From an uncultured Agathobaculum sp. (GTDB taxonomy: Bacteria; Bacillota; Clostridia; Oscillospirales; Butyricicoccaceae): a stretch of DNA of 64,000 bases. Made by a program: the position numbers and the translations under genes. The DNA is taken from positions 1-64,000 of the forward strand of contig NZ_CALWUQ010000003.1 of the NCBI RefSeq assembly GCF_944384695.1, in the 5' to 3' direction. Below the pieces are notes generated by a model. The model was not told where the DNA came from. It saw only the letters and a program-made list of their open reading frames with translations, and ran no database searches. Below, one piece after another: positions 1-64,000 of this stretch. How positions within the stretch are numbered: position 1 is the stretch's first letter; every line of letters begins with the position of its first letter.

Positions 1-210
1 GTGGTCGTGCCCGGCCTGACCGACAGTCTGGAGCATTTGCGGCTGGTCAAGGCGCATGCCGAACGCTACCCCAACCTGCAAAAAATCGAATATCTTCCCT
101 TCCACAAGCTGTGCATAGAAAAGTACGACCGGATGGGAATCGACTTCCCGCTGCGCGACACGCCCGCAATGAACGAGGCGTGTCTCAAGCAGCTGCTGGA
201 AAAACTGTAA
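1..210 (+). CDS. pflA: Pyruvate formate-lyase activating enzyme, C-terminal fragment
   Basis: This is the last 69 codons of a gene that enters from outside the window, so the GTG at position 1 is probably an internal valine codon and not a start. The tail resembles the C-terminus of pyruvate formate-lyase activase: a VVPGLTDS segment, then a KIEYLPFHKL segment and an EKYDRMGIDFPL ending. The enzyme is a radical-SAM protein that installs the glycyl radical on pyruvate formate-lyase in anaerobes. The radical-SAM cysteine motif lies upstream and cannot be checked. A strong terminator follows the stop within four bases. Confidence 0.85.
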   Translation: MVVPGLTDSLEHLRLVKAHAERYPNLQKIEYLPFHKLCIEKYDRMGIDFPLRDTPAMNEACLKQLLEKL

Positions 211-213
211 ACA

Positions 214-246
214 AAAACGCGGAGGAACGCTGTTCCTCCGCGTTTT
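214..246. terminator. Bidirectional terminator between pflA and ppa
   Basis: A 15-bp perfect stem (AAAACGCGGAGGAAC pairing with its complement) closes a 3-nt loop. The stem ends in A4 on one side and T4 on the other, so it can terminate both the rightward pflA transcript and the leftward ppa transcript. Confidence 0.9.
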
Positions 247-257
247 GCTATGTATGC

Positions 258-815
258 TTACGCTTCTTCCTTCTCCGGCCGTCTGCCGCAGAAATGTACT
301 TCGTACCGGTGCATGCAGTCCTTGATTACCTCGATTGCCTTTTCCCGGTTGAGCGCATCCGAAGTGGTCGTATGCTTGTGCTCCAGTCCCTTGTAAACCT
401 CGAAAAAGTGCGTGATTTCGCTGCCGTAATGCGGCGGCAGCTCATCCATATCGTGATAGAAATTCCACGTCGGCTCTTCAAACGGAATCGCAATGATTTT
501 GTCGTCCACCTCGTCCTCATCAATCATGCGCATCACGCCAATCGGATAGCAGTCCACCTCAACCAACGGGTCGAGCGACTCCGTGCACAGCACGAGCACA
601 TCGAGCGGATCGCCGTCATCCGCATAAGTGCGCGGGATGAAGCCGTAATTGGCCGGGTAATGTGTAGAGGTATACAGAATACGGTCCAGCCGCAGCAGAC
701 CGGTGCGTTTGTCCAGTTCATACTTCTTCTTGCTGCCCGCCGGGATCTCGATGACCGCTGTGAACCGTTCCGGCGTGATGCAGCGCGGGTCAATATCGTG
801 CCAGATATTTCTCAT
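258..815 (-). CDS. ppa: Inorganic pyrophosphatase, soluble family I
   Basis: A 185-residue protein that hydrolyses pyrophosphate to phosphate in the cytoplasm and so pulls biosynthetic reactions forward. Family I signatures are visible: a KYELDK segment near residue 40, YPANYGFIPRT, and the metal-binding DGDPLDVLVL signature. The frame is open for 30 codons further upstream, but the ATG at 815 follows an AAGGAG ribosome-binding site and begins MRNIWHDI, so I chose it. It is a single-gene transcript, convergent with pflA and divergent from ppk1. Placement beside polyphosphate kinase groups two phosphate-metabolism genes. Confidence 0.95.
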   Translation of the reverse strand: MRNIWHDIDPRCITPERFTAVIEIPAGSKKKYELDKRTGLLRLDRILYTSTHYPANYGFIPRTYADDGDPLDVLVLCTESLDPLVEVDCYPIGVMRMIDEDEVDDKIIAIPFEEPTWNFYHDMDELPPHYGSEITHFFEVYKGLEHKHTTTSDALNREKAIEVIKDCMHRYEVHFCGRRPEKEEA

Positions 816-845
816 GCCGTTTTGCTCCTTTCTCTGTCTGATTTC

Positions 846-874
846 AGTATAGCAGACCCTCCCACATCGCGCAA
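846..874 (-). promoter_or_regulatory. Promoter of ppa
   Basis: On the minus strand TTGCGC (869-874) and TATACT (846-851) are separated by 17 nt and lie about 30 nt upstream of the ppa start. Confidence 0.65.
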
Positions 875-931
875 GACCGCAGCCGCCGCAAAAAAACCGC
901 TCCATTTTACATGATTTTTACAGAAAACGCA

Positions 932-959
932 TTGTCCCAACATAAAAAAGCAGTATAAT
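932..959 (+). promoter_or_regulatory. Promoter of ppk1
   Basis: TTGTCC (932-937) and a consensus TATAAT (954-959) are separated by 16 nt. The expected transcript start is about 65 nt before the ppk1 ATG. Confidence 0.65.
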
Positions 960-1031
960 AGTAGTATACTGACTGATAGTATGGCCGCTTTTCTCGTGCG
1001 CGGCCGGAACAAAAACAGGGGGATGTCTCGC

Positions 1032-3161
1032 ATGACACAGGCAATCTGGGAACAGGGCTATACACAGAACCGCGAGCTGTCATGGCTACAATTTAATGCG
1101 CGCGTATTGGCCGAAGCGGAGGACGACGCCGTGCCGCTGTTGGAGCGGTGCAAATTCCTTTCGATTTTTACCAGCAATCTGGATGAATTCTTTATGATCC
1201 GCGTGGGCAGCCTGTGCGATATGGCCGCGGTGGATAAGGACCATGTGGATAACAAGTCCGGCATGACCGCCAAGGAGCAGCTGCGGCATATCTATGCCGC
1301 GGTCGAGCCGCTGTATGCGCGCCGCGATAAGGCGTTTGCCGATGTGGATGCACGGCTGCGCGCCGAGGGGCTGCGCCGCCTCTCCGTGCGTGATTTGGAG
1401 CCTGCGGAGCAGAAGTACATCAAGCAATATTTTAAGAATGTCATCGCGCCCGTCCTTTCCCCGCAAATCGTGGATGCGCACCATCCCTTCCCGCATCTGG
1501 AAGGCAAGGTGCTGCATATTGCCGCGCTGCTCGGTCACAAAAAGAGCGAACGCTTAGGACTGCTGCCCGTTCCGGCCTCGCTGCCCGCGCTGGTATTCCT
1601 GCCGGGCGCGGAAAAGCGCTACGTACCGATTGAGGATATTCTGCTCGAATACACCGGCCACGTGTTTGAAATGTACGACGTGCTGGAAAAAACCGTGTTC
1701 TGCGTCACGCGCAACGCGGATATCAACCCGGATGACGAAACCTTCGGCGCGGAGGAGGGCGACTTCCGCACCAAGATGGAAAAGCTGCTGCGCCGCCGTC
1801 GCCGCATGGCGGTCGTGCGAGTCGAGCTGACCCGCCCCATCAGCGACCATTTCACCGAATATTTCCGCAAGCGCTTTGACGTGACCGATGCACAGATTTT
1901 CCTGTCGCGTCAGGCGCCTCTTCAGATGAGCTACGCCTTTTCGCTGGGGGAGCATTTCCCGGAAAAACAGCAGGCCGCCCTGTCCGACCCGCCGTTTTCT
2001 CCGCAGCAGCCCGCCATGCTGCCCGCGGGACAGAGCCTGCTCAAGGCCGCGCTCAAGCGCGATATCCTGCTTTCCTACCCATATGAATCTATGGAGCCGT
2101 TTTTGCAGATGATTCGCGAAGCGGCAAACGACCCTGCCGTGTTGTCCATCCGCATCACGATTTATCGGCTGGCGCGCAAAGCCAAGCTGGTCGAGTATCT
2201 GTGCGCCGCGGCGGAAAACGGCAAGGATGTGACCGCGCTCATCGAGCTGCGCGCCCGCTTTGACGAGCAGAACAACATCGACTGGTCCGAGCGCATGGAG
2301 GAAGCGGGCTGCAAAATCATCTATGGCTTCGAGGATTACAAGGTGCACTCCAAAATCTGCCTGATTACCCGGCAGGAGCGCGGCACCGTGCGCCACATCA
2401 CACAGGTCGGCACGGGCAATTACAACGAAAAGACCGCCAAGCAGTACACCGATGTGTCGCTCATCACCTCGGATGAGTCCATCGGCGCGGACGCGGGTGC
2501 GTTTTTCAACAACATGGCGTTGGGCAACCTCGAAGGACGGTACAACCGTCTGCTGGTCGCGCCGAGCAGCCTGAAAAACAACATCCTCGCCCTAATGGAT
2601 GAGCAGATTGCCCGCGGCAGCGAGGGCTATATCCTGCTCAAGTTCAACTCACTGACCGATATCGACATCATCCACAAGCTGCGCGATGCTTCCTGCGCGG
2701 GCGTGCACATTGAAATGATTGTGCGCGGCATCTGCTGCCTGCTGCCGGGCGTGCAGGGCCATACCGAGAACATCACGGTCACCAGCATTGTCGGCCGCTT
2801 TCTGGAGCATTCCCGTATTTTTGTGTTCGGCCGCGGCGCAGAGGAAAAAATGTATATCTCCTCAGCCGATATGATGACCCGCAACACCGAGCGCCGCGTT
2901 GAGATTGCCTGTCCCATCGACTCGCCCGAAGTGCGCGCACGGCTGCACGACATTCTGTATGCCATGCAGCATGACACTGTGAAGGCGCGTGTGTTGCAGC
3001 CGGACGGCACCTACTGCAAAAAACCGCCCGTGCCCGACCCCATCTGTGCGCAGGTGCTGCTGATGCAGCAGGCCATCGAGCAGGCCCGTGAGCAGGCCGC
3101 GCATCCTGCGCCTCCCGAGCCGGGCTGGCGTAAGCTTCTGAACCGGCTTCTGGGCCGGTAA
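1032..3161 (+). CDS. ppk: Polyphosphate kinase 1
   Basis: A 709-residue protein, close to the usual ~690 of Ppk1, which reversibly polymerises the ATP gamma-phosphate into inorganic polyphosphate. The N-terminal domain begins NRELSWLQFN, typical of the family. Both conserved histidines are seen: His439 in VHSKICL (autophosphorylated in the family) and His593 in LEHSRIF. Two upstream in-frame ATGs exist at 981 and 1023. I chose 1032 because AGGGGG at 1017-1022 sits nine bases before it, whereas 1023 has no spacing. The gene stands alone with its own promoter and terminator. The tail of a recombinase frame on the opposite strand overlaps its 3' end by about 300 bp. Confidence 0.95.
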   Translation: MTQAIWEQGYTQNRELSWLQFNARVLAEAEDDAVPLLERCKFLSIFTSNLDEFFMIRVGSLCDMAAVDKDHVDNKSGMTAKEQLRHIYAAVEPLYARRDKAFADVDARLRAEGLRRLSVRDLEPAEQKYIKQYFKNVIAPVLSPQIVDAHHPFPHLEGKVLHIAALLGHKKSERLGLLPVPASLPALVFLPGAEKRYVPIEDILLEYTGHVFEMYDVLEKTVFCVTRNADINPDDETFGAEEGDFRTKMEKLLRRRRRMAVVRVELTRPISDHFTEYFRKRFDVTDAQIFLSRQAPLQMSYAFSLGEHFPEKQQAALSDPPFSPQQPAMLPAGQSLLKAALKRDILLSYPYESMEPFLQMIREAANDPAVLSIRITIYRLARKAKLVEYLCAAAENGKDVTALIELRARFDEQNNIDWSERMEEAGCKIIYGFEDYKVHSKICLITRQERGTVRHITQVGTGNYNEKTAKQYTDVSLITSDESIGADAGAFFNNMALGNLEGRYNRLLVAPSSLKNNILALMDEQIARGSEGYILLKFNSLTDIDIIHKLRDASCAGVHIEMIVRGICCLLPGVQGHTENITVTSIVGRFLEHSRIFVFGRGAEEKMYISSADMMTRNTERRVEIACPIDSPEVRARLHDILYAMQHDTVKARVLQPDGTYCKKPPVPDPICAQVLLMQQAIEQAREQAAHPAPPEPGWRKLLNRLLGR

Positions 3162-4703
3162 AAATAAAAAATCAGTGAAAAGCGTCGGTTTTCCGGCGCT
3201 TTTTATATGCAAACACAAAAAAGCCGTCACTTTCGTGACGGCTTTTACTGGTGGAGCACAACGCGACAAATCCGAACCTTCCACCTGCGAAAGTGAAATG
3301 GTTTCTGTACCCTCTTTATAATTAAATATCAAGGTAATTTTATCATCATAAACATATACCGCGTTTAAAAACGAATCGATTAAAATGCGCCGATGATTTT
3401 CTTTTTTCATATCTAAATCACAGAAACGAAGCAACCAAGCGATCAGGTCCTCGCGCGAAATACTTGGTTTTTTAAGCTTTTCCTTTGCAATCTCATTTTC
3501 CAGTTTTTCTTGTTGCTGCTCCAACTCCGTCATGCGGCGCTGTGTAGTATCGTTAAAGATTCCTGCCTCTATTGCCTTCAGCAGATTAGCAAGCCGCTTA
3601 TGAATATCCGCTTGTTGTGTGTATAGTTTTGGCAATAGTACGCTATCTTTATCGATCTCTTTCACTGCCAGATCTGCAATGCGCTCAATCATCGTATCAT
3701 TCCACAGCAAGTGTATCATCTGATTAACCACCAAATCTTCAATCAACTGCTTGCGAATCGCTTTTTTCCTGCAACCCTGTTTGCACTTAGCTGCACTGCA
3801 TTTGTAGTAGTAATGCTTGATCCCTGTGTGGCTACGACCACTTTCTCCAGCCATTGCTTTTCCGCACAATCCACAAAACAATTTGCCTGTCAATAAGTAT
3901 GGTTCTGTTGCCTTTGCGCTTGCCGGTGCTCGTTGATTGCGTGCCAACCGCTGTTGTACCATCTCAAACAAGCTTTCCGAAATAATTTGTGGCATACCAC
4001 CCGGCGTCACTGTATTGCCATATCGATATTCGCCCAGATAACGCCGATTTTTGAGCATAACGCTGAAGCTGTTCGGAGAAAACGGCTTACCTTGCTGTGT
4101 TGTGATACCACGTTCGTTCATAGATCGCTGAATAGAACGAATTGTTTCACCTTCCGCATATCGTTCAAAAATTTCCCGGACGATCGGTGCGGTGACCGGA
4201 TCAATTTGAAAATGTTGGTTTTCATCCGCATAATATCCAAACGGCATGGTTCCACCGTTATACTTGCATTTCAGCGCATTTTCTGTTAAGCCACGACGAA
4301 CTTTTAATGCAAGTTCGACCGAATAGTATTCGTCCATGCCCTCTAAGAGCGATTCAAGAATGATCTTTTCCGGTCCGTTTGTGGTGGGTTCAAGCGTTGA
4401 AACAACAACAACTCCGTTTTGCAACAACTGTCGCTTGTAATATACAGAATCATATCGATTGCGCGCAAAACGATCGCCTTTCCATACCAACACAACAGAA
4501 AACTGTTTTTTTGCGCTGTCCGTGATCATGCGCTGAAATTCGGGGCGTCGATCTGTCCGCGCAGAGATCGCACGGTCAATATAACGCCCTATCACATTGT
4601 AACCTTGTTTCTCAGCGAAGTTTTGACATTCCCGGAGCTGACCTTCAATGCTTTCCTCCCGCTGGTTATGCGAAGAATAGCGGGCGTAAATGACGGCATT
4701 CAT
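2862..4703 (-). CDS. Large serine recombinase with read-through tail
   Basis: A site-specific serine recombinase. The N-terminal resolvase domain carries the YARYSS motif (catalytic Ser10) and ends near residue 150. A recombinase domain follows (PFGYY, then the SPNSFSVML region), then a zinc ribbon (CGLCGK ... CSAAKCKQGC) and a coiled-coil. The ATG at 4703 has a strong GGGGGG-type site. Homology-like sequence ends near VEGSDLSRCAPP, exactly at the left attachment repeat (about 3255). The frame then runs without a stop through the repeat and antisense through ppk1 to 2862, adding about 130 unrelated residues. The original stop was probably lost at the integration junction. Whether the enzyme still works is unknown. 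Confidence 0.85.
   Translation of the reverse strand: MNAVIYARYSSHNQREESIEGQLRECQNFAEKQGYNVIGRYIDRAISARTDRRPEFQRMITDSAKKQFSVVLVWKGDRFARNRYDSVYYKRQLLQNGVVVVSTLEPTTNGPEKIILESLLEGMDEYYSVELALKVRRGLTENALKCKYNGGTMPFGYYADENQHFQIDPVTAPIVREIFERYAEGETIRSIQRSMNERGITTQQGKPFSPNSFSVMLKNRRYLGEYRYGNTVTPGGMPQIISESLFEMVQQRLARNQRAPASAKATEPYLLTGKLFCGLCGKAMAGESGRSHTGIKHYYYKCSAAKCKQGCRKKAIRKQLIEDLVVNQMIHLLWNDTMIERIADLAVKEIDKDSVLLPKLYTQQADIHKRLANLLKAIEAGIFNDTTQRRMTELEQQQEKLENEIAKEKLKKPSISREDLIAWLLRFCDLDMKKENHRRILIDSFLNAVYVYDDKITLIFNYKEGTETISLSQVEGSDLSRCAPPVKAVTKVTAFLCLHIKSAGKPTLFTDFLFLPAQKPVQKLTPARLGRRRMRGLLTGLLDGLLHQQHLRTDGVGHGRFFAVGAVRLQHTRLHSVMLHGIQNVVQPCAHFGRVDGTGNLNAALGVAGHHIG
3178..3203 (+). terminator. Terminator of ppk1
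   Basis: AAAAGCGTCGG pairs with CCGGCGCTTTT around a TTTT loop (one G-T pair), 16 bases after the ppk1 stop. Confidence 0.8.
3211..3254. repeat. Left attachment repeat (attL-like) carrying the tRNA-Val terminator
   Basis: This 44-bp block matches 15110-15153 except for one extra A in the A-run and one A/G change. It contains a hairpin (AAGCCGTCAC, loop TTTC, GTGACGGCTT) identical to the tRNA-Val terminator at the other end, plus CTGGTGG, the complement of the tRNA CCACCAG end. I read it as the chromosomal half-site left by integration next to the tRNA. Ppk1 lies outside it and the recombinase inside. Confidence 0.75.
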
Positions 4704-4729
4704 TTAAGCTCCCCCCTTCAAAAGCAAAT

Positions 4730-4769
4730 AAAAGAGAATCCACATACCGTTTTATGCGGATTCTCTTTT
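4730..4769. terminator. Hairpin upstream of the serine recombinase
   Basis: AAAAGAGAATCC and CATA pair with TATG and GGATTCTCTTTT (one mismatch) around a 6-nt loop, with T-runs on both strands. It can terminate the leftward transcript from the small genes at 4861-5301 before the recombinase. Confidence 0.7.
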
Positions 4770-4860
4770 TATATTTATCTCTACAGTAGGAGAATTCCCT
4801 CTCATATGGCGCGAGGTTATTACATCTCTCCTATTGCATTTTATGAGATACCGCAAGTCA

Positions 4861-5130
4861 TCAACTATTAACTCCTACGGTGTATTGCTTCCAAGGAATC
4901 AAAGAAACTGGAACTTGGGACAGAAAAGCAACAATGTCTTTGCGACCCCAGTACTTCATAGTTCCCCCCAAGCCTTCGGCCGCCAAGACAATAGGAATAG
5001 CACCGAAAACTTGGTGTCCAAAAAGTTGCATCTGTTCACGAGTCATAGGAGATTGCAACGCGGAACGATTCACCACGACAATGGCAAAAGTTACACCTTG
5101 CTCCTTAATTAAAGCACCTTGGAACTTCAC
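4861..5130 (-). CDS. Small conserved protein of unknown function (89 aa)
   Basis: The protein starts with GTG directly after the stop of the upstream gene (TAAGTG junction) and uses the AAAGGAGGAAAG in that gene's end as ribosome-binding site. It begins MKFQGALIKEQGVTFAIV and contains YWGRKDIVAFL and a C-terminal SLIPWKQYTV. I recall similar small proteins from low-GC Gram-positives, often on plasmids, but know no function. No membrane segment or signal peptide is seen. Codon use is AT-rich, unlike the chromosome around the element, which suggests transfer from a low-GC donor. It is translationally coupled to the 56-residue gene upstream. Confidence 0.75.
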   Translation of the reverse strand: MKFQGALIKEQGVTFAIVVVNRSALQSPMTREQMQLFGHQVFGAIPIVLAAEGLGGTMKYWGRKDIVAFLSQVPVSLIPWKQYTVGVNS

Positions 5131-5301
5131 TTACTTTCCTCCTTTGTGCTTAGTCCGGTCAACCAAAACAAATTTGGTAGAACCAGAAGCAGTAGGAGGA
5201 ACACGCTTACCTTCGACAAAGGTATATTCGTGTCGGCTGCCTTGAGGACGATATTGTCCAGAAACCGGCACTGTTTGACCAGTTTTAATAGTTTTAGACA
5301 T
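5131..5301 (-). CDS. Small basic protein, YjzC-like (56 aa)
   Basis: The ORF runs from the ATG at 5301 (preceded by AAGGAGTTTTTGTC) to TAA at 5131. It begins MSKTIKTGQTVPVSGQYRP and ends VDRTKHKGGK. The KTGQ-VPVSGQY opening resembles the YjzC family of small proteins from Bacillus and relatives, whose role is unknown. The C-terminal Lys/Gly/His tail is basic. It overlaps the ribosome-binding region of the next gene, so the two are one operon. Like its partner it is AT-rich and looks imported. Confidence 0.75.
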   Translation of the reverse strand: MSKTIKTGQTVPVSGQYRPQGSRHEYTFVEGKRVPPTASGSTKFVLVDRTKHKGGK

Positions 5302-5455
5302 GACAAAAACTCCTTGACAAAATTATTTCAAAGGAGATACGCTCGTTCAATACCTTTCCGCCGACAATTAAGTATTGCATATGTCTCACAAAACTGATAC
5401 AATGAAAATGCTACTTGACATAGTATGTTTTGCACATGCTTTTGTCGACACGAGG

Positions 5456-5496
5456 CACCACCTTTCACATGAGATTCGTGATTGGTGGTGTTTTTT
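5456..5496 (+). terminator. Hairpin with T-tract downstream of fic
   Basis: CACCACC pairs with GGTGGTG, with an inner TCAC/GTGA pair, followed on the plus strand by six T. No rightward gene is visible to use it. On the minus strand it lies 28 nt after the fic stop but lacks a T-tract. The rest of 5302-5523 shows no gene. Confidence 0.45.
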
Positions 5497-5523
5497 CATG
5501 CTCCTTTGATAGCATAGTTGGTG

Positions 5524-6606
5524 TTATCCTCGAATAACATTAAGAAGGTCATAATAGAAAAACGTTCTATTCCGAGCCTTTCCATCAGAATAAAGAATTC
5601 GTTCCTCGGTCAATATGTTCAAATATCGTGTAGCAGTAGCAGGCGGAATATCTGTACGCTGTGTGACTATCGAAGTAGTGATGACAGGGTATTCATACAA
5701 CAAATTAATAAGATCGACAACTTTATTGCTTCGAATTAGTTCCTTTGCATGAACCAAATCGATCTCGTAGAGGTCATTAATACGATCTACAATGGTGATA
5801 TATTTGCTGCACTGCTGCTCTACAGTTTTCAGAAAGAAATTGATCCAAGACCCCCAGTCGTTTCGTGTACGAGTGCCATTAAGTAAATCATAATATTTGT
5901 ACTTATCACGTTCAAGCGCCTCGCTGATGAAAAAGCATGGCAACGAAATCTGATTCTGCTTGTAAAGATATAGCGGAATCAAAATCCGTCCAACGCGTCC
6001 ATTGCCATCCATAAAAGGATGGATAGTTTCAAATTGGGCATGCAGTATAGCTGTTCTCACCAGAGGACGAAGCGTGTCGGATGGGGCGTTCAAGTACTCG
6101 ACAAAGTTGTTCATCAACTCAGGGACTTTGCTTGGTACAGGAGGCACATAGGAAATTGTTTTCCCATGACCGATATAATTTTGTTCAGTTCTGAAGCAAC
6201 CGGGAATTGTAGATTTGTTTCTACGAACATTCCCTTCAAGGAGTTCCTTATGCAGCGATTGGATAAAATCAACCGAGAATTTATTTGCACGCAGATACTT
6301 ATAGCCACTATTTGCTGCCAACAAGTAGTTGCGTACCTCTAAAAGATTTTTATCCTTATCACTTGGATTGACTTGATCTACCAAGACACCATCAAGGGTT
6401 GCCTGCGTTCCTTCCAAAAGAGATGACGCCAGAGCCTCCTTTTGCTGTAAAGTTGGTAGAAACCAATTACGATCGAGCTTGCTACTGTCTAACTTGCTCT
6501 TATAGACCTCTAAACGCGCCGTCGCATCTATCAGGGCCTCCATGTAGACCGAAGAGTTTAATGCATCAGTAGCGATCGGAAGAAGTTTGGCCTCAAAAGC
6601 ATCCAT
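5524..6606 (-). CDS. Fic-domain protein with C-terminal winged helix, class II self-inhibited
   Basis: A 360-residue Fic protein, a family that usually transfers AMP to a hydroxyl side chain of a target protein. The complete active-site motif HPFMDGNGRVGR starts at His196. An N-terminal inhibitory motif SSLLEG (residues 61-66, Glu65) precedes it, which fits class II Fic proteins whose own helix blocks ATP. Residues ~300-350 (TSIVTQRTDIPPATATRYL) look like a winged helix-turn-helix. The ATG at 6606 follows a GGAGG site and a near-consensus promoter that contains a long palindrome, so autoregulation is likely. No antitoxin neighbour is seen, consistent with an in-cis inhibitor. Base composition is AT-rich like the rest of the left arm. 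The target is unknown. Confidence 0.9.
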   Translation of the reverse strand: MDAFEAKLLPIATDALNSSVYMEALIDATARLEVYKSKLDSSKLDRNWFLPTLQQKEALASSLLEGTQATLDGVLVDQVNPSDKDKNLLEVRNYLLAANSGYKYLRANKFSVDFIQSLHKELLEGNVRRNKSTIPGCFRTEQNYIGHGKTISYVPPVPSKVPELMNNFVEYLNAPSDTLRPLVRTAILHAQFETIHPFMDGNGRVGRILIPLYLYKQNQISLPCFFISEALERDKYKYYDLLNGTRTRNDWGSWINFFLKTVEQQCSKYITIVDRINDLYEIDLVHAKELIRSNKVVDLINLLYEYPVITTSIVTQRTDIPPATATRYLNILTEERILYSDGKARNRTFFYYDLLNVIRG

Positions 6607-6626
6607 ACAATCCCTCCTTGTCCTGC

Positions 6627-6672
6627 ATTATACCCCTTATAGAATCAAAAGTCAATAAGTTTGATTCTATAA
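6627..6672 (-). promoter_or_regulatory. fic promoter with embedded operator palindrome
   Basis: On the minus strand TTGACT (6650-6655) and TATAAT (6627-6632) are 17 nt apart. A perfect 13-bp inverted repeat, TTATAGAATCAAA at 6637-6649 and its complement at 6660-6672, spaced by 10 nt, places one arm inside the spacer and the other just upstream of -35. A protein bound there would block RNA polymerase. The winged helix of the Fic protein itself is the obvious candidate. Confidence 0.75.
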
Positions 6673-6774
6673 TTCAAAATAAATAGTGCAACGCGCAAAA
6701 ATATATTATAGTTTTTCTAAGCTATCAATAAATTATTGAATGGCATGACATAATAGACACCAAAAGTATATTTG

Positions 6775-6903
6775 CTAAGCAAGCACTATAACTATTGAGC
6801 TTAAGAAGGCAACTATATCCGCGTAAGTGCTCGTCACACTGCCGCTCTGCGCAAGCTCCGCAGGCGCGCTCACCAGCTGCGAAACCAGTCTTTCCTGCGT
6901 CAT
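6775..6903 (-). CDS. Short phage gene remnant after the capsid segment (42 aa)
   Basis: A good AAGGAGG site eight bases before the ATG at 6903 starts a 42-residue frame MTQERLVSQLVSAPAELAQ and onwards. An ATG two codons earlier (6909) is also possible. Its position right after the capsid coding region would fit a head-tail connector or similar head gene, but the sequence is too short to recognise. The last ~12 codons lie in the AT-rich sequence left of the composition break near 6810, so the gene was probably cut at the junction and now ends at a chance stop. Confidence 0.45.
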   Translation of the reverse strand: MTQERLVSQLVSAPAELAQSGSVTSTYADIVAFLSSIVIVLA

Positions 6904-6921
6904 ATCCATACCCTCCTTGTC

Positions 6922-8778
6922 TTACGAACGGTCTTCCAGTACGACAAACGGCGAGCGCAGCACCTTGGAATTCTTGAGCTTGACGGCGTGCTTGCCCTTG
7001 GGCGCGCCGCCCGCGCGCAGCTGCAAACGGAAGCAATTCTGTGCGGTCAGGAACTCGACATGAATGGACATGTCCTGCTTGACCGTGCCCTTGCGCAGCA
7101 GCATGTACTGCTTGAGGTCGAACAGGCCAATGTCGCCCTTCTCGCCGACCGCCGCCATGTGGTCGGTCTCAATGATCGGCTTGCCGTACAGCGTCGCATA
7201 CGGCGTGCCCGATGCGCCCGTGGGCGGCAGGTACACCGGCACGCCGCCCGTGCCGATCGGCAGCGTCAGGAACGGCAGCTCCTCGGCAAGGTCGGGGTGC
7301 ATGACCCAGACCGCGTTGGTCTTGCAGCGCGGCAGGATGCGGCCATACATACGCGCGATGTTCTGGAAGGTCAGCGTTTTGTCCTGCGCACTCTCCTTGT
7401 CCACAGTCACGAGGTTCGGCGCGTGCAGGATGCCCAGCGGCTTGCCCACGCCGTCGCCGTCCACCACCGCGCCCTCGAGCAGACGGTTGGCCGCGGTCGC
7501 CATCGCGTTGTTGAGCAGGCCGGACATAAACGGCATGTCCTCGAGCGCCTCATCCGTGATGTAGATGAACGCCATCAGCTTTTCAAGGTCGATCTTGGTC
7601 TCGTAGAACTTGGGCTTGCTGGCGGCGACCGTCGCGGCCTCGCTCGCCCAGTACGCCTGCACGCCGCCGTACACGCTCTCGGACACGTCGGTTTCGTCAC
7701 AGGTCATAAAACGCACCGCGTTTGCCGCCGCACCCGACGTGTAGCTGTCCACGCGGGACAGGATAGGTGTCGCATCCGCGCGATCCGTGCTCGCGCGGTT
7801 GAGCTGACTGAGCGCCACGACCAGAATGCCGTGCGCCTGCGCCATCTCGTGTAGCGCGAGCGAAATGTTGGTCACCTGTTCGGTGCGGTTGCGACCGGCG
7901 GCGCGAATGAGCTGCAAATAGTCGATAAACACCACCCGGTGCTGCCGCGCCAGCGCGGTCGCCAGAATATCCTGTACGCCCCAGCCGGACGCGGGAATCA
8001 GCTCCATCTGGCTTTCTAAGACTTCCTTTTTCCACTTGGCCGCGCGCTCCCACTCCTCAGGCGTCATTTCGCGGCGGTTGATATGGCCGAAGTCGATGAT
8101 ACAGCGGCTCGCGACCAATCGGTTGGTCAGCTTGGCGGTACTGGTCTCAAGGCTGTAAAAGCCGACCTTGTCCTGCCGCCCCATGTGCGCCGCCATTTGC
8201 AAGGCAAGCGCTGTCTTTCCCGCGGACGGACGTCCGGCAACAATCACGAAATCGCCGTAATCTGTATACAGCCGCCGGTCGAGCTTATCAAAGCCCCAGC
8301 TGATAAACCGGCGTTTTTCGCCCTGCTCGCTGAAAAACTGCATCAGTGCCTGCTGCATGGTCACGACCTGTGTGCGGTTCTTTTCGCTCAAAATCTCGCC
8401 TGCCTGTCCGAGCAGATCGCGCGCCTTATCGCTTGTGCGCACCTCGGCAAGCTCGGCGGCCAGCGTCCGCAGCCGGGTGACGCGCGTCTGCTCCTGCATG
8501 GCAGATATGTAGGTGCGCCAGCCGAACGAAGTCGGTGTGACGTCCATGCACTGCATCAGCAGGTCGTTATACTCCGCGCCGCACATGCCGCGGATCGTGA
8601 CCGCGTCCACCGGCCGCCCCGCGCCAAACAGCTTGACCGCGGCATTGTACACCGTGCGCAGTTCGGGAACGGTGAAGTCCTCCGGTCGCGTGCGGTACAG
8701 CAATTCGCCCGCGATCGACGGATCAACCAGCAGGCAGCCGATCACGCTGTACTCTGCATCGAGTGTCGCTTTTACCAA
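6922..8778 (-). CDS. In-frame fusion of phage DnaB-type helicase and HK97-type major capsid protein
   Basis: Residues 1-340 are a replicative helicase: the N-terminal domain, then Walker A AGRPSAGKT (181-189), Walker B VVFIDYLQL (282-290) and ALSQLNRAS (322-330). The usual continuation with the arginine finger is missing. From about residue 341 (RVDSYTSGAA) the protein becomes an HK97-fold major capsid protein with EAATVAASKPKF, an MSGLLNNAMATAANRLLEGA helix and a VEFLTAQNCFRLQLRAGG ending. The join lies near 7750-7772 with no stop or frame change. An in-frame deletion between the early and late phage modules explains it. The helicase lacks its last motifs and the capsid lacks its N-terminal arm, so neither is likely to function normally. 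An assembly join is the alternative. Confidence 0.85.
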   Translation of the reverse strand: MVKATLDAEYSVIGCLLVDPSIAGELLYRTRPEDFTVPELRTVYNAAVKLFGAGRPVDAVTIRGMCGAEYNDLLMQCMDVTPTSFGWRTYISAMQEQTRVTRLRTLAAELAEVRTSDKARDLLGQAGEILSEKNRTQVVTMQQALMQFFSEQGEKRRFISWGFDKLDRRLYTDYGDFVIVAGRPSAGKTALALQMAAHMGRQDKVGFYSLETSTAKLTNRLVASRCIIDFGHINRREMTPEEWERAAKWKKEVLESQMELIPASGWGVQDILATALARQHRVVFIDYLQLIRAAGRNRTEQVTNISLALHEMAQAHGILVVALSQLNRASTDRADATPILSRVDSYTSGAAANAVRFMTCDETDVSESVYGGVQAYWASEAATVAASKPKFYETKIDLEKLMAFIYITDEALEDMPFMSGLLNNAMATAANRLLEGAVVDGDGVGKPLGILHAPNLVTVDKESAQDKTLTFQNIARMYGRILPRCKTNAVWVMHPDLAEELPFLTLPIGTGGVPVYLPPTGASGTPYATLYGKPIIETDHMAAVGEKGDIGLFDLKQYMLLRKGTVKQDMSIHVEFLTAQNCFRLQLRAGGAPKGKHAVKLKNSKVLRSPFVVLEDRS

Positions 8779-9485
8779 TGCTCATACCTCCGTTCCTCTT
8801 TGGTCGGTGCAGACGGTTTGGGCGGCGTGGCGCTGCCCTCCGGCTCATCCTCCCAGCGGCGGGCGTTGAGCCATGTTGCGGGGTACGGGATGAACTGCCC
8901 GCCGTCCTTTGTCCACTCCGGCAGGCGCTTTTGCCAGTCCAGCGCCCGCAGCATGTCCTCCACCAGCGCCGCATCAGGGTTGAGTTTCGCAAAGGCCTTT
9001 CTGGCGTCGGCCTTGCTCACCTTGCGTGGGTACGCGCCCCAAAAACGGTCGAAAAGGGGAAGTATATCTGTATTTCTTTTATCTGGTCTTTTATCTGTTC
9101 CTTTAATACATTTCACCGTTTGGTGGAATGTGTCCACGCATTCGGTTGATTGCATTTCACCATTTGCGTAAATGCAAAGAACCAAATCGGTAACTGTGTA
9201 CCACTTGGTCTGATCGCGTCCATCCTCGTTATAGCAGGCTGTCTCGATCAATCCGTTGGCAACGCAGTTGCGTATGATCCGCTCTATCTGGCGTGGGGTG
9301 AGATAGTCAAACAAATCCTCTTTGCAAAAGTCCTGCAAGCTGGAATATGTCCAATACTTTCCGTCCCGCAGATTTTTTTCCCGCGCACGATTCCATACAA
9401 CCCAGTACCAAATATGGTGTACGAATGCCGCCTCATCCCCGTTTCCGGTGATGCTGGCGATAGCCGTATTAAACTGGAACATCAT
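8772..9485 (-). CDS. Phage replication initiation protein with N-terminal winged helix
   Basis: A 237-residue protein overlapping the helicase start by seven bases and overlapping the upstream HTH gene as ATGA, so the three are one operon. Residues 1-110 (WTYSSLQDFCKEDLF, LTPRQIERIIRNCVANGLI) look like the helix-turn-helix of phage replisome organisers. The C-terminal part, LFDRFWGAYPRKVSKADARKAFAKL through FIPYPATWLNARRW, is the region commonly found in phage proteins that load the helicase. It probably bound the phage origin and recruited the helicase. With the helicase broken, its present use is doubtful. Confidence 0.75.
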   Translation of the reverse strand: MMFQFNTAIASITGNGDEAAFVHHIWYWVVWNRAREKNLRDGKYWTYSSLQDFCKEDLFDYLTPRQIERIIRNCVANGLIETACYNEDGRDQTKWYTVTDLVLCIYANGEMQSTECVDTFHQTVKCIKGTDKRPDKRNTDILPLFDRFWGAYPRKVSKADARKAFAKLNPDAALVEDMLRALDWQKRLPEWTKDGGQFIPYPATWLNARRWEDEPEGSATPPKPSAPTKEERRYEHW

Positions 9486-9850
9486 GGCGCGCCGCCTCCC
9501 TTCTCGGCCAGAACGCGCAGTGCATGCGTCAGCTCAGCGGCACGAGCGAGTAGCTGCTCCAGCTCGGCGCACTGTTGTCTAATGTCCAGCAGCAAAGTCA
9601 AATTTGACGCTGCTGGGGTGTTAAACGGAAAAAAGTATTCTATTGGGACTTTATAGTGCTCGACAATGCGCTGCAGCACGTAAAAACTTGGTTCACGTTC
9701 TCCGCGCTCGTATTTCGCAAAAGAGCTTTTCGCGATACCAATAGCGGCCGCAGCTGTTTCCTGCGTTTCCCCATTCCTGCGTCGTATGGCACGCAATGCC
9801 GCCCCAAACGATTTTGCGAGGGAAGTGTTTTCAGTCCTCACCTGCGACAC
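9482..9850 (-). CDS. XRE-family HTH regulator
   Basis: A 122-residue protein with a Cro/CI helix-turn-helix at residues ~15-65 (ALRAIRRRNGETQETAAAAIGIAKSSFAKYERG) and a C-terminal leucine/alanine-rich helix that could dimerise. It starts with GTG at 9850, overlaps the end of the 35-residue membrane peptide gene upstream by 13 bases, and ends in an ATGA overlap with the replication gene. It belongs to the leftward early operon of the prophage. Confidence 0.8.
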   Translation of the reverse strand: MSQVRTENTSLAKSFGAALRAIRRRNGETQETAAAAIGIAKSSFAKYERGEREPSFYVLQRIVEHYKVPIEYFFPFNTPAASNLTLLLDIRQQCAELEQLLARAAELTHALRVLAEKGGGAP

Positions 9851-9945
9851 CGCCTTTCCAGCGGCTGGGTAAGCCTGTCCACCAGCATGCCAAGGGCGAG
9901 GTAGACGCAGCCCACCCCGAGTATGGCTAATATAACGTAGATCAT
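9838..9945 (-). CDS. Single-pass membrane peptide (35 aa)
   Basis: The ATG at 9945 follows a GGGGAAGGGAAAC site. The peptide begins MIYVILAILGVGCVYLALGM, a single transmembrane helix, and ends in a basic LERRCRR tail. It overlaps the next gene by 13 bases. Such peptides are frequent in phage early operons. No function can be assigned. Confidence 0.6.
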   Translation of the reverse strand: MIYVILAILGVGCVYLALGMLVDRLTQPLERRCRR

Positions 9946-10028
9946 TTTGTTTCCCTTCCCCCGGCGCGGCCCTCTTGACAGCGCCGGGCTTTTCCGGTAT
10001 TCTTTAAGTAGTTTATTTTTGTATGCGC

Positions 10029-10496
10029 TCAGTCGCGGTTGCCGCCGCACTGGGCGCTTTCCTTTTGCGCCGCACAATCCAATTCGAGATATGTCGCCAT
10101 GATCTCCTGTAACTCCGTCATGATCGCGTCGTGCAGCGGCCGCTCTTCGGCTGTGATAATGCCGTCCTCGTTAATCTCCATCAGCTGATTCAATCGACCC
10201 GCTTTGGCAAACTCGCCGAACAGCCGTACAAAACGCATCGTTGCCTGCTCAAGCGACTTTTGCCGCACGTCCGGCAGCATGCCACCCAGCTCACCCGATG
10301 CAAGATGCTGATAGCACAGATGCGGAAAATCGTAAAGCTGTGCCATGCGTAAAACCGTGCTATCTGGCGGCCGACGGCGATCCTGCTCATATGCGCCGAG
10401 ACTCTCAACCGAGATGTCCAGTCGCTCAGCTGCGGCTTCCTGCGTCAAACCTTTCAGCTCGCGCGCAGTTTGATAGATATTTCTGTATTTTGACAA
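10029..10496 (-). CDS. XRE-family HTH regulator, TTG start
   Basis: A 155-residue protein with an N-terminal Cro/CI helix-turn-helix (GLTQEAAAERLDISVESLGAYEQ) and a long helical C-terminal part of unknown role. The start is TTG at 10496, nine bases after GGGAGGG; no ATG or GTG is better placed. It lies in the leftward early operon after the excisionase-like gene. Confidence 0.75.
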   Translation of the reverse strand: MSKYRNIYQTARELKGLTQEAAAERLDISVESLGAYEQDRRRPPDSTVLRMAQLYDFPHLCYQHLASGELGGMLPDVRQKSLEQATMRFVRLFGEFAKAGRLNQLMEINEDGIITAEERPLHDAIMTELQEIMATYLELDCAAQKESAQCGGNRD

Positions 10497-10529
10497 ACTG
10501 GTTTCCCTCCCTTTTTCATGCTATAATGC

Positions 10530-10748
10530 TCACGCACCGGGGATAAAACCGACGCGCTGCTGACGAAGGCGCTCCATATCGGCTTTCTCCTTGGCTTTTT
10601 CAAAACGCAGCAGCTCGTCCTGCCGCACCTTCCAGCCGCCGAGCTTCGCGCCGGACAGCTGACCGCTGATAATCAACTTGCGGACATAGTCCTTGGAACA
10701 GAGCCAGCGCTCCGCGATCTCTTCGATGGTCATGTATTTGCTGGACAA
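10530..10748 (-). CDS. Excisionase-like MerR/HTH DNA-binding protein
   Basis: A 72-residue protein with a winged helix-turn-helix of the excisionase type: MTIEEIAERWLCSKDYVRKL, then GAKLGGWKVRQDEL. The TTG at 10748 follows the previous stop directly (TGATTG) with GGAGG eight bases before, so I keep it; an ATG at 10733 is the alternative. In a prophage that still has a tyrosine integrase this is the natural candidate for the directionality factor, although a role as a replication-module regulator is also possible. Confidence 0.65.
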   Translation of the reverse strand: MSSKYMTIEEIAERWLCSKDYVRKLIISGQLSGAKLGGWKVRQDELLRFEKAKEKADMERLRQQRVGFIPGA

Positions 10749-10988
10749 TCAGCTCACCTCCTTTTCCGGCTCGTCCTGCGCATCTTCGCAAACTGTGAAT
10801 TTTACAGGTAAAAAAATTTCTTCTACGGGGCAACAAAGAATCTTTGCAACCTTTTCCGCAATATCTCGAGGAATCATTCGCTTTCCATTCTCATATTGGC
10901 AATATGTTGTAGTGGCGATATTAAGCCGATTTGCCATATTTTCTTGTGTGATACCCATTGCCGTCCGAACAGCATCCAATCTCATCAT
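10749..10988 (-). CDS. Cro-like XRE regulator
   Basis: A 79-residue protein whose residues 5-60 form a Cro/CI helix-turn-helix (MGITQENMANRLNIATTTYCQYENG). It is the first gene of the leftward operon and is divergent from a second HTH gene at 11137 across a region with four operator-like repeats, so it occupies the cro position of a lysogeny switch. A GGAGGG site precedes the ATG at 10988. Confidence 0.75.
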   Translation of the reverse strand: MMRLDAVRTAMGITQENMANRLNIATTTYCQYENGKRMIPRDIAEKVAKILCCPVEEIFLPVKFTVCEDAQDEPEKEVS

Positions 10989-10999
10989 GATTTCCCTCC

Positions 11000-11119
11000 T
11001 TTCTCAATTCGTGATTTTATTATGCTTTCTCATTTTGCGAATGTCAAGCATTATTTCTCATTTTGTGCAACAATATTCACATTTTGAAAATATGTGTTAT
11101 ACTTTAACAAAATGAGAAA
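11000..11119. promoter_or_regulatory. Lysogeny switch: divergent promoters and four operator-like repeats
   Basis: The motif TTTCTCATTTTG occurs at 11026-11037 and 11054-11065, inverted at 11108-11119, and degenerate (TTTCTCAATTCG) at 11000-11011. The leftward promoter TTGACA (11042-11047), 17 nt, CATAAT (11019-11024) has one copy in its spacer. The rightward promoter is probably TTCACA (11076-11081) with TATACT (11098-11103), and the inverted copy lies just downstream. This matches the layout expected for CI/Cro control. Confidence 0.75.
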
Positions 11120-11136
11120 TTGGGAGGAGCTTTGCA

Positions 11137-11478
11137 ATGACAATAGGCCAAACAATCACATCATTGCGAAATGCTCGAAATCTGAGCCAGATTGAACTAT
11201 CAAAAATTTTGGGCATTAAAAACAACACGCTATCTCAATACGAAAATGGTGCACGCTCTGTCCCCGATGATATTAAGCTAAAAATCGCTACCTATTTTGA
11301 CGTTTCTTTAGATTTTCTAATGGGGCGCGTGAAAAATAAAAATGCGTCCTCCGAAGAGGACGCAGGATTAAGCGCCGAAGAGAACGAGCTTCTTGAATTG
11401 TTCAGGAACGCTTCTCCTGCCTTGCAGGACGCTGCGCTTCGCGTGCTGGAGGCAGATCAGAAGAAAGAATCTTCCTGA
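11137..11478 (+). CDS. CI-like XRE repressor (113 aa)
   Basis: A helix-turn-helix of the Cro/CI class covers residues ~5-62 (NLSQIELSKILGIKNNTLSQYENG), followed by an acidic linker and a short helical C-terminus. It lacks a LexA-type self-cleavage domain, so induction would not follow the classical RecA route. It is divergent from the cro-like gene and preceded by GGGAGGAG. AT-rich codons in the N-terminal half contrast with the neighbouring prophage genes. Confidence 0.75.
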   Translation: MTIGQTITSLRNARNLSQIELSKILGIKNNTLSQYENGARSVPDDIKLKIATYFDVSLDFLMGRVKNKNASSEEDAGLSAEENELLELFRNASPALQDAALRVLEADQKKESS

Positions 11479-11551
11479 CCTTTTCCATGGCAGCTGACGG
11501 ATCAGCCGAAGTCCGAATTAGCTTGAGCATATATTTTTCTCGATCCGTCAT
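11402..11551 (-). CDS. Small conserved prophage protein (49 aa)
   Basis: It starts at the ATG at 11551, seven bases after GGGGAGGG, with MTDREKYMLKLIRTSADP. Similar MTDREK-type small proteins recur in clostridial prophages beside the repressor; no function is known to me. It overlaps the 3' end of the repressor gene on the opposite strand by 77 bp. The frame continues upstream but lacks a better start. Confidence 0.5.
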   Translation of the reverse strand: MTDREKYMLKLIRTSADPSAAMEKVRKILSSDLPPAREAQRPARQEKRS

Positions 11552-11748
11552 TTGATACCCTCCCCAAAACCGAACAAGTGTTTGATTCCATAATACACCG
11601 TATATCGGTTTTTGGCAAGAGCAAATCAATATATTGTATATCATTCACAAAATATCGGTGTTCAAATTGAACACATGAAAAGCGCCCGCCCCAGTGCGCT
11701 ACCACCGGAACGGGCAAAGATGGAGTGTCTCACATATCCTCCAACACC

Positions 11749-11768
11749 ATTATACAAGATTGTATAAT
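11749..11768 (+). promoter_or_regulatory. Palindrome over the -10 of the Ltp lipoprotein gene
   Basis: ATTATACA and TGTATAAT form a perfect 8-bp inverted repeat with a 4-nt centre, and its right arm supplies a TATAAT -10 (11763-11768). No good -35 is seen. A second palindrome, TGTTCAAATTGAACA, lies at 11659-11673. Either could be an operator. Confidence 0.5.
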
Positions 11769-11796
11769 ATTGTCAATCTTTGAGGAGGAAAGGGAA

Positions 11797-12261
11797 ATGA
11801 AACGCACACACCTTTATCTGCTTTGTCTGGTCTTGCTGCTGACGTTGACGGCCTGTGGCGGAACGACCCAGTCTACGACCGATGAGCAGTCGCCCGCAAG
11901 CATCGATGCCATTGAATCTGCCGAGCCGGTCGGGGAAACAGATCAAGAACCGGAAGAACCCGCCGACACCCTGACCATGGGGCAGAAAAATGCACTGGGC
12001 TCTGCAGAAAGCTATTTGTCCATCATGGCATTTTCTCATAGCGGCTTGATTGGGCAGCTCGAATATGACGGCTATACCACTGAAGAAGCGACCTATGCTG
12101 CAGATAACTGTGGTGCCGACTGGAATGAGCAGGCCGCTAAATCAGCCGAAAGCTATCTGGAAATGATGTCGTTTTCGCGTCAAGAATTGATCGACCAACT
12201 TGTGTATGATGGCTTTACGCAAGAGCAAGCCGAATATGGCGTCACGGCCGCAGGTTACTAA
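11797..12261 (+). CDS. Ltp-family lipoprotein, probable superinfection exclusion protein
   Basis: A 154-residue lipoprotein. A signal peptide with lipobox LTAC precedes the lipid-modified cysteine near residue 20. An acidic linker follows, then two copies of a ~47-residue helix-turn-helix-like repeat (QKNALGSAESYLSIMAFSHS and QAAKSAESYLEMMSFSRQ). This is the architecture of Ltp of phage TP-J34, a lysogenic lipoprotein that blocks DNA injection by related phages. I chose the ATG at 11797 after GAGGAGGAAAGGG; 24 further in-frame codons upstream have no site. Expressed from a lysogen it would protect the host cell surface. The family assignment is firm; the exclusion role here is inferred. Confidence 0.85.
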   Translation: MKRTHLYLLCLVLLLTLTACGGTTQSTTDEQSPASIDAIESAEPVGETDQEPEEPADTLTMGQKNALGSAESYLSIMAFSHSGLIGQLEYDGYTTEEATYAADNCGADWNEQAAKSAESYLEMMSFSRQELIDQLVYDGFTQEQAEYGVTAAGY

Positions 12262-12272
12262 ATAAACCCCGC

Positions 12273-12306
12273 AGACCACAACCGAACACTGTTTTTGTTG
12301 TGGTCT
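12273..12306 (+). terminator. Terminator-like hairpin after the Ltp gene
   Basis: AGACCACAAC pairs with GTTGTGGTCT around a 14-nt loop, followed by ATATTTT. Nearly the same sequence recurs after the DUF4236 gene at 13759-13795. Confidence 0.65.
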
Positions 12307-12345
12307 ATATTTTCAGCCTGTTTCACGAACATTTGTTTTGTTATA

Positions 12346-12374
12346 TTGTATAAATTTTTCATATATGATATAAT
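12346..12374 (+). promoter_or_regulatory. Promoter of the DUF4236 gene
   Basis: TTGTAT (12346-12351) and TATAAT (12369-12374) are 17 nt apart, about 30 nt before the gene's GGGGGGA ribosome-binding site. Confidence 0.65.
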
Positions 12375-12411
12375 TTTCTAAACAACGGATTTATAAAATG
12401 GGGGGATATTT

Positions 12412-13746
12412 ATGGGCTTTCGCTTTCGCAAAAGCTTCAAAATCGCGCCGGGTGTTCGTGTCAATCTGAACAAGAAAAGCGCCAGCATCTCTGTTGGCAC
12501 CAAAGGCGCGCGCATCACAAAGAGTACTTCCGGACGCACTACCACGACCGTCGGCATACCCGGAACTGGTATCAGTTACAGCCAAAGTCATACCTCCAAG
12601 CGCAAAACTTCCTCAACCGTAAATAATGCTAGCGCTGATACCCTGCCTACTGATAATAAGCGCAAAGAACGTGTAAAGTACCCTCCCCGTAAGCCAGTAG
12701 CCTATACACCACCCACTGAAAAACCTATGACACCAGATGCTGCGCCAGCAAAAAAAGATCGTGTGGAGTACTCTCCACGTAATCCAGAGGATCATAAGCC
12801 ACCTTCCGCAAACCCTGCCGCAAAATCCACACTACCTATACCCGCGCCACAGCCACAGCCAAACAAACCCGGAGCCGCCTATGCATTGCTCAAGGTGCTT
12901 GGCATCATTCTGGTGGCACTCGGCCTGTTCCTTTCGATTGCCTCGGTCATCGGCGGTTTTATCTTTACCGCAATCGGCTGCCTTATCCTGCAAAAGCGGG
13001 CACGCATGATAGAAGCCGCAACCGGACAAACAGTTTCTAACCCATTCCGACGGCGATGGCAGATCGTCGTCTCAGTGGTCTTTGTCTTGCTGGCGGCTGC
13101 CGGTGCATTAACGCCCGACCCGGTCAGCAAAATCTCGCTGAACGGACTTGTGTCCACTCAGTTGGAAGTACCCGAAGCGACCAGCATATCATACAAATAT
13201 GAGCCTGCGGACGCATCGACTGACAGCATCACCTGTGAAAGCTCGGATACTGCGGTCGCGACCGTCGAGATTAGCTCGATTGAAAACGGCGTCGTGAACT
13301 GTCTCGTCACCCCATTGTCTGCCGGTGATGTGACCATCAGCTGCAAGAGCGGCTCGGCAGAAGCCCCCGTACTCGAAATGAGCGTCACCGACCCGGCCGC
13401 AGAGGCCGCTGCCAAAGCTGAGGCAGAACGCAAAGCCGCAGAAGAAGCCGCTGCCAAAGCAGAAGCCGAGCGCAAAGCTGCCGAAGAGGCCGCCGCTGCG
13501 CAGGCCGAAGCCGAGCGCAAAGCCGCAGAAGAAGCCGCAGCAGCACAGGCCGCAGCCGAGCAGCAGGCCGCAGAAGAAGCTGCCGCACAGTCAGCAGCGG
13601 CACAGACCAACACCCAAACCGTTTACATTACACCATCCGGAAAGCGCTATCACTTATCATCGACCTGTGGTGGCAAAAACTCATACGCCGTTGACATTAG
13701 CGAGGTCGGAGGTCGTACCCCTTGCAAAAAGTGCGCTGGCGGCTGA
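12412..13746 (+). CDS. DUF4236 multidomain membrane protein of the prophage lysogeny region
   Basis: A 444-residue protein. The order is a DUF4236 domain (residues 1-~55: FRFRKSFKIAPGVRVNLNKK, then VGIPGTGISYS), a proline/lysine-rich linker, two membrane helices (~160-195 and ~215-235), an Ig-like segment (~240-325), an alanine/glutamate coiled-coil built from repeated KAEAERKAAEEAA units (~330-395), and a C-terminal motif with YHLSSTC and CKKC that could bind a metal. I know no experimental function for DUF4236. Proteins of this kind are often seen near integrases and HTH genes of mobile elements. The adjacent Ltp gene suggests a surface or exclusion role, but that is inference. Confidence 0.75.
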   Translation: MGFRFRKSFKIAPGVRVNLNKKSASISVGTKGARITKSTSGRTTTTVGIPGTGISYSQSHTSKRKTSSTVNNASADTLPTDNKRKERVKYPPRKPVAYTPPTEKPMTPDAAPAKKDRVEYSPRNPEDHKPPSANPAAKSTLPIPAPQPQPNKPGAAYALLKVLGIILVALGLFLSIASVIGGFIFTAIGCLILQKRARMIEAATGQTVSNPFRRRWQIVVSVVFVLLAAAGALTPDPVSKISLNGLVSTQLEVPEATSISYKYEPADASTDSITCESSDTAVATVEISSIENGVVNCLVTPLSAGDVTISCKSGSAEAPVLEMSVTDPAAEAAAKAEAERKAAEEAAAKAEAERKAAEEAAAAQAEAERKAAEEAAAAQAAAEQQAAEEAAAQSAAAQTNTQTVYITPSGKRYHLSSTCGGKNSYAVDISEVGGRTPCKKCAGG

Positions 13747-13758
13747 TATAGAGATCCC

Positions 13759-13795
13759 GCAGACCACAACCGAACACTGTTTTGTTGTGGTCTGC
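13759..13795 (+). terminator. Second copy of the terminator-like hairpin
   Basis: GCAGACCACAAC pairs perfectly with GTTGTGGTCTGC and is followed by ATTTTT. The stem and the CGAACACTGTTTT loop copy those of the hairpin at 12273-12306, with one T fewer. Confidence 0.75.
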
Positions 13796-13853
13796 ATTTT
13801 TACACCTACTCAAATCGAACAAACGTTCTTATTTTAACCAAGGAGGAAATAAA

Positions 13854-14978
13854 ATGCCCGAACAAGCCAAGAAAAAATACACCTACAAATACGTCAAGGC
13901 GATCACAGTCGGGCATAAGCCGGACGGCAAGCCCATCCGCAAATACATCCGCGAAAACAACAAGGCTGTTTTCGAGCAAAAGGTGCGCTATTACCAAAAC
14001 CTCAACGCTCGCGGCGTGCAGATCGTCGGCCGGTCGCTCACGGTCGAGCAATGGGCATGGCAGTGGTATCACACCTACAAAGAGCCGAAGATCGGCGCGA
14101 GCCAGCGTATCAACTACGAGACCAACCTCAAGCGCCATATCCTGCCGGTGATTGGTTTCATGGTAGTCAATGCCGTGCGGCCGTACCATCTGCAGCAGCT
14201 CGTCAACGATGCCCGGCGCGAGGACGGCCAGCCGCTGGCGCAGGGCACGGTGCGACAGATCCTGTACACACTACGGCAGATTTTCGAGCAGGCCGAGATC
14301 AACGGTCTGATTGAGGTCACGCCCTGCCGCCGCATCGAGAACACCGCGACCGGCAAGACTGCGCGGCGCGCACTGACCCGTGAAGAAGAAGCGCTCGTCC
14401 GCAAGGTAGCCGCCCGGCACTGGGCGGGGCCGTGGGTGCTGCTCATGTTGGACTGCGGCCTGCGGCGCGGAGAGACTGTGCCGATCGGCAAAGCCGACCT
14501 TTGCAAAGACGGCACGATGCTGCGGATCAGCAGCGCCGTCACCTACGCCGAGGGCAATCAGGCCAAGCGAAAAAGCACCAAAACGGCAGCCGGAGAGCGG
14601 TTTGTTCCCATGCCACCCACGTTGCTCTCCCAGCTGGACAGCTCCGGACGGTATTTCTTTCACGGGCAAAACGGCAGGATGCTCACGCTCACCCACCTGC
14701 GGCGCATGTGGGGCAGCTTCCACCGCGCATGTGACCGGGAAGCCGGTGCTAAGCTGTACCGCAACAAGATCATCGAGCACGCCTTTGACCCAGCGATCAC
14801 ACCCCACTATCTCCGGCACACCTATTGCACCAATCTGCGCCGTCAGGGCGTCGACCTGAAAACCGCACAATATCTCATGGGACATGCCAGCATCACCACA
14901 ACGGCGAATATCTACGATCATGTCGACATGGACGACATCGCTCAACTCGGCCTGCATGAAGCACCGAAAAACACCTGA
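13854..14978 (+). CDS. int: Phage-type tyrosine integrase
   Basis: A 374-residue integrase. It has an N-terminal arm-binding region rich in Lys/Tyr, a core-binding SAM-like domain (LTVEQWAWQWYHTYKEPKIG and following), and a catalytic domain with the first Arg in CGLRRGE, HYLRHTYCTNL (His-x-x-Arg), GHASITTTANIYDHV (His and the Tyr nucleophile). The ATG at 13854 follows AAGGAGGAAATAAA. It is 132 bp from the right attachment repeat and beside tRNA-Val, the usual arrangement for a tRNA-integrating phage. All catalytic residues seem present, so it may still be active. Confidence 0.92.
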   Translation: MPEQAKKKYTYKYVKAITVGHKPDGKPIRKYIRENNKAVFEQKVRYYQNLNARGVQIVGRSLTVEQWAWQWYHTYKEPKIGASQRINYETNLKRHILPVIGFMVVNAVRPYHLQQLVNDARREDGQPLAQGTVRQILYTLRQIFEQAEINGLIEVTPCRRIENTATGKTARRALTREEEALVRKVAARHWAGPWVLLMLDCGLRRGETVPIGKADLCKDGTMLRISSAVTYAEGNQAKRKSTKTAAGERFVPMPPTLLSQLDSSGRYFFHGQNGRMLTLTHLRRMWGSFHRACDREAGAKLYRNKIIEHAFDPAITPHYLRHTYCTNLRRQGVDLKTAQYLMGHASITTTANIYDHVDMDDIAQLGLHEAPKNT

Positions 14979-15109
14979 TTTTCTTGCAACACATTTGCAA
15001 CGTATTTTGTCATTCACCGCTGTTTTTGTCCGCTCTATCTGTATAGTCGATAATTTGCAAATATGGGTATTCCGACACCATCAAAAGGCAAACCGCTAAA
15101 AAGTTGCGT

Positions 15110-15153
15110 AAAACACAAAAAGCCGTCACTTTCGTGACGGCTTTTGCTGGTGG
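15110..15153. repeat. Right attachment repeat (attR-like) overlapping the tRNA-Val 3' end
   Basis: Near-identical partner of 3211-3254. It includes the tRNA-Val terminator hairpin (15119-15145) and the CCA end of the tRNA. Because the terminator is inside the duplicated core, the tRNA keeps a working terminator after integration. Confidence 0.75.
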
Positions 15154-15224
15154 GGTTGGCGGGGCTCGAACCCACGACCTCTCGCGTGTGAGGCGAACGC
15201 TCTGACCAGCTGAGCTACAACCCC
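15148..15224 (-). tRNA. tRNA-Val (anticodon CAC)
   Basis: A 77-nt cloverleaf with encoded CCA. Acceptor GGGGTTG pairs with CAACCCC; the D arm is GCTC...GAGC; the anticodon arm TTCGC-CTCACAC-GCGAG gives anticodon CAC; the T arm contains GTTCGAGCC. The 3' end lies at 15148 inside the attachment repeat. A terminator hairpin follows at once. Confidence 0.95.
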
Positions 15225-15282
15225 GTTTGTTCGGTTTACCTTATTACTATACCAGAAACAAACGGGGTTTGCAAGCCTTTTT

Positions 15283-15411
15283 TCACGACTGCCCGTTTTT
15301 GTCCAAATGTCCGAGCAGCGCCACAATCAGCGCAATCACCGCAAGCACCGTAAAGATACCCGCCATGCCCTGACCGAGCAGTAAAATCGCCATCTGTACC
15401 GATTCACTCAT
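15283..15411 (-). CDS. OadG-like small membrane subunit (42 aa)
   Basis: The short frame begins at the ATG at 15411 with MSESVQMAILLLGQGMAGIF and has one membrane helix followed by a polar HLDKNGQS tail. It lies 18 bp after the beta-subunit gene in the same direction. Na+-pumping decarboxylases have a small gamma subunit (OadG) with one N-terminal helix that holds the alpha and beta subunits together, and this peptide fits its membrane part only. The usual zinc-binding C-terminal tail is absent, so a reduced gamma subunit is the best description. Confidence 0.6.
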   Translation of the reverse strand: MSESVQMAILLLGQGMAGIFTVLAVIALIVALLGHLDKNGQS

Positions 15412-15429
15412 CTGTCATACGCCCCTTTC

Positions 15430-16557
15430 TCACATAAAGAACCCGAGAATCACGCCGCCCGCGACGACCGACGCAATCTGTCCGGCGACGTTCGCACCGA
15501 CCGCGTGCATCAGTAGGTGGTTGGTCTTATCCGCTTCCACACCCAGCTTTTCAATGACACGCGCACTCATCGGGAAGGCCGAGATGCCTGCCGCGCCAAT
15601 CATGGGGTTGACCTTATTCTTGCAGAACAGGTTGAGGATTTTGGCGAACAGTACGCCGCCAATCGAGTCCAGCACAAACGCGACCAGCCCGAGGCACAGG
15701 ATAATCAACGTCTCCTTAGTCACGAACTGTTCGGCGCGCATGGAAAACGAAATCGTAATGCCGAGCAGCAGCGTAATCAGATTCGCCAGCTCGTGCTGTG
15801 CGGTTTTGGACAGGCTCTCCAGCACGCCGCACTCGCGAATCAGGTTGCCGAACATCAGGAAGCCGACAAGCGACACCGATGCGGGCGCGACCAGTCCGGC
15901 CACAATCGACACGACAATCGGGAACAGGATGCGCGTGCGGCGGCTGACCTTGCCTGCCGCATACGGCATCTTCATCGCGCGCTCCTTTTTGGTCGTCGCC
16001 AGCTTGATGGCAAACGGCTGGATGATGGGCACGAGCGCCATATAACTGTAGGCCGCGACCGCGATGGCGCCGACATATTTGGACCCAAGCACCTGTGAAA
16101 CCAGAATCGAGGTCGGCCCGTCGGCCGCACCGATGATACCGATGGAAGCTGCGTCAATGATATCGAAACCGAATGCCGCTGCCGCGATAATGGTCAGGAA
16201 AATGCCAATTTGCGCCGCAGCGCCGAACAGGAACAGTTTTGGGTTGGCCAGCAGCGGGCCAAAGTCAATCATCGCGCCGATACCGATGAACAGCAGCAGC
16301 GGGAACGCTTCGCTCACCTCGATACCGCTTTCAAACAGCCATTGGATGATGCCGTGCGTCTCACCGACACCCTGCGTTATCTGGTCGATAACGCCCGACA
16401 TCGGCAGGTTGACCAGTATTGCGCCGAAGCCCATCGGCAGCAGCAGTGCAGGCTCGTATTGCTTCTGAATCGCCAGCCAAATCAGCAGTCCGCCGACACA
16501 ATACATCACCACCTGCTGCCATGTCACCGACAGCAAGCCTTCATATAAAAATTCCAT
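15430..16557 (-). CDS. oadB: Na+-translocating decarboxylase, beta subunit
   Basis: A 375-residue polytopic protein with about nine hydrophobic segments. The family signature is clear: LLFIGIGAMIDFGPLLANP, then GIIGAADGPTSILVSQ with the conserved Asp used for Na+ transport, and a C-terminal HAVGANVAGQIASVVAGG. In the family the beta subunit couples decarboxylation of a carboxybiotin to Na+ export. The alpha and biotin subunits are not in this window; only a small gamma-like peptide follows. I chose the ATG at 16557 after GGGGAGGGGCGA; the frame is open 39 codons further upstream through leader hairpins. Its mRNA leader carries a probable Mn2+ riboswitch. Confidence 0.92.
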   Translation of the reverse strand: MEFLYEGLLSVTWQQVVMYCVGGLLIWLAIQKQYEPALLLPMGFGAILVNLPMSGVIDQITQGVGETHGIIQWLFESGIEVSEAFPLLLFIGIGAMIDFGPLLANPKLFLFGAAAQIGIFLTIIAAAAFGFDIIDAASIGIIGAADGPTSILVSQVLGSKYVGAIAVAAYSYMALVPIIQPFAIKLATTKKERAMKMPYAAGKVSRRTRILFPIVVSIVAGLVAPASVSLVGFLMFGNLIRECGVLESLSKTAQHELANLITLLLGITISFSMRAEQFVTKETLIILCLGLVAFVLDSIGGVLFAKILNLFCKNKVNPMIGAAGISAFPMSARVIEKLGVEADKTNHLLMHAVGANVAGQIASVVAGGVILGFFM

Positions 16558-16600
16558 ACATTCGCCCCTCCCCAAATAACGCGCAGCGTTGATGCAATCT

Positions 16601-16730
16601 GTCAAAAGGCAGGACATGTGCCTGTCTTTTGACACCCCGACCCAGCCGCCTTGGGCGGCGTCCGGGGGTATCAAAAATCAGTTTCTACGGAGCTGATTTT
16701 TGTATCCAGGGGGTATGGATACCCCCTGGA
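16601..16730. other. Cluster of four hairpins in the oadB leader
   Basis: Four inverted repeats follow each other: 16705-16730 (12-bp perfect stem built on CCAGGGGGTAT), 16672-16702 (10-bp CAAAAATCAG stem), 16645-16659 (GCCGCC stem), and 16601-16633 (GTCAAAAG plus CAGG with one mismatch). They lie between the riboswitch terminator and the oadB start. They could act in RNA stability or be a small inserted repeat. Confidence 0.6.
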
Positions 16731-16739
16731 AAAACAAAC

Positions 16740-16868
16740 AGACCTGCGTTTCCCTTTCGGAAAACGCAGGTCTGGTCATTTCAGGCAACAGCCAGAACGG
16801 AATCACACGCCCCGTCATGCTTGTTGGCGATGCCGCGCGGACATACCGCGCCGACTACTCCCCTTTGT
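16740..16868 (-). promoter_or_regulatory. Probable yybP-ykoY (Mn2+) riboswitch with terminator
   Basis: Read on the minus strand the leader opens with AAAGGGGAGTAG, has a GGCGCGG/CCGCGC hairpin, then CATCGCCAACA, then CCGTTCTGGCTGTTGCC and TGACCAGACC. These match my memory of the conserved elements of clostridial yybP-ykoY RNAs. The aptamer runs straight into a strong terminator (16740-16773; AGACCTGCGTTT stem, U-rich tail), the usual arrangement for Mn2+-induced antitermination. It is under its own promoter, with the transcript start expected a few bases before the motif. A covariance search would settle it. Confidence 0.7.
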
Positions 16869-16876
16869 TTGGCATC

Positions 16877-16905
16877 ATCTTATCATGGGAAGGGGGCGGT
16901 GTCAA
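16877..16905 (-). promoter_or_regulatory. Promoter of the riboswitch-oadB transcript
   Basis: On the minus strand a consensus TTGACA (16900-16905) and TAAGAT (16877-16882) are 17 nt apart, placing the RNA start just ahead of the riboswitch. Confidence 0.75.
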
Positions 16906-16934
16906 GCCTGTTTTCCTGTTAAGTTTTCGTTAAA

Positions 16935-19900
16935 TTACGCGCCAAAGATGTCCGGATTTGCGGCCTTGTGCTGCTGCCACATCGTCTGCAAGCTCGTGCC
17001 GCAGCCCGCGACCGCATCTTCGACCGCGTCTGCGTCCTGCTGCCAGCGTTTATCCAGCTCGGCAAGCACGCCTTCGGCATATGCACCATCCGCCCAGCCC
17101 ATGTCCAGATATTGCAGCAGTTCACCGGTCGTGCGGTATGGGTAATAATCGGTCATGTGCGCCAGCACGCTTAAATAGGGCGGGTACTGCGGAAGATAGC
17201 CCTCATAGCCGAACGGCAGCCACAGCACCGGACTGCTGTCGGACAACTGCACGCGCTGCATCCGAATCGTCATTTCGCCGTCGTCCCAGCGGTAGGTGAT
17301 ACTGCACTCGGTATCGTCCTCGTCGCCGGTCCTGCCGGCCCATGCGCCGCCTACAAAGTGCAGCACATATTCCGCGCAGGCCTCAGGCGTGGACAGGTCG
17401 GGGTTGTCAAGCGACGCAGACTTTGCCGCCATTTCGCTCAGCTTTTCCAGCCCGGTCGTGTCGAACACCGGGAAGCCCTGCTCGAGTGGGAACGCATACC
17501 GGAATGCTTCGAGCGAGCGCACGCCGTCCGAGGTGTTGACCAGTTCTTCCGTGCGGGCGGGCGTGATGGTGTCGGTCTTTTCGTACCATAGCCGCTGGAC
17601 GGTGGTGAAATAATACGCGCGCGAGCGACTCAGATACCGGACGGTCAGCACACACGAACCGTCGGTCAGGTTGGGTTCGACCGTGATTTCGTCAATGAAC
17701 GGCGCGCCATCCCATTCGTTCTGCGCATAGGCATACTGCACCGCCAAATCGTGCAGCACCTGCTGCCGTTCGCGACCGGCCTGTGCGTCGTTCTGCCCGT
17801 CAAACGAGAGTGCGGTGCCGTCCATCGCCTGCGCTGCCTGATACATTTCGGTATAAGCTGCGGCGATATCCTCATCCGACGGGTCATACTGCACGTCGGA
17901 TGCGAACGTCAGATAATAGGTCAATCCGTCCCGCTCGGCAAGCTGCTTGCACGGCACCGGGAAACCCGCTTTCCAATCCTCGCCGAACTGCGCCTTGAGC
18001 GACGCAGTGGCTTGCGCTTGCAGCGCCATCACTGTGCCGCCGTCGGTCGAGTCGTCCGTATAGCCCGGCAGCGCGTTTTGCAGGCCGAACGACACCGCAC
18101 CATCCACGCGCTCCTTCTCATATCCCTGTTCAACAAAGCAGTCGGGCAGCGTCAGCGTGTAGCCGTAGGTCGCGTTCGTATACTCGGTCGAATGGATGGT
18201 GTAATCCGTATTCGGCACACCTTCATTTTTCAGCCGGTAAACGAACGCGGCGGTATAGTCCGTGCCGTTTGCCGTGTAGGAAACCGTCACGCCGCGGTAG
18301 ACCGCCGCGTTGAGCGTTGAGGACAGCGCTTCCACCGTCAGATGCTCGACCTGATACAGATACACTGCGCTGCCGCGGTCATACACATCGGTAAAGCGGA
18401 TAGTTACCTGCTGCGTCTCCTTTTCGGTATATTGCAGTGTGCCATCTTTGCGGATGACCGCGTCGGTCAGCGTAGCGTCGAGCGCGGTCAGCTTGCCGTC
18501 AACAGGTTCCAGCAAAATCGTCTGCCCGGCTTCGAGCAGCGGGATTTCGCCGTTTGCGTTCTCGATTGCCTGCTGGATGGTCGCGCCGACGGGCAGCGCG
18601 CCTTGGCTGACCGGACTATCGCCCTCGACCAGATAGGCGCTGAACGTCGGGTCGAATTGCGTGTCCAGCCCGACCGGCAGCCAGTAATCGCCGGTTTTGC
18701 GCATCTGCACATCGACCGACGGGCTGTTATCCGTAAAATTCAGCCGCACGACCGCTTCATTCTCGCCTTCGGAGACCACTTCGCTGGTGAACCAGCTTTC
18801 CATTGTGTAGCGGTGTGTATCGCCCTCGATGTTCTCGACTTCCTCACCGAAATAACCGAATACGGTCTCTGCTGCATCGCGCACGCGCGTCAGCGTATCG
18901 AGCGACGCGCCGTTGAAGTCGTTTGCACCCTCGGAGATGGTCGGCCAAGCCAATCCCGAATCGTAATATAACTTAAAAAGTTTACTCATCGTATAAGTGC
19001 TGGCTGCTATCTGCCGCACGTCCGAAATCACCCGGCGGCCGTCCGCTCCAGCCGTATTGACAATAAAGGCATTGCGGTAATCGGTCACACCGCCGCCGTA
19101 CATCTGGAACACGACCAGATAGCTGCCCTCGCTCTCGGCCGGGACGAGCGCATAATCGCGGTAGGACGGCGACGAGCCGCCGTACTTCCAGCTGATGCCC
19201 CCATCGGGCAGCGCCTGCTGTGTGCGGAACTCCTGCTGCTTCTGCGCGGTCAGGATGGGGTAGATGCACTGCCCGCTCTTATGCGTCACGCCGCGCGCGT
19301 ACTGCCCCGCAAGGTCTGCGGCGGTGCGCGCGTTTTTGCCGCCGTCATAGGTGAAGTCCTGCGGCAGCCAGCCTTGGTCGAACTGGTTGACCATGGTGAT
19401 GGTCACCTCGCTGCCGTCGGCAAACATGACCGTGACATCCCATATGTCGTCACCCGTCGTGCGGTCAGCGGACGAAGCCCCCATCGCATTGCCGTCCAGC
19501 CGCAGCAAATTCAGTGCGGCCTGATTGGGCGTGCTGATATCCATCAGCGGGTCGGACCAGTCCACCATCAGGAAATCCGGAAATCCGAGGTCATTCTCGT
19601 ACAGGATTTTGAACTCATCAAGCGAGGTCACGCCTTTTTCTGCAATGGGTTCGGTGTGGCTGAGCTGCCAATCGCCTCCTTCTTTTTCAAAGAAGAGCTG
19701 CCAGCATAACCGCATCGGAACAGACTGAATCAGTTGATCGTCCCACATCACATTATTGGTATGATCGAACAGCACATAGGTGTTCTCCCCGTCCAGCTTG
19801 ACCGTATACCCATACTTTGGGTTGGCGTCCTGCGCCCACTGCTCCGCCAGCGCAAGCCGCGTCTCTTCGGTCAGTTTGTCCGTGCGCTCTCCCACCGAAA

Positions 19901-20939
19901 ACGTGCAGCCCAGTGTGCCGACCAGCACCGCCGCCGCCACGACCAGCGCGATACCGCGTTTTTTGGCCTTTTTGTCGAATAGCCCTTCAAACCGCCGCAT
20001 CAGTGTCTCCTTATCGCCGGTAAAGCACGACACCAGCGCGCGTTTCTTTGCCTGCGCTTCGACCGAGCGCAGGATGGTCTCGCCGTAGGCGCGGCGCGCA
20101 GCTACGTCCATGCCGCGCACCACCGCGTCGTCGCACGCCAGCTCAATATCCTCCTGCGCAAAGCGCGCCAGCAGATGCACCAGCGGATTGAACCAGTGCA
20201 CCGCCCGCGCCGCGACCAGCGCCAGCTTGAGCCACAAATCGCCCCGCTTATAGTGCGTCAACTCATGCCGGAAGATGAACGCCGCGTCCTGTTCGGACAG
20301 CGCTTCGTCCGGCAGATAGAGCGCAGGGCGCAGGAATCCCGCCAGCATCGGGCAATCCGCCCCAAGCGAAACGCGCAGCGGGATGTCCCGGGTGATGCCC
20401 AGCGCACGCTTTTGCTCCTCGAAAATGGCCGGCAGTGTGTCCCGCTCGGCCGGATGGCTGCTTTGCTGCAACACATAGCGGAACGTCAGATAGTGGTATA
20501 TCTGCCAGCCGGCAAAGGCCAGCAGGCCGCTCAGCCATGCCACCCCCAGTACACGACCCAAATCGAACGCGATAATCGACGGTTCGTCATACGGGCTGAG
20601 CGTGCGCACTTGCTGCTCCGTCACCCAACGCTCGGTCGTGATGACCCCGTCCTGCTCCAAAACGGGCAGCCCGGCCTCTTCCAGCCGTTCGGGCGTGAAG
20701 TCCGTCCGCGTCAGATAGGTCGTGCGCGGCGTGACCTGCACCGGCGGGTCGGGCAGCGTCAGCTGCACGGGGATAAGCAGCCGCAGCGCGAGCACCGCCC
20801 ACACCAGGCACATCGCGCGCGCGGGATAGCGTTTTTTGAGTGTCTTGCGCAGCGCAAACAGCACCAGCGCTGCCGCCGATACGGTCAGGCCAATCTGCAC
20901 CAGATTGCCCAGTAAATCCGACCAGTCAAAGCGTAACAT
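16935..20939 (-). CDS. Giant BlaR1/MecR1-type M56 metallopeptidase receptor
   Basis: A 1334-residue protein, more than twice the length of BlaR1. The N-terminal part has membrane helices (~12-30, 42-60, 128-150) and a gluzincin site HELTH at 225-229 with a second glutamate in EDIELACDD (~266). A further membrane helix at ~329-345 ends in LGC. The ~980 residues after it should be outside the cell; they look repetitive, mixed beta-rich and without a penicillin-binding serine motif I can recognise. In the family, signal binding activates the protease, which removes the BlaI repressor. It lies 18 bp after a blaI-like gene, forming the usual pair. The ligand is unknown and no beta-lactamase gene is nearby. 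Confidence 0.85.
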   Translation of the reverse strand: MLRFDWSDLLGNLVQIGLTVSAAALVLFALRKTLKKRYPARAMCLVWAVLALRLLIPVQLTLPDPPVQVTPRTTYLTRTDFTPERLEEAGLPVLEQDGVITTERWVTEQQVRTLSPYDEPSIIAFDLGRVLGVAWLSGLLAFAGWQIYHYLTFRYVLQQSSHPAERDTLPAIFEEQKRALGITRDIPLRVSLGADCPMLAGFLRPALYLPDEALSEQDAAFIFRHELTHYKRGDLWLKLALVAARAVHWFNPLVHLLARFAQEDIELACDDAVVRGMDVAARRAYGETILRSVEAQAKKRALVSCFTGDKETLMRRFEGLFDKKAKKRGIALVVAAAVLVGTLGCTFSVGERTDKLTEETRLALAEQWAQDANPKYGYTVKLDGENTYVLFDHTNNVMWDDQLIQSVPMRLCWQLFFEKEGGDWQLSHTEPIAEKGVTSLDEFKILYENDLGFPDFLMVDWSDPLMDISTPNQAALNLLRLDGNAMGASSADRTTGDDIWDVTVMFADGSEVTITMVNQFDQGWLPQDFTYDGGKNARTAADLAGQYARGVTHKSGQCIYPILTAQKQQEFRTQQALPDGGISWKYGGSSPSYRDYALVPAESEGSYLVVFQMYGGGVTDYRNAFIVNTAGADGRRVISDVRQIAASTYTMSKLFKLYYDSGLAWPTISEGANDFNGASLDTLTRVRDAAETVFGYFGEEVENIEGDTHRYTMESWFTSEVVSEGENEAVVRLNFTDNSPSVDVQMRKTGDYWLPVGLDTQFDPTFSAYLVEGDSPVSQGALPVGATIQQAIENANGEIPLLEAGQTILLEPVDGKLTALDATLTDAVIRKDGTLQYTEKETQQVTIRFTDVYDRGSAVYLYQVEHLTVEALSSTLNAAVYRGVTVSYTANGTDYTAAFVYRLKNEGVPNTDYTIHSTEYTNATYGYTLTLPDCFVEQGYEKERVDGAVSFGLQNALPGYTDDSTDGGTVMALQAQATASLKAQFGEDWKAGFPVPCKQLAERDGLTYYLTFASDVQYDPSDEDIAAAYTEMYQAAQAMDGTALSFDGQNDAQAGRERQQVLHDLAVQYAYAQNEWDGAPFIDEITVEPNLTDGSCVLTVRYLSRSRAYYFTTVQRLWYEKTDTITPARTEELVNTSDGVRSLEAFRYAFPLEQGFPVFDTTGLEKLSEMAAKSASLDNPDLSTPEACAEYVLHFVGGAWAGRTGDEDDTECSITYRWDDGEMTIRMQRVQLSDSSPVLWLPFGYEGYLPQYPPYLSVLAHMTDYYPYRTTGELLQYLDMGWADGAYAEGVLAELDKRWQQDADAVEDAVAGCGTSLQTMWQQHKAANPDIFGA

Positions 20940-20957
20940 ATCCTACCCCTCCTGTCC

Positions 20958-21329
20958 TCACCGTCCCTGCGCGTCGAGAAAGGCGCGCAGTTCGTCGATG
21001 TCGTGCGCGGTCAGCGCGCCCGCGTCCGACAGGCTTGCCACCAGATTTTTCACCGACCCGCCGCACACGCGCTGGACAAAGCTGCGGCTTTCGCGCTGCA
21101 AGTATTCCTCCTGCGTCACACACGGCGTGTACTGGTTCTGCCGTCCCTCTTTTTCGCATGAAAGGAACCCCTTGTCGCACAGGCGTGATAGGAAGGTGAG
21201 CACGCTCGTCGCCTTCCAGTCGCTCGGCACCTTGCGCTGCACCTCCGCCGCGGTCACCGGCGGCTCGAGCGACCAGACCGCCTGCATCACTTCCAGCTCG
21301 GCATCCGGCAGACGTTTGCTTTTTTCCAT
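20958..21329 (-). CDS. BlaI/MecI-family repressor
   Basis: A 123-residue winged-helix repressor. LPDAELEVMQAVWSLEPPVT, VTAAEVQRKV, and KATSVLTFLSRLCDKGFL are characteristic of BlaI/MecI. The C-terminal helices would form the dimer that the partner protease cleaves. The ATG at 21329 follows GGAGGGG. Its promoter carries two inverted repeats of BlaI-operator type, so it probably controls its own operon and perhaps the divergent gene at 21508. Confidence 0.92.
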   Translation of the reverse strand: MEKSKRLPDAELEVMQAVWSLEPPVTAAEVQRKVPSDWKATSVLTFLSRLCDKGFLSCEKEGRQNQYTPCVTQEEYLQRESRSFVQRVCGGSVKNLVASLSDAGALTAHDIDELRAFLDAQGR

Positions 21330-21346
21330 GGTATCCCCTCCTTTTC

Positions 21347-21404
21347 TACAAATGTAAAACTCCTTCTGTGCTTATATTCTACAATGGTAGAATATACTTG
21401 TCAA
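21347..21404 (-). promoter_or_regulatory. blaI promoter with two operator repeats
   Basis: On the minus strand TTGACA (21399-21404) and TAGAAT (21376-21381) are 17 nt apart. A perfect 8-bp inverted repeat, TATTCTAC-AATG-GTAGAATA, covers the -10 and spacer. A second site, TACAAATGTA at 21347-21356, lies in the leader and equals the classical BlaI box. Confidence 0.8.
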
Positions 21405-21430
21405 GTCATACTTTGTTTACACTTTGAAAA

Positions 21431-21460
21431 TTGACAAGCGCCCCTGTTTTGCGCTATGCT
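21431..21460 (+). promoter_or_regulatory. Promoter of the divergent membrane protein gene
   Basis: TTGACA (21431-21436) and TATGCT (21455-21460) are 18 nt apart, about 48 nt before the gene's start. Confidence 0.55.
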
Positions 21461-21507
21461 AATACTGTAAAACCACAGACCCTCTACCGACAAAGGAGCC
21501 GGAACCT

Positions 21508-21945
21508 ATGCGAAAATCCATGGCGCTCGGATTTGCCATTTGCAGCACGCTGCTGCTGATTTTGTTGTTTCTCGCCGGGCGTATGCTGTATATCAAATTC
21601 TATCATCAGTCCTATGCGGACATCACGGATAAAACCACGCAGACCGTGGTCACGCTCACGGAAAACCAGACCGAGGTGCAGACCGTGACCGACCCGGAAC
21701 AGCTTGCCGCCATCACCGAGCTGCTGTCCGGCTATACTTACACCCAATACCCCCATCTTTTGAAGCCCGGCAAGGAAAAGCTGACGGGCAACCTGCTGAC
21801 CGTCACCTTTGAAAACGGCAATTCCATCGGCGTCAATGCGGACGGCTATGTATTTGTAAACGGTGAGCTGCGCGACATTGAGGGCAGCCGCGGGCAGGAG
21901 TTTTACCACAAACTGTATCTCCTGTTCTATCCGAACGCAACCTGA
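21508..21945 (+). CDS. Single-pass membrane protein of unknown function (145 aa)
   Basis: One N-terminal membrane helix (residues ~8-28, FAICSTLLLILLFLAGRML) is followed by a ~115-residue extracytoplasmic domain with alternating beta-type segments (TQTVVTLTENQTEVQTVTDP, LLTVTFENGNSIGVNADGYV). The ATG at 21508 follows AAGGAGCCGG. The gene is divergent from blaI and precedes a barstar-like gene by about 40 bp, so the two may be co-transcribed. I do not recognise a named family. Confidence 0.7.
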   Translation: MRKSMALGFAICSTLLLILLFLAGRMLYIKFYHQSYADITDKTTQTVVTLTENQTEVQTVTDPEQLAAITELLSGYTYTQYPHLLKPGKEKLTGNLLTVTFENGNSIGVNADGYVFVNGELRDIEGSRGQEFYHKLYLLFYPNAT

Positions 21946-21986
21946 CGCAGCCTCTGTTCTGCGTTTTTGAGGGAGGGCAAATTCAT

Positions 21987-22253
21987 ATGCGGGAATTGCT
22001 TTTAGACGCGGAATCCTTGTATACCCGCGCGCAGGTGCACGATGCGCTGGCGCGCGCGTTCGGCTTTTCCGCGGACTATGGCGGCACACTGGACGCATTA
22101 TATGACAGGCTGTGCGTCTGCCCGCCCACGCGGCTGACTTTGCGGCATGCGGAGCTGCTGGTGGTCAACCTCGGCAACTATGGCGAGCTGCTGCTGCGCG
22201 TGCTGGCCGGAGCGGCCGCGGAAAACCCGTCGTTTATCCTCCATGCCGAATAA
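21987..22253 (+). CDS. Barstar-family ribonuclease inhibitor homologue
   Basis: An 88-residue protein with the barstar pattern: an N-terminal strand (RELLLDAESLY), a helix (QVHDALARAFGF), then the conserved core DYGGTLDALYDRLCV and a C-terminal strand region. Barstar binds and blocks barnase-type RNases. No barnase or other RNase gene is adjacent, and the usual NLDAL core reads TLDAL here. A GGAGGG site precedes the ATG at 21987. It could be an orphan immunity protein or have another role. Confidence 0.75.
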   Translation: MRELLLDAESLYTRAQVHDALARAFGFSADYGGTLDALYDRLCVCPPTRLTLRHAELLVVNLGNYGELLLRVLAGAAAENPSFILHAE

Positions 22254-22311
22254 ATAGGATGCGTGGCGCGCGTCCGTCTTTCATCAGCAACCGTGGTTTT
22301 ACGCAAACAGC

Positions 22312-22344
22312 AAAAAAGGAGAAGCTTCCCGCTTCTCCTTTTTT
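22312..22344. terminator. Terminator between the barstar gene and the convergent gene
   Basis: AAAAAAGGAGAAGC pairs perfectly with GCTTCTCCTTTTTT around TTCCC. A- and T-runs at both ends allow use from either side. Confidence 0.9.
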
Positions 22345-22369
22345 TGCATCTGCGCCGTTCCTGATGCCG

Positions 22370-22552
22370 TCAGCCCAGCATGTGGCCGACGCCGTTCGCC
22401 GCCTTGTGCATCGCGTGCTCCGCCTTGTTCGCCGCATGCTGCGCGCTGCGCCGCACCGAGGGGTTCATCATCGCGCCCGCCGCCATCATGGAAACGACCG
22501 CGCCCGCGACCGCACCGGTCGCAATGCCTGAAATGAAGGGAGATACCCGCAT
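22370..22552 (-). CDS. Small Gly/Ala/Met-rich protein with one membrane segment (60 aa)
   Basis: It begins MRVSPFISGIATGAVAGAVV with a glycine/alanine-rich hydrophobic stretch, then a polar helix AANKAEHAMHKAANGVG. This resembles small YtxH-like envelope proteins of Firmicutes, but that is only a shape similarity. The ATG at 22552 follows AAAGGCGGCGG. It is convergent with the barstar gene and divergent from the pyr operon. Confidence 0.65.
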   Translation of the reverse strand: MRVSPFISGIATGAVAGAVVSMMAAGAMMNPSVRRSAQHAANKAEHAMHKAANGVGHMLG

Positions 22553-22688
22553 GGTTTTGTCCGCCGCCTTTCAAAAAAGATTTGGGTGCCGCCGGTCATA
22601 GTATGCCCGCTCTGCGCGCTGTCTTACTCGCTGTGCGGCGGCAACAAAATTTGTATAAAAAAACAAAATTGTTTTGTGGTATCGTCTG

Positions 22689-22717
22689 TTTACAAAACCC
22701 GTTTCATACGATATAAT
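22689..22717 (+). promoter_or_regulatory. Promoter of the pyr operon
   Basis: TTTACA (22689-22694) and TATAAT (22712-22717) are exactly 17 nt apart, directly upstream of the PyrR-binding leader. Confidence 0.8.
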
Positions 22718-22727
22718 AAATGAAACA

Positions 22728-22858
22728 ATCCGCCTTTAAGGCGCGGCCCGTGAGCCGCCAAGGCAGAAAACAGTGCATACGCCGTCAGCCGGGAAATGGG
22801 GGACAGGTGTAATTTTAGGGTACGGCTTTCTGCTTTCGGCGCAGGAGGCTGTTTTTTT
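22728..22858 (+). promoter_or_regulatory. PyrR-dependent attenuator of the pyr operon
   Basis: The leader starts with a PyrR-binding loop at 22731-22764 (CCTTTAA, CGGCCCGTGAGCCGCCAAGG). A terminator stem follows at 22824-22850 (ten pairs, three of them G-U) with a T7 tract. GCAGAAA at 22763-22769, within the 3' part of the binding loop, can instead pair with TTTCTGC at 22827-22833, which is the left arm of the terminator. This gives the classic choice: PyrR-UMP stabilises the loop and lets the terminator form; otherwise the antiterminator wins. Confidence 0.85.
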
Positions 22859-22886
22859 GTAAATTTTTCCGATGGGAGGTGGCAGG

Positions 22887-23420
22887 ATGGCCGAACAAAA
22901 GGCCGTGATTATGGATGCGGACGGTGTGCGCCGCGCGCTGACCCGCATTGCGTTTGAAATCATCGAAAAAAATAAGGGTGCGGAAAACCTGCTGCTGGCC
23001 GGGGTGAAAACGCGCGGGGTGTTTTTGGCCCAGCGCATTGCAAAAAAGCTCGGCGAAGTGGAGGGCCGCATGCCGCCGGTCATCGAGCTGGACGTGACCC
23101 CGTGGCGGGACGATAAGCCGCGCGAGGAAGCGCCCAAATCACCGCCCGATGCGCGCATCGAAGGCGCGACGGTCGTGCTGGTGGACGATGTGCTCTATAC
23201 CGGACGCACGGTGCGCGCCGCAATCGAAGCGGTGTCCTCGCAGGGGCGCGCGGGACGCATCCAGCTTGCGGTGCTGATTGACCGCGGCCACCGGGAGGTG
23301 CCCATCCGGCCGGATTATATCGGCAAAAACCTGCCCACCGCGCGGGACGAGCGCGTGTGCGTGCGCCTGACCGAGGTCGACGGCGCAGACAATGTTGTTA
23401 TTTTAAGCAGTGAAACGTAG
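22887..23420 (+). CDS. pyrR: PyrR, pyrimidine operon attenuator / uracil phosphoribosyltransferase
   Basis: A 177-residue PRTase-fold protein with the PRPP loop VVLVDDVLYTGRTVRAA and the N-terminal LTRIAFEIIEKNKGAENLLL segment typical of PyrR. It binds the leader RNA when UMP is high. I chose the ATG at 22887 (MAEQKAV); an in-frame ATG at 22872 lies in the ribosome-binding region GGGAGGTGGCAGG. It is the first gene after the attenuator and so is self-regulated. Confidence 0.95.
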   Translation: MAEQKAVIMDADGVRRALTRIAFEIIEKNKGAENLLLAGVKTRGVFLAQRIAKKLGEVEGRMPPVIELDVTPWRDDKPREEAPKSPPDARIEGATVVLVDDVLYTGRTVRAAIEAVSSQGRAGRIQLAVLIDRGHREVPIRPDYIGKNLPTARDERVCVRLTEVDGADNVVILSSET

Positions 23421-23455
23421 GATACCCGCTTGCAGCTGAGAAAGGAAGAATATCT

Positions 23456-24373
23456 ATGTCCATCCAAACACTGGTAGAAAAAATTAAGGAAAAAGGCAAC
23501 CCGACCGTTGCGGGGCTGGATGCGCGGCTGGAGTACATCCCCCAGCACATTGCGGGCCGCAATATGATGCTGCACGGCGAGACGCTGCGCGCCGCGGCCG
23601 AGAGCGTGGTCGCGTTCAACTGCGGCCTGATTGACGCGCTGTGCGATATCGTGCCCGCGGTCAAGCCGCAGGCGGCGTACTATGAGCTGCTCGGCTCGTA
23701 CGGCGCAATGGCGCTCAAGGAAACCATTGATTACGCGCACGCCAAGGGCATGTATGTCATCGGTGACATCAAGCGCAACGACATCGGCGCGACCGCGACG
23801 GCCTACGCAGAGGCGTATCTGGGCAAGACCCGCGTGGGCGATACCGAAATCGCGCCTTACGGCTGCGACAGCGTGACCGTCAACGGTTATCTGGGCACGG
23901 ACGGCGTCGAGCCGTTCCTCAAGGAGTGCCGCGCGCGGGATAAGAGCCTGTTCATGCTCGTGAAGACCTCCAACCCGTCCTCCGGCGAGCTGCAAAACCG
24001 CGATATGGAAGGCAAGCCGCTCTACGCGCGCATGGCCGAGATGGTGGCCAAGTGGGGCGAGGGGCTGGATACGCCCTGCGGCTACAATCAGGTTGGCGCA
24101 GTCGTCGGCGCGACCTATCCGGAGGAGCAGAAGATTGTGCGTGAGCTGCTGCCGAAGAGCTATTTCCTCGTGCCGGGCTACGGCGCACAGGGCGCGACCG
24201 CAAAGGACATTGCAAACGCCTTCAACGATGACGGCCTCGGCGCAATCGTCAATTCCTCGCGCGGCATCATGTGCGCATGGAAGAAAACCGGCAACAACGG
24301 CGAGGATTATAAGGAAGCCGCGCGCGCGGAAGCCATCCGCATGCGGGATGAAATCGTCGCGGCAATCAAGTAA
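23456..24373 (+). CDS. pyrF: Orotidine 5'-phosphate decarboxylase, long (type 2) form
   Basis: A 305-residue enzyme that decarboxylates OMP to UMP, the last step of de novo synthesis. The active-site segment VIGDIKRNDIGATA is clear, and an N-terminal PTVAGLDARLEYIP segment is present. Its length and GAQGATAKDIANAFNDDGLG ending fit the longer type 2 family and not the ~240-residue Bacillus type. It follows pyrR by 35 bp. Confidence 0.95.
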   Translation: MSIQTLVEKIKEKGNPTVAGLDARLEYIPQHIAGRNMMLHGETLRAAAESVVAFNCGLIDALCDIVPAVKPQAAYYELLGSYGAMALKETIDYAHAKGMYVIGDIKRNDIGATATAYAEAYLGKTRVGDTEIAPYGCDSVTVNGYLGTDGVEPFLKECRARDKSLFMLVKTSNPSSGELQNRDMEGKPLYARMAEMVAKWGEGLDTPCGYNQVGAVVGATYPEEQKIVRELLPKSYFLVPGYGAQGATAKDIANAFNDDGLGAIVNSSRGIMCAWKKTGNNGEDYKEAARAEAIRMRDEIVAAIK

Positions 24374-24434
24374 CAACAATCGGTGCATGACCGAAAGATA
24401 GAACAATCAGGATTGAATTGGGAGTGATTTTCAC

Positions 24435-25529
24435 TTGAAAAAAGCGTATTTACTGCTCGCGGACGGCACGCTGTTTGAGGGCACAGCCGTCGGCTACGAA
24501 GGGCAGAGCATCGGTGAGGTCGTGTTCAACACGGGCATGGCCGGCTATCAGGAGGTTTTGACCGACCCGTCCTACTACGGACAGATTGTCACCATGACCT
24601 ATCCGCTGATTGGCAACTACGGCATCAACTTTGACGATTATGAATCCCGCAAGAGCTGGGTTTCCGGCTTTATCATGCGCGAAATCGCAGAATACCCGTC
24701 CAACTGGCGCTGCCGGCTGACGCTGGACGAATACCTCAAGGAGCAGAAGGTCGTCGGCCTGGCGGGCATCGACACCCGCGCGCTCACCCGCAAGCTGCGC
24801 GGCGAGGGCGTGATGAACGGCGTTATCTATACCGAGGGCTTTGAGCCGGATGAGCAGACCATCGAGCAAATGAAAGCATATGTGGTCAAGGACGCGGTCA
24901 AGTCGGTCACCTGCACGGAAAGCCGCGTTTACCCGGCGGAGGGCGAGCAGAAATACCGCATTGCGCTGTATGATTACGGCGTTAAGTACAACATTGAGCG
25001 CGAGCTGCAAAAGCGCGGCTGCGAGGTCGTCACCATTCCGGCGCTCACCCCGCCGGAGGAAGTCATCGGCAAGTTTGACGGCGTGATGCTCTCGAACGGC
25101 CCCGGTGACCCGGCGGAGAACGTCGAGATTGTCGAGAACCTCAAAAAGCTGCTCGCAAGCAATATGCCGATTTTCGGCATCTGCCTCGGCCATCAGCTGC
25201 TAAGCCTTGCCATTGGCGCGAAAACCACCAAGCTCAAGTACGGCCACCGCGGCGTGAACCATCCGGTCAAGGACCTCGACGTGGACCGCACCTATATCAC
25301 CAGCCAGAACCACGGCTATGCAGTCGTCGGTGAGTCAGTCAATCCCGAGATTGCCCGCGTGCGCTATGTCAATTTGAACGACGGCACGGTGGAGGGCGTC
25401 GAGCACATCGGACGCCCGGTGTTCACCGTACAGTACCATCCCGAGGTATGCCCCGGCCCGATGGACACGTCGTATCTGTTCGATAAATTCATGGACAACA
25501 TTGCAAAAGCAAAGGGAGGTGCTCAGTAA
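24435..25529 (+). CDS. carA: Carbamoyl-phosphate synthase small subunit (glutaminase)
   Basis: A 364-residue protein. The N-terminal domain has FNTGMAGYQEVLTDPSY. The class I glutamine amidotransferase domain has the nucleophile Cys in FGICLGHQLL and the His/Glu pair in VQYHPEVCPGP. It releases ammonia from glutamine and channels it to CarB. Its stop overlaps the carB start by one base (TAATG), so translation is coupled. Confidence 0.97.
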   Translation: MKKAYLLLADGTLFEGTAVGYEGQSIGEVVFNTGMAGYQEVLTDPSYYGQIVTMTYPLIGNYGINFDDYESRKSWVSGFIMREIAEYPSNWRCRLTLDEYLKEQKVVGLAGIDTRALTRKLRGEGVMNGVIYTEGFEPDEQTIEQMKAYVVKDAVKSVTCTESRVYPAEGEQKYRIALYDYGVKYNIERELQKRGCEVVTIPALTPPEEVIGKFDGVMLSNGPGDPAENVEIVENLKKLLASNMPIFGICLGHQLLSLAIGAKTTKLKYGHRGVNHPVKDLDVDRTYITSQNHGYAVVGESVNPEIARVRYVNLNDGTVEGVEHIGRPVFTVQYHPEVCPGPMDTSYLFDKFMDNIAKAKGGAQ

Positions 25530-28500
25530 TGCCGCTGCGCAAGGATATTCATAAGGTAATGGTACTGGGCTCCGGCCCCATCGTCATCGGTCAGGCGGCG
25601 GAGTTTGACTACGCCGGCACGCAGGCCTGCCGCGCGCTGCGCGAGGAAGGTCTGGAGGTTGTGCTGGTCAACTCCAACCCTGCCACCATCATGACCGATA
25701 AGGCCATGGCCGATAAGGTCTATATCGAGCCGCTGACCGTGGAAGCGGTGCAGGAAATCATCAAGAAAGAGCGTCCGGACTCGCTGCTGCCCAACCTCGG
25801 CGGCCAGACCGGCCTGAACCTCGCCATGGAGCTGTGCGAGAGCGGCTTCCTGGATAAGATGGGCGTCAAGCTGCTCGGCGCAAACCCGGAGACCATCGCC
25901 AAGGCGGAGGACCGCCAGATGTTCAAGGACACGATGGAGAAAATCGGTGAGCCTTGCATCGCGTCCAAGGTCGTGCATTCGGTGGAGGATGCGGTCGAGT
26001 TTACCCGGGAAATCGGCCTGCCGGTCATTATCCGTCCGGCGTACACGCTCGGCGGCACGGGCGGCGGTATTGCCTACACGTGGGAACAGCTGCGCGAGAT
26101 TGCCGCGACCGGCATCATGTATTCCCGCGTCGATGAAATTCTGGTCGAGAAATGTATCGCCGGCTGGAAGGAAATCGAATACGAGGTCATGCGCGACCAC
26201 AAGGGCAACGCCATCACGATTTGTAACATGGAAAATGTCGACCCGGTCGGCGTGCACACCGGCGACTCGGTCGTTGTCGCGCCCAGCCAGACGCTGTGCG
26301 ACAAGGAATACCAGATGCTGCGCACCTCTGCGCTCAACATCATCACCGAGCTGGGCATCGAGGGCGGCTGTAACGTGCAGTACGCACTCAATCCGGACTC
26401 GTTCGAGTACGCGGTTATCGAGGTAAACCCCCGTGTTTCGCGTTCGTCCGCGCTTGCGTCCAAGGCGACCGGCTATCCGATTGCCAAGGTGACCGCAAAG
26501 ATTGCGGTCGGCTACGGTCTGGACGAAATCGAAAACGCCGTCACCAAAAAGACCAAGGCCTGCTTTGAGCCGACGCTCGACTATTGTGTGGTCAAGTTCC
26601 CGCGCTGGCCGTTTGACAAGTTCGTATACGCAGACAACACGCTCGGCACGCAGATGAAGGCGACCGGTGAGGTCATGGCCATCGACAACAGCTTTGAGGG
26701 CGCGCTGATGAAGGCGGTGCGCGGCTGCGAAATCAAGCTGGACAGCATGATTGCCCCGCGCATCCAGCAGCAGTCGGATGCGGAAATCAAGAAGGGCGTC
26801 GCCCGCACGGACGACCAGCGCCTGTTCCACATCTGCGAGGCGCTGCGCCGCGGCATTATGACCATCGAGGAGATTCACGAGGTCACCACGATGGATACCT
26901 TCTTCCTGCACAAGTTCCAGAACATCGTCGATATGGAAAAGGAGCTTGCCGCTGCCGATGCAATCGACAAGGACCTGTACTTGCGTGCCAAGAAGATGGG
27001 CTTCCTTGATAAGACCATCGAGCAGCTGTCCGGTAAGGATATTTCCGGGGTAAAGCGGCTGCCGGTTTACAAGATGGTTGACACCTGTGCCGCCGAGTTC
27101 GAGGCGGAGACCCCGTACTACTACTCGACCTACGACGAGGAGACCGAGGTCAAGCCTGCATCCGGCAAAAAGAAGGTGCTGGTGCTCGGCTCCGGCCCGA
27201 TTCGCATCGGTCAGGGCATCGAGTTCGACTACTGCTCGGTGCATGCGGTCTGGGCGCTGCAAAAGCTCGGCTGCGAGACCGTCATCATCAACAACAACCC
27301 GGAAACCGTGTCCACCGACTTCGATACGGCCGACCGCCTGTATTTTGAGCCGCTGACGCCCGAGGACGTGACCGGCGTTGTAAACGCCGAAAAGCCGGAC
27401 TTCGCCATCGTGCAGTTCGGCGGCCAGACCGCCATCAACCTTGCCGCACACATCGAAAAGCTGGGCATCCCGATTCTCGGCACGCCCGCATGGAGCATCG
27501 ACGCGGCAGAGGACCGCGAGAAGTTTGACGTCATTCTGGAAAAGTGCGGCATCCCGCGTCCGGCGGGCCACACGGTCATGACCGAGGAGGAAGCGGTCAA
27601 GGCAGCCGACGAGCTGGGCTATCCGGTGCTCGTGCGCCCGTCCTATGTGCTGGGCGGTCAGGGCATGGAAATCGCGCACAAGGAAGAGGACGTGCGCGAG
27701 TTCATGAAGGTCATCACCCGCAACAAGGTGGAAAACCCGGTGCTGGTCGATAAATACATGATGGGCCGCGAAATCGAGGTCGACGCCATCTGCGACGGCG
27801 ACGATATCCTCATCCCGGGCATCATGGAGCACTTTGAGCGCGCGGGCGTCCACTCGGGCGACTCGATTTCGATTTATCCGTCCATCAACATCGAGCCTAA
27901 GCACAAGGAGACTATCATCCGCTATACCGAGGCGCTGGCCAAAAACCTTGCGGTTCTCGGTCTGGTCAACATCCAGTTTGTCCTGTATAACGACCAGATT
28001 TATGTCATCGAGGTCAATCCGCGTTCCTCGCGCACCGTGCCGTATATCTCCAAGGTGACGGGCGTGCCGATGGTCGATTTGGCGACCCGCTGCATGTTCG
28101 GGGAAAAGCTGCGCGATATGGGCTGCGGCACCGGCCTGCATCCGGAGGGCGACCATTACGCGGTCAAGGTGCCGGTGTTCTCGTTCCAGAAGCTGCGTGA
28201 CCTTGACACCCAGCTGGGGCCGGAGATGAAGTCGACCGGCGAGGTGCTGGGCGTTTCGACTTCGTTCCGCGAAGCGCTGCTCAAGGGCCTGATTGGCGCG
28301 GGCTTCAAGATGAAGAAAAAGGGCGCGGTGCTCATTTCCGTGCGCGATTCGGACAAGCAGGAGGCTATCCGCATCGGTGAGCGGTTTGAAGCGCTCGGCT
28401 TTGATATTTACGCCACCAGCGGCACGGCAAACGTGCTCAACCGTCACATGGTTGCAACCAACGCCATCCGCAACGTGGATGAGCCGTCCCCGAACATCAT

Positions 28501-28714
28501 CGACCTGATTGAGTCCGGCAAAATCGACTATGTTGTTGCCACCTCGGTCAAGGGCCGTCATCCGGAGCTGGGCTCGGTGCACATCCGCCGCACGGCGGTC
28601 GAGCGCGCTATCCCGTGCCTGACCTCGATTGATACGGCTTCGGCGCTGCTGCGCTGCCTTGAGGGCGATATCAAGATTGAAAACTGCGAGATGGTGGATA
28701 TCAACACCATCTAA
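25529..28714 (+). CDS. carB: Carbamoyl-phosphate synthase large subunit
   Basis: A 1061-residue protein, full length for the family (~1070). Two homologous ATP-grasp halves are visible: VLGSGPIVIGQAAEFDY near the N-terminus and VLGSGPIRIGQGIEFDY around residue 550, with GGTGGGIAYT and GGQGMEIAHK glycine loops and ARTV/SRTVPY-type binding segments. The C-terminal MGS-like allosteric domain (GFDIYATSGTANVLNRHM) senses UMP or ornithine in homologues. It makes carbamoyl phosphate for pyrimidines and arginine. It is the last gene before a double terminator. Confidence 0.97.
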   Translation: MPLRKDIHKVMVLGSGPIVIGQAAEFDYAGTQACRALREEGLEVVLVNSNPATIMTDKAMADKVYIEPLTVEAVQEIIKKERPDSLLPNLGGQTGLNLAMELCESGFLDKMGVKLLGANPETIAKAEDRQMFKDTMEKIGEPCIASKVVHSVEDAVEFTREIGLPVIIRPAYTLGGTGGGIAYTWEQLREIAATGIMYSRVDEILVEKCIAGWKEIEYEVMRDHKGNAITICNMENVDPVGVHTGDSVVVAPSQTLCDKEYQMLRTSALNIITELGIEGGCNVQYALNPDSFEYAVIEVNPRVSRSSALASKATGYPIAKVTAKIAVGYGLDEIENAVTKKTKACFEPTLDYCVVKFPRWPFDKFVYADNTLGTQMKATGEVMAIDNSFEGALMKAVRGCEIKLDSMIAPRIQQQSDAEIKKGVARTDDQRLFHICEALRRGIMTIEEIHEVTTMDTFFLHKFQNIVDMEKELAAADAIDKDLYLRAKKMGFLDKTIEQLSGKDISGVKRLPVYKMVDTCAAEFEAETPYYYSTYDEETEVKPASGKKKVLVLGSGPIRIGQGIEFDYCSVHAVWALQKLGCETVIINNNPETVSTDFDTADRLYFEPLTPEDVTGVVNAEKPDFAIVQFGGQTAINLAAHIEKLGIPILGTPAWSIDAAEDREKFDVILEKCGIPRPAGHTVMTEEEAVKAADELGYPVLVRPSYVLGGQGMEIAHKEEDVREFMKVITRNKVENPVLVDKYMMGREIEVDAICDGDDILIPGIMEHFERAGVHSGDSISIYPSINIEPKHKETIIRYTEALAKNLAVLGLVNIQFVLYNDQIYVIEVNPRSSRTVPYISKVTGVPMVDLATRCMFGEKLRDMGCGTGLHPEGDHYAVKVPVFSFQKLRDLDTQLGPEMKSTGEVLGVSTSFREALLKGLIGAGFKMKKKGAVLISVRDSDKQEAIRIGERFEALGFDIYATSGTANVLNRHMVATNAIRNVDEPSPNIIDLIESGKIDYVVATSVKGRHPELGSVHIRRTAVERAIPCLTSIDTASALLRCLEGDIKIENCEMVDINTI

Positions 28715-28825
28715 GGATTTTCCATGAAAGCATACAGCTTTCATCGAGCGGCGCTGCCGCGCATCGTGCGGACACAGCCCGAATTGCGTAAAGTTCCTAC
28801 AAACGAAGCTCTTTTTTCCTTGTTT

Positions 28826-28881
28826 CAAAAGCCCGGCAAAGCTGGGCTTTTGATAAAACCGGCGGTATAACCGCCGGTTTT
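28826..28881 (+). terminator. Two tandem terminators after carB
   Basis: First hairpin 28826-28852 (CAAAAGCCC/GGGCTTTTG with inner GC pairs). Second hairpin 28855-28881 (AAAACCGGCGG/CCGCCGGTTTT) with a T5 tail. Together they separate pyrR-carB from pyrC. Confidence 0.85.
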
Positions 28882-28896
28882 TGCTATATGCGCGCC

Positions 28897-28925
28897 TTGC
28901 AGCGCGCATAGGCGCATGATACAAT
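28897..28925 (+). promoter_or_regulatory. Separate promoter of pyrC
   Basis: TTGCAG (28897-28902) and TACAAT (28920-28925) are 17 nt apart. A short GC-rich hairpin follows in the leader. No PyrR-binding loop is visible here. Confidence 0.65.
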
Positions 28926-28982
28926 AAGGAAAACGAATCGCCGCCCGGGCGGGCGGACATCCTATTTTACGGAGGTTTTTCT

Positions 28983-30251
28983 ATGCTGCTGATTCAAAAC
29001 GGCCGGGTGCTCGACCCGTATACCGGTGTGGATGCGCCGCGCGACATGCTCATTGGGGAGGACGGCGTAATTGCCGCAGTGCAGGCGCATATCGACGCGC
29101 CCGCAGGCTGCGAGGTTTATGATGCGGCCGGGCTGACGGTTTCGCCCGGTTTTGTGGACGGCCATGTGCACTTCCGCGACCCCGGCCAGACGCAAAAGGA
29201 GGACGTGTTGACCGGCGCGGCTGCCGCTGCCGCAGGCGGATATGCGACCGTCATCTGCATGGCGAACACGCTGCCGACCTGTGATACGCCCGAAATCATC
29301 CGTTATGTGACCGGAAAGGCGAAGGATTGTCCGGTTGAGGTGTTGCAGGCGGGCGCAGTGACCAAGGGCCTGAAAGGGCAGGAGCTGACCGATTTTGACG
29401 CGCTGACCGCTGCGGGTGCGCCTTGCCTGACCGATGACGGCATCAACCTCACTTCGGCAGGGCTGTGCCGCACGGCAATGGAGCAGGCTGCCGCGCGCGA
29501 TATCCTGCTGTCCTTCCATGAGGAGGAGCCGTCGCTTGTGCCGTCTCCCGGCGTCAATTTCGGCTCGGCAGCGGCGCAGCAATTCGGCGTACCCGGCGCG
29601 ATGGCCGCTGCGGAAACCGCCATGATTGCGCGCGATATTGCGTTGGCGCTCGACACGGGGGCGCGTGTGGTGTTCCAGCATGTTTCGTGCGGGCAGTCGG
29701 TTGCGCTCATTCGCGCGGGCAAGGCGCTCGGCGCGCGCGTCTATGCCGAGGTCACACCGCACCACCTGAGCCTGACCGAGGACGATGTGCCCGCGCACGG
29801 TACCTATGCGCGTATGAACCCGCCGCTGCGCCGTGAAGCCGACCGGCAGGCCTTGATTGAGGGGCTGCGCGACGGCACCATTGATATGATTGCCACCGAC
29901 CATGCGCCGCATACCGCGGAGGAAAAGGCGCGCGAGTTCGCCAAAGCGCCGAGCGGCATTACGGGGCTGGAAACCGCGTTTTCCGTGTGCAATACCTATC
30001 TGGTCAAAACCGGACGGCTGACCCCGATGCAGCTGCTGGATAAAATGAGCAAATCGCCTGCGGGGATTTACGGATTGACCGGCCGCGCGGTAGCTGAGGG
30101 CAATTTCGCCCGTCTGGTGCTGCTAGACTGGGAGAGTGAAGCGGTTTACAAAACGTATCGTTCCAAGGCGGTCAACACGCCGTTCACCGATATGCCGCTG
30201 ACCGGCGCGCCGCGCGCCATCGTCACAGGGACGCGCGTCACCGCCCGCTGA
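28983..30251 (+). CDS. pyrC: Dihydroorotase, type I
   Basis: A 422-residue amidohydrolase that cyclises carbamoyl aspartate to dihydroorotate. The metal motif GHVHFRDPGQTQKED (His-x-His), the C-terminal MIATDHAPHT motif with its conserved Asp, and the TGLETAF segment are typical of type I (Bacillus-like) enzymes. The ATG at 28983 follows GGAGG. pyrB, pyrD and pyrE are not in the window. Confidence 0.95.
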   Translation: MLLIQNGRVLDPYTGVDAPRDMLIGEDGVIAAVQAHIDAPAGCEVYDAAGLTVSPGFVDGHVHFRDPGQTQKEDVLTGAAAAAAGGYATVICMANTLPTCDTPEIIRYVTGKAKDCPVEVLQAGAVTKGLKGQELTDFDALTAAGAPCLTDDGINLTSAGLCRTAMEQAAARDILLSFHEEEPSLVPSPGVNFGSAAAQQFGVPGAMAAAETAMIARDIALALDTGARVVFQHVSCGQSVALIRAGKALGARVYAEVTPHHLSLTEDDVPAHGTYARMNPPLRREADRQALIEGLRDGTIDMIATDHAPHTAEEKAREFAKAPSGITGLETAFSVCNTYLVKTGRLTPMQLLDKMSKSPAGIYGLTGRAVAEGNFARLVLLDWESEAVYKTYRSKAVNTPFTDMPLTGAPRAIVTGTRVTAR

Positions 30252-30366
30252 ACGAAAAATTTGCGGATGCGCGTAAAAAATTGCCAGAACTGCCGCTGCA
30301 TAATGCGTCGCGTTCCAGTCATACTACCTGTACAACCAGAAATTGCGTATGGGAGGGAACGCGTAA

Positions 30367-30909
30367 ATGAAGGCAACCGGCATTGTGCGCCGTATTGATG
30401 ATTTGGGTCGTGTGGTCATTCCGAAGGAAATCCGCCGCACGCTGCGGATTCGCGAGGGCGACCCGCTGGAGATTTTCACTGACCGCGACGGCGAGGTGAT
30501 TTTCAAGAAATATTCCCCGATGGGGGAGATGGGCGCGGTGGCAGGCGAGCTGGCCGAAGCGCTCGCCCGTACGGCGGGGATGAGCTGTGCGATTTGCGAC
30601 CGCGACGCGGTGATTGCCGCGGCAGGCGGCGCGAAAAAGGATATCCTCGAAAAGCGTATCTCCGCCGAGCTGGAGCAGCTGATGGAGCAGCGCGTGGTGT
30701 ATGAGCGCGGCGTGGATGACTCGCCTGAGCTGACCGTCTCGGACAACGACGAATATAATGTAGTCGTGGCGGTGCCGATTATCACCGAAGGGGACGTGAG
30801 CGGCTGCGTGGTGTACGTCAGCGAGGATGACGGCGCATCGGCCAACGAAGTGACGGTCAAGCTATGCCAGACCGCCGCACAGTTTATGGCCAAGCGCGTG
30901 GCAGTGTAA
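30367..30909 (+). CDS. spoVT: Stage V sporulation protein T
   Basis: A 180-residue regulator. The N-terminal AbrB-type swapped-hairpin domain reads MKATGIVRRIDDLGRVVIPK and is followed by RTLRIREGDPLEIF. The C-terminal GAF-like domain (AICDRDAVIAAAGG, VVAVPIITEGDVSGCVV) separates SpoVT from plain AbrB. It adjusts late forespore gene expression and shows that the organism is, or descends from, a spore-former. GGGAGGG precedes the ATG at 30367. Confidence 0.93.
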   Translation: MKATGIVRRIDDLGRVVIPKEIRRTLRIREGDPLEIFTDRDGEVIFKKYSPMGEMGAVAGELAEALARTAGMSCAICDRDAVIAAAGGAKKDILEKRISAELEQLMEQRVVYERGVDDSPELTVSDNDEYNVVVAVPIITEGDVSGCVVYVSEDDGASANEVTVKLCQTAAQFMAKRVAV

Positions 30910-30922
30910 GGGGGCGGATGGG

Positions 30923-31108
30923 ATGCAGGACAAACGAAAGCCCGAACGCGAGCCTAAACCGTTCCCGCAGTACGACGACGCGGCGCATATCGACTCCGCT
31001 GCGGTCGCGCCGGTGCCGCCTTGGTCGCAGGACGCCCCGCCGCGCGGCGACCCGGCCGCGACGGCCTATACCGAAATGTATTGCCAGAAACCGCAAGAGA
31101 AAAGCTGA
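30923..31108 (+). CDS. Small proline-rich hypothetical protein (61 aa)
   Basis: A polar, proline-rich frame (KPEREPKPFPQYDD, VPPWSQDAPPRGD) starting 14 bp after spoVT with a GGGGGCGG site. A terminator follows directly. No membrane segment, signal or known domain is seen; it may be a disordered small protein co-expressed with spoVT. Confidence 0.5.
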   Translation: MQDKRKPEREPKPFPQYDDAAHIDSAAVAPVPPWSQDAPPRGDPAATAYTEMYCQKPQEKS

Positions 31109-31146
31109 AAAGACCGGCCGGCGCCTGAGAGCGCCGGCCGGTCTTT
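31109..31146 (+). terminator. Terminator after spoVT
   Basis: AAGACCGGCCGGCGC pairs with its complement around CTGAGA and ends in CTTTCC. Confidence 0.85.
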
Positions 31147-31294
31147 CCTGTGGGCGCAGGATATCGGGTCGGTTTACCAAAACGGCAGGATTGGACGATT
31201 GTGACAAAGCGCAGGAGGTATGGCGGTAAGGCATCCGGATGGATGGATAAAAGTAAAATTCACACAAAAATACCAGAAAATAAAGCAAGGCTTC

Positions 31295-31323
31295 TTTACA
31301 ACTTGCACAAGCCGTCGTATAAT
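31295..31323 (+). promoter_or_regulatory. Promoter of the hydrogenase-like transducer
   Basis: TTTACA (31295-31300) and TATAAT (31318-31323) are 17 nt apart, about 70 nt before the start codon. Confidence 0.65.
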
Positions 31324-31394
31324 ATCTGAAGGGAGAAGACACAAAAGCTGCGCTCTTTATATGAAGGATAGTAGCAGCAGAAAGCAGGAAAACC

Positions 31395-33326
31395 ATGAAT
31401 ATAAGCACCAATGGGTTGGTCTACACCAATGATAACTGTATCGGCTGCAACCGCTGTATCGCCGCCTGCCCGGTATTGACCGCCAATTCCGTAGTGGAAA
31501 ACGGCGAGAAGCAATTTGTTCATGTTGACCCCACCAAATGCATCGCCTGTGGCGCGTGTCTGGATGCGTGCGAGCATCATGCGCGTGAGTTTACCGATGA
31601 CACCGAACGTTTTTTTGCGGATTTGCGCCGCGGGGAGAAAATCTCCATTCTGTATGCGCCGGCGTTGGTTGCCAATTATCCGCAGAATTATCACTATATT
31701 TTGGGAACCTTGCAGCAGATGGGTGCAAACCATGTCATCAGCGTGGCGTTCGGCGCGGATATCACGACATGGGCATACATCCAGTACATCCAGAAGAACA
31801 AGTTTGAGGGCGGTATTTCCCAGCCCTGCCCGGCGGTGGTACGCTATATTGAAAACTTCATGCCGGAATTGCTGCCCAAGCTGATGCCGGTGCACAGTCC
31901 GCTGCTCTGTGCGGCAATCTATGCGCGCAAATACATGGGCATCAACGATAAATTTGCTTTCCTGTCTCCCTGCATTGCAAAGAAAGCAGAAATCAGCGAT
32001 CCCAATACGCACGGCTTTGTGCAGTATAATGTGACGTTCGATCATCTGATGCGCTACCTCAACCGGCATGGCATCAGTAAAACGCCGTTCAAGGAAGAAA
32101 TGGTGTCCGGTCTGGGCACTATTTATCCCATGCCCGGCGGCCTGAAAGAAAATGTCCGCTGGTTCTGCGGCGAGCAGGTTTTTGTACAGCAGATTGAGGG
32201 CGAGAAAAAGGTTTATGAAATGCTGCACAAGTATGCCAAGCGTGTAACCGGCGGCCGGACAGTGCCGTTTCTGGTCGATGTGCTCAACTGTGAAAATGGC
32301 TGCATCGACGGCCCGGCAATCGAAGAATCCAAGCGTGGAGACGATGCCATGCTGTATGCGATCAGTCAGCAAAAAGCCGAGCATCAGGCCAAAGGCAAAG
32401 GGCTTTGGAACGGTAAAAAAAGCTGTAGCGCGCGTTTGCGTATGCTCAACCGTGCGTTTTCCAAGCTCAAGCTCGAGGATTTTCTGCGGCAGTACACCGA
32501 CCGCTCACAGGAAAACCAGTTCCTTGTCCCGCAGGAGGAGCAGGTGCAGCAGATTTTCCGCAGCATGGAAAAGCACACAGCGGAGGAGCAGTCTATCAAC
32601 TGCGGCGCCTGCGGCTACTTGACCTGCCGGGAAATGGCGCAGGCGATTTTCAACCACTGCAACATTCCGCAGGGCTGCATCCATTACATCAAGCATGTGG
32701 TCGAGGCTGACAAGCAACAAATGGAGCGCATTTCGGAGGAAATCCGCGAAAAGAACCGCCAAATCCGTGAGATGGTGCAGGATGCCAACGGACAGTTCGA
32801 TATGCTGACCGGTTCAATCGCCAGTATGGCCGAGCAGAATGCCAATACAGCGGATGAAAGCGTGGGTATCAATGAATCCATGCAAGAGGTGGTCGAATGC
32901 ACCACAAAAATGAGCGAAGTTGTCGAACAAATCAACGGCCTGCTGCATGCGCTGGAGCAAAACAACAATGGCATCGAGCGGGTCGCCAGCAACACCCATC
33001 TGCTTGCGCTCAATGCCTCGGTCGAAGCGGCGCGCGCGGGCGCGGCCGGCAAGGGATTCGCCGTCGTGGCCCATGAGGTGCGTTCGCTCAGCCAGTCCAC
33101 GCAGGAGACGGCGCGCGAGAGCAATCGGAACAAGGCTCAAATCAGCACGGTACTTAAACTGATTACAGAAGATGTGGAGCAGCTGCGCAAGATCGCGCTC
33201 GACGTCAACGAGCGTTTGAGGAATCTGGCAGCAAGCAACGAAGAAATTGCTGCGGCGGCGCAGCAAATCAATCAGGCCACCAATCAACTGCATACGTATT
33301 TCCAGAATCTCAGTCAGATGGAATGA
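31395..33326 (+). CDS. [FeFe]-hydrogenase-like protein fused to a chemotaxis signalling domain
   Basis: A 643-residue cytoplasmic protein with no membrane helix. Residues 15-59 bind two [4Fe-4S] clusters ([24 protein letters not shown]). Residues ~80-370 form an H-domain: Cys145 (QPCP), Cys193 and Lys196 (SPCIAK), Cys299 and Cys303 (NCENGC) match the four cysteines and lysine around the H-cluster, but the proton-transfer Cys of TSCCP and the Met of MPC are replaced. Residues 403-428 are a further Fe-S motif (CGACGYLTC). From ~440 a coiled coil leads to an MCP signalling domain with [20 protein letters not shown]. It is probably a redox or H2 sensor acting on CheA and not a working hydrogenase. 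Confidence 0.88.
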
Positions 33327-33394
33327 AGCGTGGATGGGATGCGAAGCGAAGAATGGCGGTTTACCATCGCTTTTGATGCTCTGACACAGATGAA

Positions 33395-33437
33395 ACAGCC
33401 CCGGTTTGTGCTGTCCGCACAAACCGGGGCCTGTTTT
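33395..33437. terminator. Terminator between the transducer and the convergent EAL gene
   Basis: ACAG plus CCCCGGTTTGTGC pairs with GCACAAACCGGGG and CTGT (one bulge) around TGTCC, followed by TTTTG. Confidence 0.8.
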
Positions 33438-33501
33438 GTATTTTTATGCCACGTCGCATGGGAAAGGCGCCAACCGTTCCGGAGCGTATCTGTATCAATC
33501 G

Positions 33502-34491
33502 TTACGCTTGGGAAATGCAGAAATGCTTTCGGAATTCCTCGGCCGGGACCGGCTTGCTGTAATAGTAGCCCTGACCATAATCACAGTGCATGGAGCGTAT
33601 CATATCTTCGCTCTCCTTGGTTTCTACCCCTTCTGCAACCGTCCGCATGCCCAGCTTTTTGGCCAGTGCCAGAATAGAAGCGAGCACCTCGCTTTGCGCG
33701 CCGTTGCGCTCTTTGATTACATCGGATAAAAACATCCGGTCCAATTTCAGTTCATCAATTTTCAATTTCCCCAGTGTGTTCAAGGAGGAGTAGCCGCTGC
33801 CGAAATCGTCCATGGACACACGGAACCCTGCGTCATTCAGATGTTTGATGGTACTGTTCAATGCCTCAATGTTTTCAAAGGCCAGACCTTCCAGAATCTC
33901 TAAAATAATATACCGCGGTGATATATTGTATTTTCTGGTAATGGCCAGCAGACTTTCTACATAATCTTCCTTGACAAACAGCGATTTGGTCTGGTTGACG
34001 GAAATGACAACAGGGGATATCCCGGCATCAATCCATGCGCGCAATGTTTTGCAGACCCGCTCCACCATGTATAAATCCAACTGCACGCAGAAGCCGTTTT
34101 CCTCAAAAAGCGGAATAAACTGATCTGGATAAATCATGCCGTGTCCCGTGGGCTGCCAGCGAACGAGCGCTTCCGCTCCGTCGATATGCCCCGTTTGGAG
34201 ATTCATCTTCGGCTGCAAATAGAGCTGATATTCCTCCTGATTGAGTGCGGACTGCATATGTGTTTCAATATAATAGCGCAGCTGCTCGTCCCGGTATAGG
34301 GATTCATCAAAAATATACACCTGATGGTTATTGACTTGCTTTGCATGGGCCAAAGCGACCATCATATAACTGATATTGGGGGAAACACGGTATGGCGATG
34401 GAGAATCCGCCATAAACACGGCCCCGGAATAAAGAGACAGGGGATGACCGTCCAGTGCGACCGTAACCGTTGTGATGATTTTGGAAAACAT
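33502..34491 (-). CDS. EAL-domain phosphodiesterase part of a frameshifted gene
   Basis: This frame holds the end of a GGDEF-fold domain and a complete EAL domain (from ~residue 75). The motif AEALVRWQ, the Asn/Glu segments VISVNQTKS and ILEILEGLA, and DDFGSGYSS are intact, so c-di-GMP hydrolysis to pGpG is plausible. It belongs to the same gene as 34533-36365: one missing base near 34561-34575 separates them, and in the corrected frame the sequence runs SADLFYFALKEQNAEHLISR into this ATG. The ATG at 34491 is therefore internal, with no clear ribosome-binding site. If the shift is real, only a separate or no EAL protein is made. Confidence 0.8.
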   Translation of the reverse strand: MFSKIITTVTVALDGHPLSLYSGAVFMADSPSPYRVSPNISYMMVALAHAKQVNNHQVYIFDESLYRDEQLRYYIETHMQSALNQEEYQLYLQPKMNLQTGHIDGAEALVRWQPTGHGMIYPDQFIPLFEENGFCVQLDLYMVERVCKTLRAWIDAGISPVVISVNQTKSLFVKEDYVESLLAITRKYNISPRYIILEILEGLAFENIEALNSTIKHLNDAGFRVSMDDFGSGYSSLNTLGKLKIDELKLDRMFLSDVIKERNGAQSEVLASILALAKKLGMRTVAEGVETKESEDMIRSMHCDYGQGYYYSKPVPAEEFRKHFCISQA

Positions 34492-34532
34492 ATCGTCCGT
34501 GCGTGAAATAAGGTGCTCCGCATTTTGCTCTT

Positions 34533-36365
34533 TCAGCGCGAAATAAAACAGGTCGGCGGAGGGCCTGCAAAAAACTCATCTTCGTGGATGCCGGATTCCA
34601 GCACGGACGTGATATCGCACAGCATATCGTCCGCCCGCTTGATGCCATAGGTATCGTTGATATACTTGAAGCCGCGGATGTTAAATGCGACCAATGCAAT
34701 TTTTTCGTGTTCCTGACAGCATTCCTCCAATAATTTGCGAAAATACGTTTCGTTGTACGCCCCTGTAATCCGATCATACATGCTCAAATGGATGAGACGG
34801 TTTTCTGTAAGCAGTGCGTTGTACGCGATATGCTTGCTTCGCAAATACATCAGCAGTGCCCCCACCAGCACAATGAGCACAAGGGAAAAAATCAAAATGA
34901 GCGGGCGGTGAACCGTCAGCCATTCCCAGAGCGTATAGTCGATGCTGTCACCGGAATAGTGATATAACATCTCCTGTTTGGCTTCATTGCTGATAGAGCT
35001 TGCGTATTGGTTGAGAATCGTTACAAATGCTTGCGGGACACTGCTTGTTACGCCGATGGAATAAGAAAAATCCCTGATATTCGTCCAGTCTACGATGATG
35101 TCATCGTAGACAACCTCTTTGCGGAGATAGTAGGACAGCGCGTAATAATCCGCCCGCATGGCATAATCTTCATTGGTTTGAATATCGTTCAGCGCCGCCT
35201 CGGTGTCGATGCGAAAGTCCAGATCGGTGGTATGCTCATGGGGCGCAGGATTGGTGCAGGCTGTTACGCTGAAGCTGTTGAAAAATGGAACGGTGAATCG
35301 AATGCCGCCGAGAGGGGCCAGCACGGAATTGGTCGCAACGCACCCTATCAAATCAACTTTGTCCTGCTGCACAAGTTGCAGGACTTCTTCGCGGGAGTGT
35401 GCAATGACCGGTTCGTATTGCAGGCCGGTAATGTCAGCGAAGCGTTTCAGATATTCCACGGCAAACCCGGTCAATTCCCCGTCCTTCATATATTGATATG
35501 GGGCGTCGCCGGTAAAAAACAGTACCTTTAAGGTGCCAAGCGAACGAATATACTCCCGATGCTCCTCGGAGAGCTGGAACGAATCGGTATGTCTGAAATG
35601 AAGATTGTATAACTCGGTTTGCAGGTTGGGTTGGGTGCTGTTCAATCCCCGCATCGCGGTATTGAGCTCCTGCAGCAAATCGGTATCGCCGGGAGCCAGC
35701 GCAAAATAATATGGCGCGGGTGAAAACCGCCCTACGATACGGAAATCATCGGTTAAAGAAATATCCGACTGAATCATGGCGTCAGCCTGTCCGCTCCGAA
35801 CGGCTTGAAGCATGTCCGCATAGCTGTCATATTGCTCTATTTCATAGGTGAAATCGTTTACTGCCGCATAATAGGCAAACTGCGATAGTTGCTCCTGATT
35901 GCCGGAAAACGCGGCAACACGGATGCCGTCCCAGCCGGAAAAATCTTCTTCAATCCAATTCGGGCTATCTTTCAAGACTGCCAGCACGGTATATCTCGTG
36001 CCGTAGCTGTAATTGGGATACAGGAATACATCTTCCAACTCGGCATTGCGATTCATCGTGCCGAGCATATCAATCTCGCCGTTTTGCAGCATGGTTGTCA
36101 GTGTTTCGAGCTGGGTGCTCAAATCTCCGTCCACCTGCACAAATTCAATATCCCAGTTGGTGAAGGACACGAGCTGATGCAGATAATCGACCAGATACCC
36201 GGCATAATCTCCGCGCTCATTGATATAGGAGGTGCCGGGCTGAATGGGGAACCCCACTTTCACCACATCACCTGTTTGTTCCGCAGCATTGGCTTTCCAG
36301 TCACCGCACGCAATTAGTACAATAAGGAATAGGAAAAACGCCTTTCTGATATATTTCATTTTCAT
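34533..36365 (-). CDS. Sensor part: two solute-binding domains, membrane helix, degenerate GGDEF (frameshifted)
   Basis: A signal peptide (residues 1-27) precedes two periplasmic amino-acid-type binding domains of the SBP_bac_3 family (~30-265 and ~270-480). A membrane helix (~505-525, LILIFSLVLIVLVGALLMYL) and a GGDEF fold starting LIHLSMYDRITGAYNETYF follow. The GGDEF signature reads HEDEF, so cyclase activity is unlikely. The frame then breaks near 34570 and ends in an unrelated PPPTCFISR tail. Restored, the gene encodes an external-ligand sensor controlling a c-di-GMP phosphodiesterase. The start at 36365 (MKMKYIRK) has a weak GGGCGGG site. Confidence 0.82.
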   Translation of the reverse strand: MKMKYIRKAFFLFLIVLIACGDWKANAAEQTGDVVKVGFPIQPGTSYINERGDYAGYLVDYLHQLVSFTNWDIEFVQVDGDLSTQLETLTTMLQNGEIDMLGTMNRNAELEDVFLYPNYSYGTRYTVLAVLKDSPNWIEEDFSGWDGIRVAAFSGNQEQLSQFAYYAAVNDFTYEIEQYDSYADMLQAVRSGQADAMIQSDISLTDDFRIVGRFSPAPYYFALAPGDTDLLQELNTAMRGLNSTQPNLQTELYNLHFRHTDSFQLSEEHREYIRSLGTLKVLFFTGDAPYQYMKDGELTGFAVEYLKRFADITGLQYEPVIAHSREEVLQLVQQDKVDLIGCVATNSVLAPLGGIRFTVPFFNSFSVTACTNPAPHEHTTDLDFRIDTEAALNDIQTNEDYAMRADYYALSYYLRKEVVYDDIIVDWTNIRDFSYSIGVTSSVPQAFVTILNQYASSISNEAKQEMLYHYSGDSIDYTLWEWLTVHRPLILIFSLVLIVLVGALLMYLRSKHIAYNALLTENRLIHLSMYDRITGAYNETYFRKLLEECCQEHEKIALVAFNIRGFKYINDTYGIKRADDMLCDITSVLESGIHEDEFFAGPPPTCFISR

Positions 36366-36899
36366 GCCCGCCCATCTTTCGTTCCTCTGTCCGCAATGAT
36401 TGCCAGTTTCCGATAGATAGTGCCAATGCTATTTTTGAAAGAAGCTGCATAAATGATTGCCGGAGAAAACATGCAATTGATTTCTCTATATTTATCATAT
36501 TACTCTCTTTCCGGCAAAAAGCAAGCAGGATTGGAATTTTTAAGCAATCATTTTTGCTTTGGAAGATATAGCGCCCAAGGGTTCGCTTTTGTTTTTCGGA
36601 TGCCCCTGTTCGCAGAGGGGATTATTGCACGCATGGAGAGGGATGGAAAAACTGTAAAATTACAGTTTGTTCACAAAAGGAGTAGAGAAAACACCAGCAG
36701 ATAATCAAGCCGCACAAAGTTTTTTTGTTTTTTGGTCAAATTTTTTGTGTTTTGGACTTGCTTATTTGGTGTAAGAAACAGTATAATCTATTTTGTAAGG
36801 CTGCGCCAAGGCACGGCCTTACAATTTCCTTTATGAAGATGGAGCCGCGCCCCCTCGGCGCAGGTTCTTCTTGCGCAAAAAAATAGAGAGGTGAAAAAC
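36366..36899. other. Intergenic region upstream of rnf
   Basis: This 534-bp stretch is AT-rich and holds the rnf promoter and leader. An 83-codon frame at 36453-36704 has no ribosome-binding site or recognisable sequence and I do not call it a gene. The leader has a GTAAGGC/GCCTTAC hairpin at 36795-36822. No riboswitch motif is recognised. Confidence 0.6.
36758..36787 (+). promoter_or_regulatory. Promoter of the rnf operon
   Basis: A consensus TATAAT (36782-36787) is preceded 18 nt upstream by TTGCTT (36758-36763). It lies about 105 nt before rnfC. Confidence 0.55.
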
Positions 36900-38276
36900 A
36901 TGGTGTATTCGTTCCGTGGCGGCATTCACCCCGGCACTCATGCAGATCCGGGTTACAAGGCCGCGACAAACACCAAGCCGATTGAGAAGCTGGCATTGCC
37001 CGATCAGGTCATTCTGCCGGTTTCCATGCACATCGGCGCCCCGGCCAAGCCGATTGTTTCGGTCGGTGATACCGTGGATCTGGGACAGCCCATCGCGGAA
37101 GCCGGCGGCTTTGTCAGCGCTCCTGTCCATGCAACCGTGTCCGGTAAGGTGAAGGCAGTGGAGCCGCGTCTGCATCCCAACGGCAGCAAAGTGCTGTCCA
37201 TTGTGATTGAAAACGACGGCGAGGACCGCCTGCACGAGTCTGTGCATCCGTATGATTTTGCTTCCATGTCCAATGAGGAGCGCATCGAGTGCATCCGCTC
37301 GGCCGGTATCGTCGGCCACGGCGGCGCAACCTTCCCGACCCACGTCAAGATCCAGTCCGGTATCGGCAAGTGCGACACGGTCATCATCAACGCGGCGGAA
37401 TGCGAGCCGTACATAACGAGCGACCATCGCCTGTTGCTGGAGCGCCCGGAAGAAGTGATCGGCGGTCTGAAGATGCTGGCCGACATCATGGGGGTACAGA
37501 ACGCCATCATCGCGGTGGAGGAAAACAAGTCCGACGCCTTCCCGGGCATCGAAAAGCTGATTGCGGACGACCCGCGCCTCAAGCTCTATCCTCTCAAGTG
37601 TAAGTACCCGCAGGGCGCGGAAAAGCAGCTCATCAACGCCTGCACCGGCCGTGAGGTCCCCTCCGGCAAACTGCCGGCGGACGCAGGCTGCGCCGTGTTC
37701 AATGTGGACACCGCCGGCGCGGTTTACCGCCGCTTTACCACCGGTATGCCGGTCATCCGCCGTATCGTGACGGTATCCGGCTCCGCCATTGCCGAGCCGA
37801 AAAACCTCGAAGTGCGCATCGGTACGCAGGTCGAAAAGCTGATCGACGCTTGCGGCGGCTTCAAGGAAGCCCCCAACAAGCTGCTGATGGGCGGCCCGAT
37901 GATGGGCGTTGCGCAGTTCTCGCTCGAAATCCCGATTTTCAAGGGCACCAATGCGTTCCTTGCCTTCTGCGGCGACGAGGATAAGCGCGTGGCCGACCCG
38001 CAGTGCATCCGCTGCGGCAAGTGCATCAATGCTTGCCCGATGCACCTGCTGCCGAACTACATGAACCTGTACGGCAAGAAGGACGATCTGGACAACGCGC
38101 TGGAGTGCGGCGTCATGGACTGCATCGAATGCGGCTCGTGCGCCTATGTCTGCCCGGCCCGCATCCCGCTGGTCGCGCAGTTCCGCCTGACCAAGGGCAA
38201 GATTCAGGCCAAGCGTGCGGCGGAAAAGGCCAAGGCGGATGCCGAAAAGGCTAAGGCTGAGGCCGAGAAGAAGTAA
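36900..38276 (+). CDS. rnfC: Rnf electron transport complex subunit C
   Basis: A 458-residue peripheral subunit that binds NADH/FMN and Fe-S. Seen: an N-terminal FRGGIHPGTHADP segment, the nucleotide loop GHGGATFPTHVK, INAAECEPYITSDHRLL, and two [4Fe-4S] motifs CIRCGKCINACP and CIECGSCAYVCP near residue 370-420. A lysine/alanine/glutamate tail ends the protein. I chose the ATG at 36900, six bases after AGAGAGGTG; a GTG at 36891 is inside that site. It opens the Clostridia-type rnfCDGEAB order. Confidence 0.96.
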   Translation: MVYSFRGGIHPGTHADPGYKAATNTKPIEKLALPDQVILPVSMHIGAPAKPIVSVGDTVDLGQPIAEAGGFVSAPVHATVSGKVKAVEPRLHPNGSKVLSIVIENDGEDRLHESVHPYDFASMSNEERIECIRSAGIVGHGGATFPTHVKIQSGIGKCDTVIINAAECEPYITSDHRLLLERPEEVIGGLKMLADIMGVQNAIIAVEENKSDAFPGIEKLIADDPRLKLYPLKCKYPQGAEKQLINACTGREVPSGKLPADAGCAVFNVDTAGAVYRRFTTGMPVIRRIVTVSGSAIAEPKNLEVRIGTQVEKLIDACGGFKEAPNKLLMGGPMMGVAQFSLEIPIFKGTNAFLAFCGDEDKRVADPQCIRCGKCINACPMHLLPNYMNLYGKKDDLDNALECGVMDCIECGSCAYVCPARIPLVAQFRLTKGKIQAKRAAEKAKADAEKAKAEAEKK

Positions 38277-38291
38277 GGAGGGGAAACGAAA

Positions 38292-39296
38292 ATGTATGAT
38301 CTGAGTAAAGTCGTCGTCACCTCCTCACCCCATATCAAGGCGGATGACGATACCCGCAGCCTGATGCTGGATGTGCTGGTGGCACTGCTTCCCGCGCTGT
38401 GTGTTGCGGTATACACCTTTGGTCCGCGTGCGCTCGTGCTGACTGTGATTTCCATGGTTGCCTGCGCCGTGTTTGAGACCATCTATAACAAAATCGTAGG
38501 CCATGCGAACACCATCAGCGATTTGTCCTGCTTTGTGACCGGCGTGCTGATTGCGTTCAACGTACCGGTTTCGGCTCCGTGGTGGATGCTGGTCTTCGGC
38601 GCGCTGTTCGGCATCATTATCGTTAAGATGCTGTTTGGCGGTTTGGGCAAGAACTTTATGAACCCGGCGCTCGGCGCGCGTGCGTTTATGATGGCGTCCT
38701 GGGCGGGCCTGATGACCACATGGACCCAGCCGCATGCGTCCCTGCCGATCATCGGCACGGTCACCGTGACCGACGCAATCTCCACGGCAACGCCGCTGGC
38801 GTCCCTGAAGAACGGCGTGCTGCCTGAGGGCGTAAGCCTTTTGGATATGTTCCTCGGCCAGACCGGCGGCGTTATCGGTGAGACCTCCGCACTGGCGCTG
38901 CTCGCGGGCGGTGCTTACCTGCTGTGGCGCAAGGTTATCACCATCAATATCCCCGCAGCGTACATCCTGACGGTTGCCGTCATTACCTTCCTGTTCCCGA
39001 TGGGCGACGTATCCCGCGTACAGTGGATGCTCTCCCAGGTGCTTTCGGGCGGCCTGATGCTCGGCGCAATCTTCATGGCGACCGACTATGTCACCAGCCC
39101 GGTTACCCCCAAGGGACAGATCATCTTCGGCATCGGCTGCGGTCTGCTGACCGTGTTCATCCGCTATTTCGGCGGCCTGCCGGAAGGTGTTTCGTATTCC
39201 ATCCTGATTATGAACACGCTGGTTTGGGCGATTGACAAGGCCACCCATCCCCGCAAGTTCGGCTACGCGCTGGATAAGAAGAAGGAGGCACAGTAA
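38292..39296 (+). CDS. rnfD: Rnf complex subunit D
   Basis: A 334-residue integral membrane subunit with about nine hydrophobic helices. The FMN-attachment region reads TDAISTATPLASL, with the conserved Thr that carries covalent FMN in homologues. It belongs to the NqrB/RnfD family and forms part of the ion path. The gene follows rnfC by 15 bp with a GGAGGGG site. Confidence 0.96.
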   Translation: MYDLSKVVVTSSPHIKADDDTRSLMLDVLVALLPALCVAVYTFGPRALVLTVISMVACAVFETIYNKIVGHANTISDLSCFVTGVLIAFNVPVSAPWWMLVFGALFGIIIVKMLFGGLGKNFMNPALGARAFMMASWAGLMTTWTQPHASLPIIGTVTVTDAISTATPLASLKNGVLPEGVSLLDMFLGQTGGVIGETSALALLAGGAYLLWRKVITINIPAAYILTVAVITFLFPMGDVSRVQWMLSQVLSGGLMLGAIFMATDYVTSPVTPKGQIIFGIGCGLLTVFIRYFGGLPEGVSYSILIMNTLVWAIDKATHPRKFGYALDKKKEAQ

Positions 39297-39299
39297 GTT

Positions 39300-39884
39300 A
39301 TGGATAGCAGCAAAAAGGGCGGCGGCATTCTGATGCTGGTCGTCGTACTGGGCCTGATCACCTTTGTGTGCGCGCTGCTTTTGGGCGTTGTCAACGGTGT
39401 GACAAAGGACAAGATCGAACAGAACGGCATTGAGACCCGCAACGAGGCAATGAGCGAAATCATTCCGGATGCGGAATTCGCCGATGTAGAGATTCCGGCG
39501 GAGTTTGCCTCCCCGGAGGATAAGAACCAGCCGGTCGTTTCGGGCGTCTATAAGGCGACGCTGGACGGCGCGGACGCAGGCTACTGCGTGGAAGTCAACC
39601 CCAAGGGCTTTGGCGGCGCGCTCAAGATGATCGTCGGCATCAATGCGGACGGCACGGTTGCCGGCATCAAGGTGACCGAAGCATCCGAGACCCCGGGCCT
39701 CGGCGCTAAGGCGCAGAGCGATAAGAACTGGATCGCACAGTTTGCCGGCCAGCCGGCGGACGGCAGTCTGGCCGTTTCCAAGGACGGCGGCACGATAAAC
39801 GCCATCACCGGCGCGACCATCACATCCCGTGCGGTCACCCTCGGTGTCAACACTGCGGCAAACTGTGTCGCAAGTCTGGGTTAA
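39300..39884 (+). CDS. rnfG: Rnf complex subunit G
   Basis: A 194-residue protein with one N-terminal membrane helix (ILMLVVVLGLITFVCALLLG) and an exported FMN-binding domain. The flavinylation motif is INAITGATITSRAV, whose Thr holds FMN covalently in homologues. The segment ASETPGLGAKAQ is also conserved. It starts three bases after rnfD and uses a GGAGG within the end of that gene. Confidence 0.96.
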   Translation: MDSSKKGGGILMLVVVLGLITFVCALLLGVVNGVTKDKIEQNGIETRNEAMSEIIPDAEFADVEIPAEFASPEDKNQPVVSGVYKATLDGADAGYCVEVNPKGFGGALKMIVGINADGTVAGIKVTEASETPGLGAKAQSDKNWIAQFAGQPADGSLAVSKDGGTINAITGATITSRAVTLGVNTAANCVASLG

Positions 39885-39899
39885 AGGAGGAAGAGCCAA

Positions 39900-40550
39900 A
39901 TGAAATTTTCTGAACAGCTGAAAGCGGGCGTCATCCTCGACAACCCGATTTTCATGCAGACCATCGGTCTGTGCCCGACGCTGGCTACCTCCACGTCCCT
40001 TTCCAATGCCATCGGCATGGGCGTGGCAGCGACAATAGTTCTGATTGCTTCCAACGTCGTTATTTCCGCACTGCGTAAGTTTATTCCGGATAAGGTGCGT
40101 ATTGCATGCTTCATCACCATCATCGCAACCTTCGTTACCTTGATCGACCTGTCTTTGCAGGCATTCGTGCCCAGCCTTGCGGCTTCGCTCGGTCTGTTCC
40201 TGCCGCTGATCGTTGTTAACTGCATCATCCTCGGCCGCGCTGAGGCGTTTGCATCCAAGAACAAGGTGCTGCCCTCCGCGCTGGACGGCGTTTGCATGGG
40301 TCTGGGCTTCACCTTCGCGCTGGTGCTCATGGGCTTCTTCCGTGAGCTGCTGGGCGCAGGCACGGTTCTGTCCGGCCTGTCCACCCTGCTGCCGTTCCTC
40401 GCGGGCGTTATCCCGGCGGAAGGCTTCGCCATCCCCGGCCTGAGCGCAAATCCGGCGGTTATGATGATTCTGCCGGCCGGCGGCTTCCTGATGATGGGCT
40501 TCATCTTTGCAGCAATTCAGAAGATCATGGCCGGAAAGGAGGACAAGTAA
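39900..40550 (+). CDS. rnfE: Rnf complex subunit E
   Basis: A 216-residue membrane protein of the NqrD/RnfE family with six hydrophobic helices. The segments LGLCPTLA-type (TIGLCPTLATSTSL) and LPLIVVNCIILGRAEAFASK hold the conserved cysteines that bind an intramembrane Fe-S cluster together with RnfA. It is 15 bp after rnfG with an AAAGGAGG site and abuts rnfA. Confidence 0.96.
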   Translation: MKFSEQLKAGVILDNPIFMQTIGLCPTLATSTSLSNAIGMGVAATIVLIASNVVISALRKFIPDKVRIACFITIIATFVTLIDLSLQAFVPSLAASLGLFLPLIVVNCIILGRAEAFASKNKVLPSALDGVCMGLGFTFALVLMGFFRELLGAGTVLSGLSTLLPFLAGVIPAEGFAIPGLSANPAVMMILPAGGFLMMGFIFAAIQKIMAGKEDK

Positions 40551-41162
40551 ATGTTTAACTTTCCTGATGCAATGAGCTTGACCGAAGTGCTGTCGCTTGC
40601 GGTGGCATCCATTCTGGTCAACAACTACATCCTTGTTCAGTTCCTCGGCTGCTGCTCGTTCTTCGGTGTTTCCAAGAAAACCGATACGGCTATCGGCATG
40701 GGCATGGCGGTTGTATTCGTTATGGCGCTGGCCAGTGCGGTGTCCTGGGCGGTCTGGTATTTCATTCTCGAACCGCTCGGCTTGGATTACATGCAGACCA
40801 TCGCGTTTATCCTGGTTATCGCAACGCTCGTACAGTTCGTTGAGATGTTCATGAAAAAGTCGATGCCGGCCCTGTATTCCGCGCTCGGTATCTTCCTGCC
40901 CCTGATTACCACCAACTGCGCGGTTCTCGGTGCAGCCATTTCGAACATCGACAACGGCTATTCGTTCATCGGCTCGATGGTGTACGGCGTGGGCGCCGGT
41001 CTGGGCTACACGCTGGCGATTGTTCTGTTCGCTTCCATCCGTGAGCGTCTGGACGCAACGGCCAAGTGCCCCAAGTGCTTTGAAGGCTTCCCGATTGCGC
41101 TGGTTTCCGCGGCGCTGCTCGCGATGTCCTTCATGGGCTTCTCCGGCCTGTCGATCTGGTAA
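40551..41162 (+). CDS. rnfA: Rnf complex subunit A
   Basis: A 203-residue membrane protein of the NqrE/RnfA family, the inverted-topology partner of RnfE. NNYILVQFLGCCSFFGVSKK and LPLITTNCAVLGAAI carry the conserved cysteines for the shared Fe-S cluster. It starts at the base after the rnfE stop codon. Confidence 0.96.
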   Translation: MFNFPDAMSLTEVLSLAVASILVNNYILVQFLGCCSFFGVSKKTDTAIGMGMAVVFVMALASAVSWAVWYFILEPLGLDYMQTIAFILVIATLVQFVEMFMKKSMPALYSALGIFLPLITTNCAVLGAAISNIDNGYSFIGSMVYGVGAGLGYTLAIVLFASIRERLDATAKCPKCFEGFPIALVSAALLAMSFMGFSGLSIW

Positions 41163-41182
41163 GCAAGGGGGAAAGATAAGAA

Positions 41183-42100
41183 ATGGATATCAATAATATC
41201 ATTGCAGCGGTTGCCGTCCTGTTTATCATGGGCATTGTGTTCGCAATCCTGCTCGGCATCGCGGCCAAGGTGTTCGCGGTCGAGGTGGATGAGCGCGTAC
41301 CGCTGGTTCGTGAGTGCCTGCCGGGTGCAAACTGCGGCGGCTGCGGCTTCCCGGGCTGCGACGGTCTGGCGGCTGCGATTGTAGAAGGCAAGGCGCCGGT
41401 CAACGGCTGCCCGGTCGGCGGCGCTGCGGCGGCTGCCAAGATTGCCGAGGTTATGGGCGTTGCTGTCGAGGCGGGCGAGCGCAAGGTCGCGCACGTTTAC
41501 TGCAACGGCGGCTGCAACGCGGTTGACAAGGCCAAGTACGAAGGCTTGCAGGACTGCGCCGCGGCGCTGCGCGTTGCGAGCGGCCCGAAGGCCTGCGCTT
41601 ACGGCTGCATGGGTCTCGGCTCCTGCGTAAAGGCCTGTGCGTTTGACGCCATCCACATTGTGGACGGCGTGGCCAAGGTCGATACCGACAAGTGTGTGGC
41701 TTGCGGCAAGTGCGTCGCAGCCTGCCCGAAGAAGCTCATCAACCTCGTTCCCGAGTCCAAGAAGGTGCACGTCAACTGTGTTAACAAGGATAAAGGCCCC
41801 GAGGTCATGAAGGTTTGCTCCAACGGCTGTATCGGCTGCAAGATGTGCGAAAAGACCTGTAAATTCGACGCCATCCATGTGATTGACGGCGTAGCCAAGA
41901 TTGACTACGACAAGTGCAAGAACTGCAAGATGTGCGCCAAGGCTTGCCCGAAGGGCTGCATCGAGCCGGTGCCGACCGAGGAGGAAAAGGCCAAGTTCAA
42001 GGAGATGCAGGCAAAGCAGGCGGCTGCTGCGAAGGCTAAGGCAGAGACTGCCAAGGCTGCGGAAGCGCCCGCTGCGGAAAAGGCATCCGAGGACAAGTAA
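41183..42100 (+). CDS. rnfB: Rnf complex subunit B (ferredoxin-accepting)
   Basis: A 305-residue subunit with one N-terminal membrane helix (residues ~8-30). A four-Cys Fe-S domain follows (Cys45, Cys51, Cys54, Cys59 in CLPGANCGGCGFPGC), then a cysteine-rich linker and three ferredoxin-like cluster motifs (CMGLGSCVKAC, CVACGKCVAACP, CIGCKMCEKTC, with CKNCKMCAKACP last). The multi-cluster C-terminal extension fits clostridial RnfB, which takes electrons from reduced ferredoxin. An Ala/Lys/Glu tail ends it. The stop overlaps the next gene's ATG by one base. Confidence 0.96.
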   Translation: MDINNIIAAVAVLFIMGIVFAILLGIAAKVFAVEVDERVPLVRECLPGANCGGCGFPGCDGLAAAIVEGKAPVNGCPVGGAAAAAKIAEVMGVAVEAGERKVAHVYCNGGCNAVDKAKYEGLQDCAAALRVASGPKACAYGCMGLGSCVKACAFDAIHIVDGVAKVDTDKCVACGKCVAACPKKLINLVPESKKVHVNCVNKDKGPEVMKVCSNGCIGCKMCEKTCKFDAIHVIDGVAKIDYDKCKNCKMCAKACPKGCIEPVPTEEEKAKFKEMQAKQAAAAKAKAETAKAAEAPAAEKASEDK

Positions 42101-42507
42101 TGGATTATCTGCATCCGATTTTGGATGACGCTGCTATCGCCCGCATGTCGAGCCTCGCGCTCGCCCATGTGGGCGATGCCGTTTATGAGGTGCTGGTGCG
42201 TGCGTTTTTGGCCTGCGGCGGCATGCAGACTGCGAAAAACCTGCATCGCCGTACCACGCAACTGGTCTGCGCGCCTGCGCAGGCGGAAGCGGTGCAGCGC
42301 ATCCTGCCAATGCTCGATGAAGCCGAGCACGAGGTTTATCGTCATGGCCGCAATGCCAAGCCCAAGAGCGTGCCCAAGTCAGCCTCAACCGCGGAGTATT
42401 CGCAGGCGACCGCGCTGGAAGCGCTGTTCGGCTGGCTGTACCTCAAGGGGCGGTATGCGCGCATCAATGAGCTGTTCGGCGTGATTGCTGAAGGGTTCAC
42501 AGAATAA
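42100..42507 (+). CDS. mrnC: Mini-ribonuclease III
   Basis: A 135-residue RNase III domain without the dsRNA-binding domain. The signature LALAHVGDAVYEVLVR, with the catalytic Asp, and the second acidic motif ATALEALFGWLYL are present. It matures 23S rRNA in Firmicutes. It is translationally coupled to rnfB (TAATG overlap); in other Clostridia it usually sits near cysS or rlmB, so the coupling to rnf looks local. Confidence 0.92.
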   Translation: MDYLHPILDDAAIARMSSLALAHVGDAVYEVLVRAFLACGGMQTAKNLHRRTTQLVCAPAQAEAVQRILPMLDEAEHEVYRHGRNAKPKSVPKSASTAEYSQATALEALFGWLYLKGRYARINELFGVIAEGFTE

Positions 42508-42595
42508 CAAAGAACCGCCCGCGGGCGGTTCTTTGTTATTCTTCCGCACTGTAAGGCGCGCATGCAATAGAAAAAGCCTGCGGATGCAGGCTTTT
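42503..42595 (+). terminator. Two terminators ending the rnf-mrnC operon
   Basis: A perfect 38-bp palindrome at 42503-42540 (AACAAAGAACCGCCCG arm) overlaps the mrnC stop. A second hairpin at 42571-42595 pairs AAAAAGCCTGC with GCAGGCTTTTT around GGA. Confidence 0.88.
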
Positions 42596-42777
42596 TCATC
42601 AAACAAATCACTTTGTTTCACGAACTTCATATAAGCTATTAAATGCCCGCAAAGTGCAATGCTATCCATGGTTTATAAAACTTTTCACAGAAGATACTTT
42701 ACATTTCTTCGCCCTGCATTTTATAACTTCGCCGCGAAAAGTAGCACAAGTCGTGGTACACAGTACATCAGTAGCAG

Positions 42778-43973
42778 TCAGGCGATCAAATTTACCATTT
42801 CAGCCTTTACGTTGTCAATCGACGCATGGGCGTACAGGTTGAGCGTAATATTGATATCCGAATGCCCCATGATATACTGTAAACTTTTCGGGTTCATATT
42901 TTTATTTGCGAGCCGGGTGCAGAACGTATGCCGCAACACATGTGGCGTAATATTGGGTAGTTTGTCATCATGCCCTTTGTTGTATTTCTGCACAATACGG
43001 CGCAACACTTCCTGATAGTGGTGCGCAGGATATGTTCACCGAATTCATTGACAAACAGGAACCCGCTGTACCCATCCACCATGAACGGTTCCGGTTCACC
43101 GCGCCTTGCTATCACACGTTCAAACGCCTTGCGGGCCTCTTCGCTCATCGGCACTTTGCGGATACTGCTTTTGCTTTTCGGTGTGTCAATATAATATCCG
43201 CCGTCCCGCCCCTTTTCCCAAAGGAGCTGGTGGTCGATGTTCACAACACCATCCTCAAAGTCAATATCGTTTACCGTCAGCCCGCAGAACTCGGAAATAC
43301 GCAGCCCGGTTTTTAACAGGATCATGATTTCATCATAGTACCGCCTATACGGCTTGTCTTGCTTGATAAAACCGGTCAGCGCCTGTTCCTGTTCTTCGGT
43401 CAATGCCGTCCGTACGTTTACTTCGTTCTTCATTACAGTGTTTAGTGCAAAGTCGAACGGGTTCTTCCGCAGCCATCCGTCCGATACCGCCATTTGGAAC
43501 GCGGCTTTCAGCGAACGCCGGGTATTGTTGATGACACGGTAAGTGTATCCGTTATCCTGCATCCGCAGCGCCCATTCCTGTGCGTCGGACGGCTTTACAC
43601 TGCCAATCGCCTTTGCGCCGATCATGTCTTGCGCAATCAACTTTGCAGTGTACCTTCTGCCTGCCTCTGTGCTCCGTTTGACATTGCCGCGTAGGGTGGT
43701 ATACCTCGCGTACAATTCACTTACCGATAGCCTGCTGTCCGATGTGCTGATACCGTCTGCAAGGTCTTTGTGTATCCCCTGCTCTTTGTCGCGCAGGGCA
43801 ATGCAATCCCGTTTGTCGGCAGGCACTTTGTCCGTTGCAACCAGCTTCCATGAATACACGGATTGGGGTTCCCCGTTTGCGTCCACATATTTGTAAAGGT
43901 ATCTTCCGTCTTTTCTCTGGCTCTCCCCAGTCCTCAAAATGCGGCCTTTCGAATCGCGCCGTTTTTCCGACAT
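42778..43973 (-). pseudogene. int: Tn916-type tyrosine integrase, frameshifted
   Basis: From the ATG at 43973 (GGAAAGGAGC site; MSEKRRDSKGRILRTGESQ) the protein follows Tn916 Int: an arm-binding N-terminus, a core-binding domain (LSVSELYARYTTLRGNVKRS), and a catalytic domain starting TGLRISEFCGL. Near 43015-43025, after GEHILRT, the frame shifts by one base. The other frame continues HYQEVLRRIVQKYNKG, then the intact HVLRHTFCTRLA, MGHSDINITLNLYAHA and the stop at 42778. A single lost C in an ACCAC context would explain it. All catalytic residues exist across the two frames, so either the mutation is recent or it is a sequencing error. Confidence 0.85.
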
Positions 43974-44109
43974 GGTATCCGCTCCTTTCCGTCTGTTAGG
44001 GAAAGAGCCTTGATACGACATATTGATTATACCATAGGGATAGTAAAAACGCAGCCCTTCTTCTTGTATTTGATGTAGCATATCCAATAGCGTATCAAGG
44101 CCATCCCTG

Positions 44110-44313
44110 TCAGATGACATCCAATTTGTCTATCATCTGTTCAAACATCTTGCGCTTAATTTGGATGCGGTTACCGTTCATAATCAACCACGGCGCATCC
44201 GGGTTTTCCTCAGCCAGCCGCCGCAGCTTGTTTTCCCCGATGCTGAAATAGCAGGCTGCTTCTTTGATTGTCAGTGTGTACTGTTCATAGACCGGGATAA
44301 AGATTTCTGCCAT
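44110..44313 (-). CDS. xis: Tn916-type excisionase
   Basis: A 67-residue winged-helix protein starting at the ATG at 44313 after [26 protein letters not shown] and [19 protein letters not shown] are very like Tn916 Xis. It directs the integrase to excision in homologues. It lies 137 bp upstream of the integrase start. Confidence 0.9.
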
Positions 44314-44449
44314 GCAATACCTCCTACGATGTTGTTTTCCCATTTTCAAAATAAAAACAGCGGTACAGGTGCAGACATTTTTCAAACGTCCGCAGCTATA
44401 CCGCCCCTTTGGCCTGTTTCACCATTCCGATATTCCTTCTTTCCAAGGT

Positions 44450-45769
44450 TCATGATTTGGGTGAAGATCGCTGCTGCGTTTCCATTTGCGCAAGTATTTC
44501 CTGCATGATTTGTTCATGCCGTTTCGTCAATACGGCGTTGCCGATCATTTCTTCAACAACGTGTGTCCCTTGTATCCGGTCGAGTTCCATCAGCATCTTG
44601 ACGGTTGGTGCAGCCTGCTTGGCTAGCCAGTCCAGTATACGCAACCAGTCAAACGGTTGCATCCCCTTTGTCAGCTTCAGCCTGCCCCGATGCGTCCCGA
44701 TAAAGTGCGTCCAATCCCGATCCGTTGGCCAGCGTGTACGTGGCTTGGTTCCATCCTTGTCCACAAAGCGCACATAGTGGTTGATAATAGAAAATGCCGT
44801 CTGAATCAGGTTGCCGCCAGCAATAAAATCCTTTGCCGCGAGATATGCCCTTTCGTTTTTCAGTCGTATCTCAAAGCGGTTCTTGGCTTCTGCCTCGTTG
44901 GGCGGGATACCGTGTCGGACAAACTGCTCATAGTCTTTTTCGTAGATGCAAAAATACGCTTCGGACCGCATAGAGCCGATATAAAGCGTATGCCCTGACC
45001 GGCATTTCCGTGCGGAGGGTTCAATCCCCTCTTGCGAAAGAAGCTCGACGGGCTCCGAAAACAGAGGATCGTCCCCAAAGCCTGTGCCCTGCATCAATTC
45101 GAGGCATGCTTCCCATCGCTCTTGTTCCAGCCGTTGTTCCTCAAGATAGGCATCCCTACCCGATTGATACACCTCATAGCTACGGAACCGTGTAACGCAT
45201 TCGCCGCGGTCACATTTTTCTGCCAGCCTTGGGATATCCAGAAAGTCCGCCCTGTCGTCTATGGCGATATCCAACCGCTTGAATACGCCCTTTGCATCAA
45301 GGCAATGCTGGAAGAATGCATTCCAGCTGCGGCCCTGTCCGTTCAGATAGGCGCTGAATTGGGCACAGCCTTTGCCTTTGAGTTCCACCAGTGTGCCGCG
45401 TCCCTCATACGGCGATACCATAACAGCTATGTCCCCAATATAGAACGTGGTAGTATATCCATAGAAGCCGCGCGGTTGCTGTCCCAGATGCCGCATCCTG
45501 AGCCACAGGACGTTTTCGACCACATTCTGGACATCCAGCGTAGGAAAGCGGATGCGTACATAGTCGATTTTCACTTTAATAGCGTCCGGCTGCAGCTTCT
45601 CCAATGCAGCAGCGAGCCGCGCCTTATATCGTTCGGGCAATTCCTGACTTCTGTTGAGCAGGCGGTTGAGGTAGCCGCGGGAAAACCCTGCCATATCTGC
45701 AAGCTGTCCCTGTGTCACCCCCAGAGCCGCCTGCTGTGCTTTGAAATCTTCCATCCAAGTTTGTCCCAT
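44450..45769 (-). CDS. Replication initiation / conjugative relaxase protein (Rep_trans, Tn916 Orf20 type)
   Basis: A 439-residue protein. Residues ~8-50 form a Cro-type helix-turn-helix (LGVTQGQLADMAGFSRGYLN). The remainder is a rolling-circle initiator fold: VKIDYVRIRFPTLD near residue 65, FKRLDIAIDD with acidic metal ligands, GHTLYIGSMRSEAYFCIYEKD with the Tyr-rich active region, and RFEIRLKNERA. Such proteins nick the element's origin for replication or transfer. I chose the ATG at 45769 after GGGAGGG. Confidence 0.85.
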   Translation of the reverse strand: MGQTWMEDFKAQQAALGVTQGQLADMAGFSRGYLNRLLNRSQELPERYKARLAAALEKLQPDAIKVKIDYVRIRFPTLDVQNVVENVLWLRMRHLGQQPRGFYGYTTTFYIGDIAVMVSPYEGRGTLVELKGKGCAQFSAYLNGQGRSWNAFFQHCLDAKGVFKRLDIAIDDRADFLDIPRLAEKCDRGECVTRFRSYEVYQSGRDAYLEEQRLEQERWEACLELMQGTGFGDDPLFSEPVELLSQEGIEPSARKCRSGHTLYIGSMRSEAYFCIYEKDYEQFVRHGIPPNEAEAKNRFEIRLKNERAYLAAKDFIAGGNLIQTAFSIINHYVRFVDKDGTKPRTRWPTDRDWTHFIGTHRGRLKLTKGMQPFDWLRILDWLAKQAAPTVKMLMELDRIQGTHVVEEMIGNAVLTKRHEQIMQEILAQMETQQRSSPKS

Positions 45770-45911
45770 GCAATCCCTCCCATCAGTAATTTGTTTTTCG
45801 AATGTGCAACTTGATATCTGTCCCCAAATATTACAGCCCTTGCAAAATACCACAAACCCAGACACTGTCAGGATTTTTGCCTTGTTATAAGGGCTTGATT
45901 ATTGGTTTTCA

Positions 45912-46050
45912 TGCCCCCCTGTTAGATACAGGGGGCTCGGGTTTGGGGGCGGGCCGCGCTTCCGCCGCCCCCGCCCCGGCGGTGCAGGCCTGCGCCTGCG
46001 GCTTCCGCGCTGCACGCCGCCGCGCAGCCTGACCGCTGGCCTTCCGGTCT
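45912..46050. other. GC-rich hairpin block upstream of the initiator, candidate origin
   Basis: A very GC-rich stretch stands in AT-rich surroundings. CCCCCTGT/ACAGGGGG forms an 8-bp stem with a 5-nt loop at about 45916-45936, and further GC-rich complementary segments follow. In Tn916-like elements the origin of transfer lies just upstream of the relaxase gene, the same position. The remaining part of 45770-46175 holds only the promoter region of the HTH gene. Confidence 0.4.
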
Positions 46051-46125
46051 TGTTTACCAAGCGATATCCCTATTCCCTATTTATATTATAATATCTCAAA
46101 ATAGGAATATCAATATCAATGGGCG

Positions 46126-46154
46126 TTGACTTTGTAAACATTTTGTTATATAAT
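46126..46154 (+). promoter_or_regulatory. Promoter of the element's HTH gene
   Basis: TTGACT (46126-46131) and TATAAT (46149-46154) are exactly 17 nt apart. AT-rich sequence just upstream (46063-46120) repeats CCTATT-type half-sites in both orientations and may hold operators. Confidence 0.75.
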
Positions 46155-46175
46155 ATCGGCAAGGAGGAATGCCCT

Positions 46176-46652
46176 ATGAACAGGATTAAGGAACTCCGAC
46201 AAAAAAAGGGCGATTCGGTGAAAAAAGTCGCGGATGAAGTAGGCCTTTCACAGAGCATGCTGTCCAGCTATGAGAACGGCACCCGCTCCCCGCGCGACGA
46301 GGGGACATGGGATAAGCTTGCAAACTACTTTGGCGTATCCATCAGTTATCTGATGGGCTTAACGGATAAAATAATTTCCCCGCCAAAAGGGGATGCGCTT
46401 TGGCGACCACAGAGTATTATCATAGATGCAAAGCGGGTGCAGAAGGACTATATCAACGGACAGAAGCCGCTGGAAATTGAAATTGCCAGTATAGACGAAT
46501 ACCTACTGCTGGCAAACATTACACAGCTCTACCCGGATGAGATTAAGGAACTGCTGAAAACCGTGCAGAGCTGGATTCGTGAAAAGCATAAGGGGTGGGG
46601 GACGGTGATCCAACTGCCCGAGGATGATTCGTTCAGTATTAAAACCAACTAA
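46176..46652 (+). CDS. XRE-family regulator of the second element
   Basis: A 158-residue protein. Residues 1-60 are a Cro/CI helix-turn-helix (KKVADEVGLSQSMLSSYENG, ending VSISYLMGLTD). The C-terminal part is helical with no recognised domain. The ATG at 46176 follows AAGGAGG; nineteen in-frame codons upstream have no site. It is divergent from the initiator gene, as expected for the element's main repressor. Confidence 0.85.
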   Translation: MNRIKELRQKKGDSVKKVADEVGLSQSMLSSYENGTRSPRDEGTWDKLANYFGVSISYLMGLTDKIISPPKGDALWRPQSIIIDAKRVQKDYINGQKPLEIEIASIDEYLLLANITQLYPDEIKELLKTVQSWIREKHKGWGTVIQLPEDDSFSIKTN

Positions 46653-46656
46653 AATG

Positions 46657-46694
46657 AAAATCCCACTTGAGGTAGTACACAAGTGGGATTTTTA
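46657..46694 (+). terminator. Terminator of the element's HTH gene
   Basis: AAAATCCCACTTG pairs with CAAGTGGGATTTT around a 10-nt loop, followed by TTATTTT. Confidence 0.85.
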
Positions 46695-46716
46695 TTTTCC
46701 ATATTGGAAATGTTTT

Positions 46717-47303
46717 CTACTGATATAATTCTCTGACTGCCGTAGTAACGGAAAGTGTCAACACATGATCCAGCAGGCGCAGTTCATAAACCGTGTCTTC
46801 TGTCCGCCAGTTCCAGTACTGAATATCTGATGCAGGTGAAACTGGCTGCTCTTGCATTGCAACGCCGCTGTCACCCGATATCTGCTTCTGCCACCGCTGA
46901 ATTACGGCATCAGGCACTCCCGTACCGCTATCGCCATCTGTAATCCCAATAATCAGCGTATCTATTCGGTTATCCCTGCCGCAGTCGGTATAGATCATGA
47001 CCGGCTCGCCGCAGAGCTGTGTTTCATACACGCGGCCAATGTAGGTAAAACCATCATCCGCAAGGTAATCCTCGTCCTTTCCTATGACTGCAATCACATC
47101 CCCCTTTGTACCGCCAACAAATCCTGCGATCGAAGTGATATCAGGCAAGCCGAGCGGCACCACGCTGTCCGACAGTGAACCGGACCGGGGCATCTCCCCG
47201 TCCGGTCGGCCCACCTGGCGACGTTGCTCTGCACACAACCAGCTAACAGAAATGCCCCCAGCACCCCGGCGCTGAAAATCAGTAATTTTTTTCGTGTGCA
47301 CAT
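46717..47303 (-). pseudogene. Lipoprotein of unknown function, frameshifted
   Basis: The ATG at 47303 starts a clear lipoprotein signal (MCTRKKLLIFSAGVLGAFLL then AGC lipobox). After NVAR the frame shifts near 47210-47220. The next frame carries the body: SVVPLGLPDITSIAGF, GDVIAVIGKDEDYL, YETQLCGEPVMIYTDCG, down to TTAVRELYQ at 46717. One missing base in the GCCAGGTGGG context restores a ~195-residue lipoprotein. It follows the SLH/transglutaminase gene by 30 bp in the same direction and is probably its operon partner. I recognise no family. Confidence 0.7.
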
Positions 47304-47333
47304 ATTTTGAACAACCCCTTTGCTATCTTACTC

Positions 47334-48932
47334 TTATCCTACTGTCTGCGACGTAAGCAGTGTAATAAAGCGGCGATCCCACACATAACGTGTCAACTGT
47401 TCCGCTGACACATTGAAACAATTAAACCAGTAATCTGCCCGGCCACGGTCGCTTGTCGCATCAAAATATTTCCACGCACCATTCAGGTAAGCAATGTTCC
47501 ACATATGGTATTCACCACCCATGCTGCCGGATACTGTATAGCACGGAATACCTGCCTTTTCAAACAGAATTTGTAGCGCCTGCGCATAGCCGCTGCAAAT
47601 CGAAAGATGGTTCTCAAACGCGCCATAAGCAGTTTGGGAATCGTAAGGCATATTTTGCGGTTCACTGTAATACCGGTGGTCATACTTCACATTTTCGGTC
47701 AAATAAATATATAGCGTCTCTGCCTTTTCGTATGCCGTCATGGCGCTGTCAGTTTGATTCTGGACGATGGAATTCGCCAATGCCTCGATCTGCTGCAGGC
47801 GGGACAGGCTGTCCGTATAGGTAAACTCGTCCAATGGTTTGTATGTGATAGCAGTCCCATCCCGGTTCAGCTGACAAAGCACATAGCTGCCACCCACCTG
47901 CTGCAGCGCATTGTTCATGTCATCCACCGTCAGGGCAGGATCCGTGATTCGGATGGGCGTGTCTTCCCCCAAACCGATATGCGCGGTCGCGACTTGGATC
48001 AACGCAGGCAAGTCACTGACTGCAATACCAGAAAAACCGGATGGGTATGCGCCGGTACGATAGGGCATGTAGGAAAATGTGCAGCGCAGAATCATGTCCC
48101 CTGTCTTTACAATCTGTAGATCGTATGCATATTTGAGCGCTGGCTGCTCAGATAGAATGGCATAATACAGATTACGCACGTCAATTTCCAGATTGTTCGC
48201 ATCCTGCAGCATCCGGACATCAAAATCAGGCGGCTGCTCGGCGGCCGTCATGGCATCCAGCAGTTGTTCTTTCATCTCGTCCAGACTGGAAACGACGAAG
48301 GGCTGGTCAATATCATCGAGCGACGCATTGTCATCTGCACGCTGGAGTATCAGCACTGCTTCTGAAATCAAAATGGACGCCTGTGGTGCAAGCAACCCTC
48401 CTGACTTTCCCTGTATCAGACCAGTCCCAACACACCAACGCATAGCATCCCGTGCCCAAGCGGCTACATCACCGTCATCCGCAAATTCGCTTAAAGTATA
48501 TTCATAGGGTGCAGGTAAGCCTGCACCGCGATACAGAATCGTTGCAAACTCCTGCCGTGTGACCCATCTGTTTGGAGCATACCGTTCGTTTCCGACCCCC
48601 CGAACAAGGCCCTGCGCTGCAACCCATGTCACGGCATCCTCATATTGTTCAGGAATATCGGTAAATGGAATTTCATCGGATACTATCGGACTGCCAGCAG
48701 CCTGATACAGTATCAAAGCGGTTTGACCACGGGTGATTGCTTGAGTAGGATGGGTTAAAAAGAACTCATCCAAGCCATTCTGCTTCGCCCAGTCTTCCGC
48801 CTGAAGCGCCCAGTCTTCCGCCTGAAGCGCCCAGTCTTCCGCCTGAAGCGCCCAGTCTGGCCATAGCGCTGCGTATGCTGTACTAAGCAGGATACTAAAA
48901 CACGCCACCAGAGATACTATTTTCCTTTTCAT
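47334..48932 (-). CDS. Exported SLH-domain transglutaminase-like protein
   Basis: A 532-residue protein. A signal peptide (1-~21) is followed by three WALQAED repeats. SLH-type surface-layer anchoring segments come next (AITRGQTALILYQAAG, WVTRQEFATILYRGAG, and a weaker third). The C-terminal half ends in a transglutaminase/protease fold with a likely catalytic triad: Cys in HLSICSGYAQAL, His in EYHMWNIAYL and Asp in YFDATSD. It should sit on the cell wall and cross-link or cleave proteins. I chose the ATG at 48932 after GGGGGAGGG. Transcription is probably blocked by the divergent TetR protein. Confidence 0.87.
   Translation of the reverse strand: MKRKIVSLVACFSILLSTAYAALWPDWALQAEDWALQAEDWALQAEDWAKQNGLDEFFLTHPTQAITRGQTALILYQAAGSPIVSDEIPFTDIPEQYEDAVTWVAAQGLVRGVGNERYAPNRWVTRQEFATILYRGAGLPAPYEYTLSEFADDGDVAAWARDAMRWCVGTGLIQGKSGGLLAPQASILISEAVLILQRADDNASLDDIDQPFVVSSLDEMKEQLLDAMTAAEQPPDFDVRMLQDANNLEIDVRNLYYAILSEQPALKYAYDLQIVKTGDMILRCTFSYMPYRTGAYPSGFSGIAVSDLPALIQVATAHIGLGEDTPIRITDPALTVDDMNNALQQVGGSYVLCQLNRDGTAITYKPLDEFTYTDSLSRLQQIEALANSIVQNQTDSAMTAYEKAETLYIYLTENVKYDHRYYSEPQNMPYDSQTAYGAFENHLSICSGYAQALQILFEKAGIPCYTVSGSMGGEYHMWNIAYLNGAWKYFDATSDRGRADYWFNCFNVSAEQLTRYVWDRRFITLLTSQTVG
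48787..48858. repeat. 21-bp tandem repeat, 3.4 copies, in frame
   Basis: Three perfect copies of the 21-bp unit GCCCAGTCTTCCGCCTGAAG(C) plus nine bases of a fourth encode WALQAED heptads just after the signal peptide of the SLH protein. Copy number can change without breaking the frame. Confidence 0.95.
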
Positions 48933-48948
48933 ATGCCCTCCCCCTATA

Positions 48949-49001
48949 AAACAAACTGATTGGTTTGTTTTTATTGTACTACAATTAGACCGATCAGTCA
49001 A
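48949..49001 (-). promoter_or_regulatory. Promoter of the SLH gene with two TetR operators
   Basis: On the minus strand TTGACT (48996-49001) and TACAAT (48973-48978) are 17 nt apart. A perfect repeat AAACAAAC-TGATTG-GTTTGTTT lies at 48949-48970, just after the -10. A second palindrome, GACCGATCAGTC at 48988-48999, covers the -35. Both contain the core ACTGATYGGT, so one dimeric regulator could bind both. Confidence 0.8.
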
Positions 49002-49008
49002 TTTTTAA

Positions 49009-49037
49009 TTGTAACACAATAGAAATTTTGCTATACT
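49009..49037 (+). promoter_or_regulatory. Promoter of the tetR gene
   Basis: TTGTAA (49009-49014) and TATACT (49032-49037) are 17 nt apart, adjacent to the operator at 48988-48999. Confidence 0.65.
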
Positions 49038-49060
49038 GTAACCAGAAAGGGGCACAGGGT

Positions 49061-49642
49061 ATGAAGCAGTCGGAGAAAAACAAACGGAGCAGGGATATGA
49101 TCCTGACATTTGCATTCACAGAATTTGCCGAACACGGCTATGCTGGCAGCGGTATAAACCAGATCTGTGCCAAGGGAAATATCTCCAAGGGACTGCTGTA
49201 TCACTATTATCCGAATAAAGATGCGCTTTATATTGCCTGCGTTGCGATGCTGTTTCAGGACATGGTTCATTTTATGCGTGAGCAGATCAATTTGGATACA
49301 CTGACGGTTGAACAATATTTTTCCGTTCGAATGCAGTTCTTCCAGCAACATCCCCAACATCAGCAGTTGTTTCGCGATGTGCTGATCTACCCACAAAGTC
49401 ATCTGGCCGATGAGATCATGCAATGCAGGCAGGATTTTGACCAGTTCAATAATCAGTCGCTTCGCACAATTCTGCAAAAGGAACATTTAGCTGGTTCCAT
49501 TTCACTCAATCAGGCAATCACGCAGCTCCGTGCTTTTGTTAATTTTCTCGGGGTATATATTCGCGAGGACTCGGCCGCCGATGCGGAACAGAAGAGCGCA
49601 GAACTGCTTCATACCATGTTGTATGGATTGATTGCGCGGTGA
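49061..49642 (+). CDS. TetR-family regulator
   Basis: A 193-residue protein with the family's N-terminal helix-turn-helix (FTEFAEHGYAGSGINQIC, then GNISKGLLYHYYPNKDALY). The C-terminal ligand-binding helices are unclassified. The ATG at 49061 follows AGGGGCACAGGGT. It is divergent from the SLH/transglutaminase gene and almost surely represses it and itself through the shared operators. The inducer is unknown. Confidence 0.9.
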   Translation: MKQSEKNKRSRDMILTFAFTEFAEHGYAGSGINQICAKGNISKGLLYHYYPNKDALYIACVAMLFQDMVHFMREQINLDTLTVEQYFSVRMQFFQQHPQHQQLFRDVLIYPQSHLADEIMQCRQDFDQFNNQSLRTILQKEHLAGSISLNQAITQLRAFVNFLGVYIREDSAADAEQKSAELLHTMLYGLIAR

Positions 49643-50024
49643 TTTCAGTGTATTTACAAAAGAAAAAGCCTACCCCGAAACATTTTCTGCTACAGAAACA
49701 TCTCGGGGCAGGTTTTTTTGTTGCCGCACAAGGCCCAATCAAAATAGTAAATTCGTGGCAAAGCCGCCATTATATTTGCGATTTACACAATAAAAAGTTT
49801 TCAATTCAACATATAGCATATGCCAAATACAATTTTCTGCTGTGATTTATTGTAGTGAAAAATTAGATAAGTCTTTTTCATCAAATGCCCAGCTCTGCCG
49901 GGCGTTTGATACAAGGGAGAGAAAAAGTTTCGCTTGTCGGAACTTTGTCTCGCTTTGGACGCATCCGCGGTGATACCGCGGTGCGTTCTACTCGTTTGCA
50001 GCTGTACGCTGCAAACGAAGTGTT
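49643..50024. other. Intergenic region between tetR and cysE
   Basis: This 382-bp region has no gene that I can support. It holds the tetR terminator, an AT-rich stretch at 49740-49880, and three hairpins: 49878-49910 (ATCAAA-GCCC arm), 49968-49984 (CCGCGG arm) and 49993-50017 (CGTTTGCAGC arm). The last lies 8 bp after the cysE stop and may end that transcript. Confidence 0.6.
49664..49719 (+). terminator. Terminator of tetR
   Basis: AAAGCCTACCCCGA pairs with TCGGGGCAGGTTT (one mismatch) with an inner TTTCTG/CAGAAA stem, followed by a T7 tract. Confidence 0.8.
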
Positions 50025-50687
50025 TTATTCGTCCGCTTCGCGGTCGCGCATTTCCTCGCGCTTAATCTTCTGCTCATTCACATACACGCGGTGCTGCAAG
50101 CGGCACAGCTCCTGCGCCAGCGGGTCGGGCAGATGGATTTGGTCAAGGTCGTAGGACGGCACGCGCTGGCCGTCGATTTTGACCACGCGGGCTTTGACGC
50201 CGACCACGGTCGAGTTGGGCGGCACTTCCTGCAATACGACCGCATTTGCGCCGATGCGGCTGTTGTCGCCGACCGTGAACGGGCCGAGCACCTTTGCACC
50301 TGTCGAAATCAGCACATTGTTGCCAATGGTCGGGTGGCGTTTGCCGGTGTCATGGCCCGTGCCGCCGAGGGTCACGCCATGATAGATGGTGCAGTCGTCC
50401 CCGATTTCGGCAGTCTCACCAATCACAATGCCCATGCCGTGGTCGATGAACAGACGGTGGCCGATAGTCGCGCCGGGATGGATTTCGATGCCGGTCATAT
50501 GGCGGGCGAACTGCGAAAGTGCGCGCGCCAGAAAGAAATGCTTGTGTTTGTACAGCCAGTGCGCCTGACGGTGATAGATTAGTGCGTGAAAGCCCTGATA
50601 GAGCAGAAAGACTTCAAGCGTGGTGCGCGCAGCCGGGTCGCGGTCGCGAATCGAGCGCGCGTCATCGAGCAAGCCCTTAAAAATCAT
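50025..50687 (-). CDS. cysE: Serine O-acetyltransferase
   Basis: A 220-residue enzyme that makes O-acetylserine for cysteine synthesis. After a helical N-terminus the left-handed beta-helix shows hexapeptides: [40 protein letters not shown], then [20 protein letters not shown]. The His of DHGMG and the downstream Asp/His of the family are present. The start is the ATG at 50687. It is divergent from the UDP-sugar dehydrogenase gene; no cysK is adjacent. Confidence 0.95.
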
Positions 50688-50769
50688 AAAACAATCATCC
50701 TATCGAAATGGTGTGAATTCGTGATACCATTCATTATAGACGCTTTGCGGGGAAAATTCAAACATTACG

Positions 50770-50898
50770 TTGAATTCTGCGAAAAAAGTGGTATAATGGC
50801 TTCGGTGAAGCTGTGGTATATTTTCTTTAAAAACGGTACCAACAGCGGCGCAAAGCTTGACAGTATATGTAGAAATAATGCAGCTGCTGTGGTATAAT
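50770..50898 (+). promoter_or_regulatory. Repeated extended -10 promoters upstream of the UDP-sugar dehydrogenase
   Basis: GTGGTATAATGG occurs at 50789-50800 and 50890-50901, with a related GTGGTATATT at 50813-50822. Each fits an extended -10 (TGGTATAAT). The first has TTGAAT (50770-50775) 16 nt upstream. A TTGACA at 50857-50862 is badly spaced for the second. Confidence 0.5.
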
Positions 50899-50933
50899 GG
50901 TAATAAGATTTTATTGAATGAGGTAAGGAAACT

Positions 50934-52136
50934 ATGAAAATCACTGTCATGGGATTGGGCTACATCGGCCTGCCGACCGCGATCACCCTTGCGGAAGCCG
51001 GATTCGAGGTCTGCGGTTTTGATGTAAACCCCAAAACAATCGAAACGCTGCAGGGCGGTCACATCCACATTGTGGAGCCGGGCTTGCAGGAGGCATTTGA
51101 AGTTGCAGTGTCGCATGGACATCTGCATTTCTCCAGCAAGCTGGGCAAGTCGGATGTGTTCTATATTGCTGTGCCCACGCCGTTCTATCAGGACGAGACG
51201 GGCAGCCACAAGGCCGATTTGAAGTATGTCGAATCCGCGGGCCGCATGGCGGGCAAGGTGCTCGAAGCGCCCAATCTGGTGATTCTGGAATCCACCGTGC
51301 CGCCGCATACCACGGAAATGCTCGTGCGCGTGCTTTCCGAGGAGTCCGGCATCGACATGGACAAGATTCACGTTGCGCACTGCCCGGAGCGCGTCATCCC
51401 GGGCAATATGATGTATGAGCTGAAAAACAACGACCGCATCGTTGGCGCGCGCACGCCGGAAGCGGCTGAAATGGCGGCCTCCATCTACGAAAAGGTACTG
51501 GAAAAGGGTGTCGTGCACAAGACCGACGACCTGACCGCCGAGATGTGCAAGCTGACCGAGAACACTTTCCGTGACGTGAACATCGCGTATGCAAACGAGC
51601 TGTCGGTCATCTGCGACAAGATGGGCATTGACGTATTCGAGCTGATTAAGCTGGCCAACTGCCACCCGCGTGTCAACATCCTGACCCCGGGCGTGGGCGT
51701 GGGCGGTCACTGCATCGCGGTCGACCCGTGGTTTATTTATGAGCAGTTCCCGGCGGAGGCAAAGGTCATCCTCGCCGCGCGTGAGCGCAACGAGAACAAG
51801 CCGCACTTTGTGGCCGAAAAGGTCGTCTCCAAGATGGCAAAGGTCACCGATACGGTCGGTGTGCTCGGCCTGTCCTACAAGCCGGATGTGGACGACCTGC
51901 GTGAGTCCCCCTCGATTGAGCTGTGCCATATTTTGCAGGAGAAGGGCGTCAACGTCATCGCCTGTGAGCCGTTTGCAAAGAACAGCGAGGTAAAGGGCAT
52001 CCCGAATGTCTCCTTTGAGGAGATTCTCGCCAAGGCGGATTATCTGGTGATTACGCTCGGTCATACTCTCTTTAAAGATAACAAAAAGTTGATTGCCGAG
52101 AAGCCGTATTACGACTGCGTTGGCCTGATGGAGTAA
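50934..52136 (+). CDS. UDP-N-acetyl-D-mannosaminuronate-type nucleotide sugar dehydrogenase
   Basis: A 400-residue NAD-dependent 4-electron dehydrogenase. The Rossmann start is MKITVMGLGYIGLPTAI, the central segment is CPERVIPGNMMYELKNNDRI, the catalytic lysine region is LTENTFRDVNIAYANEL, and GVGVGGHCIAVDPWFI carries the active-site Cys. The HCIAVDPWF motif is typical of WecC-type UDP-ManNAc dehydrogenases. It probably supplies a uronic acid for surface polysaccharide. No polysaccharide genes are adjacent. The ATG at 50934 follows GAGGTAAGGA. Confidence 0.88.
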   Translation: MKITVMGLGYIGLPTAITLAEAGFEVCGFDVNPKTIETLQGGHIHIVEPGLQEAFEVAVSHGHLHFSSKLGKSDVFYIAVPTPFYQDETGSHKADLKYVESAGRMAGKVLEAPNLVILESTVPPHTTEMLVRVLSEESGIDMDKIHVAHCPERVIPGNMMYELKNNDRIVGARTPEAAEMAASIYEKVLEKGVVHKTDDLTAEMCKLTENTFRDVNIAYANELSVICDKMGIDVFELIKLANCHPRVNILTPGVGVGGHCIAVDPWFIYEQFPAEAKVILAARERNENKPHFVAEKVVSKMAKVTDTVGVLGLSYKPDVDDLRESPSIELCHILQEKGVNVIACEPFAKNSEVKGIPNVSFEEILAKADYLVITLGHTLFKDNKKLIAEKPYYDCVGLME

Positions 52137-52150
52137 TCCCGCATCACAAC

Positions 52151-52180
52151 AAAACGGCACAGCGCTTGCTGTGCCGTTTT
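52151..52180 (+). terminator. Terminator of the UDP-sugar dehydrogenase gene
   Basis: AAAACGGCACAGC pairs perfectly with GCTGTGCCGTTTT around GCTT, followed by TT. Confidence 0.9.
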
Positions 52181-52235
52181 TTCATGGGGATGCGCGTTGG
52201 ATTTGCGTCGGTTTGTGACGATTTTGTGTTTTTGC

Positions 52236-52264
52236 TTGTATCGCCCTCCGAAAGGTGCTATACT
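52236..52264 (+). promoter_or_regulatory. Promoter of the foldase gene
   Basis: TTGTAT (52236-52241) and TATACT (52259-52264) are 17 nt apart, about 43 nt before the ATG. Confidence 0.65.
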
Positions 52265-52306
52265 GATTAAAGTCTGTTTTGATTACGCAATAAGGAGAGT
52301 TAGAAT

Positions 52307-53440
52307 ATGAGCAAAATGGTGCAGCGCGCCGTCGCGCTGGTTGTGATGCTGGTTGTCGTTCTGGGCGGTACCATCTGGGGGACGGCAAGCACGACCATCC
52401 ATTATCAGCCGCTGGACAGCGGCGCGCCGGTCGTGATGACGGTCAACGGCGACGAGGTATGTGCGGATGAGTACGCGGGCTACATGCTGTATAACATGGC
52501 GTATTACGCCAATATGTATGCGCAGTTCGGCATGAGCGACGTATGGGATGACGAATATGCCGCCGCAACGCTTGGCGCGTCCATGCCGTCGGCTGCGAAG
52601 GATCAATCGGTATACGCGCGCGTGGTATTGCAGAAGTTTAACGAGCTGGGGCTCAAGCTGACCTACGACCAGGAGAAGCAGATGAGCCAGCTGCGACAGG
52701 ATACGATTGACGACATGGGGTACGATGCATTCCTCAAGCAAATCGGCAGCTTTGGCTTCTCGGATCAGAGCTACAGCAACTTTATGTATATCAGCCAGTG
52801 CTATAACGCGCTCAACGATTACTATTTTGGCACAAACGGCACCAATGTGCCGAGCGATGAAGATTTGCGGCAGTATTTTGCCGACAATTACATCGCTGCC
52901 AAGCACATCCTGATTTCCACCGTGGATTCCACCACGGGCGAGACCATCCGCATCGATGCGGAAGCCAAGGCCGAGGCGCAAAAGATTCTCGACCGCATCA
53001 ACGCAGGCGAGGATTATGATACGCTGATGAACGAGTACAGCGAGGACCCCGGCCTGTCCGGCAATCCGGACGGCTACATCTTCACGGAGGGTGAGATGGT
53101 GACCGAGTTCTACGACGGCGCCAAGGCGCTGGCCGAGGGCGAGGTATCCGGTCTGGTCAAGTCGGACTACGGCTATCATATCATCAAGCGCGAGCCGCTG
53201 GATGTGGACGGCCAGTTTGAGAATTACAAGGGCCTGCTGACCACGGCAGTAGCCGGTACGATGGACGACCTGCTGACCCAGTGGATGCAGGAGGCGGACG
53301 TGCAGACGACCGAAACCTATGATGAGATTACCTATCAGAACGTGCGCGAATACCTGCCGGCAGACGTGCAGGAGGTTCTGAATGCACAGGACGCAGCGAC
53401 GGATGAAACGGCTGCCGAGACCGCAGACGCGGCAGAATAA
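52307..53440 (+). CDS. PpiC/PrsA-type extracytoplasmic peptidyl-prolyl isomerase
   Basis: A 377-residue protein with an N-terminal signal-anchor (VALVVMLVVVLGGTIWG, no lipobox cysteine), a helical SurA-like chaperone region (~40-200), and a parvulin domain (~205-305) recognised by AAKHILIST, then GEDYDTLMNEYSEDPG and SDYGYHIIKRE. It should fold or isomerise exported proteins at the outer face of the membrane. An acidic alanine-rich tail ends it. The start is an ATG after AAGGAGAG. It is flanked by its own promoter and terminator. Confidence 0.88.
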   Translation: MSKMVQRAVALVVMLVVVLGGTIWGTASTTIHYQPLDSGAPVVMTVNGDEVCADEYAGYMLYNMAYYANMYAQFGMSDVWDDEYAAATLGASMPSAAKDQSVYARVVLQKFNELGLKLTYDQEKQMSQLRQDTIDDMGYDAFLKQIGSFGFSDQSYSNFMYISQCYNALNDYYFGTNGTNVPSDEDLRQYFADNYIAAKHILISTVDSTTGETIRIDAEAKAEAQKILDRINAGEDYDTLMNEYSEDPGLSGNPDGYIFTEGEMVTEFYDGAKALAEGEVSGLVKSDYGYHIIKREPLDVDGQFENYKGLLTTAVAGTMDDLLTQWMQEADVQTTETYDEITYQNVREYLPADVQEVLNAQDAATDETAAETADAAE

Positions 53441-53463
53441 CCGACCTCACAGATATCATACAA

Positions 53464-53491
53464 AAAAAGGACGCCTTCGGGCGTCCTTTTT
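53464..53491 (+). terminator. Terminator of the foldase gene
   Basis: AAAAAGGACGCC pairs with GGCGTCCTTTTT around a stable TTCG tetraloop. The converging sporulation operon can use the other strand. Confidence 0.92.
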
Positions 53492-53495
53492 GTTG

Positions 53496-54038
53496 TTATT
53501 CCAGCGTCCACGCCAGCGGTGTGCGGCCGAAAAAGCTGTTATGGAACAGCGTGAGCGCCGCCCATGTGGCGCGGTCGGTCTCGCCGGTCTGCGGCAGCTG
53601 GAACACGCCTTGCGCGCGGCGCACGCTGTTCTCGGTGTCGGCGTCGTATTCGCCGGTCAGGGGGACGGGAAGCGCGTTCCCAAAGTGCGGCGTGGCTGTG
53701 CCCAGCATGAGCTGGAGCACAAAGACCGAGGGGCCTTTGTCGCCACGCGTGAGCTTGGCGTCCGCGCCCGCGGGGAAAAAGTCGACCGCGGCGGGCAGCG
53801 CGTCAAGGTCGGTCAGGGCGAGATAGGCGGCGTAGATTGCCGTCCATGTGTCGAAATTCGCCGTACCCGTCACAGGCAGACGGCTTCGGCGCTGGAAGTC
53901 GCGCACGGCGGCGGCGGTTTCCGGGCCGAAAAGACCGTCCGGTGCAAGCGGTTGGGCTACGCCTTGATCCTGCTGGATACGGCGCAGGAACCGCTGCAAA
54001 TCGTAAATGTGCGTTCTGCGCTGGCTGTCGGTATACAT
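53496..54038 (-). CDS. Peptidoglycan-binding domain protein of a sporulation operon
   Basis: A 180-residue protein with two PG_binding_1-type modules: IYDLQRFLRRIQQ through PDGLFGPETAAAVRDFQRRS, and VFVLQLMLG through TGEYDADTENSVRRAQ. No signal peptide is seen. It starts at the ATG at 54038, overlapping the stop of the upstream gene (ATGA), so the two are coupled. Its role is probably in spore cortex or envelope assembly together with its neighbour. Confidence 0.82.
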   Translation of the reverse strand: MYTDSQRRTHIYDLQRFLRRIQQDQGVAQPLAPDGLFGPETAAAVRDFQRRSRLPVTGTANFDTWTAIYAAYLALTDLDALPAAVDFFPAGADAKLTRGDKGPSVFVLQLMLGTATPHFGNALPVPLTGEYDADTENSVRRAQGVFQLPQTGETDRATWAALTLFHNSFFGRTPLAWTLE

Positions 54039-55465
54039 CAGGCGGTCGCCTCCTCTCCCACCGGATAGCCCGGGTACTGCCCTTCGCTGGTTTGCGAGGA
54101 AACCAGCACGTCGCGCGCAAGCAAGGCCATTTCCTCCCATGTCAGCGGGCCGATTGCGCCGGTGGCGGGCAGGCCGGATATCGACTGGATGACCGAAATC
54201 GCGTTGCGTGTCGCGGGGCCGAAGATGCCGTCGACCGAAACGGACGGTACCTCGGGATAGCCGCGCGCGATGATGTTGATAAGCTCCTGCGCCTCGCGCA
54301 CCGACTCGCCGCGCATGCCCTCGACCAGAAAGATGTCCGGCAGACCGGCAACTTCACCCAGAAAACCCTGCTCGGGCTGCACAGCCAGCACGGATTGATA
54401 GGTGGATACCAATGCGTTCCATGTGTTGCGTCCAACGATGCCGTCCACGGTCAGCCCCATCATGCGCTGATAGGCTTCGACGGCCTCGCGCGTGCGCGGG
54501 CCAAAAATGCCGTCAATCTGGTTGGGCTGCCAGCGCGGCAGCTGGTCGTAATACTCGCCCACAATGGCAAGGAAATACTGGAGCAGCTGCACGCCCGGTC
54601 CGGTCGCACCTTCGCGCAGCGTTTCGGGGAACTGGCGCGAGATTTCGTCAAGCAGCAGGCCTTCGCTGTCCAGCTCGCTCAGGCGCTTGACGTTGTTGTA
54701 GATAAACGCGATGCGGTACCACGTCGCACGGCCCACAATGCCGTCCACGCCAAGGTTGAACTGCTGCTGGAAAGCGCGCACCGCGCGCTCGGTGTCCGCG
54801 TCGAAGATGCCGTCGACCGGATAGATTTTCGGGATGTTGGGATAGTTGGTCGAAATGCGGTTTAAGCGGTTCTGGATGGTGCGCACTTCCTCGGACACGT
54901 CGCCCAGCCGGAAGGTCACGCCCGGCCACGACCCGCCGAGGTTGGGGGCAATGGGGGCATTTCGCACAATGTTGATGTCGTCTCCGTAGTAATATCGCAC
55001 AATTTCCTCCGCAGTCATACCCTGCTCCGCCAGCGGCACCGTTCCCCATTGGCTCAGGCCGCCGGGACAGGTCACGGTCGTACCGTTGCAGTATTGGGCG
55101 AACAGCGGCTCGATGGCGTTGCCGCGGGTCAGGTAGCTGTTGAACATATCGTCGACAATGGTGGAAATATTCTCGAAAATGTCGCGTCCGGGGACAAAGG
55201 ACTGGTCGAAGCGCGTGGAGTTGGTGATGTCGAAATCATAGCCCTGCGCGCGGTACCATTCGGTGAACACGCGGTTGAGCGCATAGGAGACTTGCGCGTA
55301 AATATTGGCGCGGATGGCCTCCTCGGGCCATGTCGGATAGATTTCCGACGAGGCGACGTTTTTGATGTAGTCGGCAAAGGGCACGGTGACATTCTGTGCG
55401 GCGGATGAGGGCGTGCCCAGATGCACCGTGATGGTTTCCGGGATGGTCACCGGGGACTGGGGCAA
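54038..55465 (-). CDS. SpoIID-like / triple peptidoglycan-binding protein
   Basis: A 475-residue protein. The N-terminal region (ASSEIYPTWPEEAIRANIYA, then GYDFDITNSTRFDQSF) resembles the SpoIID-type amidase-enhancer fold seen in clostridial sporulation proteins. Three PG_binding_1 modules follow, each marked by VDGIFGPRT- or VDGIFDADT-type sequence at ~215, ~330 and ~420. It has no signal peptide, as known for related proteins made in the mother cell or forespore. It is the middle gene of a three-gene leftward operon. Confidence 0.82.
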   Translation of the reverse strand: MPQSPVTIPETITVHLGTPSSAAQNVTVPFADYIKNVASSEIYPTWPEEAIRANIYAQVSYALNRVFTEWYRAQGYDFDITNSTRFDQSFVPGRDIFENISTIVDDMFNSYLTRGNAIEPLFAQYCNGTTVTCPGGLSQWGTVPLAEQGMTAEEIVRYYYGDDINIVRNAPIAPNLGGSWPGVTFRLGDVSEEVRTIQNRLNRISTNYPNIPKIYPVDGIFDADTERAVRAFQQQFNLGVDGIVGRATWYRIAFIYNNVKRLSELDSEGLLLDEISRQFPETLREGATGPGVQLLQYFLAIVGEYYDQLPRWQPNQIDGIFGPRTREAVEAYQRMMGLTVDGIVGRNTWNALVSTYQSVLAVQPEQGFLGEVAGLPDIFLVEGMRGESVREAQELINIIARGYPEVPSVSVDGIFGPATRNAISVIQSISGLPATGAIGPLTWEEMALLARDVLVSSQTSEGQYPGYPVGEEATA

Positions 55466-55471
55466 AGCGAA

Positions 55472-55909
55472 TCACTCCTCTGCATTGGGGTTGGATTGGT
55501 CGTGGTACAGCACCTGCGGCTCGCCCGTGGCGGTCAGGTCGGTCTGCGCGGAGGACTGGTTTTCCGGCAGCGGCGTGAGCGCCACGGGCAGCACGGCAGG
55601 CACGCCGGAAAACATGGTCACATGCAGCGCGGTGACCGGGGTATAGCCCGGGCGCGCGACTTCGACCGTATAGACCACATAGGGCAGGCCGCCGTCCGGC
55701 GTCATGGAGTTGGAGCGCGGCGGGGTGAGCAGCGTCATGGGCGGCGTCATGCCGCCCGCGTCCGTGCGCACCGAGTAGAGCAGCTCGCGCGCACCGGTTT
55801 CGTCCGCAGCGGTCGATACCGTGACCGAGGCATCGGCCAGCGGCAGCGCGCCGAGCGCGGTCGTGACGACCACGCGCAGTACGGCGGAGTCTTCGGTGGG
55901 ATTGGGCAT
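55472..55909 (-). CDS. Small beta-sandwich protein of the sporulation operon (145 aa)
   Basis: The ATG at 55909 follows AAGGAGG and begins MPNPTEDSAVLRVVVTTALG. The segments ADASVTVSTAADETG, VVYTVEVARPGYTPVTALHV look like a carboxypeptidase-regulatory or transthyretin-like beta fold. It ends six bases before the next gene. Proteins of this shape precede the SpoIID/PG-binding gene in other Clostridia, so it is probably part of the same spore-envelope unit. The frame upstream of 55909 lacks a start signal. Confidence 0.72.
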   Translation of the reverse strand: MPNPTEDSAVLRVVVTTALGALPLADASVTVSTAADETGARELLYSVRTDAGGMTPPMTLLTPPRSNSMTPDGGLPYVVYTVEVARPGYTPVTALHVTMFSGVPAVLPVALTPLPENQSSAQTDLTATGEPQVLYHDQSNPNAEE

Positions 55910-55947
55910 GGGCAAAACCTCCTTATTGGGCGGAATGGGGCAGCCGG

Positions 55948-56400
55948 TCACACCAGCCGCACTTTGTACTGGCGCATCCAGCGGTCGATTTGGATGATAT
56001 AGGCAAAAATCTGCGGCGTGCGCATGAGCTGGCCGTACCACGGCTCGGCCAGACTTTCCGGCTTTTCCATCAGCGCCTCGACGGCGGCATGGTTGAACAG
56101 GCGGGCGGCAATCGAGTCGCTGTCCTCAAAGATGCGGCGGACGTAATCCGCGCACAGACGGGTATAGGCTGGGTGGAAGGTTTTGGGGTAGGGGCTTTTC
56201 TTGCGCAGGACGATTTCCTCCGGCAGCTCGTGCGCGAATGCGCGGCGCACAATGCCTTTTTCCCGCCCTTCCAACGCTTTGAAGTCCCACGGCATGTTGT
56301 AGGCATATTCTACAATCCGATGGTCGCAAAAGGGCACGCGCACCTCCAGGCCGGAATACATGCTCATGCGGTCCTTGCGGTCGCGCAGCGTTGCAGCAGG
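55948..56400 (-). pseudogene. asnB: C-terminal remnant of asparagine synthase B
   Basis: The frame ends with the last ~140 residues of AsnB: RKDRMSMYSGLEVRVPFCDH, then EIVLRKKSPYPKTFHPAYT and WYGQLMRTPQIFAYI. The glutaminase domain and most of the synthase ATP-binding domain (about 75% of the protein) are missing. Upstream of DRKDRM the sequence (about 56370-56400) no longer looks like AsnB, and no start signal exists. An ATG at 56367 lies inside the motif. It was probably truncated by a deletion next to xpt. Confidence 0.82.
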
Positions 56401-56526
56401 ATACCGGACGACGAAAATCAGGAAGGTGTAAAAAATCCGTGAAAAAAGGGTATACAGCGCGCGCGAAAAATGTTATGCTTTTAACAAGAACATCTGAGGA
56501 TGAAACGGACAAGGAAGAGCAAGAGC

Positions 56527-57108
56527 ATGGAACTTTTGAAAGAACGAATCAGGAAAGACGGCGTCATTAAAGAGGGAAATGTGCTGAAGGTGGACAATTT
56601 CCTCAATCACCAGATGGATATTGAGCTGTTCAACGAGATTGGCAAGGAATTCAAGCGGCGCTTTGCCGATGTCAAGATTGACAAAATCCTGACCATCGAG
56701 GCCTCCGGTATCGGCATTGCGGCGATTGCGGCGCAGTATTTCGGCGTGCCGGTGGTGTTCGCCAAAAAGTCGCAGTCTATCAATCTGGACGGCACCATGC
56801 TGTCCGCGCCGATTGAGTCGTTTACCCATAAGCGCAAATACGAGGTCATCGTGGCCAGCCGCTTTTTGCAGCCGGGTGAAAATGTGCTCATCATCGACGA
56901 TTTCCTCGCCAACGGCTGCGCGGCGATGGGCCTGTGCCAGATTATCGAGGCGGCGCACGCCAAGGTGGCGGGCATCGGCATCGTAATCGAAAAGGGCTTC
57001 CAGTGCGGCGGCAAGATGCTGCGCGAAAAGGGCCTGCGCGTCGAGTCGCTGGCCATCGTGGACGGTATGGATGCCCAAACCCAGACTGTGCGCTTCCGGG
57101 ACGACTGA
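56527..57108 (+). CDS. xpt: Xanthine phosphoribosyltransferase
   Basis: A 193-residue PRTase. [20 protein letters not shown] and [20 protein letters not shown] are typical of Xpt, and the PRPP loop is [18 protein letters not shown]. It converts xanthine to XMP. I chose the ATG at 56527 after AAGGAAGAG. In Bacillus xpt is preceded by a purine riboswitch; I see none here. The xanthine permease follows as a separate transcript. Confidence 0.95.
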
Positions 57109-57116
57109 AACCTCAT

Positions 57117-57142
57117 AAAACCGGCTGATATAAGCCGGTTTT
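57117..57142 (+). terminator. Terminator of xpt
   Basis: AAAACCGGCT pairs with AGCCGGTTTT around GATATA, followed by GTCTTTT. Confidence 0.85.
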
Positions 57143-57342
57143 GTCTTTTGCGGCAAAGCGAGTACGGCAGCGGCTTGCGTCAAACAAGACAAGAGAAGCC
57201 GCTTTGATGCGCGGTCTGTTGGCTTATTTGTAGAAAATACGGGTTTGGGGCAAAAAAACAGCAAAAGCAGGTGGGAGCATGCGCCGGTTTTTGTTATAAT
57301 AAAATCGCTTCATTTCACAAAACGGTAAGCAGGGAGGATAAA

Positions 57343-58776
57343 ATGGAAAAAGAAAAACAGAAAAACGGTGCGGCGCCGGAAAAGGCATTTTTCGGCCCGT
57401 ACGACTTTCACGCCAAGCTGCCGCTGGGGCAGGCGATTCCGTTGGGCCTTCAGCACGTGCTGGCAATGTTTGTGGGTAACTTAACGCCTATCCTCATCAT
57501 CACGAGCGCATGCGCCGCCATGAGCGACGCGGAGCAGTTCGCGGCGATTCAGGTATCGCTGTTGCAGAACGCGATGCTGATTGCGGGCATTGTAACGCTG
57601 GTGCAGTTGTTCGCCATCGGCCCCATTGGCGGCAAGGTGCCGATTATCATGGGCACCAGTTCGGGCTTTATCGGCGTGTTCCAGAGTGTGGCCAACGTCA
57701 TGGGCGGCGGCATTCTCGCCTATGGCGCGATGATGGGCGCCTCCATCATCGGCGGCCTGTTTGAGGGCGTGCTGGGCTTCTTCCTCAAGCCGCTGCGCCG
57801 GTTTTTCCCCGCGGTGGTGACCGGTACGGTGGTGCTGTCCATCGGTCTGTCGCTCATCAGCGTGGGCGTGGCCTCGTTTGGCGGCGGTTCGGGCGCGCAG
57901 GATTACGGCTCGGTCGAAAATCTGCTGGTCGCGCTGGCGGTGCTGGTCGTTATTTTGATTTTCAAGCACTTCGCCAAGGGCGTTTTGAGCTATTCGTGCA
58001 TCCTGCTCGGCATTATTTTCGGCTATGTGCTGTGCGCGGTGCTGCCGTTGTTTGTCTCGCCCACCGGCGTGACCGCCGAGGGCGTGGAGTACACCAAGGC
58101 GTGGGTGCTGAACTGGGACAAGGTAGCGCAGGCCAGCTGGTTTGCCGTGCCGGAAATCATGCCGGTGCCGATTGTGTTTGACGTGCGTGCAATCGCACCC
58201 GTTATGATTATGTTCATCGTTACTGCGGTCGAGACCGTGGGCGATATTTCGGGCGTCATGGAAGGCGGCATGGGCCGCGAGGCGACCGATAAGGAGCTGT
58301 CCGGCGGTATCATCTGCGACGGCCTCGGCTCCTCCTTCGCCGCTATCTTCGGCGTGCTGCCCAACACCTCGTTCAGCCAGAACGTCGGTCTGGTCACGAT
58401 GACCAAGGTCGTCAACCGCTTTGCGCTTGCGTGCGGCGCGGTGTTCCTCATCCTGTGCGGCCTGTTCCCCAAGCTCGCGGCGTTGGTTTCCATCATGCCG
58501 CAGAGCGTGCTCGGCGGCGCGGCGGTCATCATGTTCTCCTCGATTGTCATGAGCGGCATCCAGCTCATCACCCGTGAGCCGCTGACCGCGCGCAGCATGA
58601 CCATCGTATCGGTCGCGCTCGGCCTGGGCTACGGCCTCGGCGCAAACAGCGCGGTGCTGGCAGGCTTGCCGCAGGCGGTGCAGCTGGTATTCGGCGGTTC
58701 GGGTATTGTCCCGGCGGCATTCGTTGCCATCGTGCTGAATGTGCTGCTGCCCAAGGAGAAACCGGCAGAAAACTAA
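57343..58776 (+). CDS. Xanthine/uracil permease (NCS2 family)
   Basis: A 477-residue transporter with about 12-14 hydrophobic helices. GLQHVLAMFVGNLTPILII in helix 1 and the family signature region TAVETVGDISGV, with GGIICDGLGSSFAAIFGVLPNTSFSQNVG after it, identify NCS2 nucleobase:cation symporters. QNVG and the conserved Glu of ETVGD favour a purine (xanthine or urate) substrate. The ATG at 57343 follows GGGAGGA. A TATAAT at 57295-57300 may be its -10. Context with xpt and the molybdenum hydroxylase supports xanthine uptake. Confidence 0.92.
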   Translation: MEKEKQKNGAAPEKAFFGPYDFHAKLPLGQAIPLGLQHVLAMFVGNLTPILIITSACAAMSDAEQFAAIQVSLLQNAMLIAGIVTLVQLFAIGPIGGKVPIIMGTSSGFIGVFQSVANVMGGGILAYGAMMGASIIGGLFEGVLGFFLKPLRRFFPAVVTGTVVLSIGLSLISVGVASFGGGSGAQDYGSVENLLVALAVLVVILIFKHFAKGVLSYSCILLGIIFGYVLCAVLPLFVSPTGVTAEGVEYTKAWVLNWDKVAQASWFAVPEIMPVPIVFDVRAIAPVMIMFIVTAVETVGDISGVMEGGMGREATDKELSGGIICDGLGSSFAAIFGVLPNTSFSQNVGLVTMTKVVNRFALACGAVFLILCGLFPKLAALVSIMPQSVLGGAAVIMFSSIVMSGIQLITREPLTARSMTIVSVALGLGYGLGANSAVLAGLPQAVQLVFGGSGIVPAAFVAIVLNVLLPKEKPAEN

Positions 58777-58790
58777 GGTTTTGTGAAACG

Positions 58791-58828
58791 AAAAAGCTCC
58801 TCCGCATCGAAGCGGAGGAGCTTTTTTT
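58791..58828. terminator. Terminator between permease and MATE genes
   Basis: AAAAAGCTCCTCCGC pairs with GCGGAGGAGCTTTTT around ATCGAA with a T8 tail. It can serve both convergent genes. Confidence 0.92.
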
Positions 58829-58833
58829 TGCTG

Positions 58834-60180
58834 TCAGCTTACCGCGCCGTAGTGATACACGCCGCGCAGACGCACCAGATAACAGATGGAAACCACGATG
58901 CCGAGCAGCTCGGCCGCAGGGACGGCGAGCCACACGCCGACTTCACCCAACAGCATGGGCAGAAGCAGCAGCATGCCGACGAGAAACACCAGCGTGCGGG
59001 CAAAGGAGATGATGGCCGAGACGCGGCCATCGGAGAACGCGGTGAACAACGAGGACGCAAAGATGCTCACGCCCATAAACAGGAAGGAGACGGCATAAAT
59101 CGGGAAGCCTGCAATCGTGATGGCGAATACATGGCTGCCGGCGTCGGTGAACAGCATTAGGCACGGCCGGATGACGAGGAGCGAAAGCACGGTGCAGAAC
59201 ACCGAGCAGAGCAGAATAAAGCCGATGCAGTAGCGGAACAGCCGATGCAGCTGCGGTGCGTCCTGCGCGCCGTATTTGTAGCTGAACACAGGCGCAACGC
59301 CCATGGAAAAGCCAAAAAACACCGCCGTGAACACAAACTGGAAATATAAAACGATGGTAATGGACGCGACGCCGTCCTCGCCCCAGTAATGCAGGAAAAT
59401 CAAGTTGGACAGATAGGTCGTGATGGCGTTTGCGATGTTGGTGACCATTTCGGACGAGCCGTTGGCGCACGCGAACAGCAGCATGCGCCAGTCCGCGCGC
59501 GGGCGGACGAAAAACAGTGTGCCGCGCCGGTTCCAGGCGAAAAAAACCAGCCCGGCCACGGCGGGCACCAGATAGCCCAGTCCGGTGGCGACCGCCGCGC
59601 CCGCGATGCCCCAGTGCAGGCGCGCGATGAACACATAGTCCAGCACGATATTGGTCAGGCCGCCGCCCACGGTTGCCGCGAGACCCAATCCTGGCCGACC
59701 CGCCGTGATAAACAGCGTCTGGAACGCGGTTTGCAGGAAAAACGCGGGCGAAAACAGCAGCAGGATACGCGCGTAGGTGCAGCACAGCTCAAACTGCGCT
59801 TCGCTCGCGCCGAGTGCATGGACGATGGGTTTGAGGGTGAATATGCCTGCCAGCAGGAACACCAGACTGATGCAAACCGACACCACCAGCAGGAAAGAAA
59901 AGTTGTGCCGCGCATCTGTTTGTGCGCCCTCGCCGAGCTGCCGCGCGATGACCGCGCTGCCGCCCGAGGCGAGCATGATGCCCAGCGCCATTTCCACACA
60001 GTTGAGCGGATAGGTCATGTTGACGGCGGAAAGCGCCAGCGTGCCAACATAGCGGGAGATAAACATGCCGTCCACGATGGTATACATGGACAGAAAAACC
60101 ATCATAATGATATTGGGCAGCGCGAAGCGCATCAGGGAAGGCAGCGTAAACTGCCGCGCCAGCGCGTTATGCTCTTGCAT
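58834..60180 (-). CDS. MATE-family efflux transporter
   Basis: A 448-residue protein with about 12 helices in two related halves. LPNIIMMVFLSMYTIVDGMFISRYVG near the N-terminus and the later FSMGVAPVFSYKYGA segment are typical of the MATE/MOP group (DinF/NorM-like) that exports drugs or metabolites by Na+ or H+ antiport. It is transcribed towards the permease and divergent from the molybdenum hydroxylase genes. The substrate is unknown. Confidence 0.9.
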   Translation of the reverse strand: MQEHNALARQFTLPSLMRFALPNIIMMVFLSMYTIVDGMFISRYVGTLALSAVNMTYPLNCVEMALGIMLASGGSAVIARQLGEGAQTDARHNFSFLLVVSVCISLVFLLAGIFTLKPIVHALGASEAQFELCCTYARILLLFSPAFFLQTAFQTLFITAGRPGLGLAATVGGGLTNIVLDYVFIARLHWGIAGAAVATGLGYLVPAVAGLVFFAWNRRGTLFFVRPRADWRMLLFACANGSSEMVTNIANAITTYLSNLIFLHYWGEDGVASITIVLYFQFVFTAVFFGFSMGVAPVFSYKYGAQDAPQLHRLFRYCIGFILLCSVFCTVLSLLVIRPCLMLFTDAGSHVFAITIAGFPIYAVSFLFMGVSIFASSLFTAFSDGRVSAIISFARTLVFLVGMLLLLPMLLGEVGVWLAVPAAELLGIVVSICYLVRLRGVYHYGAVS

Positions 60181-60316
60181 GACCGGGCACCTCCTGTTGA
60201 AATTTGGTAAAAATCGGCCGGGGGTAAATTGCCTAAAGTATAGTATGATTTGAGCGCAAAGTCAAGCGGTGCAAAGCATAAACGTGGCTTTCGGGGAAAA
60301 ATTCGTGGAAAGCGCT

Positions 60317-60344
60317 TTGGAAAACCTGCTTTCTATGATATAAT
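60317..60344 (+). promoter_or_regulatory. Promoter of the molybdenum hydroxylase operon
   Basis: TTGGAA (60317-60322) and TATAAT (60339-60344) are 16 nt apart, about 95 nt before the first gene. Confidence 0.6.
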
Positions 60345-60441
60345 GACTGCAAAGCAGACCGAAAAATGGACCATGAAGGCAGGACAGCTGCGCGCGGCCC
60401 AAAGCCCGAACGGCTGGATACGGGAAAATGAGGACGGAAGG

Positions 60442-61245
60442 ATGGGAAAGGTGCTTTCGATTCATCAATATGTGCGGGCACAGAGCCTGGACGAAGCATA
60501 TACACTTTGCCAGAAGAAAAATAATGTGGTGCTGGGCGGCATGCTGTGGCTCAAGATGCACCGGCGGCAGGTCGGCACGGCAATCGACCTGTGTGATTTG
60601 GGACTGGACAAAATCGGGGAAACCGAAACCGAATACCGCATCGGCGCGATGGTGCCGCTGCGCGCACTGGAATTGCACGAGGGATTGGCCAAACACACAC
60701 AGGGCGCGATGGAGGAAGCGGTCAAGCACATCGTCGGCGTGCAGTTCCGCAACTGCGCGACGCTCGGCGGCAGCCTGTGGGGCCGGTTCGGCTTTTCCGA
60801 TGTGCTGACGCTGTTCCTCGCGCTGGATGCGCGGGTCGTGCTGCACCACGCGGGTGAAATGCCGCTCGCGGACTTTGCGGCGCTGCCGCGCACGACGCGC
60901 GATATCCTCACCGAGGTCATCGTGCCCAAGACGGCGCGGCGGGTCGTATACCTGTCCCAGCGCAATATTTCAACCGATTTCCCCGTGCTGACTGTGGCGC
61001 TTGCCGCGCAGGACGGGGCGTATACCTGCGTTGTGGGCGCGCGTCCCATGCCTGCGGCGGTTTTCGCAGATGACAAGGGCCTGCTCGCGCAGGGTATCAC
61101 TGAGGACAGCGCGCGCGCTTTTGCGGAGGATATCGCATCCCGCGCGGCGCTTGCCGGCAACATGCGCGGCAGCGCGGACTATCGGCGCGAAATCTGCAAG
61201 GTGCTGGTGCGCCGGGCGGCGCTTGCGCTTGGGAAGGAGGGATAA
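60442..61245 (+). CDS. Xanthine dehydrogenase-type FAD-binding subunit
   Basis: A 267-residue subunit. LDEAYTLCQKKNNVVLGGMLWL matches the first FAD-binding segment, and FRNCATLGGSLWGRFGFSD matches the conserved ATLGG motif. It passes electrons from the 2Fe-2S subunit to the flavin. The frame is open 64 codons further upstream, but the ATG at 60442 is preceded by AGGACGGAAGG and begins MGKVLSIHQY, so I chose it. It is the first gene of a three-subunit operon, four bases from the next. Confidence 0.85.
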   Translation: MGKVLSIHQYVRAQSLDEAYTLCQKKNNVVLGGMLWLKMHRRQVGTAIDLCDLGLDKIGETETEYRIGAMVPLRALELHEGLAKHTQGAMEEAVKHIVGVQFRNCATLGGSLWGRFGFSDVLTLFLALDARVVLHHAGEMPLADFAALPRTTRDILTEVIVPKTARRVVYLSQRNISTDFPVLTVALAAQDGAYTCVVGARPMPAAVFADDKGLLAQGITEDSARAFAEDIASRAALAGNMRGSADYRREICKVLVRRAALALGKEG

Positions 61246-61248
61246 GGC

Positions 61249-61710
61249 ATGGAAATCAAACTGACGCTCAACGGCAAGCCGCTGACTGCGGAAATCGACG
61301 CGGACACGCTGCTGATTGACTTTGTGCGCGCGCATGGCTGTTATTCGGTCAAGCGCGGCTGCGAAACCGCAAACTGCGGCCTGTGCACCGTGCTGCTGGA
61401 CAGTACGCCGGTGCTGTCATGCAGCGTGCTGGCGGCGCGCGCGGCGGGTCACCATGTGCAGACGCTCGAGGGTCTGCAGGAGGAAGCCGAGGATTTTGTC
61501 GGCTTTATCGCTGATGAGGGCGCGGAGCAGTGCGGCTTTTGCAACCCCGGCTTTGTGATGAATACGGTGGCGCTCTTGCGCGAGAACCCCGACCCGACCG
61601 ACGACGAAATCCGCGCCTATCTCGCGGGAAACCTGTGCCGCTGCTCGGGCTATGAGGGCCAGCTGCGCGGCATCCGCGCCTATCTGGACAGCCGAAAGGG
61701 GGAGGCATGA
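61249..61710 (+). CDS. Xanthine dehydrogenase-type 2Fe-2S subunit
   Basis: A 153-residue protein with the two 2Fe-2S clusters of molybdenum hydroxylases: a plant ferredoxin-like motif GCETANCGLC with a later Cys, and the helical-domain motifs QCGFCNPGFVMN and NLCRCSGYEG. Its stop overlaps the start of the large-subunit gene (ATGA). Confidence 0.95.
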   Translation: MEIKLTLNGKPLTAEIDADTLLIDFVRAHGCYSVKRGCETANCGLCTVLLDSTPVLSCSVLAARAAGHHVQTLEGLQEEAEDFVGFIADEGAEQCGFCNPGFVMNTVALLRENPDPTDDEIRAYLAGNLCRCSGYEGQLRGIRAYLDSRKGEA

Positions 61711-64000
61711 TGGCGGAGACGAATTTTCGCGTGGTGAACAAGGCTGTGCGCAAAAAGGACGCGATGCAGCTGCTGCTGGGCAAGCCCGCCTATGTGGATG
61801 ACGTGACCCCGCATGACTGTCTGGTGGTCAAGGTGCTGCGCTCGCCGCACGCGCATGCGCTGATTGAGGAAATCAACACCGACATTGCGCGCAAGGTGCC
61901 GGGCATCGAGTGCATTTTCACCTATAAGGACGTGCCGCAGAAGCGGTTTACCATGGCGGGGCAGACCTTCCCGGAGCCGTCGCCTTACGACCGACTGATT
62001 CTCGACCAGCGTGTGCGCTTTGTGGGCGACGCGGTGGCAATTGTCGCGGGAGAAACCGAAAAGGCGGTCGACAAGGCATTAAAGCTCATCAAAGTGAAAT
62101 ATCAGGTGCTCGAGCCGGTTTTGGATTTCCGCACGGCGAAGGACAACAAAATACTGGTGCACCCGGAGGACAACTGGCGCGCGCTCTGCCCGGTCGGGGC
62201 GGACAACCAGCGCAACCTATGTGCCAGCGAGACCTGCGGCGACGGCGACGTGGACGCGGTGCTGGCTGCGTGCAATGAGGTCGTAGAGCACACCTATCAC
62301 ACCAAGGCGTGCCAGCAGGCGATGATGGAGACCTTCCGCACCTATACCGAGATGGACCACTACGGGCGGCTGCACATCATTTCCTCGACGCAGATTGTGT
62401 TCCATGTGCGCCGCATCATTGCAAACGCACTGGACATTCCGAAAAGCAAGATTCACGTGGAAAAACCGCGCATCGGCGGCGGCTTCGGCGCCAAGCAGAC
62501 TGTTGTGGCCGAGGTATATCCCGCGCTGGTGACATGGAAGACCGGCAAGGCGGCCAAGATGATTTATTCCCGCGAGGAATGCCAGATTGCAGGCTCGCCG
62601 CGGCATGAAATGGAAGTCCGCGTGCGCGTCGGCGCGAACAAGGACGGTATCATCCGCGCAATCGACGTTTACACGCTGTCCAACACGGGCGCATTCGGGG
62701 AACACGGCCCGACGACGGTCGGCCTGTCCGGCCACAAGTCCATCCCGCTCTATACCGGCAACCTCGAAGCGTTCCGCTTTGCCTATGACGTGGTGTACAC
62801 CAATGTGCAGGCCGCGGGCGCGTACCGCGGCTACGGCGCGACGCAGGGCATTTTCGCGGTCGAGAGCGCGGTCAGCGAGCTGGCCGACCGATTGGGCATT
62901 GACCCGGTCGCCATCCGTGAGCGCAACATGGTGCGCGAAGGGCAAATCATGACCGCGTATTATAATGAGCAGGCAAACGCCTGCGCGCTCGACCGCTGCA
63001 TGGCGCGCTGCAAGGCGCTGTTCGGCTGGGATGAGAAATATCCGGTGCGCGACATGGGGAACGGCAAGGTGCGTACCGCGGGCGTGGCGATGGCGATGCA
63101 AGGCTCGGGTATTTCGGGCGTAGACGTCGGCTCGGCCACCATCAAGCTGAGCGACGAGGGCTTCTACAACCTGTCGATTGGCGCGGCGGATATGGGCACG
63201 GGCTGCGACACCATTCTGGCACAGATGGCGGCCGAGTGTCTGGATTGCTCGGTGGATGATATCGCAGTGTTCGGCGCGGATTCGGATGCATCGCCCTATG
63301 ACTCCGGCTCGTATGCGTCCTCGACGACCTATGTCACCGGCAAGGCGGTCGAAAAGGCGTGCGCACAGCTCAAGGAAAATCTGTGCAAGGTCGCGGCGGG
63401 CATGCTGGATTGCGGCACGGACGAGGTCGAATTTGCAGGCCGCACGGTGAGAAAGCTCGACGGCACGGGCGAAGTCTCGCTGTTTGACATCGCCACCAAG
63501 TCGATGTGCGGCAACGAGACCGCCGTGCAGGCGACGGCATCGCATTCCTCGCCCGTCTCGCCGCCGCCGTTCATGGTCGGCATGGTCGAAATCGAGCTGG
63601 ACAAGGAGACCGGACAGGTGGATGTGGTCGATTACGTCGCGGTCGTGGACTGCGGCACGCCGGTCAACCCGGCGCTGGCCCGCGTGCAGACCGAGGGCGG
63701 TATCGTGCAGGGCATCGGCATGGCGCTGTTTGAGGACGTGACCTATGAGCCGACCGGCCGCATTGCGGAAAACTCCTTTATGCAGTATAAAATCCCGACG
63801 CGGCTGGATATGGGCAAGCTGCGGGTGGAATTTGAGTCCAGCTATGAGCAGAGCGGTCCGTTCGGCGCAAAGTCGATTGGTGAAATCGTCATCAACACGC
63901 CCTCGCCCGCGCTGGCGCATGCCATCGCGCACGCGACCGGCGTTTGGCATCGTGAATTGCCAATCACACCGGAAAAGGTGCTCTGGGGCATCAAAAAGGG
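61707..64000 (+). CDS. Xanthine dehydrogenase-type molybdenum-binding subunit (runs off the window)
   Basis: About 764 codons are present from the ATG at 61707 (GGGGGAGG site) and the frame is still open at the end of the window. Molybdopterin-binding motifs are visible: KPRIGGGFGAKQ, AYRGYGATQG and, near the end, GPFGAKSIGE with the catalytic Glu. With the two small subunits it forms a hydroxylase of purines, probably xanthine or hypoxanthine given the xpt and permease neighbours. Other substrates (nicotinate, purine, aldehydes) cannot be excluded. Confidence 0.9.
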   Translation, partial: MMAETNFRVVNKAVRKKDAMQLLLGKPAYVDDVTPHDCLVVKVLRSPHAHALIEEINTDIARKVPGIECIFTYKDVPQKRFTMAGQTFPEPSPYDRLILDQRVRFVGDAVAIVAGETEKAVDKALKLIKVKYQVLEPVLDFRTAKDNKILVHPEDNWRALCPVGADNQRNLCASETCGDGDVDAVLAACNEVVEHTYHTKACQQAMMETFRTYTEMDHYGRLHIISSTQIVFHVRRIIANALDIPKSKIHVEKPRIGGGFGAKQTVVAEVYPALVTWKTGKAAKMIYSREECQIAGSPRHEMEVRVRVGANKDGIIRAIDVYTLSNTGAFGEHGPTTVGLSGHKSIPLYTGNLEAFRFAYDVVYTNVQAAGAYRGYGATQGIFAVESAVSELADRLGIDPVAIRERNMVREGQIMTAYYNEQANACALDRCMARCKALFGWDEKYPVRDMGNGKVRTAGVAMAMQGSGISGVDVGSATIKLSDEGFYNLSIGAADMGTGCDTILAQMAAECLDCSVDDIAVFGADSDASPYDSGSYASSTTYVTGKAVEKACAQLKENLCKVAAGMLDCGTDEVEFAGRTVRKLDGTGEVSLFDIATKSMCGNETAVQATASHSSPVSPPPFMVGMVEIELDKETGQVDVVDYVAVVDCGTPVNPALARVQTEGGIVQGIGMALFEDVTYEPTGRIAENSFMQYKIPTRLDMGKLRVEFESSYEQSGPFGAKSIGEIVINTPSPALAHAIAHATGVWHRELPITPEKVLWGIKK

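Follow-up and report, generated by a model that had tools for sequence, protein, structure and literature searches.

Organization of the prophage element

The window analysed here, which is the whole stretch of 64,000 nt at the start of contig NZ_CALWUQ010000003.1 from an uncultured Agathobaculum sp., a gut bacterium, contains an 11.9-kb prophage element (11,899 nt between the att repeats) in which part of a replicative helicase and part of a major capsid protein are encoded by a single open reading frame (Table 1). The att repeats lie at a tRNA gene with an integrase adjoining, and the packaging and virion genes carried by related prophages have been lost, features by which cryptic prophages are recognized. 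This defective prophage no longer has its lytic genes but retains its cargo and the genes for lysogeny. Similarity to phages ends again just past the capsid gene. In addition to the genes listed in Table 1, the element includes several repressor-like genes.

Table 1 Features of the defective prophage and its chimeric gene (positions in the window)
Feature	Position	Strand	Remarks
Serine recombinase frame	2862..4703	-	Runs through the att repeat into ppk antisense
att repeat, ppk end	3218..3254		37 nt, of which 36 match the tRNA-Val copy
SoFic-type Fic protein	5524..6606	-	PADLOC SoFic, E 6e-102; beyond the second breakpoint
Remnant (~90 nt) of the next gene after the capsid in the related prophage L010	6815..6904	-	Similarity ends at ~6815, the second breakpoint
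Chimeric ORF, 618 codons	6922..8778	-	TTG start; Pfam and PHROGs match both halves
Capsid part	6922..7764	-	HK97-type major capsid protein (420 residues) from residue 141 to the stop; first 140 residues missing
Deletion junction; both sides share 2 nt (TA)	7764..7765	-	From base-by-base alignment to the closest homologues
Helicase part	7765..8778	-	First 338 of the 423 residues of a DnaB-like helicase; Walker A, Walker B and motif H3 kept, 339-423 lost
Phage replication-initiation protein	8772..9485	-	Open frame; immediately precedes the chimeric ORF
Ltp-type surface lipoprotein (PF07553)	11725-12261	+	In the lysogeny region
Tyrosine integrase	13782..14978	+	98% identical to a prophage integrase at the same tRNA-Val in genome G026
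att repeat, 3' end of tRNA-Val	15117..15153		tRNA at 15148-15224, minus strand

In size, the element (11.9 kb), with its integrase and regulators, would be compatible with a satellite of the phage-inducible chromosomal island type, but no packaging-redirecting gene was recognized in it, and the genes that it shares with others are those of full prophages.

Several of the retained genes merit individual comment. The Ltp-type lipoprotein belongs to a family known for superinfection exclusion, while the Fic gene has only distant relatives in other genomes of the genus. A relative of the serine recombinase (78% identity) lies directly beside ppk and the att core in contig G026:C28, and the ppk end of the element therefore has a serine recombinase and the tRNA end a tyrosine integrase. 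A DUF4236/Big_2 gene (12412-13746) is flanked by 37-nt direct repeats (12259-12295 and 13747-13783, 89% identity), and looks as if it had been inserted or duplicated along with an intergenic stretch.

A helicase-capsid chimera in one reading frame

The 618-codon frame is read from 8778 to 6922 on the minus strand, stops interrupting the plus-strand translation. An initial sequence-only reading of this DNA had reported a helicase and a major capsid protein fused in one open frame between 6922 and 8778. Pfam confirms this fusion, detecting a DnaB N-terminal domain (residues 5-91), DnaB_C (160-358, a nominal extent) and Phage_capsid (370-601) in the same frame; the position is retained, and the strand, previously unstated, is now given as minus. 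Searches against PHROGs similarly assigned a DnaB-type helicase to the first part of the ORF and an HK97-type capsid protein to the last. The start codon overlaps the stop of the upstream replication-initiation gene, a GGAGG motif ∼8 nt upstream of the start is a plausible ribosome-binding site, and nothing resembling a terminator was found between the two genes.

The helicase half displays 97-98% identity to intact 423-residue genes of two other Agathobaculum prophages (L006 and L009), the first 341 residues of the ORF aligning to both at 97%. Like other DnaB-like phage replicative helicases (PHROG 19), residues 1-338 contain Walker A (GRPSAGKTA) and Walker B (VVFIDYLQL) motifs, which are intact as originally described, as well as motif H3 (ALSQLNR). 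The chimera differs from members of this family in lacking motif H4 (DLRESGQIEQDAD) and the C-terminal 85 residues, as the sequence turns to capsid past residue 338. Motif H4 and the segment that follows it, which can be aligned to DnaB structures, fall beyond the join. In DnaB the C-terminal segment bears the arginine finger.

Residues 339-618 of the ORF are 97% identical to the end of an intact 420-residue capsid protein in a further Agathobaculum prophage, L010. The kept region, residue 141 to the C-terminus, contains the core capsid domain (Pfam Phage_capsid positions 44-277 of 280). The likeness to HK97-fold major capsid proteins (PF05065, PHROG 10) is thus confined to the last 280 residues of the chimera, which differs from these proteins in the loss of the first 140 residues, comprising the N-terminal coiled region and the start of the capsid domain. 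The sequence encoding this lost region (the N-terminal delta/scaffold region and N-arm) is absent from the whole genome, and no protease gene remains beside the capsid half. The earlier division of the ORF into a helicase (residues 1-340) and a capsid protein (341-618) was therefore correct as to the fusion and the identity of its two parts. The boundary, however, lies at 338/339, and both proteins are truncated, to 338 of 423 and 280 of 420 residues, respectively.

Position and authenticity of the junction

In a base-by-base alignment the closest helicase homologue matches the window up to ...ACACCTA and the capsid homologue from TATCCTG..., which places the join at 7765/7764 with a 2-nt overlap, inside the interval 7750-7772 proposed from the sequence; it follows from this position that the ORF consists of helicase residues 1-338 and capsid residues 141-420. 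When a 241-bp query across the join was used, the nearest helicase homologues ended at base 127 (one reached base 135 with mismatches) and the capsid homologues began at base 126 or 127. Both sides were spanned by the window only, every other genome matching one side.

The genome is assembled in 123 contigs and holds another related prophage whose helicase is 93.5% identical in DNA, and an assembler might have joined two phage loci. Such an artefact is very unlikely as the source of the fusion: the two sides have a mere 2 nt in common, far below the overlap used by any assembler, and this should be incapable of producing an assembler join. Furthermore, the first 20 kb of the window contain no N, the remainder of the capsid gene and a parent-type terminase occur nowhere else in the assembly, and both ends of the element are intact, as are the att repeats. 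The helicase of the second prophage (G000:C9:27911-28938; L002 and L003) is itself disrupted by the loss of 1 nt at codon 251, unless this reflects a sequencing error.

The fusion was sought in the genomes of the family, in IMG/VR, in INPHARED phages and in PLSDB plasmids, and none was found besides that of the window. The 22-mer across the junction occurs in the window's own genome only among 87 family genomes, with no match in IMG/VR, and the comparison of related genomes suggested by the initial reading accordingly returned no fused gene in the other 86. Among the loci bearing the helicase (146) or the capsid (105), counts that include those of the genome itself, none from another genome has both domains in one frame. 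A literature search for Agathobaculum prophages provided nothing useful.

Origin of the chimera

Two prophages from IMG/VR, G094 (44.5 kb) and G095 (45.9 kb), encode the helicase and the capsid in two distinct genes that share one strand and the same order, with similarity to the window halves of 72-77% for the helicase and 90-91% for the capsid. The helicase of G095 is interrupted by one stop, giving two overlapping pieces. In G094, where this gene is intact, the two breakpoints stand 14,857 nt apart. In L010 the terminase large subunit, portal and protease genes directly precede the capsid gene, which is followed by those for the head-tail adaptor, tail sheath and tape-measure protein. Elsewhere in the window's genome neither a parent-type terminase (best match 31%) nor the capsid N-terminus was found, and the parent-type sheath is represented only by a relative at 28% identity. 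The separate genes of G094 and G095, ∼15 kb apart, the gene order of L010 and the missing terminase and capsid N-terminus therefore support the view, put forward in the sequence-only reading, that an in-frame deletion brought the early and late modules together and removed terminase, portal and protease.

The length of the open frame is not surprising, as each half consists of coding sequence, and joins made at random points between the two intact genes remain in frame 33% of the time. Chance and use of the product had both been offered as explanations for the 618 open codons; the frequency of in-frame joins upholds the first, while the second is unsupported.

The ORF is very probably a by-product of the decay of a temperate Agathobaculum phage, through an in-frame deletion of ∼14.9 kb and the subsequent loss of late genes. 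The parent would have been a ∼45-kb prophage at the tRNA-Val beside ppk, with genes in the order integrase, regulators, replication initiator, DnaB-like helicase, ∼15 kb containing terminase, portal and protease, HK97-type capsid, connector and contractile tail. Illegitimate recombination at the 2-nt overlap may then have joined codon 338 of the helicase gene to codon 141 of the capsid gene, with the loss of the intervening ∼14.9 kb; that the frame survived was a one-in-three chance. A second event would have taken the late genes after the capsid, leaving the 11.9-kb element with its integration, repression and cargo genes. It should be noted that the other examined genes of the element are all open frames; the element is thus not visibly rotting, which counts against decay.

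Among the sampled prophages none has both halves at 97%, and those with a 97% helicase bear other capsids. The exact parent is therefore unsampled, and illegitimate recombination between two different prophages, one contributing the helicase end and the other the capsid end, has to be weighed as a minor rival. Consistent with such a cross, the closest helicases (L006 and L009) and the closest capsid (L010) come from separate genomes and differ in their partner modules, the prophages that carry both genes reach only 77% and 91% similarity to the respective halves, and the genome itself has the second related prophage on contig C9. The C9 helicase, however, differs by ∼6.5% from that of the window, and C9 is therefore not the donor. 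In addition, a simple deletion in the architecture of G094 and G095 would account for the order and strand of the two parts, and one event is enough. While a two-prophage origin is thus unlikely, a single deletion within one phage would explain the arrangement.

Selection on the frame and fate of the product

Pairwise dN/dS against the nearest relatives, a measurement proposed for each half in the initial reading, was 0.04-0.08 for the helicase half and 0.11 for the capsid half. These ratios are low but resemble those between intact phage genes; they therefore provide no proof of constraint after the deletion and are uninformative on the time since it occurred. On these grounds low dN/dS was rejected as a sign that the product is used. 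Codon changes private to the window, tallied over both halves as simple differences, comprised 30 synonymous and 8 nonsynonymous substitutions. Together, the dN/dS values and the 30:8 ratio fit a young deletion that most of the changes would predate, a pattern indistinguishable from that expected under continued selection. The deletion was probably recent.

In an AlphaFold model of the fused protein, residues 1-320 are mostly confident while pLDDT is <50 for residues 327-412; in the intact capsid protein, folded as a control, much of the matching stretch scores 70-80. The alignments behind the two models were shallow and unlike in make-up, and the models are therefore weak evidence. A structure search with the fused model returned DnaB structures among the 50 matches listed.

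It had been suggested that the product may be used and that an ATPase scaffolded on a capsid fold would be new. This proposal is not borne out: a function of the hybrid is unlikely, as motif H4 and the later DnaB segment are gone, capsid residues 1-140 are gone and model confidence is low around the join. Moreover, one in three random joins keeps the frame, and no second genome carries the fusion. The product would probably neither unwind DNA nor assemble into capsids.

A different possibility is that the hybrid has been domesticated, being made and kept, for example, as a dominant-negative protein that interferes with the hexameric helicase or the capsid shell of related phages entering the cell. 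The ORF is an open frame in the early operon behind the replication gene, with the plausible ribosome-binding site described above and no terminator-like site found in between, and the small number of nonsynonymous changes would also be expected under selection on the product. The element retains other genes of the phage-resistance type, SoFic and Ltp, and chimeric prophage proteins can block phages, as exemplified by StfE2 of Escherichia coli e14 (PMC12529663). Nevertheless, domestication is very unlikely given that the fusion occurs in one genome only, that chance alone keeps the frame in one case out of three, that model quality is poor near the join and at the beginning of the capsid half, and that essential parts are missing from both halves. 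There is similarly very little likelihood that the hybrid is made and favoured by selection because it interferes with phages, whether its helicase N-terminal and ATP-binding part co-assembles with the incoming helicase or its capsid C-terminal part poisons shells. The locus reflects ordinary prophage decay, and the hybrid protein is so far without sign of activity.

Comparison with known chimeric prophage genes

The locus illustrates clearly how the erosion of a prophage gives rise to chimeric frames that are long and open; annotation pipelines would label such frames 'helicase' or 'capsid'. Were the frame kept by selection, it would represent a chimera of an early and a late gene, of which no second case turned up here, and possibly an anti-phage protein; nothing found here calls for this reading.

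Fused genes that arise when cryptic prophages lose genes are known from earlier work. In prophage Φ427.1 of Streptococcus pyogenes emm4, gene loss left MEW427-02770, a fusion of parts of three phage genes (PMC8115907). The Agathobaculum chimera resembles this case in that the loss of prophage genes has left parts of phage genes fused, although the host and the genes are different, the partners in Agathobaculum being an early gene for replication and a late one for structure. In the defective prophage e14 of E. coli, StfE2 is likewise encoded by a chimeric ORF with parts of two phage genes, and its effect against phages has been demonstrated (PMC12529663). This tail protein, however, is made by PinQ through site-specific inversion within two genes, whereas the Agathobaculum chimera derives from a random deletion between unrelated genes.

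Follow-up and report, generated by a model that had tools for sequence, protein, structure and literature searches.

We describe a protein from an uncultured Agathobaculum sp. of the gut that joins an [FeFe]-hydrogenase-like domain (H-domain) to a chemotaxis transducer of the MCP type, and we refer to it as H-MCP. Our tentative reading, the best of those weighed here, is that of a cytoplasmic redox chemoreceptor that reports the low-potential electron state to a single CheA through an H-domain without the diiron part of the H-cluster. Hydrogenase–MCP fusions are already known as an idea (group C2 of HydDB), whereas the mismatch between hosts and maturases, an invariant proline in the pocket and the swapping of output domains are additions that we did not find in the literature searched.

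Architecture and active site of H-MCP

The window is the whole 64,000-nucleotide stretch of DNA that was analysed, and the features relevant here are as follows, all on the forward strand.

31395..33326, +: H-MCP gene, 643 amino acids (open reading frame from ATG to stop, Pfam; orthologues in relatives)
31437..31571, +: two N-terminal [4Fe-4S] motifs, C15/18/21/25 and C49/52/55/59 (Pfam; eight cysteines invariant in 78/78)
31653..32315, +: H-domain, residues 87–307 (PF02906; VIA Z 25–31 against solved [FeFe]-hydrogenases, model residues 1–373)
31821..31832, +: L1 motif QPCP, P144 = CpI C299 and C145 = C300 (CpI alignment; Q143, P144, C145 and P146 invariant in 78/78)
31965..31985, +: L2 motif SPCIAKK, S191 = CpI M353, C193 = C355 and K196 = K358 (alignment, conservation)
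32277..32303, +: L3 motif (10 protein letters, not shown), residue 295 = CpI E495, L297 = M497 and C299/C303 = C499/C503 (alignment, conservation)
32601..32678, +: C-terminal Fe-S motif Cx2Cx4Cx16C, C403, C406, C411 and C428 (PF04060; invariant in 78/78)
32679..33317, +: MCP signalling hairpin, helices 429–547 and 549–641, without a transmembrane segment (AlphaFold2 model, hydropathy, 3g6b closest in sequence among PDB entries)
36891..38276, +: rnfC, which opens the rnf operon (neighbouring gene, outside the receptor)

The original prediction of a hydrogenase-like domain fused to a soluble transducer, preceded by two ferredoxin clusters and with a further Fe-S motif ahead of the MCP domain, holds in every part: a single frame contains Fer4 families (residues 9–64), Fe_hyd_lg_C (87–307, E value 4.6e-30), PF04060 FeS (401–428, 3e-6) and MCPsignal (505–632, 4.5e-21), and the Pfam scan gave no PAS domain. 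An AlphaFold2 model (mean pLDDT 82, pTM 0.66; alignment A2, 52 sequences) groups residues 1–373 with [FeFe]-hydrogenases in Foldseek and VIA searches (Z 25–31 among the VIA rows shown, which cover none of the MCP half), and the solved structure nearest in sequence to the hairpin is 3g6b, an MCP. In the model, the tail Fe-S cluster is predicted to continue directly into the receptor hairpin, abutting the first MCP helix.

Alignment to CpI confirms that the H-cluster residues Cys145, Cys193, Lys196, Cys299 and Cys303 are kept (C300, C355, K358, C499 and C503 in CpI) and that the proton-transfer cysteine and the L2 methionine are replaced (C299 by P144, M353 by S191); the second pocket methionine, which the prediction had not named, is replaced as well (M497 by L297). 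Across 78 sequences, that is, the window and 77 of 80 loci (L076, L084 and L122, each shorter than 600 amino acids, were left out), every cysteine of the F-domain, H-domain and tail is invariant, as are P144, S191, K196, L297 and the Asp at residue 295, and the MCP tip core positions are conserved in all 78. By the CpI alignment and a pocket table, H-MCP falls outside the catalytic [FeFe]-hydrogenases, as it has neither the proton-transfer cysteine nor the pocket methionines. Across the clade that shares its module, this table shows C299 replaced by Pro (once by Leu), M497 by Leu and E495 by Asp, with K358 retained; L017 is the only row with Gly at M353. Judged from sequence, the clade-specific changes C299→P, M497→L, E495→D and A498→N are predicted to abolish the catalytic proton relay, while the conserved pocket residues A88, P89, P169, S191 and K196 suggest that the pocket is still occupied by something.

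Between the window and four close, HydG-less relatives, dN/dS is 0.05–0.08 overall and 0.04–0.07 in the H-domain, and an open frame kept under such constraint is not there by chance.

Relatives, swapped outputs and neighbourhood

A profile search of genome contigs with the family alignment returned at least 559 relatives among 590 pattern matches, the best 80 of which were kept as loci and come mainly from Lachnospiraceae, with some from Agathobaculum and Butyricicoccus. The same Fe-S/H-domain module is fused to GGDEF-EAL in one Pfam-scanned relative (L187:1822-4455) and to an HD_5 domain, which we take to be of the HD-GYP type, in another (L188:601-2571); in L184–L186 (Pfam scans of L184 and L186) it carries a second MCP type. 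The type-2 relative in Lachnospiraceae A4 (L184) adjoins cheC and a gene for a CheY-like receiver. In an H-domain tree of 43 rows, H-MCP and the GGDEF-EAL, HD and second-MCP forms all lie on one side of a 100/100 branch (length 2.79), with the PAS-type, group A and group B rows across it; long branches meet at the separating node, and L166 is absent from the tree owing to a motif filter. The HD row pairs with an H-MCP at 96/91.

In 2016, HydDB (PMC5037454) defined a group C2, 'chemotactic (putative)', and, in its available text, proposed H2 sensing through MCPs. H-MCP shares the link between an [FeFe] H-domain and an MCP, here as a fusion, and its placement in C2 is by description; it differs in that its hosts mostly lack HydG and HydF and that its module also occurs in GGDEF-EAL and HD fusions. 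According to the accessible part of an acetogen survey, C2 candidates were set aside there after checks, which for [FeFe] enzymes amounted to an H-domain motif test. Excerpts of PMC8163306 show that group C and D HydS proteins carry the same Cx2Cx4Cx16C motif and that TamHydS is active with the M353S and M497L exchanges. Like H-MCP, this group D/M2e protein, as far as those excerpts go, combines an H-domain with two N-terminal clusters and a Cx2Cx4Cx16C tail, lacks PAS and has M353 replaced by Ser and M497 by Leu, but it has Ala rather than Pro at C299, Glu rather than Asp at E289 (which we equate with CpI E495) and no MCP tail. Group D/M2e is marked by Ala at C299 together with this Glu; in the H-MCP family these positions are Pro in 78/78 and Asp (residue 295) in 78/78. 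The group C/M2f TmHydS of the PAS type has an F-domain, an H-domain and a C-terminal Fe-S motif in common with H-MCP, which differs in lacking PAS (found in both PAS-type rows scanned, 2 of 10) and in lying across the 100/100 branch. Among solved structures, the MCP half is closest in sequence to the soluble MCP 3g6b/3g67, but the H-MCP hairpin instead carries the Fe-S/H-domain sensor. In the text available to us, the work on TamHydS and TmHydS (groups D and C) does not include an MCP case, and a rumen study proposes that a group C enzyme of the PAS type senses H2 in R. albus.

The Rnf operon lies as close to H-MCP as predicted (3.5 kb): rnfC, on the downstream side, begins at 36891 after a gap of 3.56 kb. 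Three close relatives (L012/L074, L013/L079 and L014) have rnfC directly after the H-MCP gene, on the same strand and across a gap of roughly 0.36 kb in L074 (6377-6737) and L079 (7932-8288), whereas adjacency was not seen in five other genomes, some with short flanks (L015, L016/L075, L017/L076, L077 and L078). Between H-MCP and rnfC in the window, the minus strand (33502-36365) encodes a solute-binding/GGDEF protein and a separate EAL protein that together resemble a single gene interrupted by a frame break; a search of twelve relative loci, some of which have short flanks, gave no match to this pair. A block that includes genes resembling, by eye, those for aspartokinase and homoserine dehydrogenase is found near H-MCP in 21–35 of the best 80 loci, and among the clusters listed for these 80 no hydrogenase- or che-like conserved neighbour stood out.

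CheA and the maturases in host genomes

The genome of the window (G000; 1.97 Mb, 97.5% complete) encodes six MCPs and one CheA, so that the proposed link to a Che pathway finds its partners; a seventh PF00015 match shares a 673-residue frame with another match. H-MCP has no membrane-type segment and 94 residues past the tip, whereas the remaining five MCPs contain such segments and extend 130–199 residues past it. Surveying genomes for CheA, as had been suggested, we found it in 53 of 55 distinct hosts (48 of 50 named hosts, plus G000, G006, G018, G021 and G068). These 55 comprise the 50 named hosts, for which 50 of the 80 loci were used, and those five genomes, with G087, G088, G089 and G092 counted as G016, G044, G029 and G009 because of identical coordinates and sizes. 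The two hosts in which CheA was not found, G009/G092 and G016/G087, are both 1.7 Mb MAGs. Within the family, 7 of 9 H-MCP hosts have CheA compared to 20 of 78 others (one-sided Fisher p = 0.003, uncorrected for kinship).

HydG and HydF were scored with TIGR03955 and TIGR03918 against their cut-offs. Neither exceeds it in G000, and both are missing in 36 of the 55 hosts, G000 among them; of the 50 named hosts, the same 18 have both and 32 neither; among the latter, Lachnospiraceae A4 and 28-4 are records of isolates. A divergent HydG in G000 was considered and rejected: the single HydG-model match there (194 bits, model positions 37–389 of 470) sits beside a gene that looks thiamine-like by eye, and we take it to be ThiH. 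Among the family genomes, HydG is over the cut-off in 39/87 and HydF in 39/87 (slightly different sets), whereas PF02906 matches in 83/87. HydE was judged solely by cross-hits of the HydG search, and its likely hits (about 45–80 bits) fall in genomes with a true HydG. Genomes of genus g3 among G031–G042 encode a second HydF-like protein (228–285 bits, below the cut-off), several of them alongside a HydF above it. Acetogens without detectable HydG are reported in the available part of PMC9431212; maturation, HydE, HydG and maturases go unmentioned in PMC12578642, on gut group B hydrogenases, and likewise in PMC12773636.

On a tree of the host proteins, built from alignment A2 by a quick method (52 rows, from 46 of the 80 loci and six others; 18 with HydG, 34 without), the HydG state changes at least seven times by starred branches and a minimum of nine times on the tree as drawn. 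As the ligands stay fixed through these switches and the H-domain dN/dS is 0.04–0.07 among the HydG-less close relatives, the constraint on H-MCP does not track HydEFG.

Catalytic hydrogenases do not follow the maturases either. Group A-sized matches (hand count, rows above 290 bits) occur in 16 of 32 HydG-less and 6 of 18 HydG-bearing hosts, and the 30 catalytic loci listed keep the TSCCP, PC..KK lysine and MAC/MTC..GC motifs whether or not HydG is present, apart from minor deviations in L154 and L161. The second hydrogenase gene of G000 belongs to group B (628 bits to TIGR04105). Besides the HydG-less hosts, canonical group A/B genes occur without HydG or HydF over the cut-off in G001:C2 (L189, L242) and G000:C1 (L009, L193), and G001 is a two-contig genome that is 100% complete. 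Such canonical pockets imply either that all these enzymes are apo or that they mature by another route. When open reading frames were clustered across 55 stretches around catalytic hydrogenases (34 HydG-less, 21 HydG-bearing), no gene family specific to the HydG-less neighbourhoods emerged as an alternative maturase: the only HydG-less-only cluster among those listed spans 4 loci and could not be assigned to a kind, and mixed clusters occur in both sets.

What the H-domain may sense

The original prediction offered a sensor of H2 or of ferredoxin redox state. The ferredoxin option stands, but the H2 option is weakened by the missing HydG and HydF in G000 and most hosts, and the proposed co-purification with HydEFG would rely on machinery that G000 appears to lack. 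The H-domain probably holds the [4Fe-4S] part of the H-cluster without the diiron part, and H-MCP may sense the electron state of the cell and not H2 gas. Electrons from ferredoxin, or from Rnf-linked carriers, would enter the two N-terminal clusters and pass to the H-domain cubane; the MCP hairpin would be altered by a change at this cubane or at the C-terminal cluster and would in turn shift CheA activity, in whichever direction the response runs. The part of the C-terminal cluster in signalling is uncertain, since that of TamHydS is unresponsive to H2 in the available text of PMC13104023. This redox reading is favoured by the missing HydG and HydF, a constraint that does not track them, the exchanges predicted to abolish the proton relay, the association with CheA, the conserved MCP tip and the A4 relative beside cheC and a cheY-like gene, and weakened by the canonical hydrogenases that persist in HydG/HydF-less genomes, the conserved pocket residues, the two hosts without CheA and the indirect scoring of HydE.

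A true H2 sensor, in which a full H-cluster assembled independently of HydEFG (or with its help in the hosts that have it) binds H2 and signals through the MCP to CheA, is possible but has the lesser claim. The four cysteines and K358 are invariant, H2 sensing is what the accessible HydDB text proposes, M353S and M497L are shared with the active TamHydS in the excerpts of PMC8163306, and the retention of canonical catalytic hydrogenases where HydG is missing implies some form of maturation. Against it stand the 36 of 55 hosts without HydG and HydF, the dearth of any HydG-less-specific gene family near catalytic hydrogenases and the Pro at C299 where groups C and D, in the sources as available, usually have Ala. 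In C. thermocellum, moreover, hydG acts as the maturase of all three [FeFe] hydrogenases, and a hydG ech double deletion gives no detectable H2, as stated in the part of PMC4355364 at hand.

That the hairpin bypasses CheA, the module feeding another output as in its GGDEF-EAL and HD relatives or merely dimerising, is a good deal less plausible: sister modules with other outputs, a hairpin that is short next to those of the five membrane MCPs and the two CheA-less hosts speak for it, but the tip core is conserved in 78/78 and CheA is present in 53/55 hosts. A decaying hydrogenase relic, as a patchy distribution might hint (orthologues of at least 65% identity in 8/87 family genomes, one split over two contigs), is scarcely credible given the low dN/dS, the invariant ligands and the at least 559 relatives.

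A broader and somewhat unlikely extension of the H2-sensor reading is that an undiscovered H-cluster route in HydEFG-less gut Clostridia serves group A and B enzymes as well as H-MCP; H-MCP would then be a genuine H2 chemoreceptor, with a module that acts as a general H2/redox sensor for Che, GGDEF-EAL and HD outputs.

The 'H2-sensing' label of group C2 had rested on sequence alone, and the known H-cluster machinery is missing in most of the carriers examined. Either the H-domain became a diiron-free redox sensor for chemotaxis and c-di-GMP-type outputs, or another maturation route operates in common gut bacteria.
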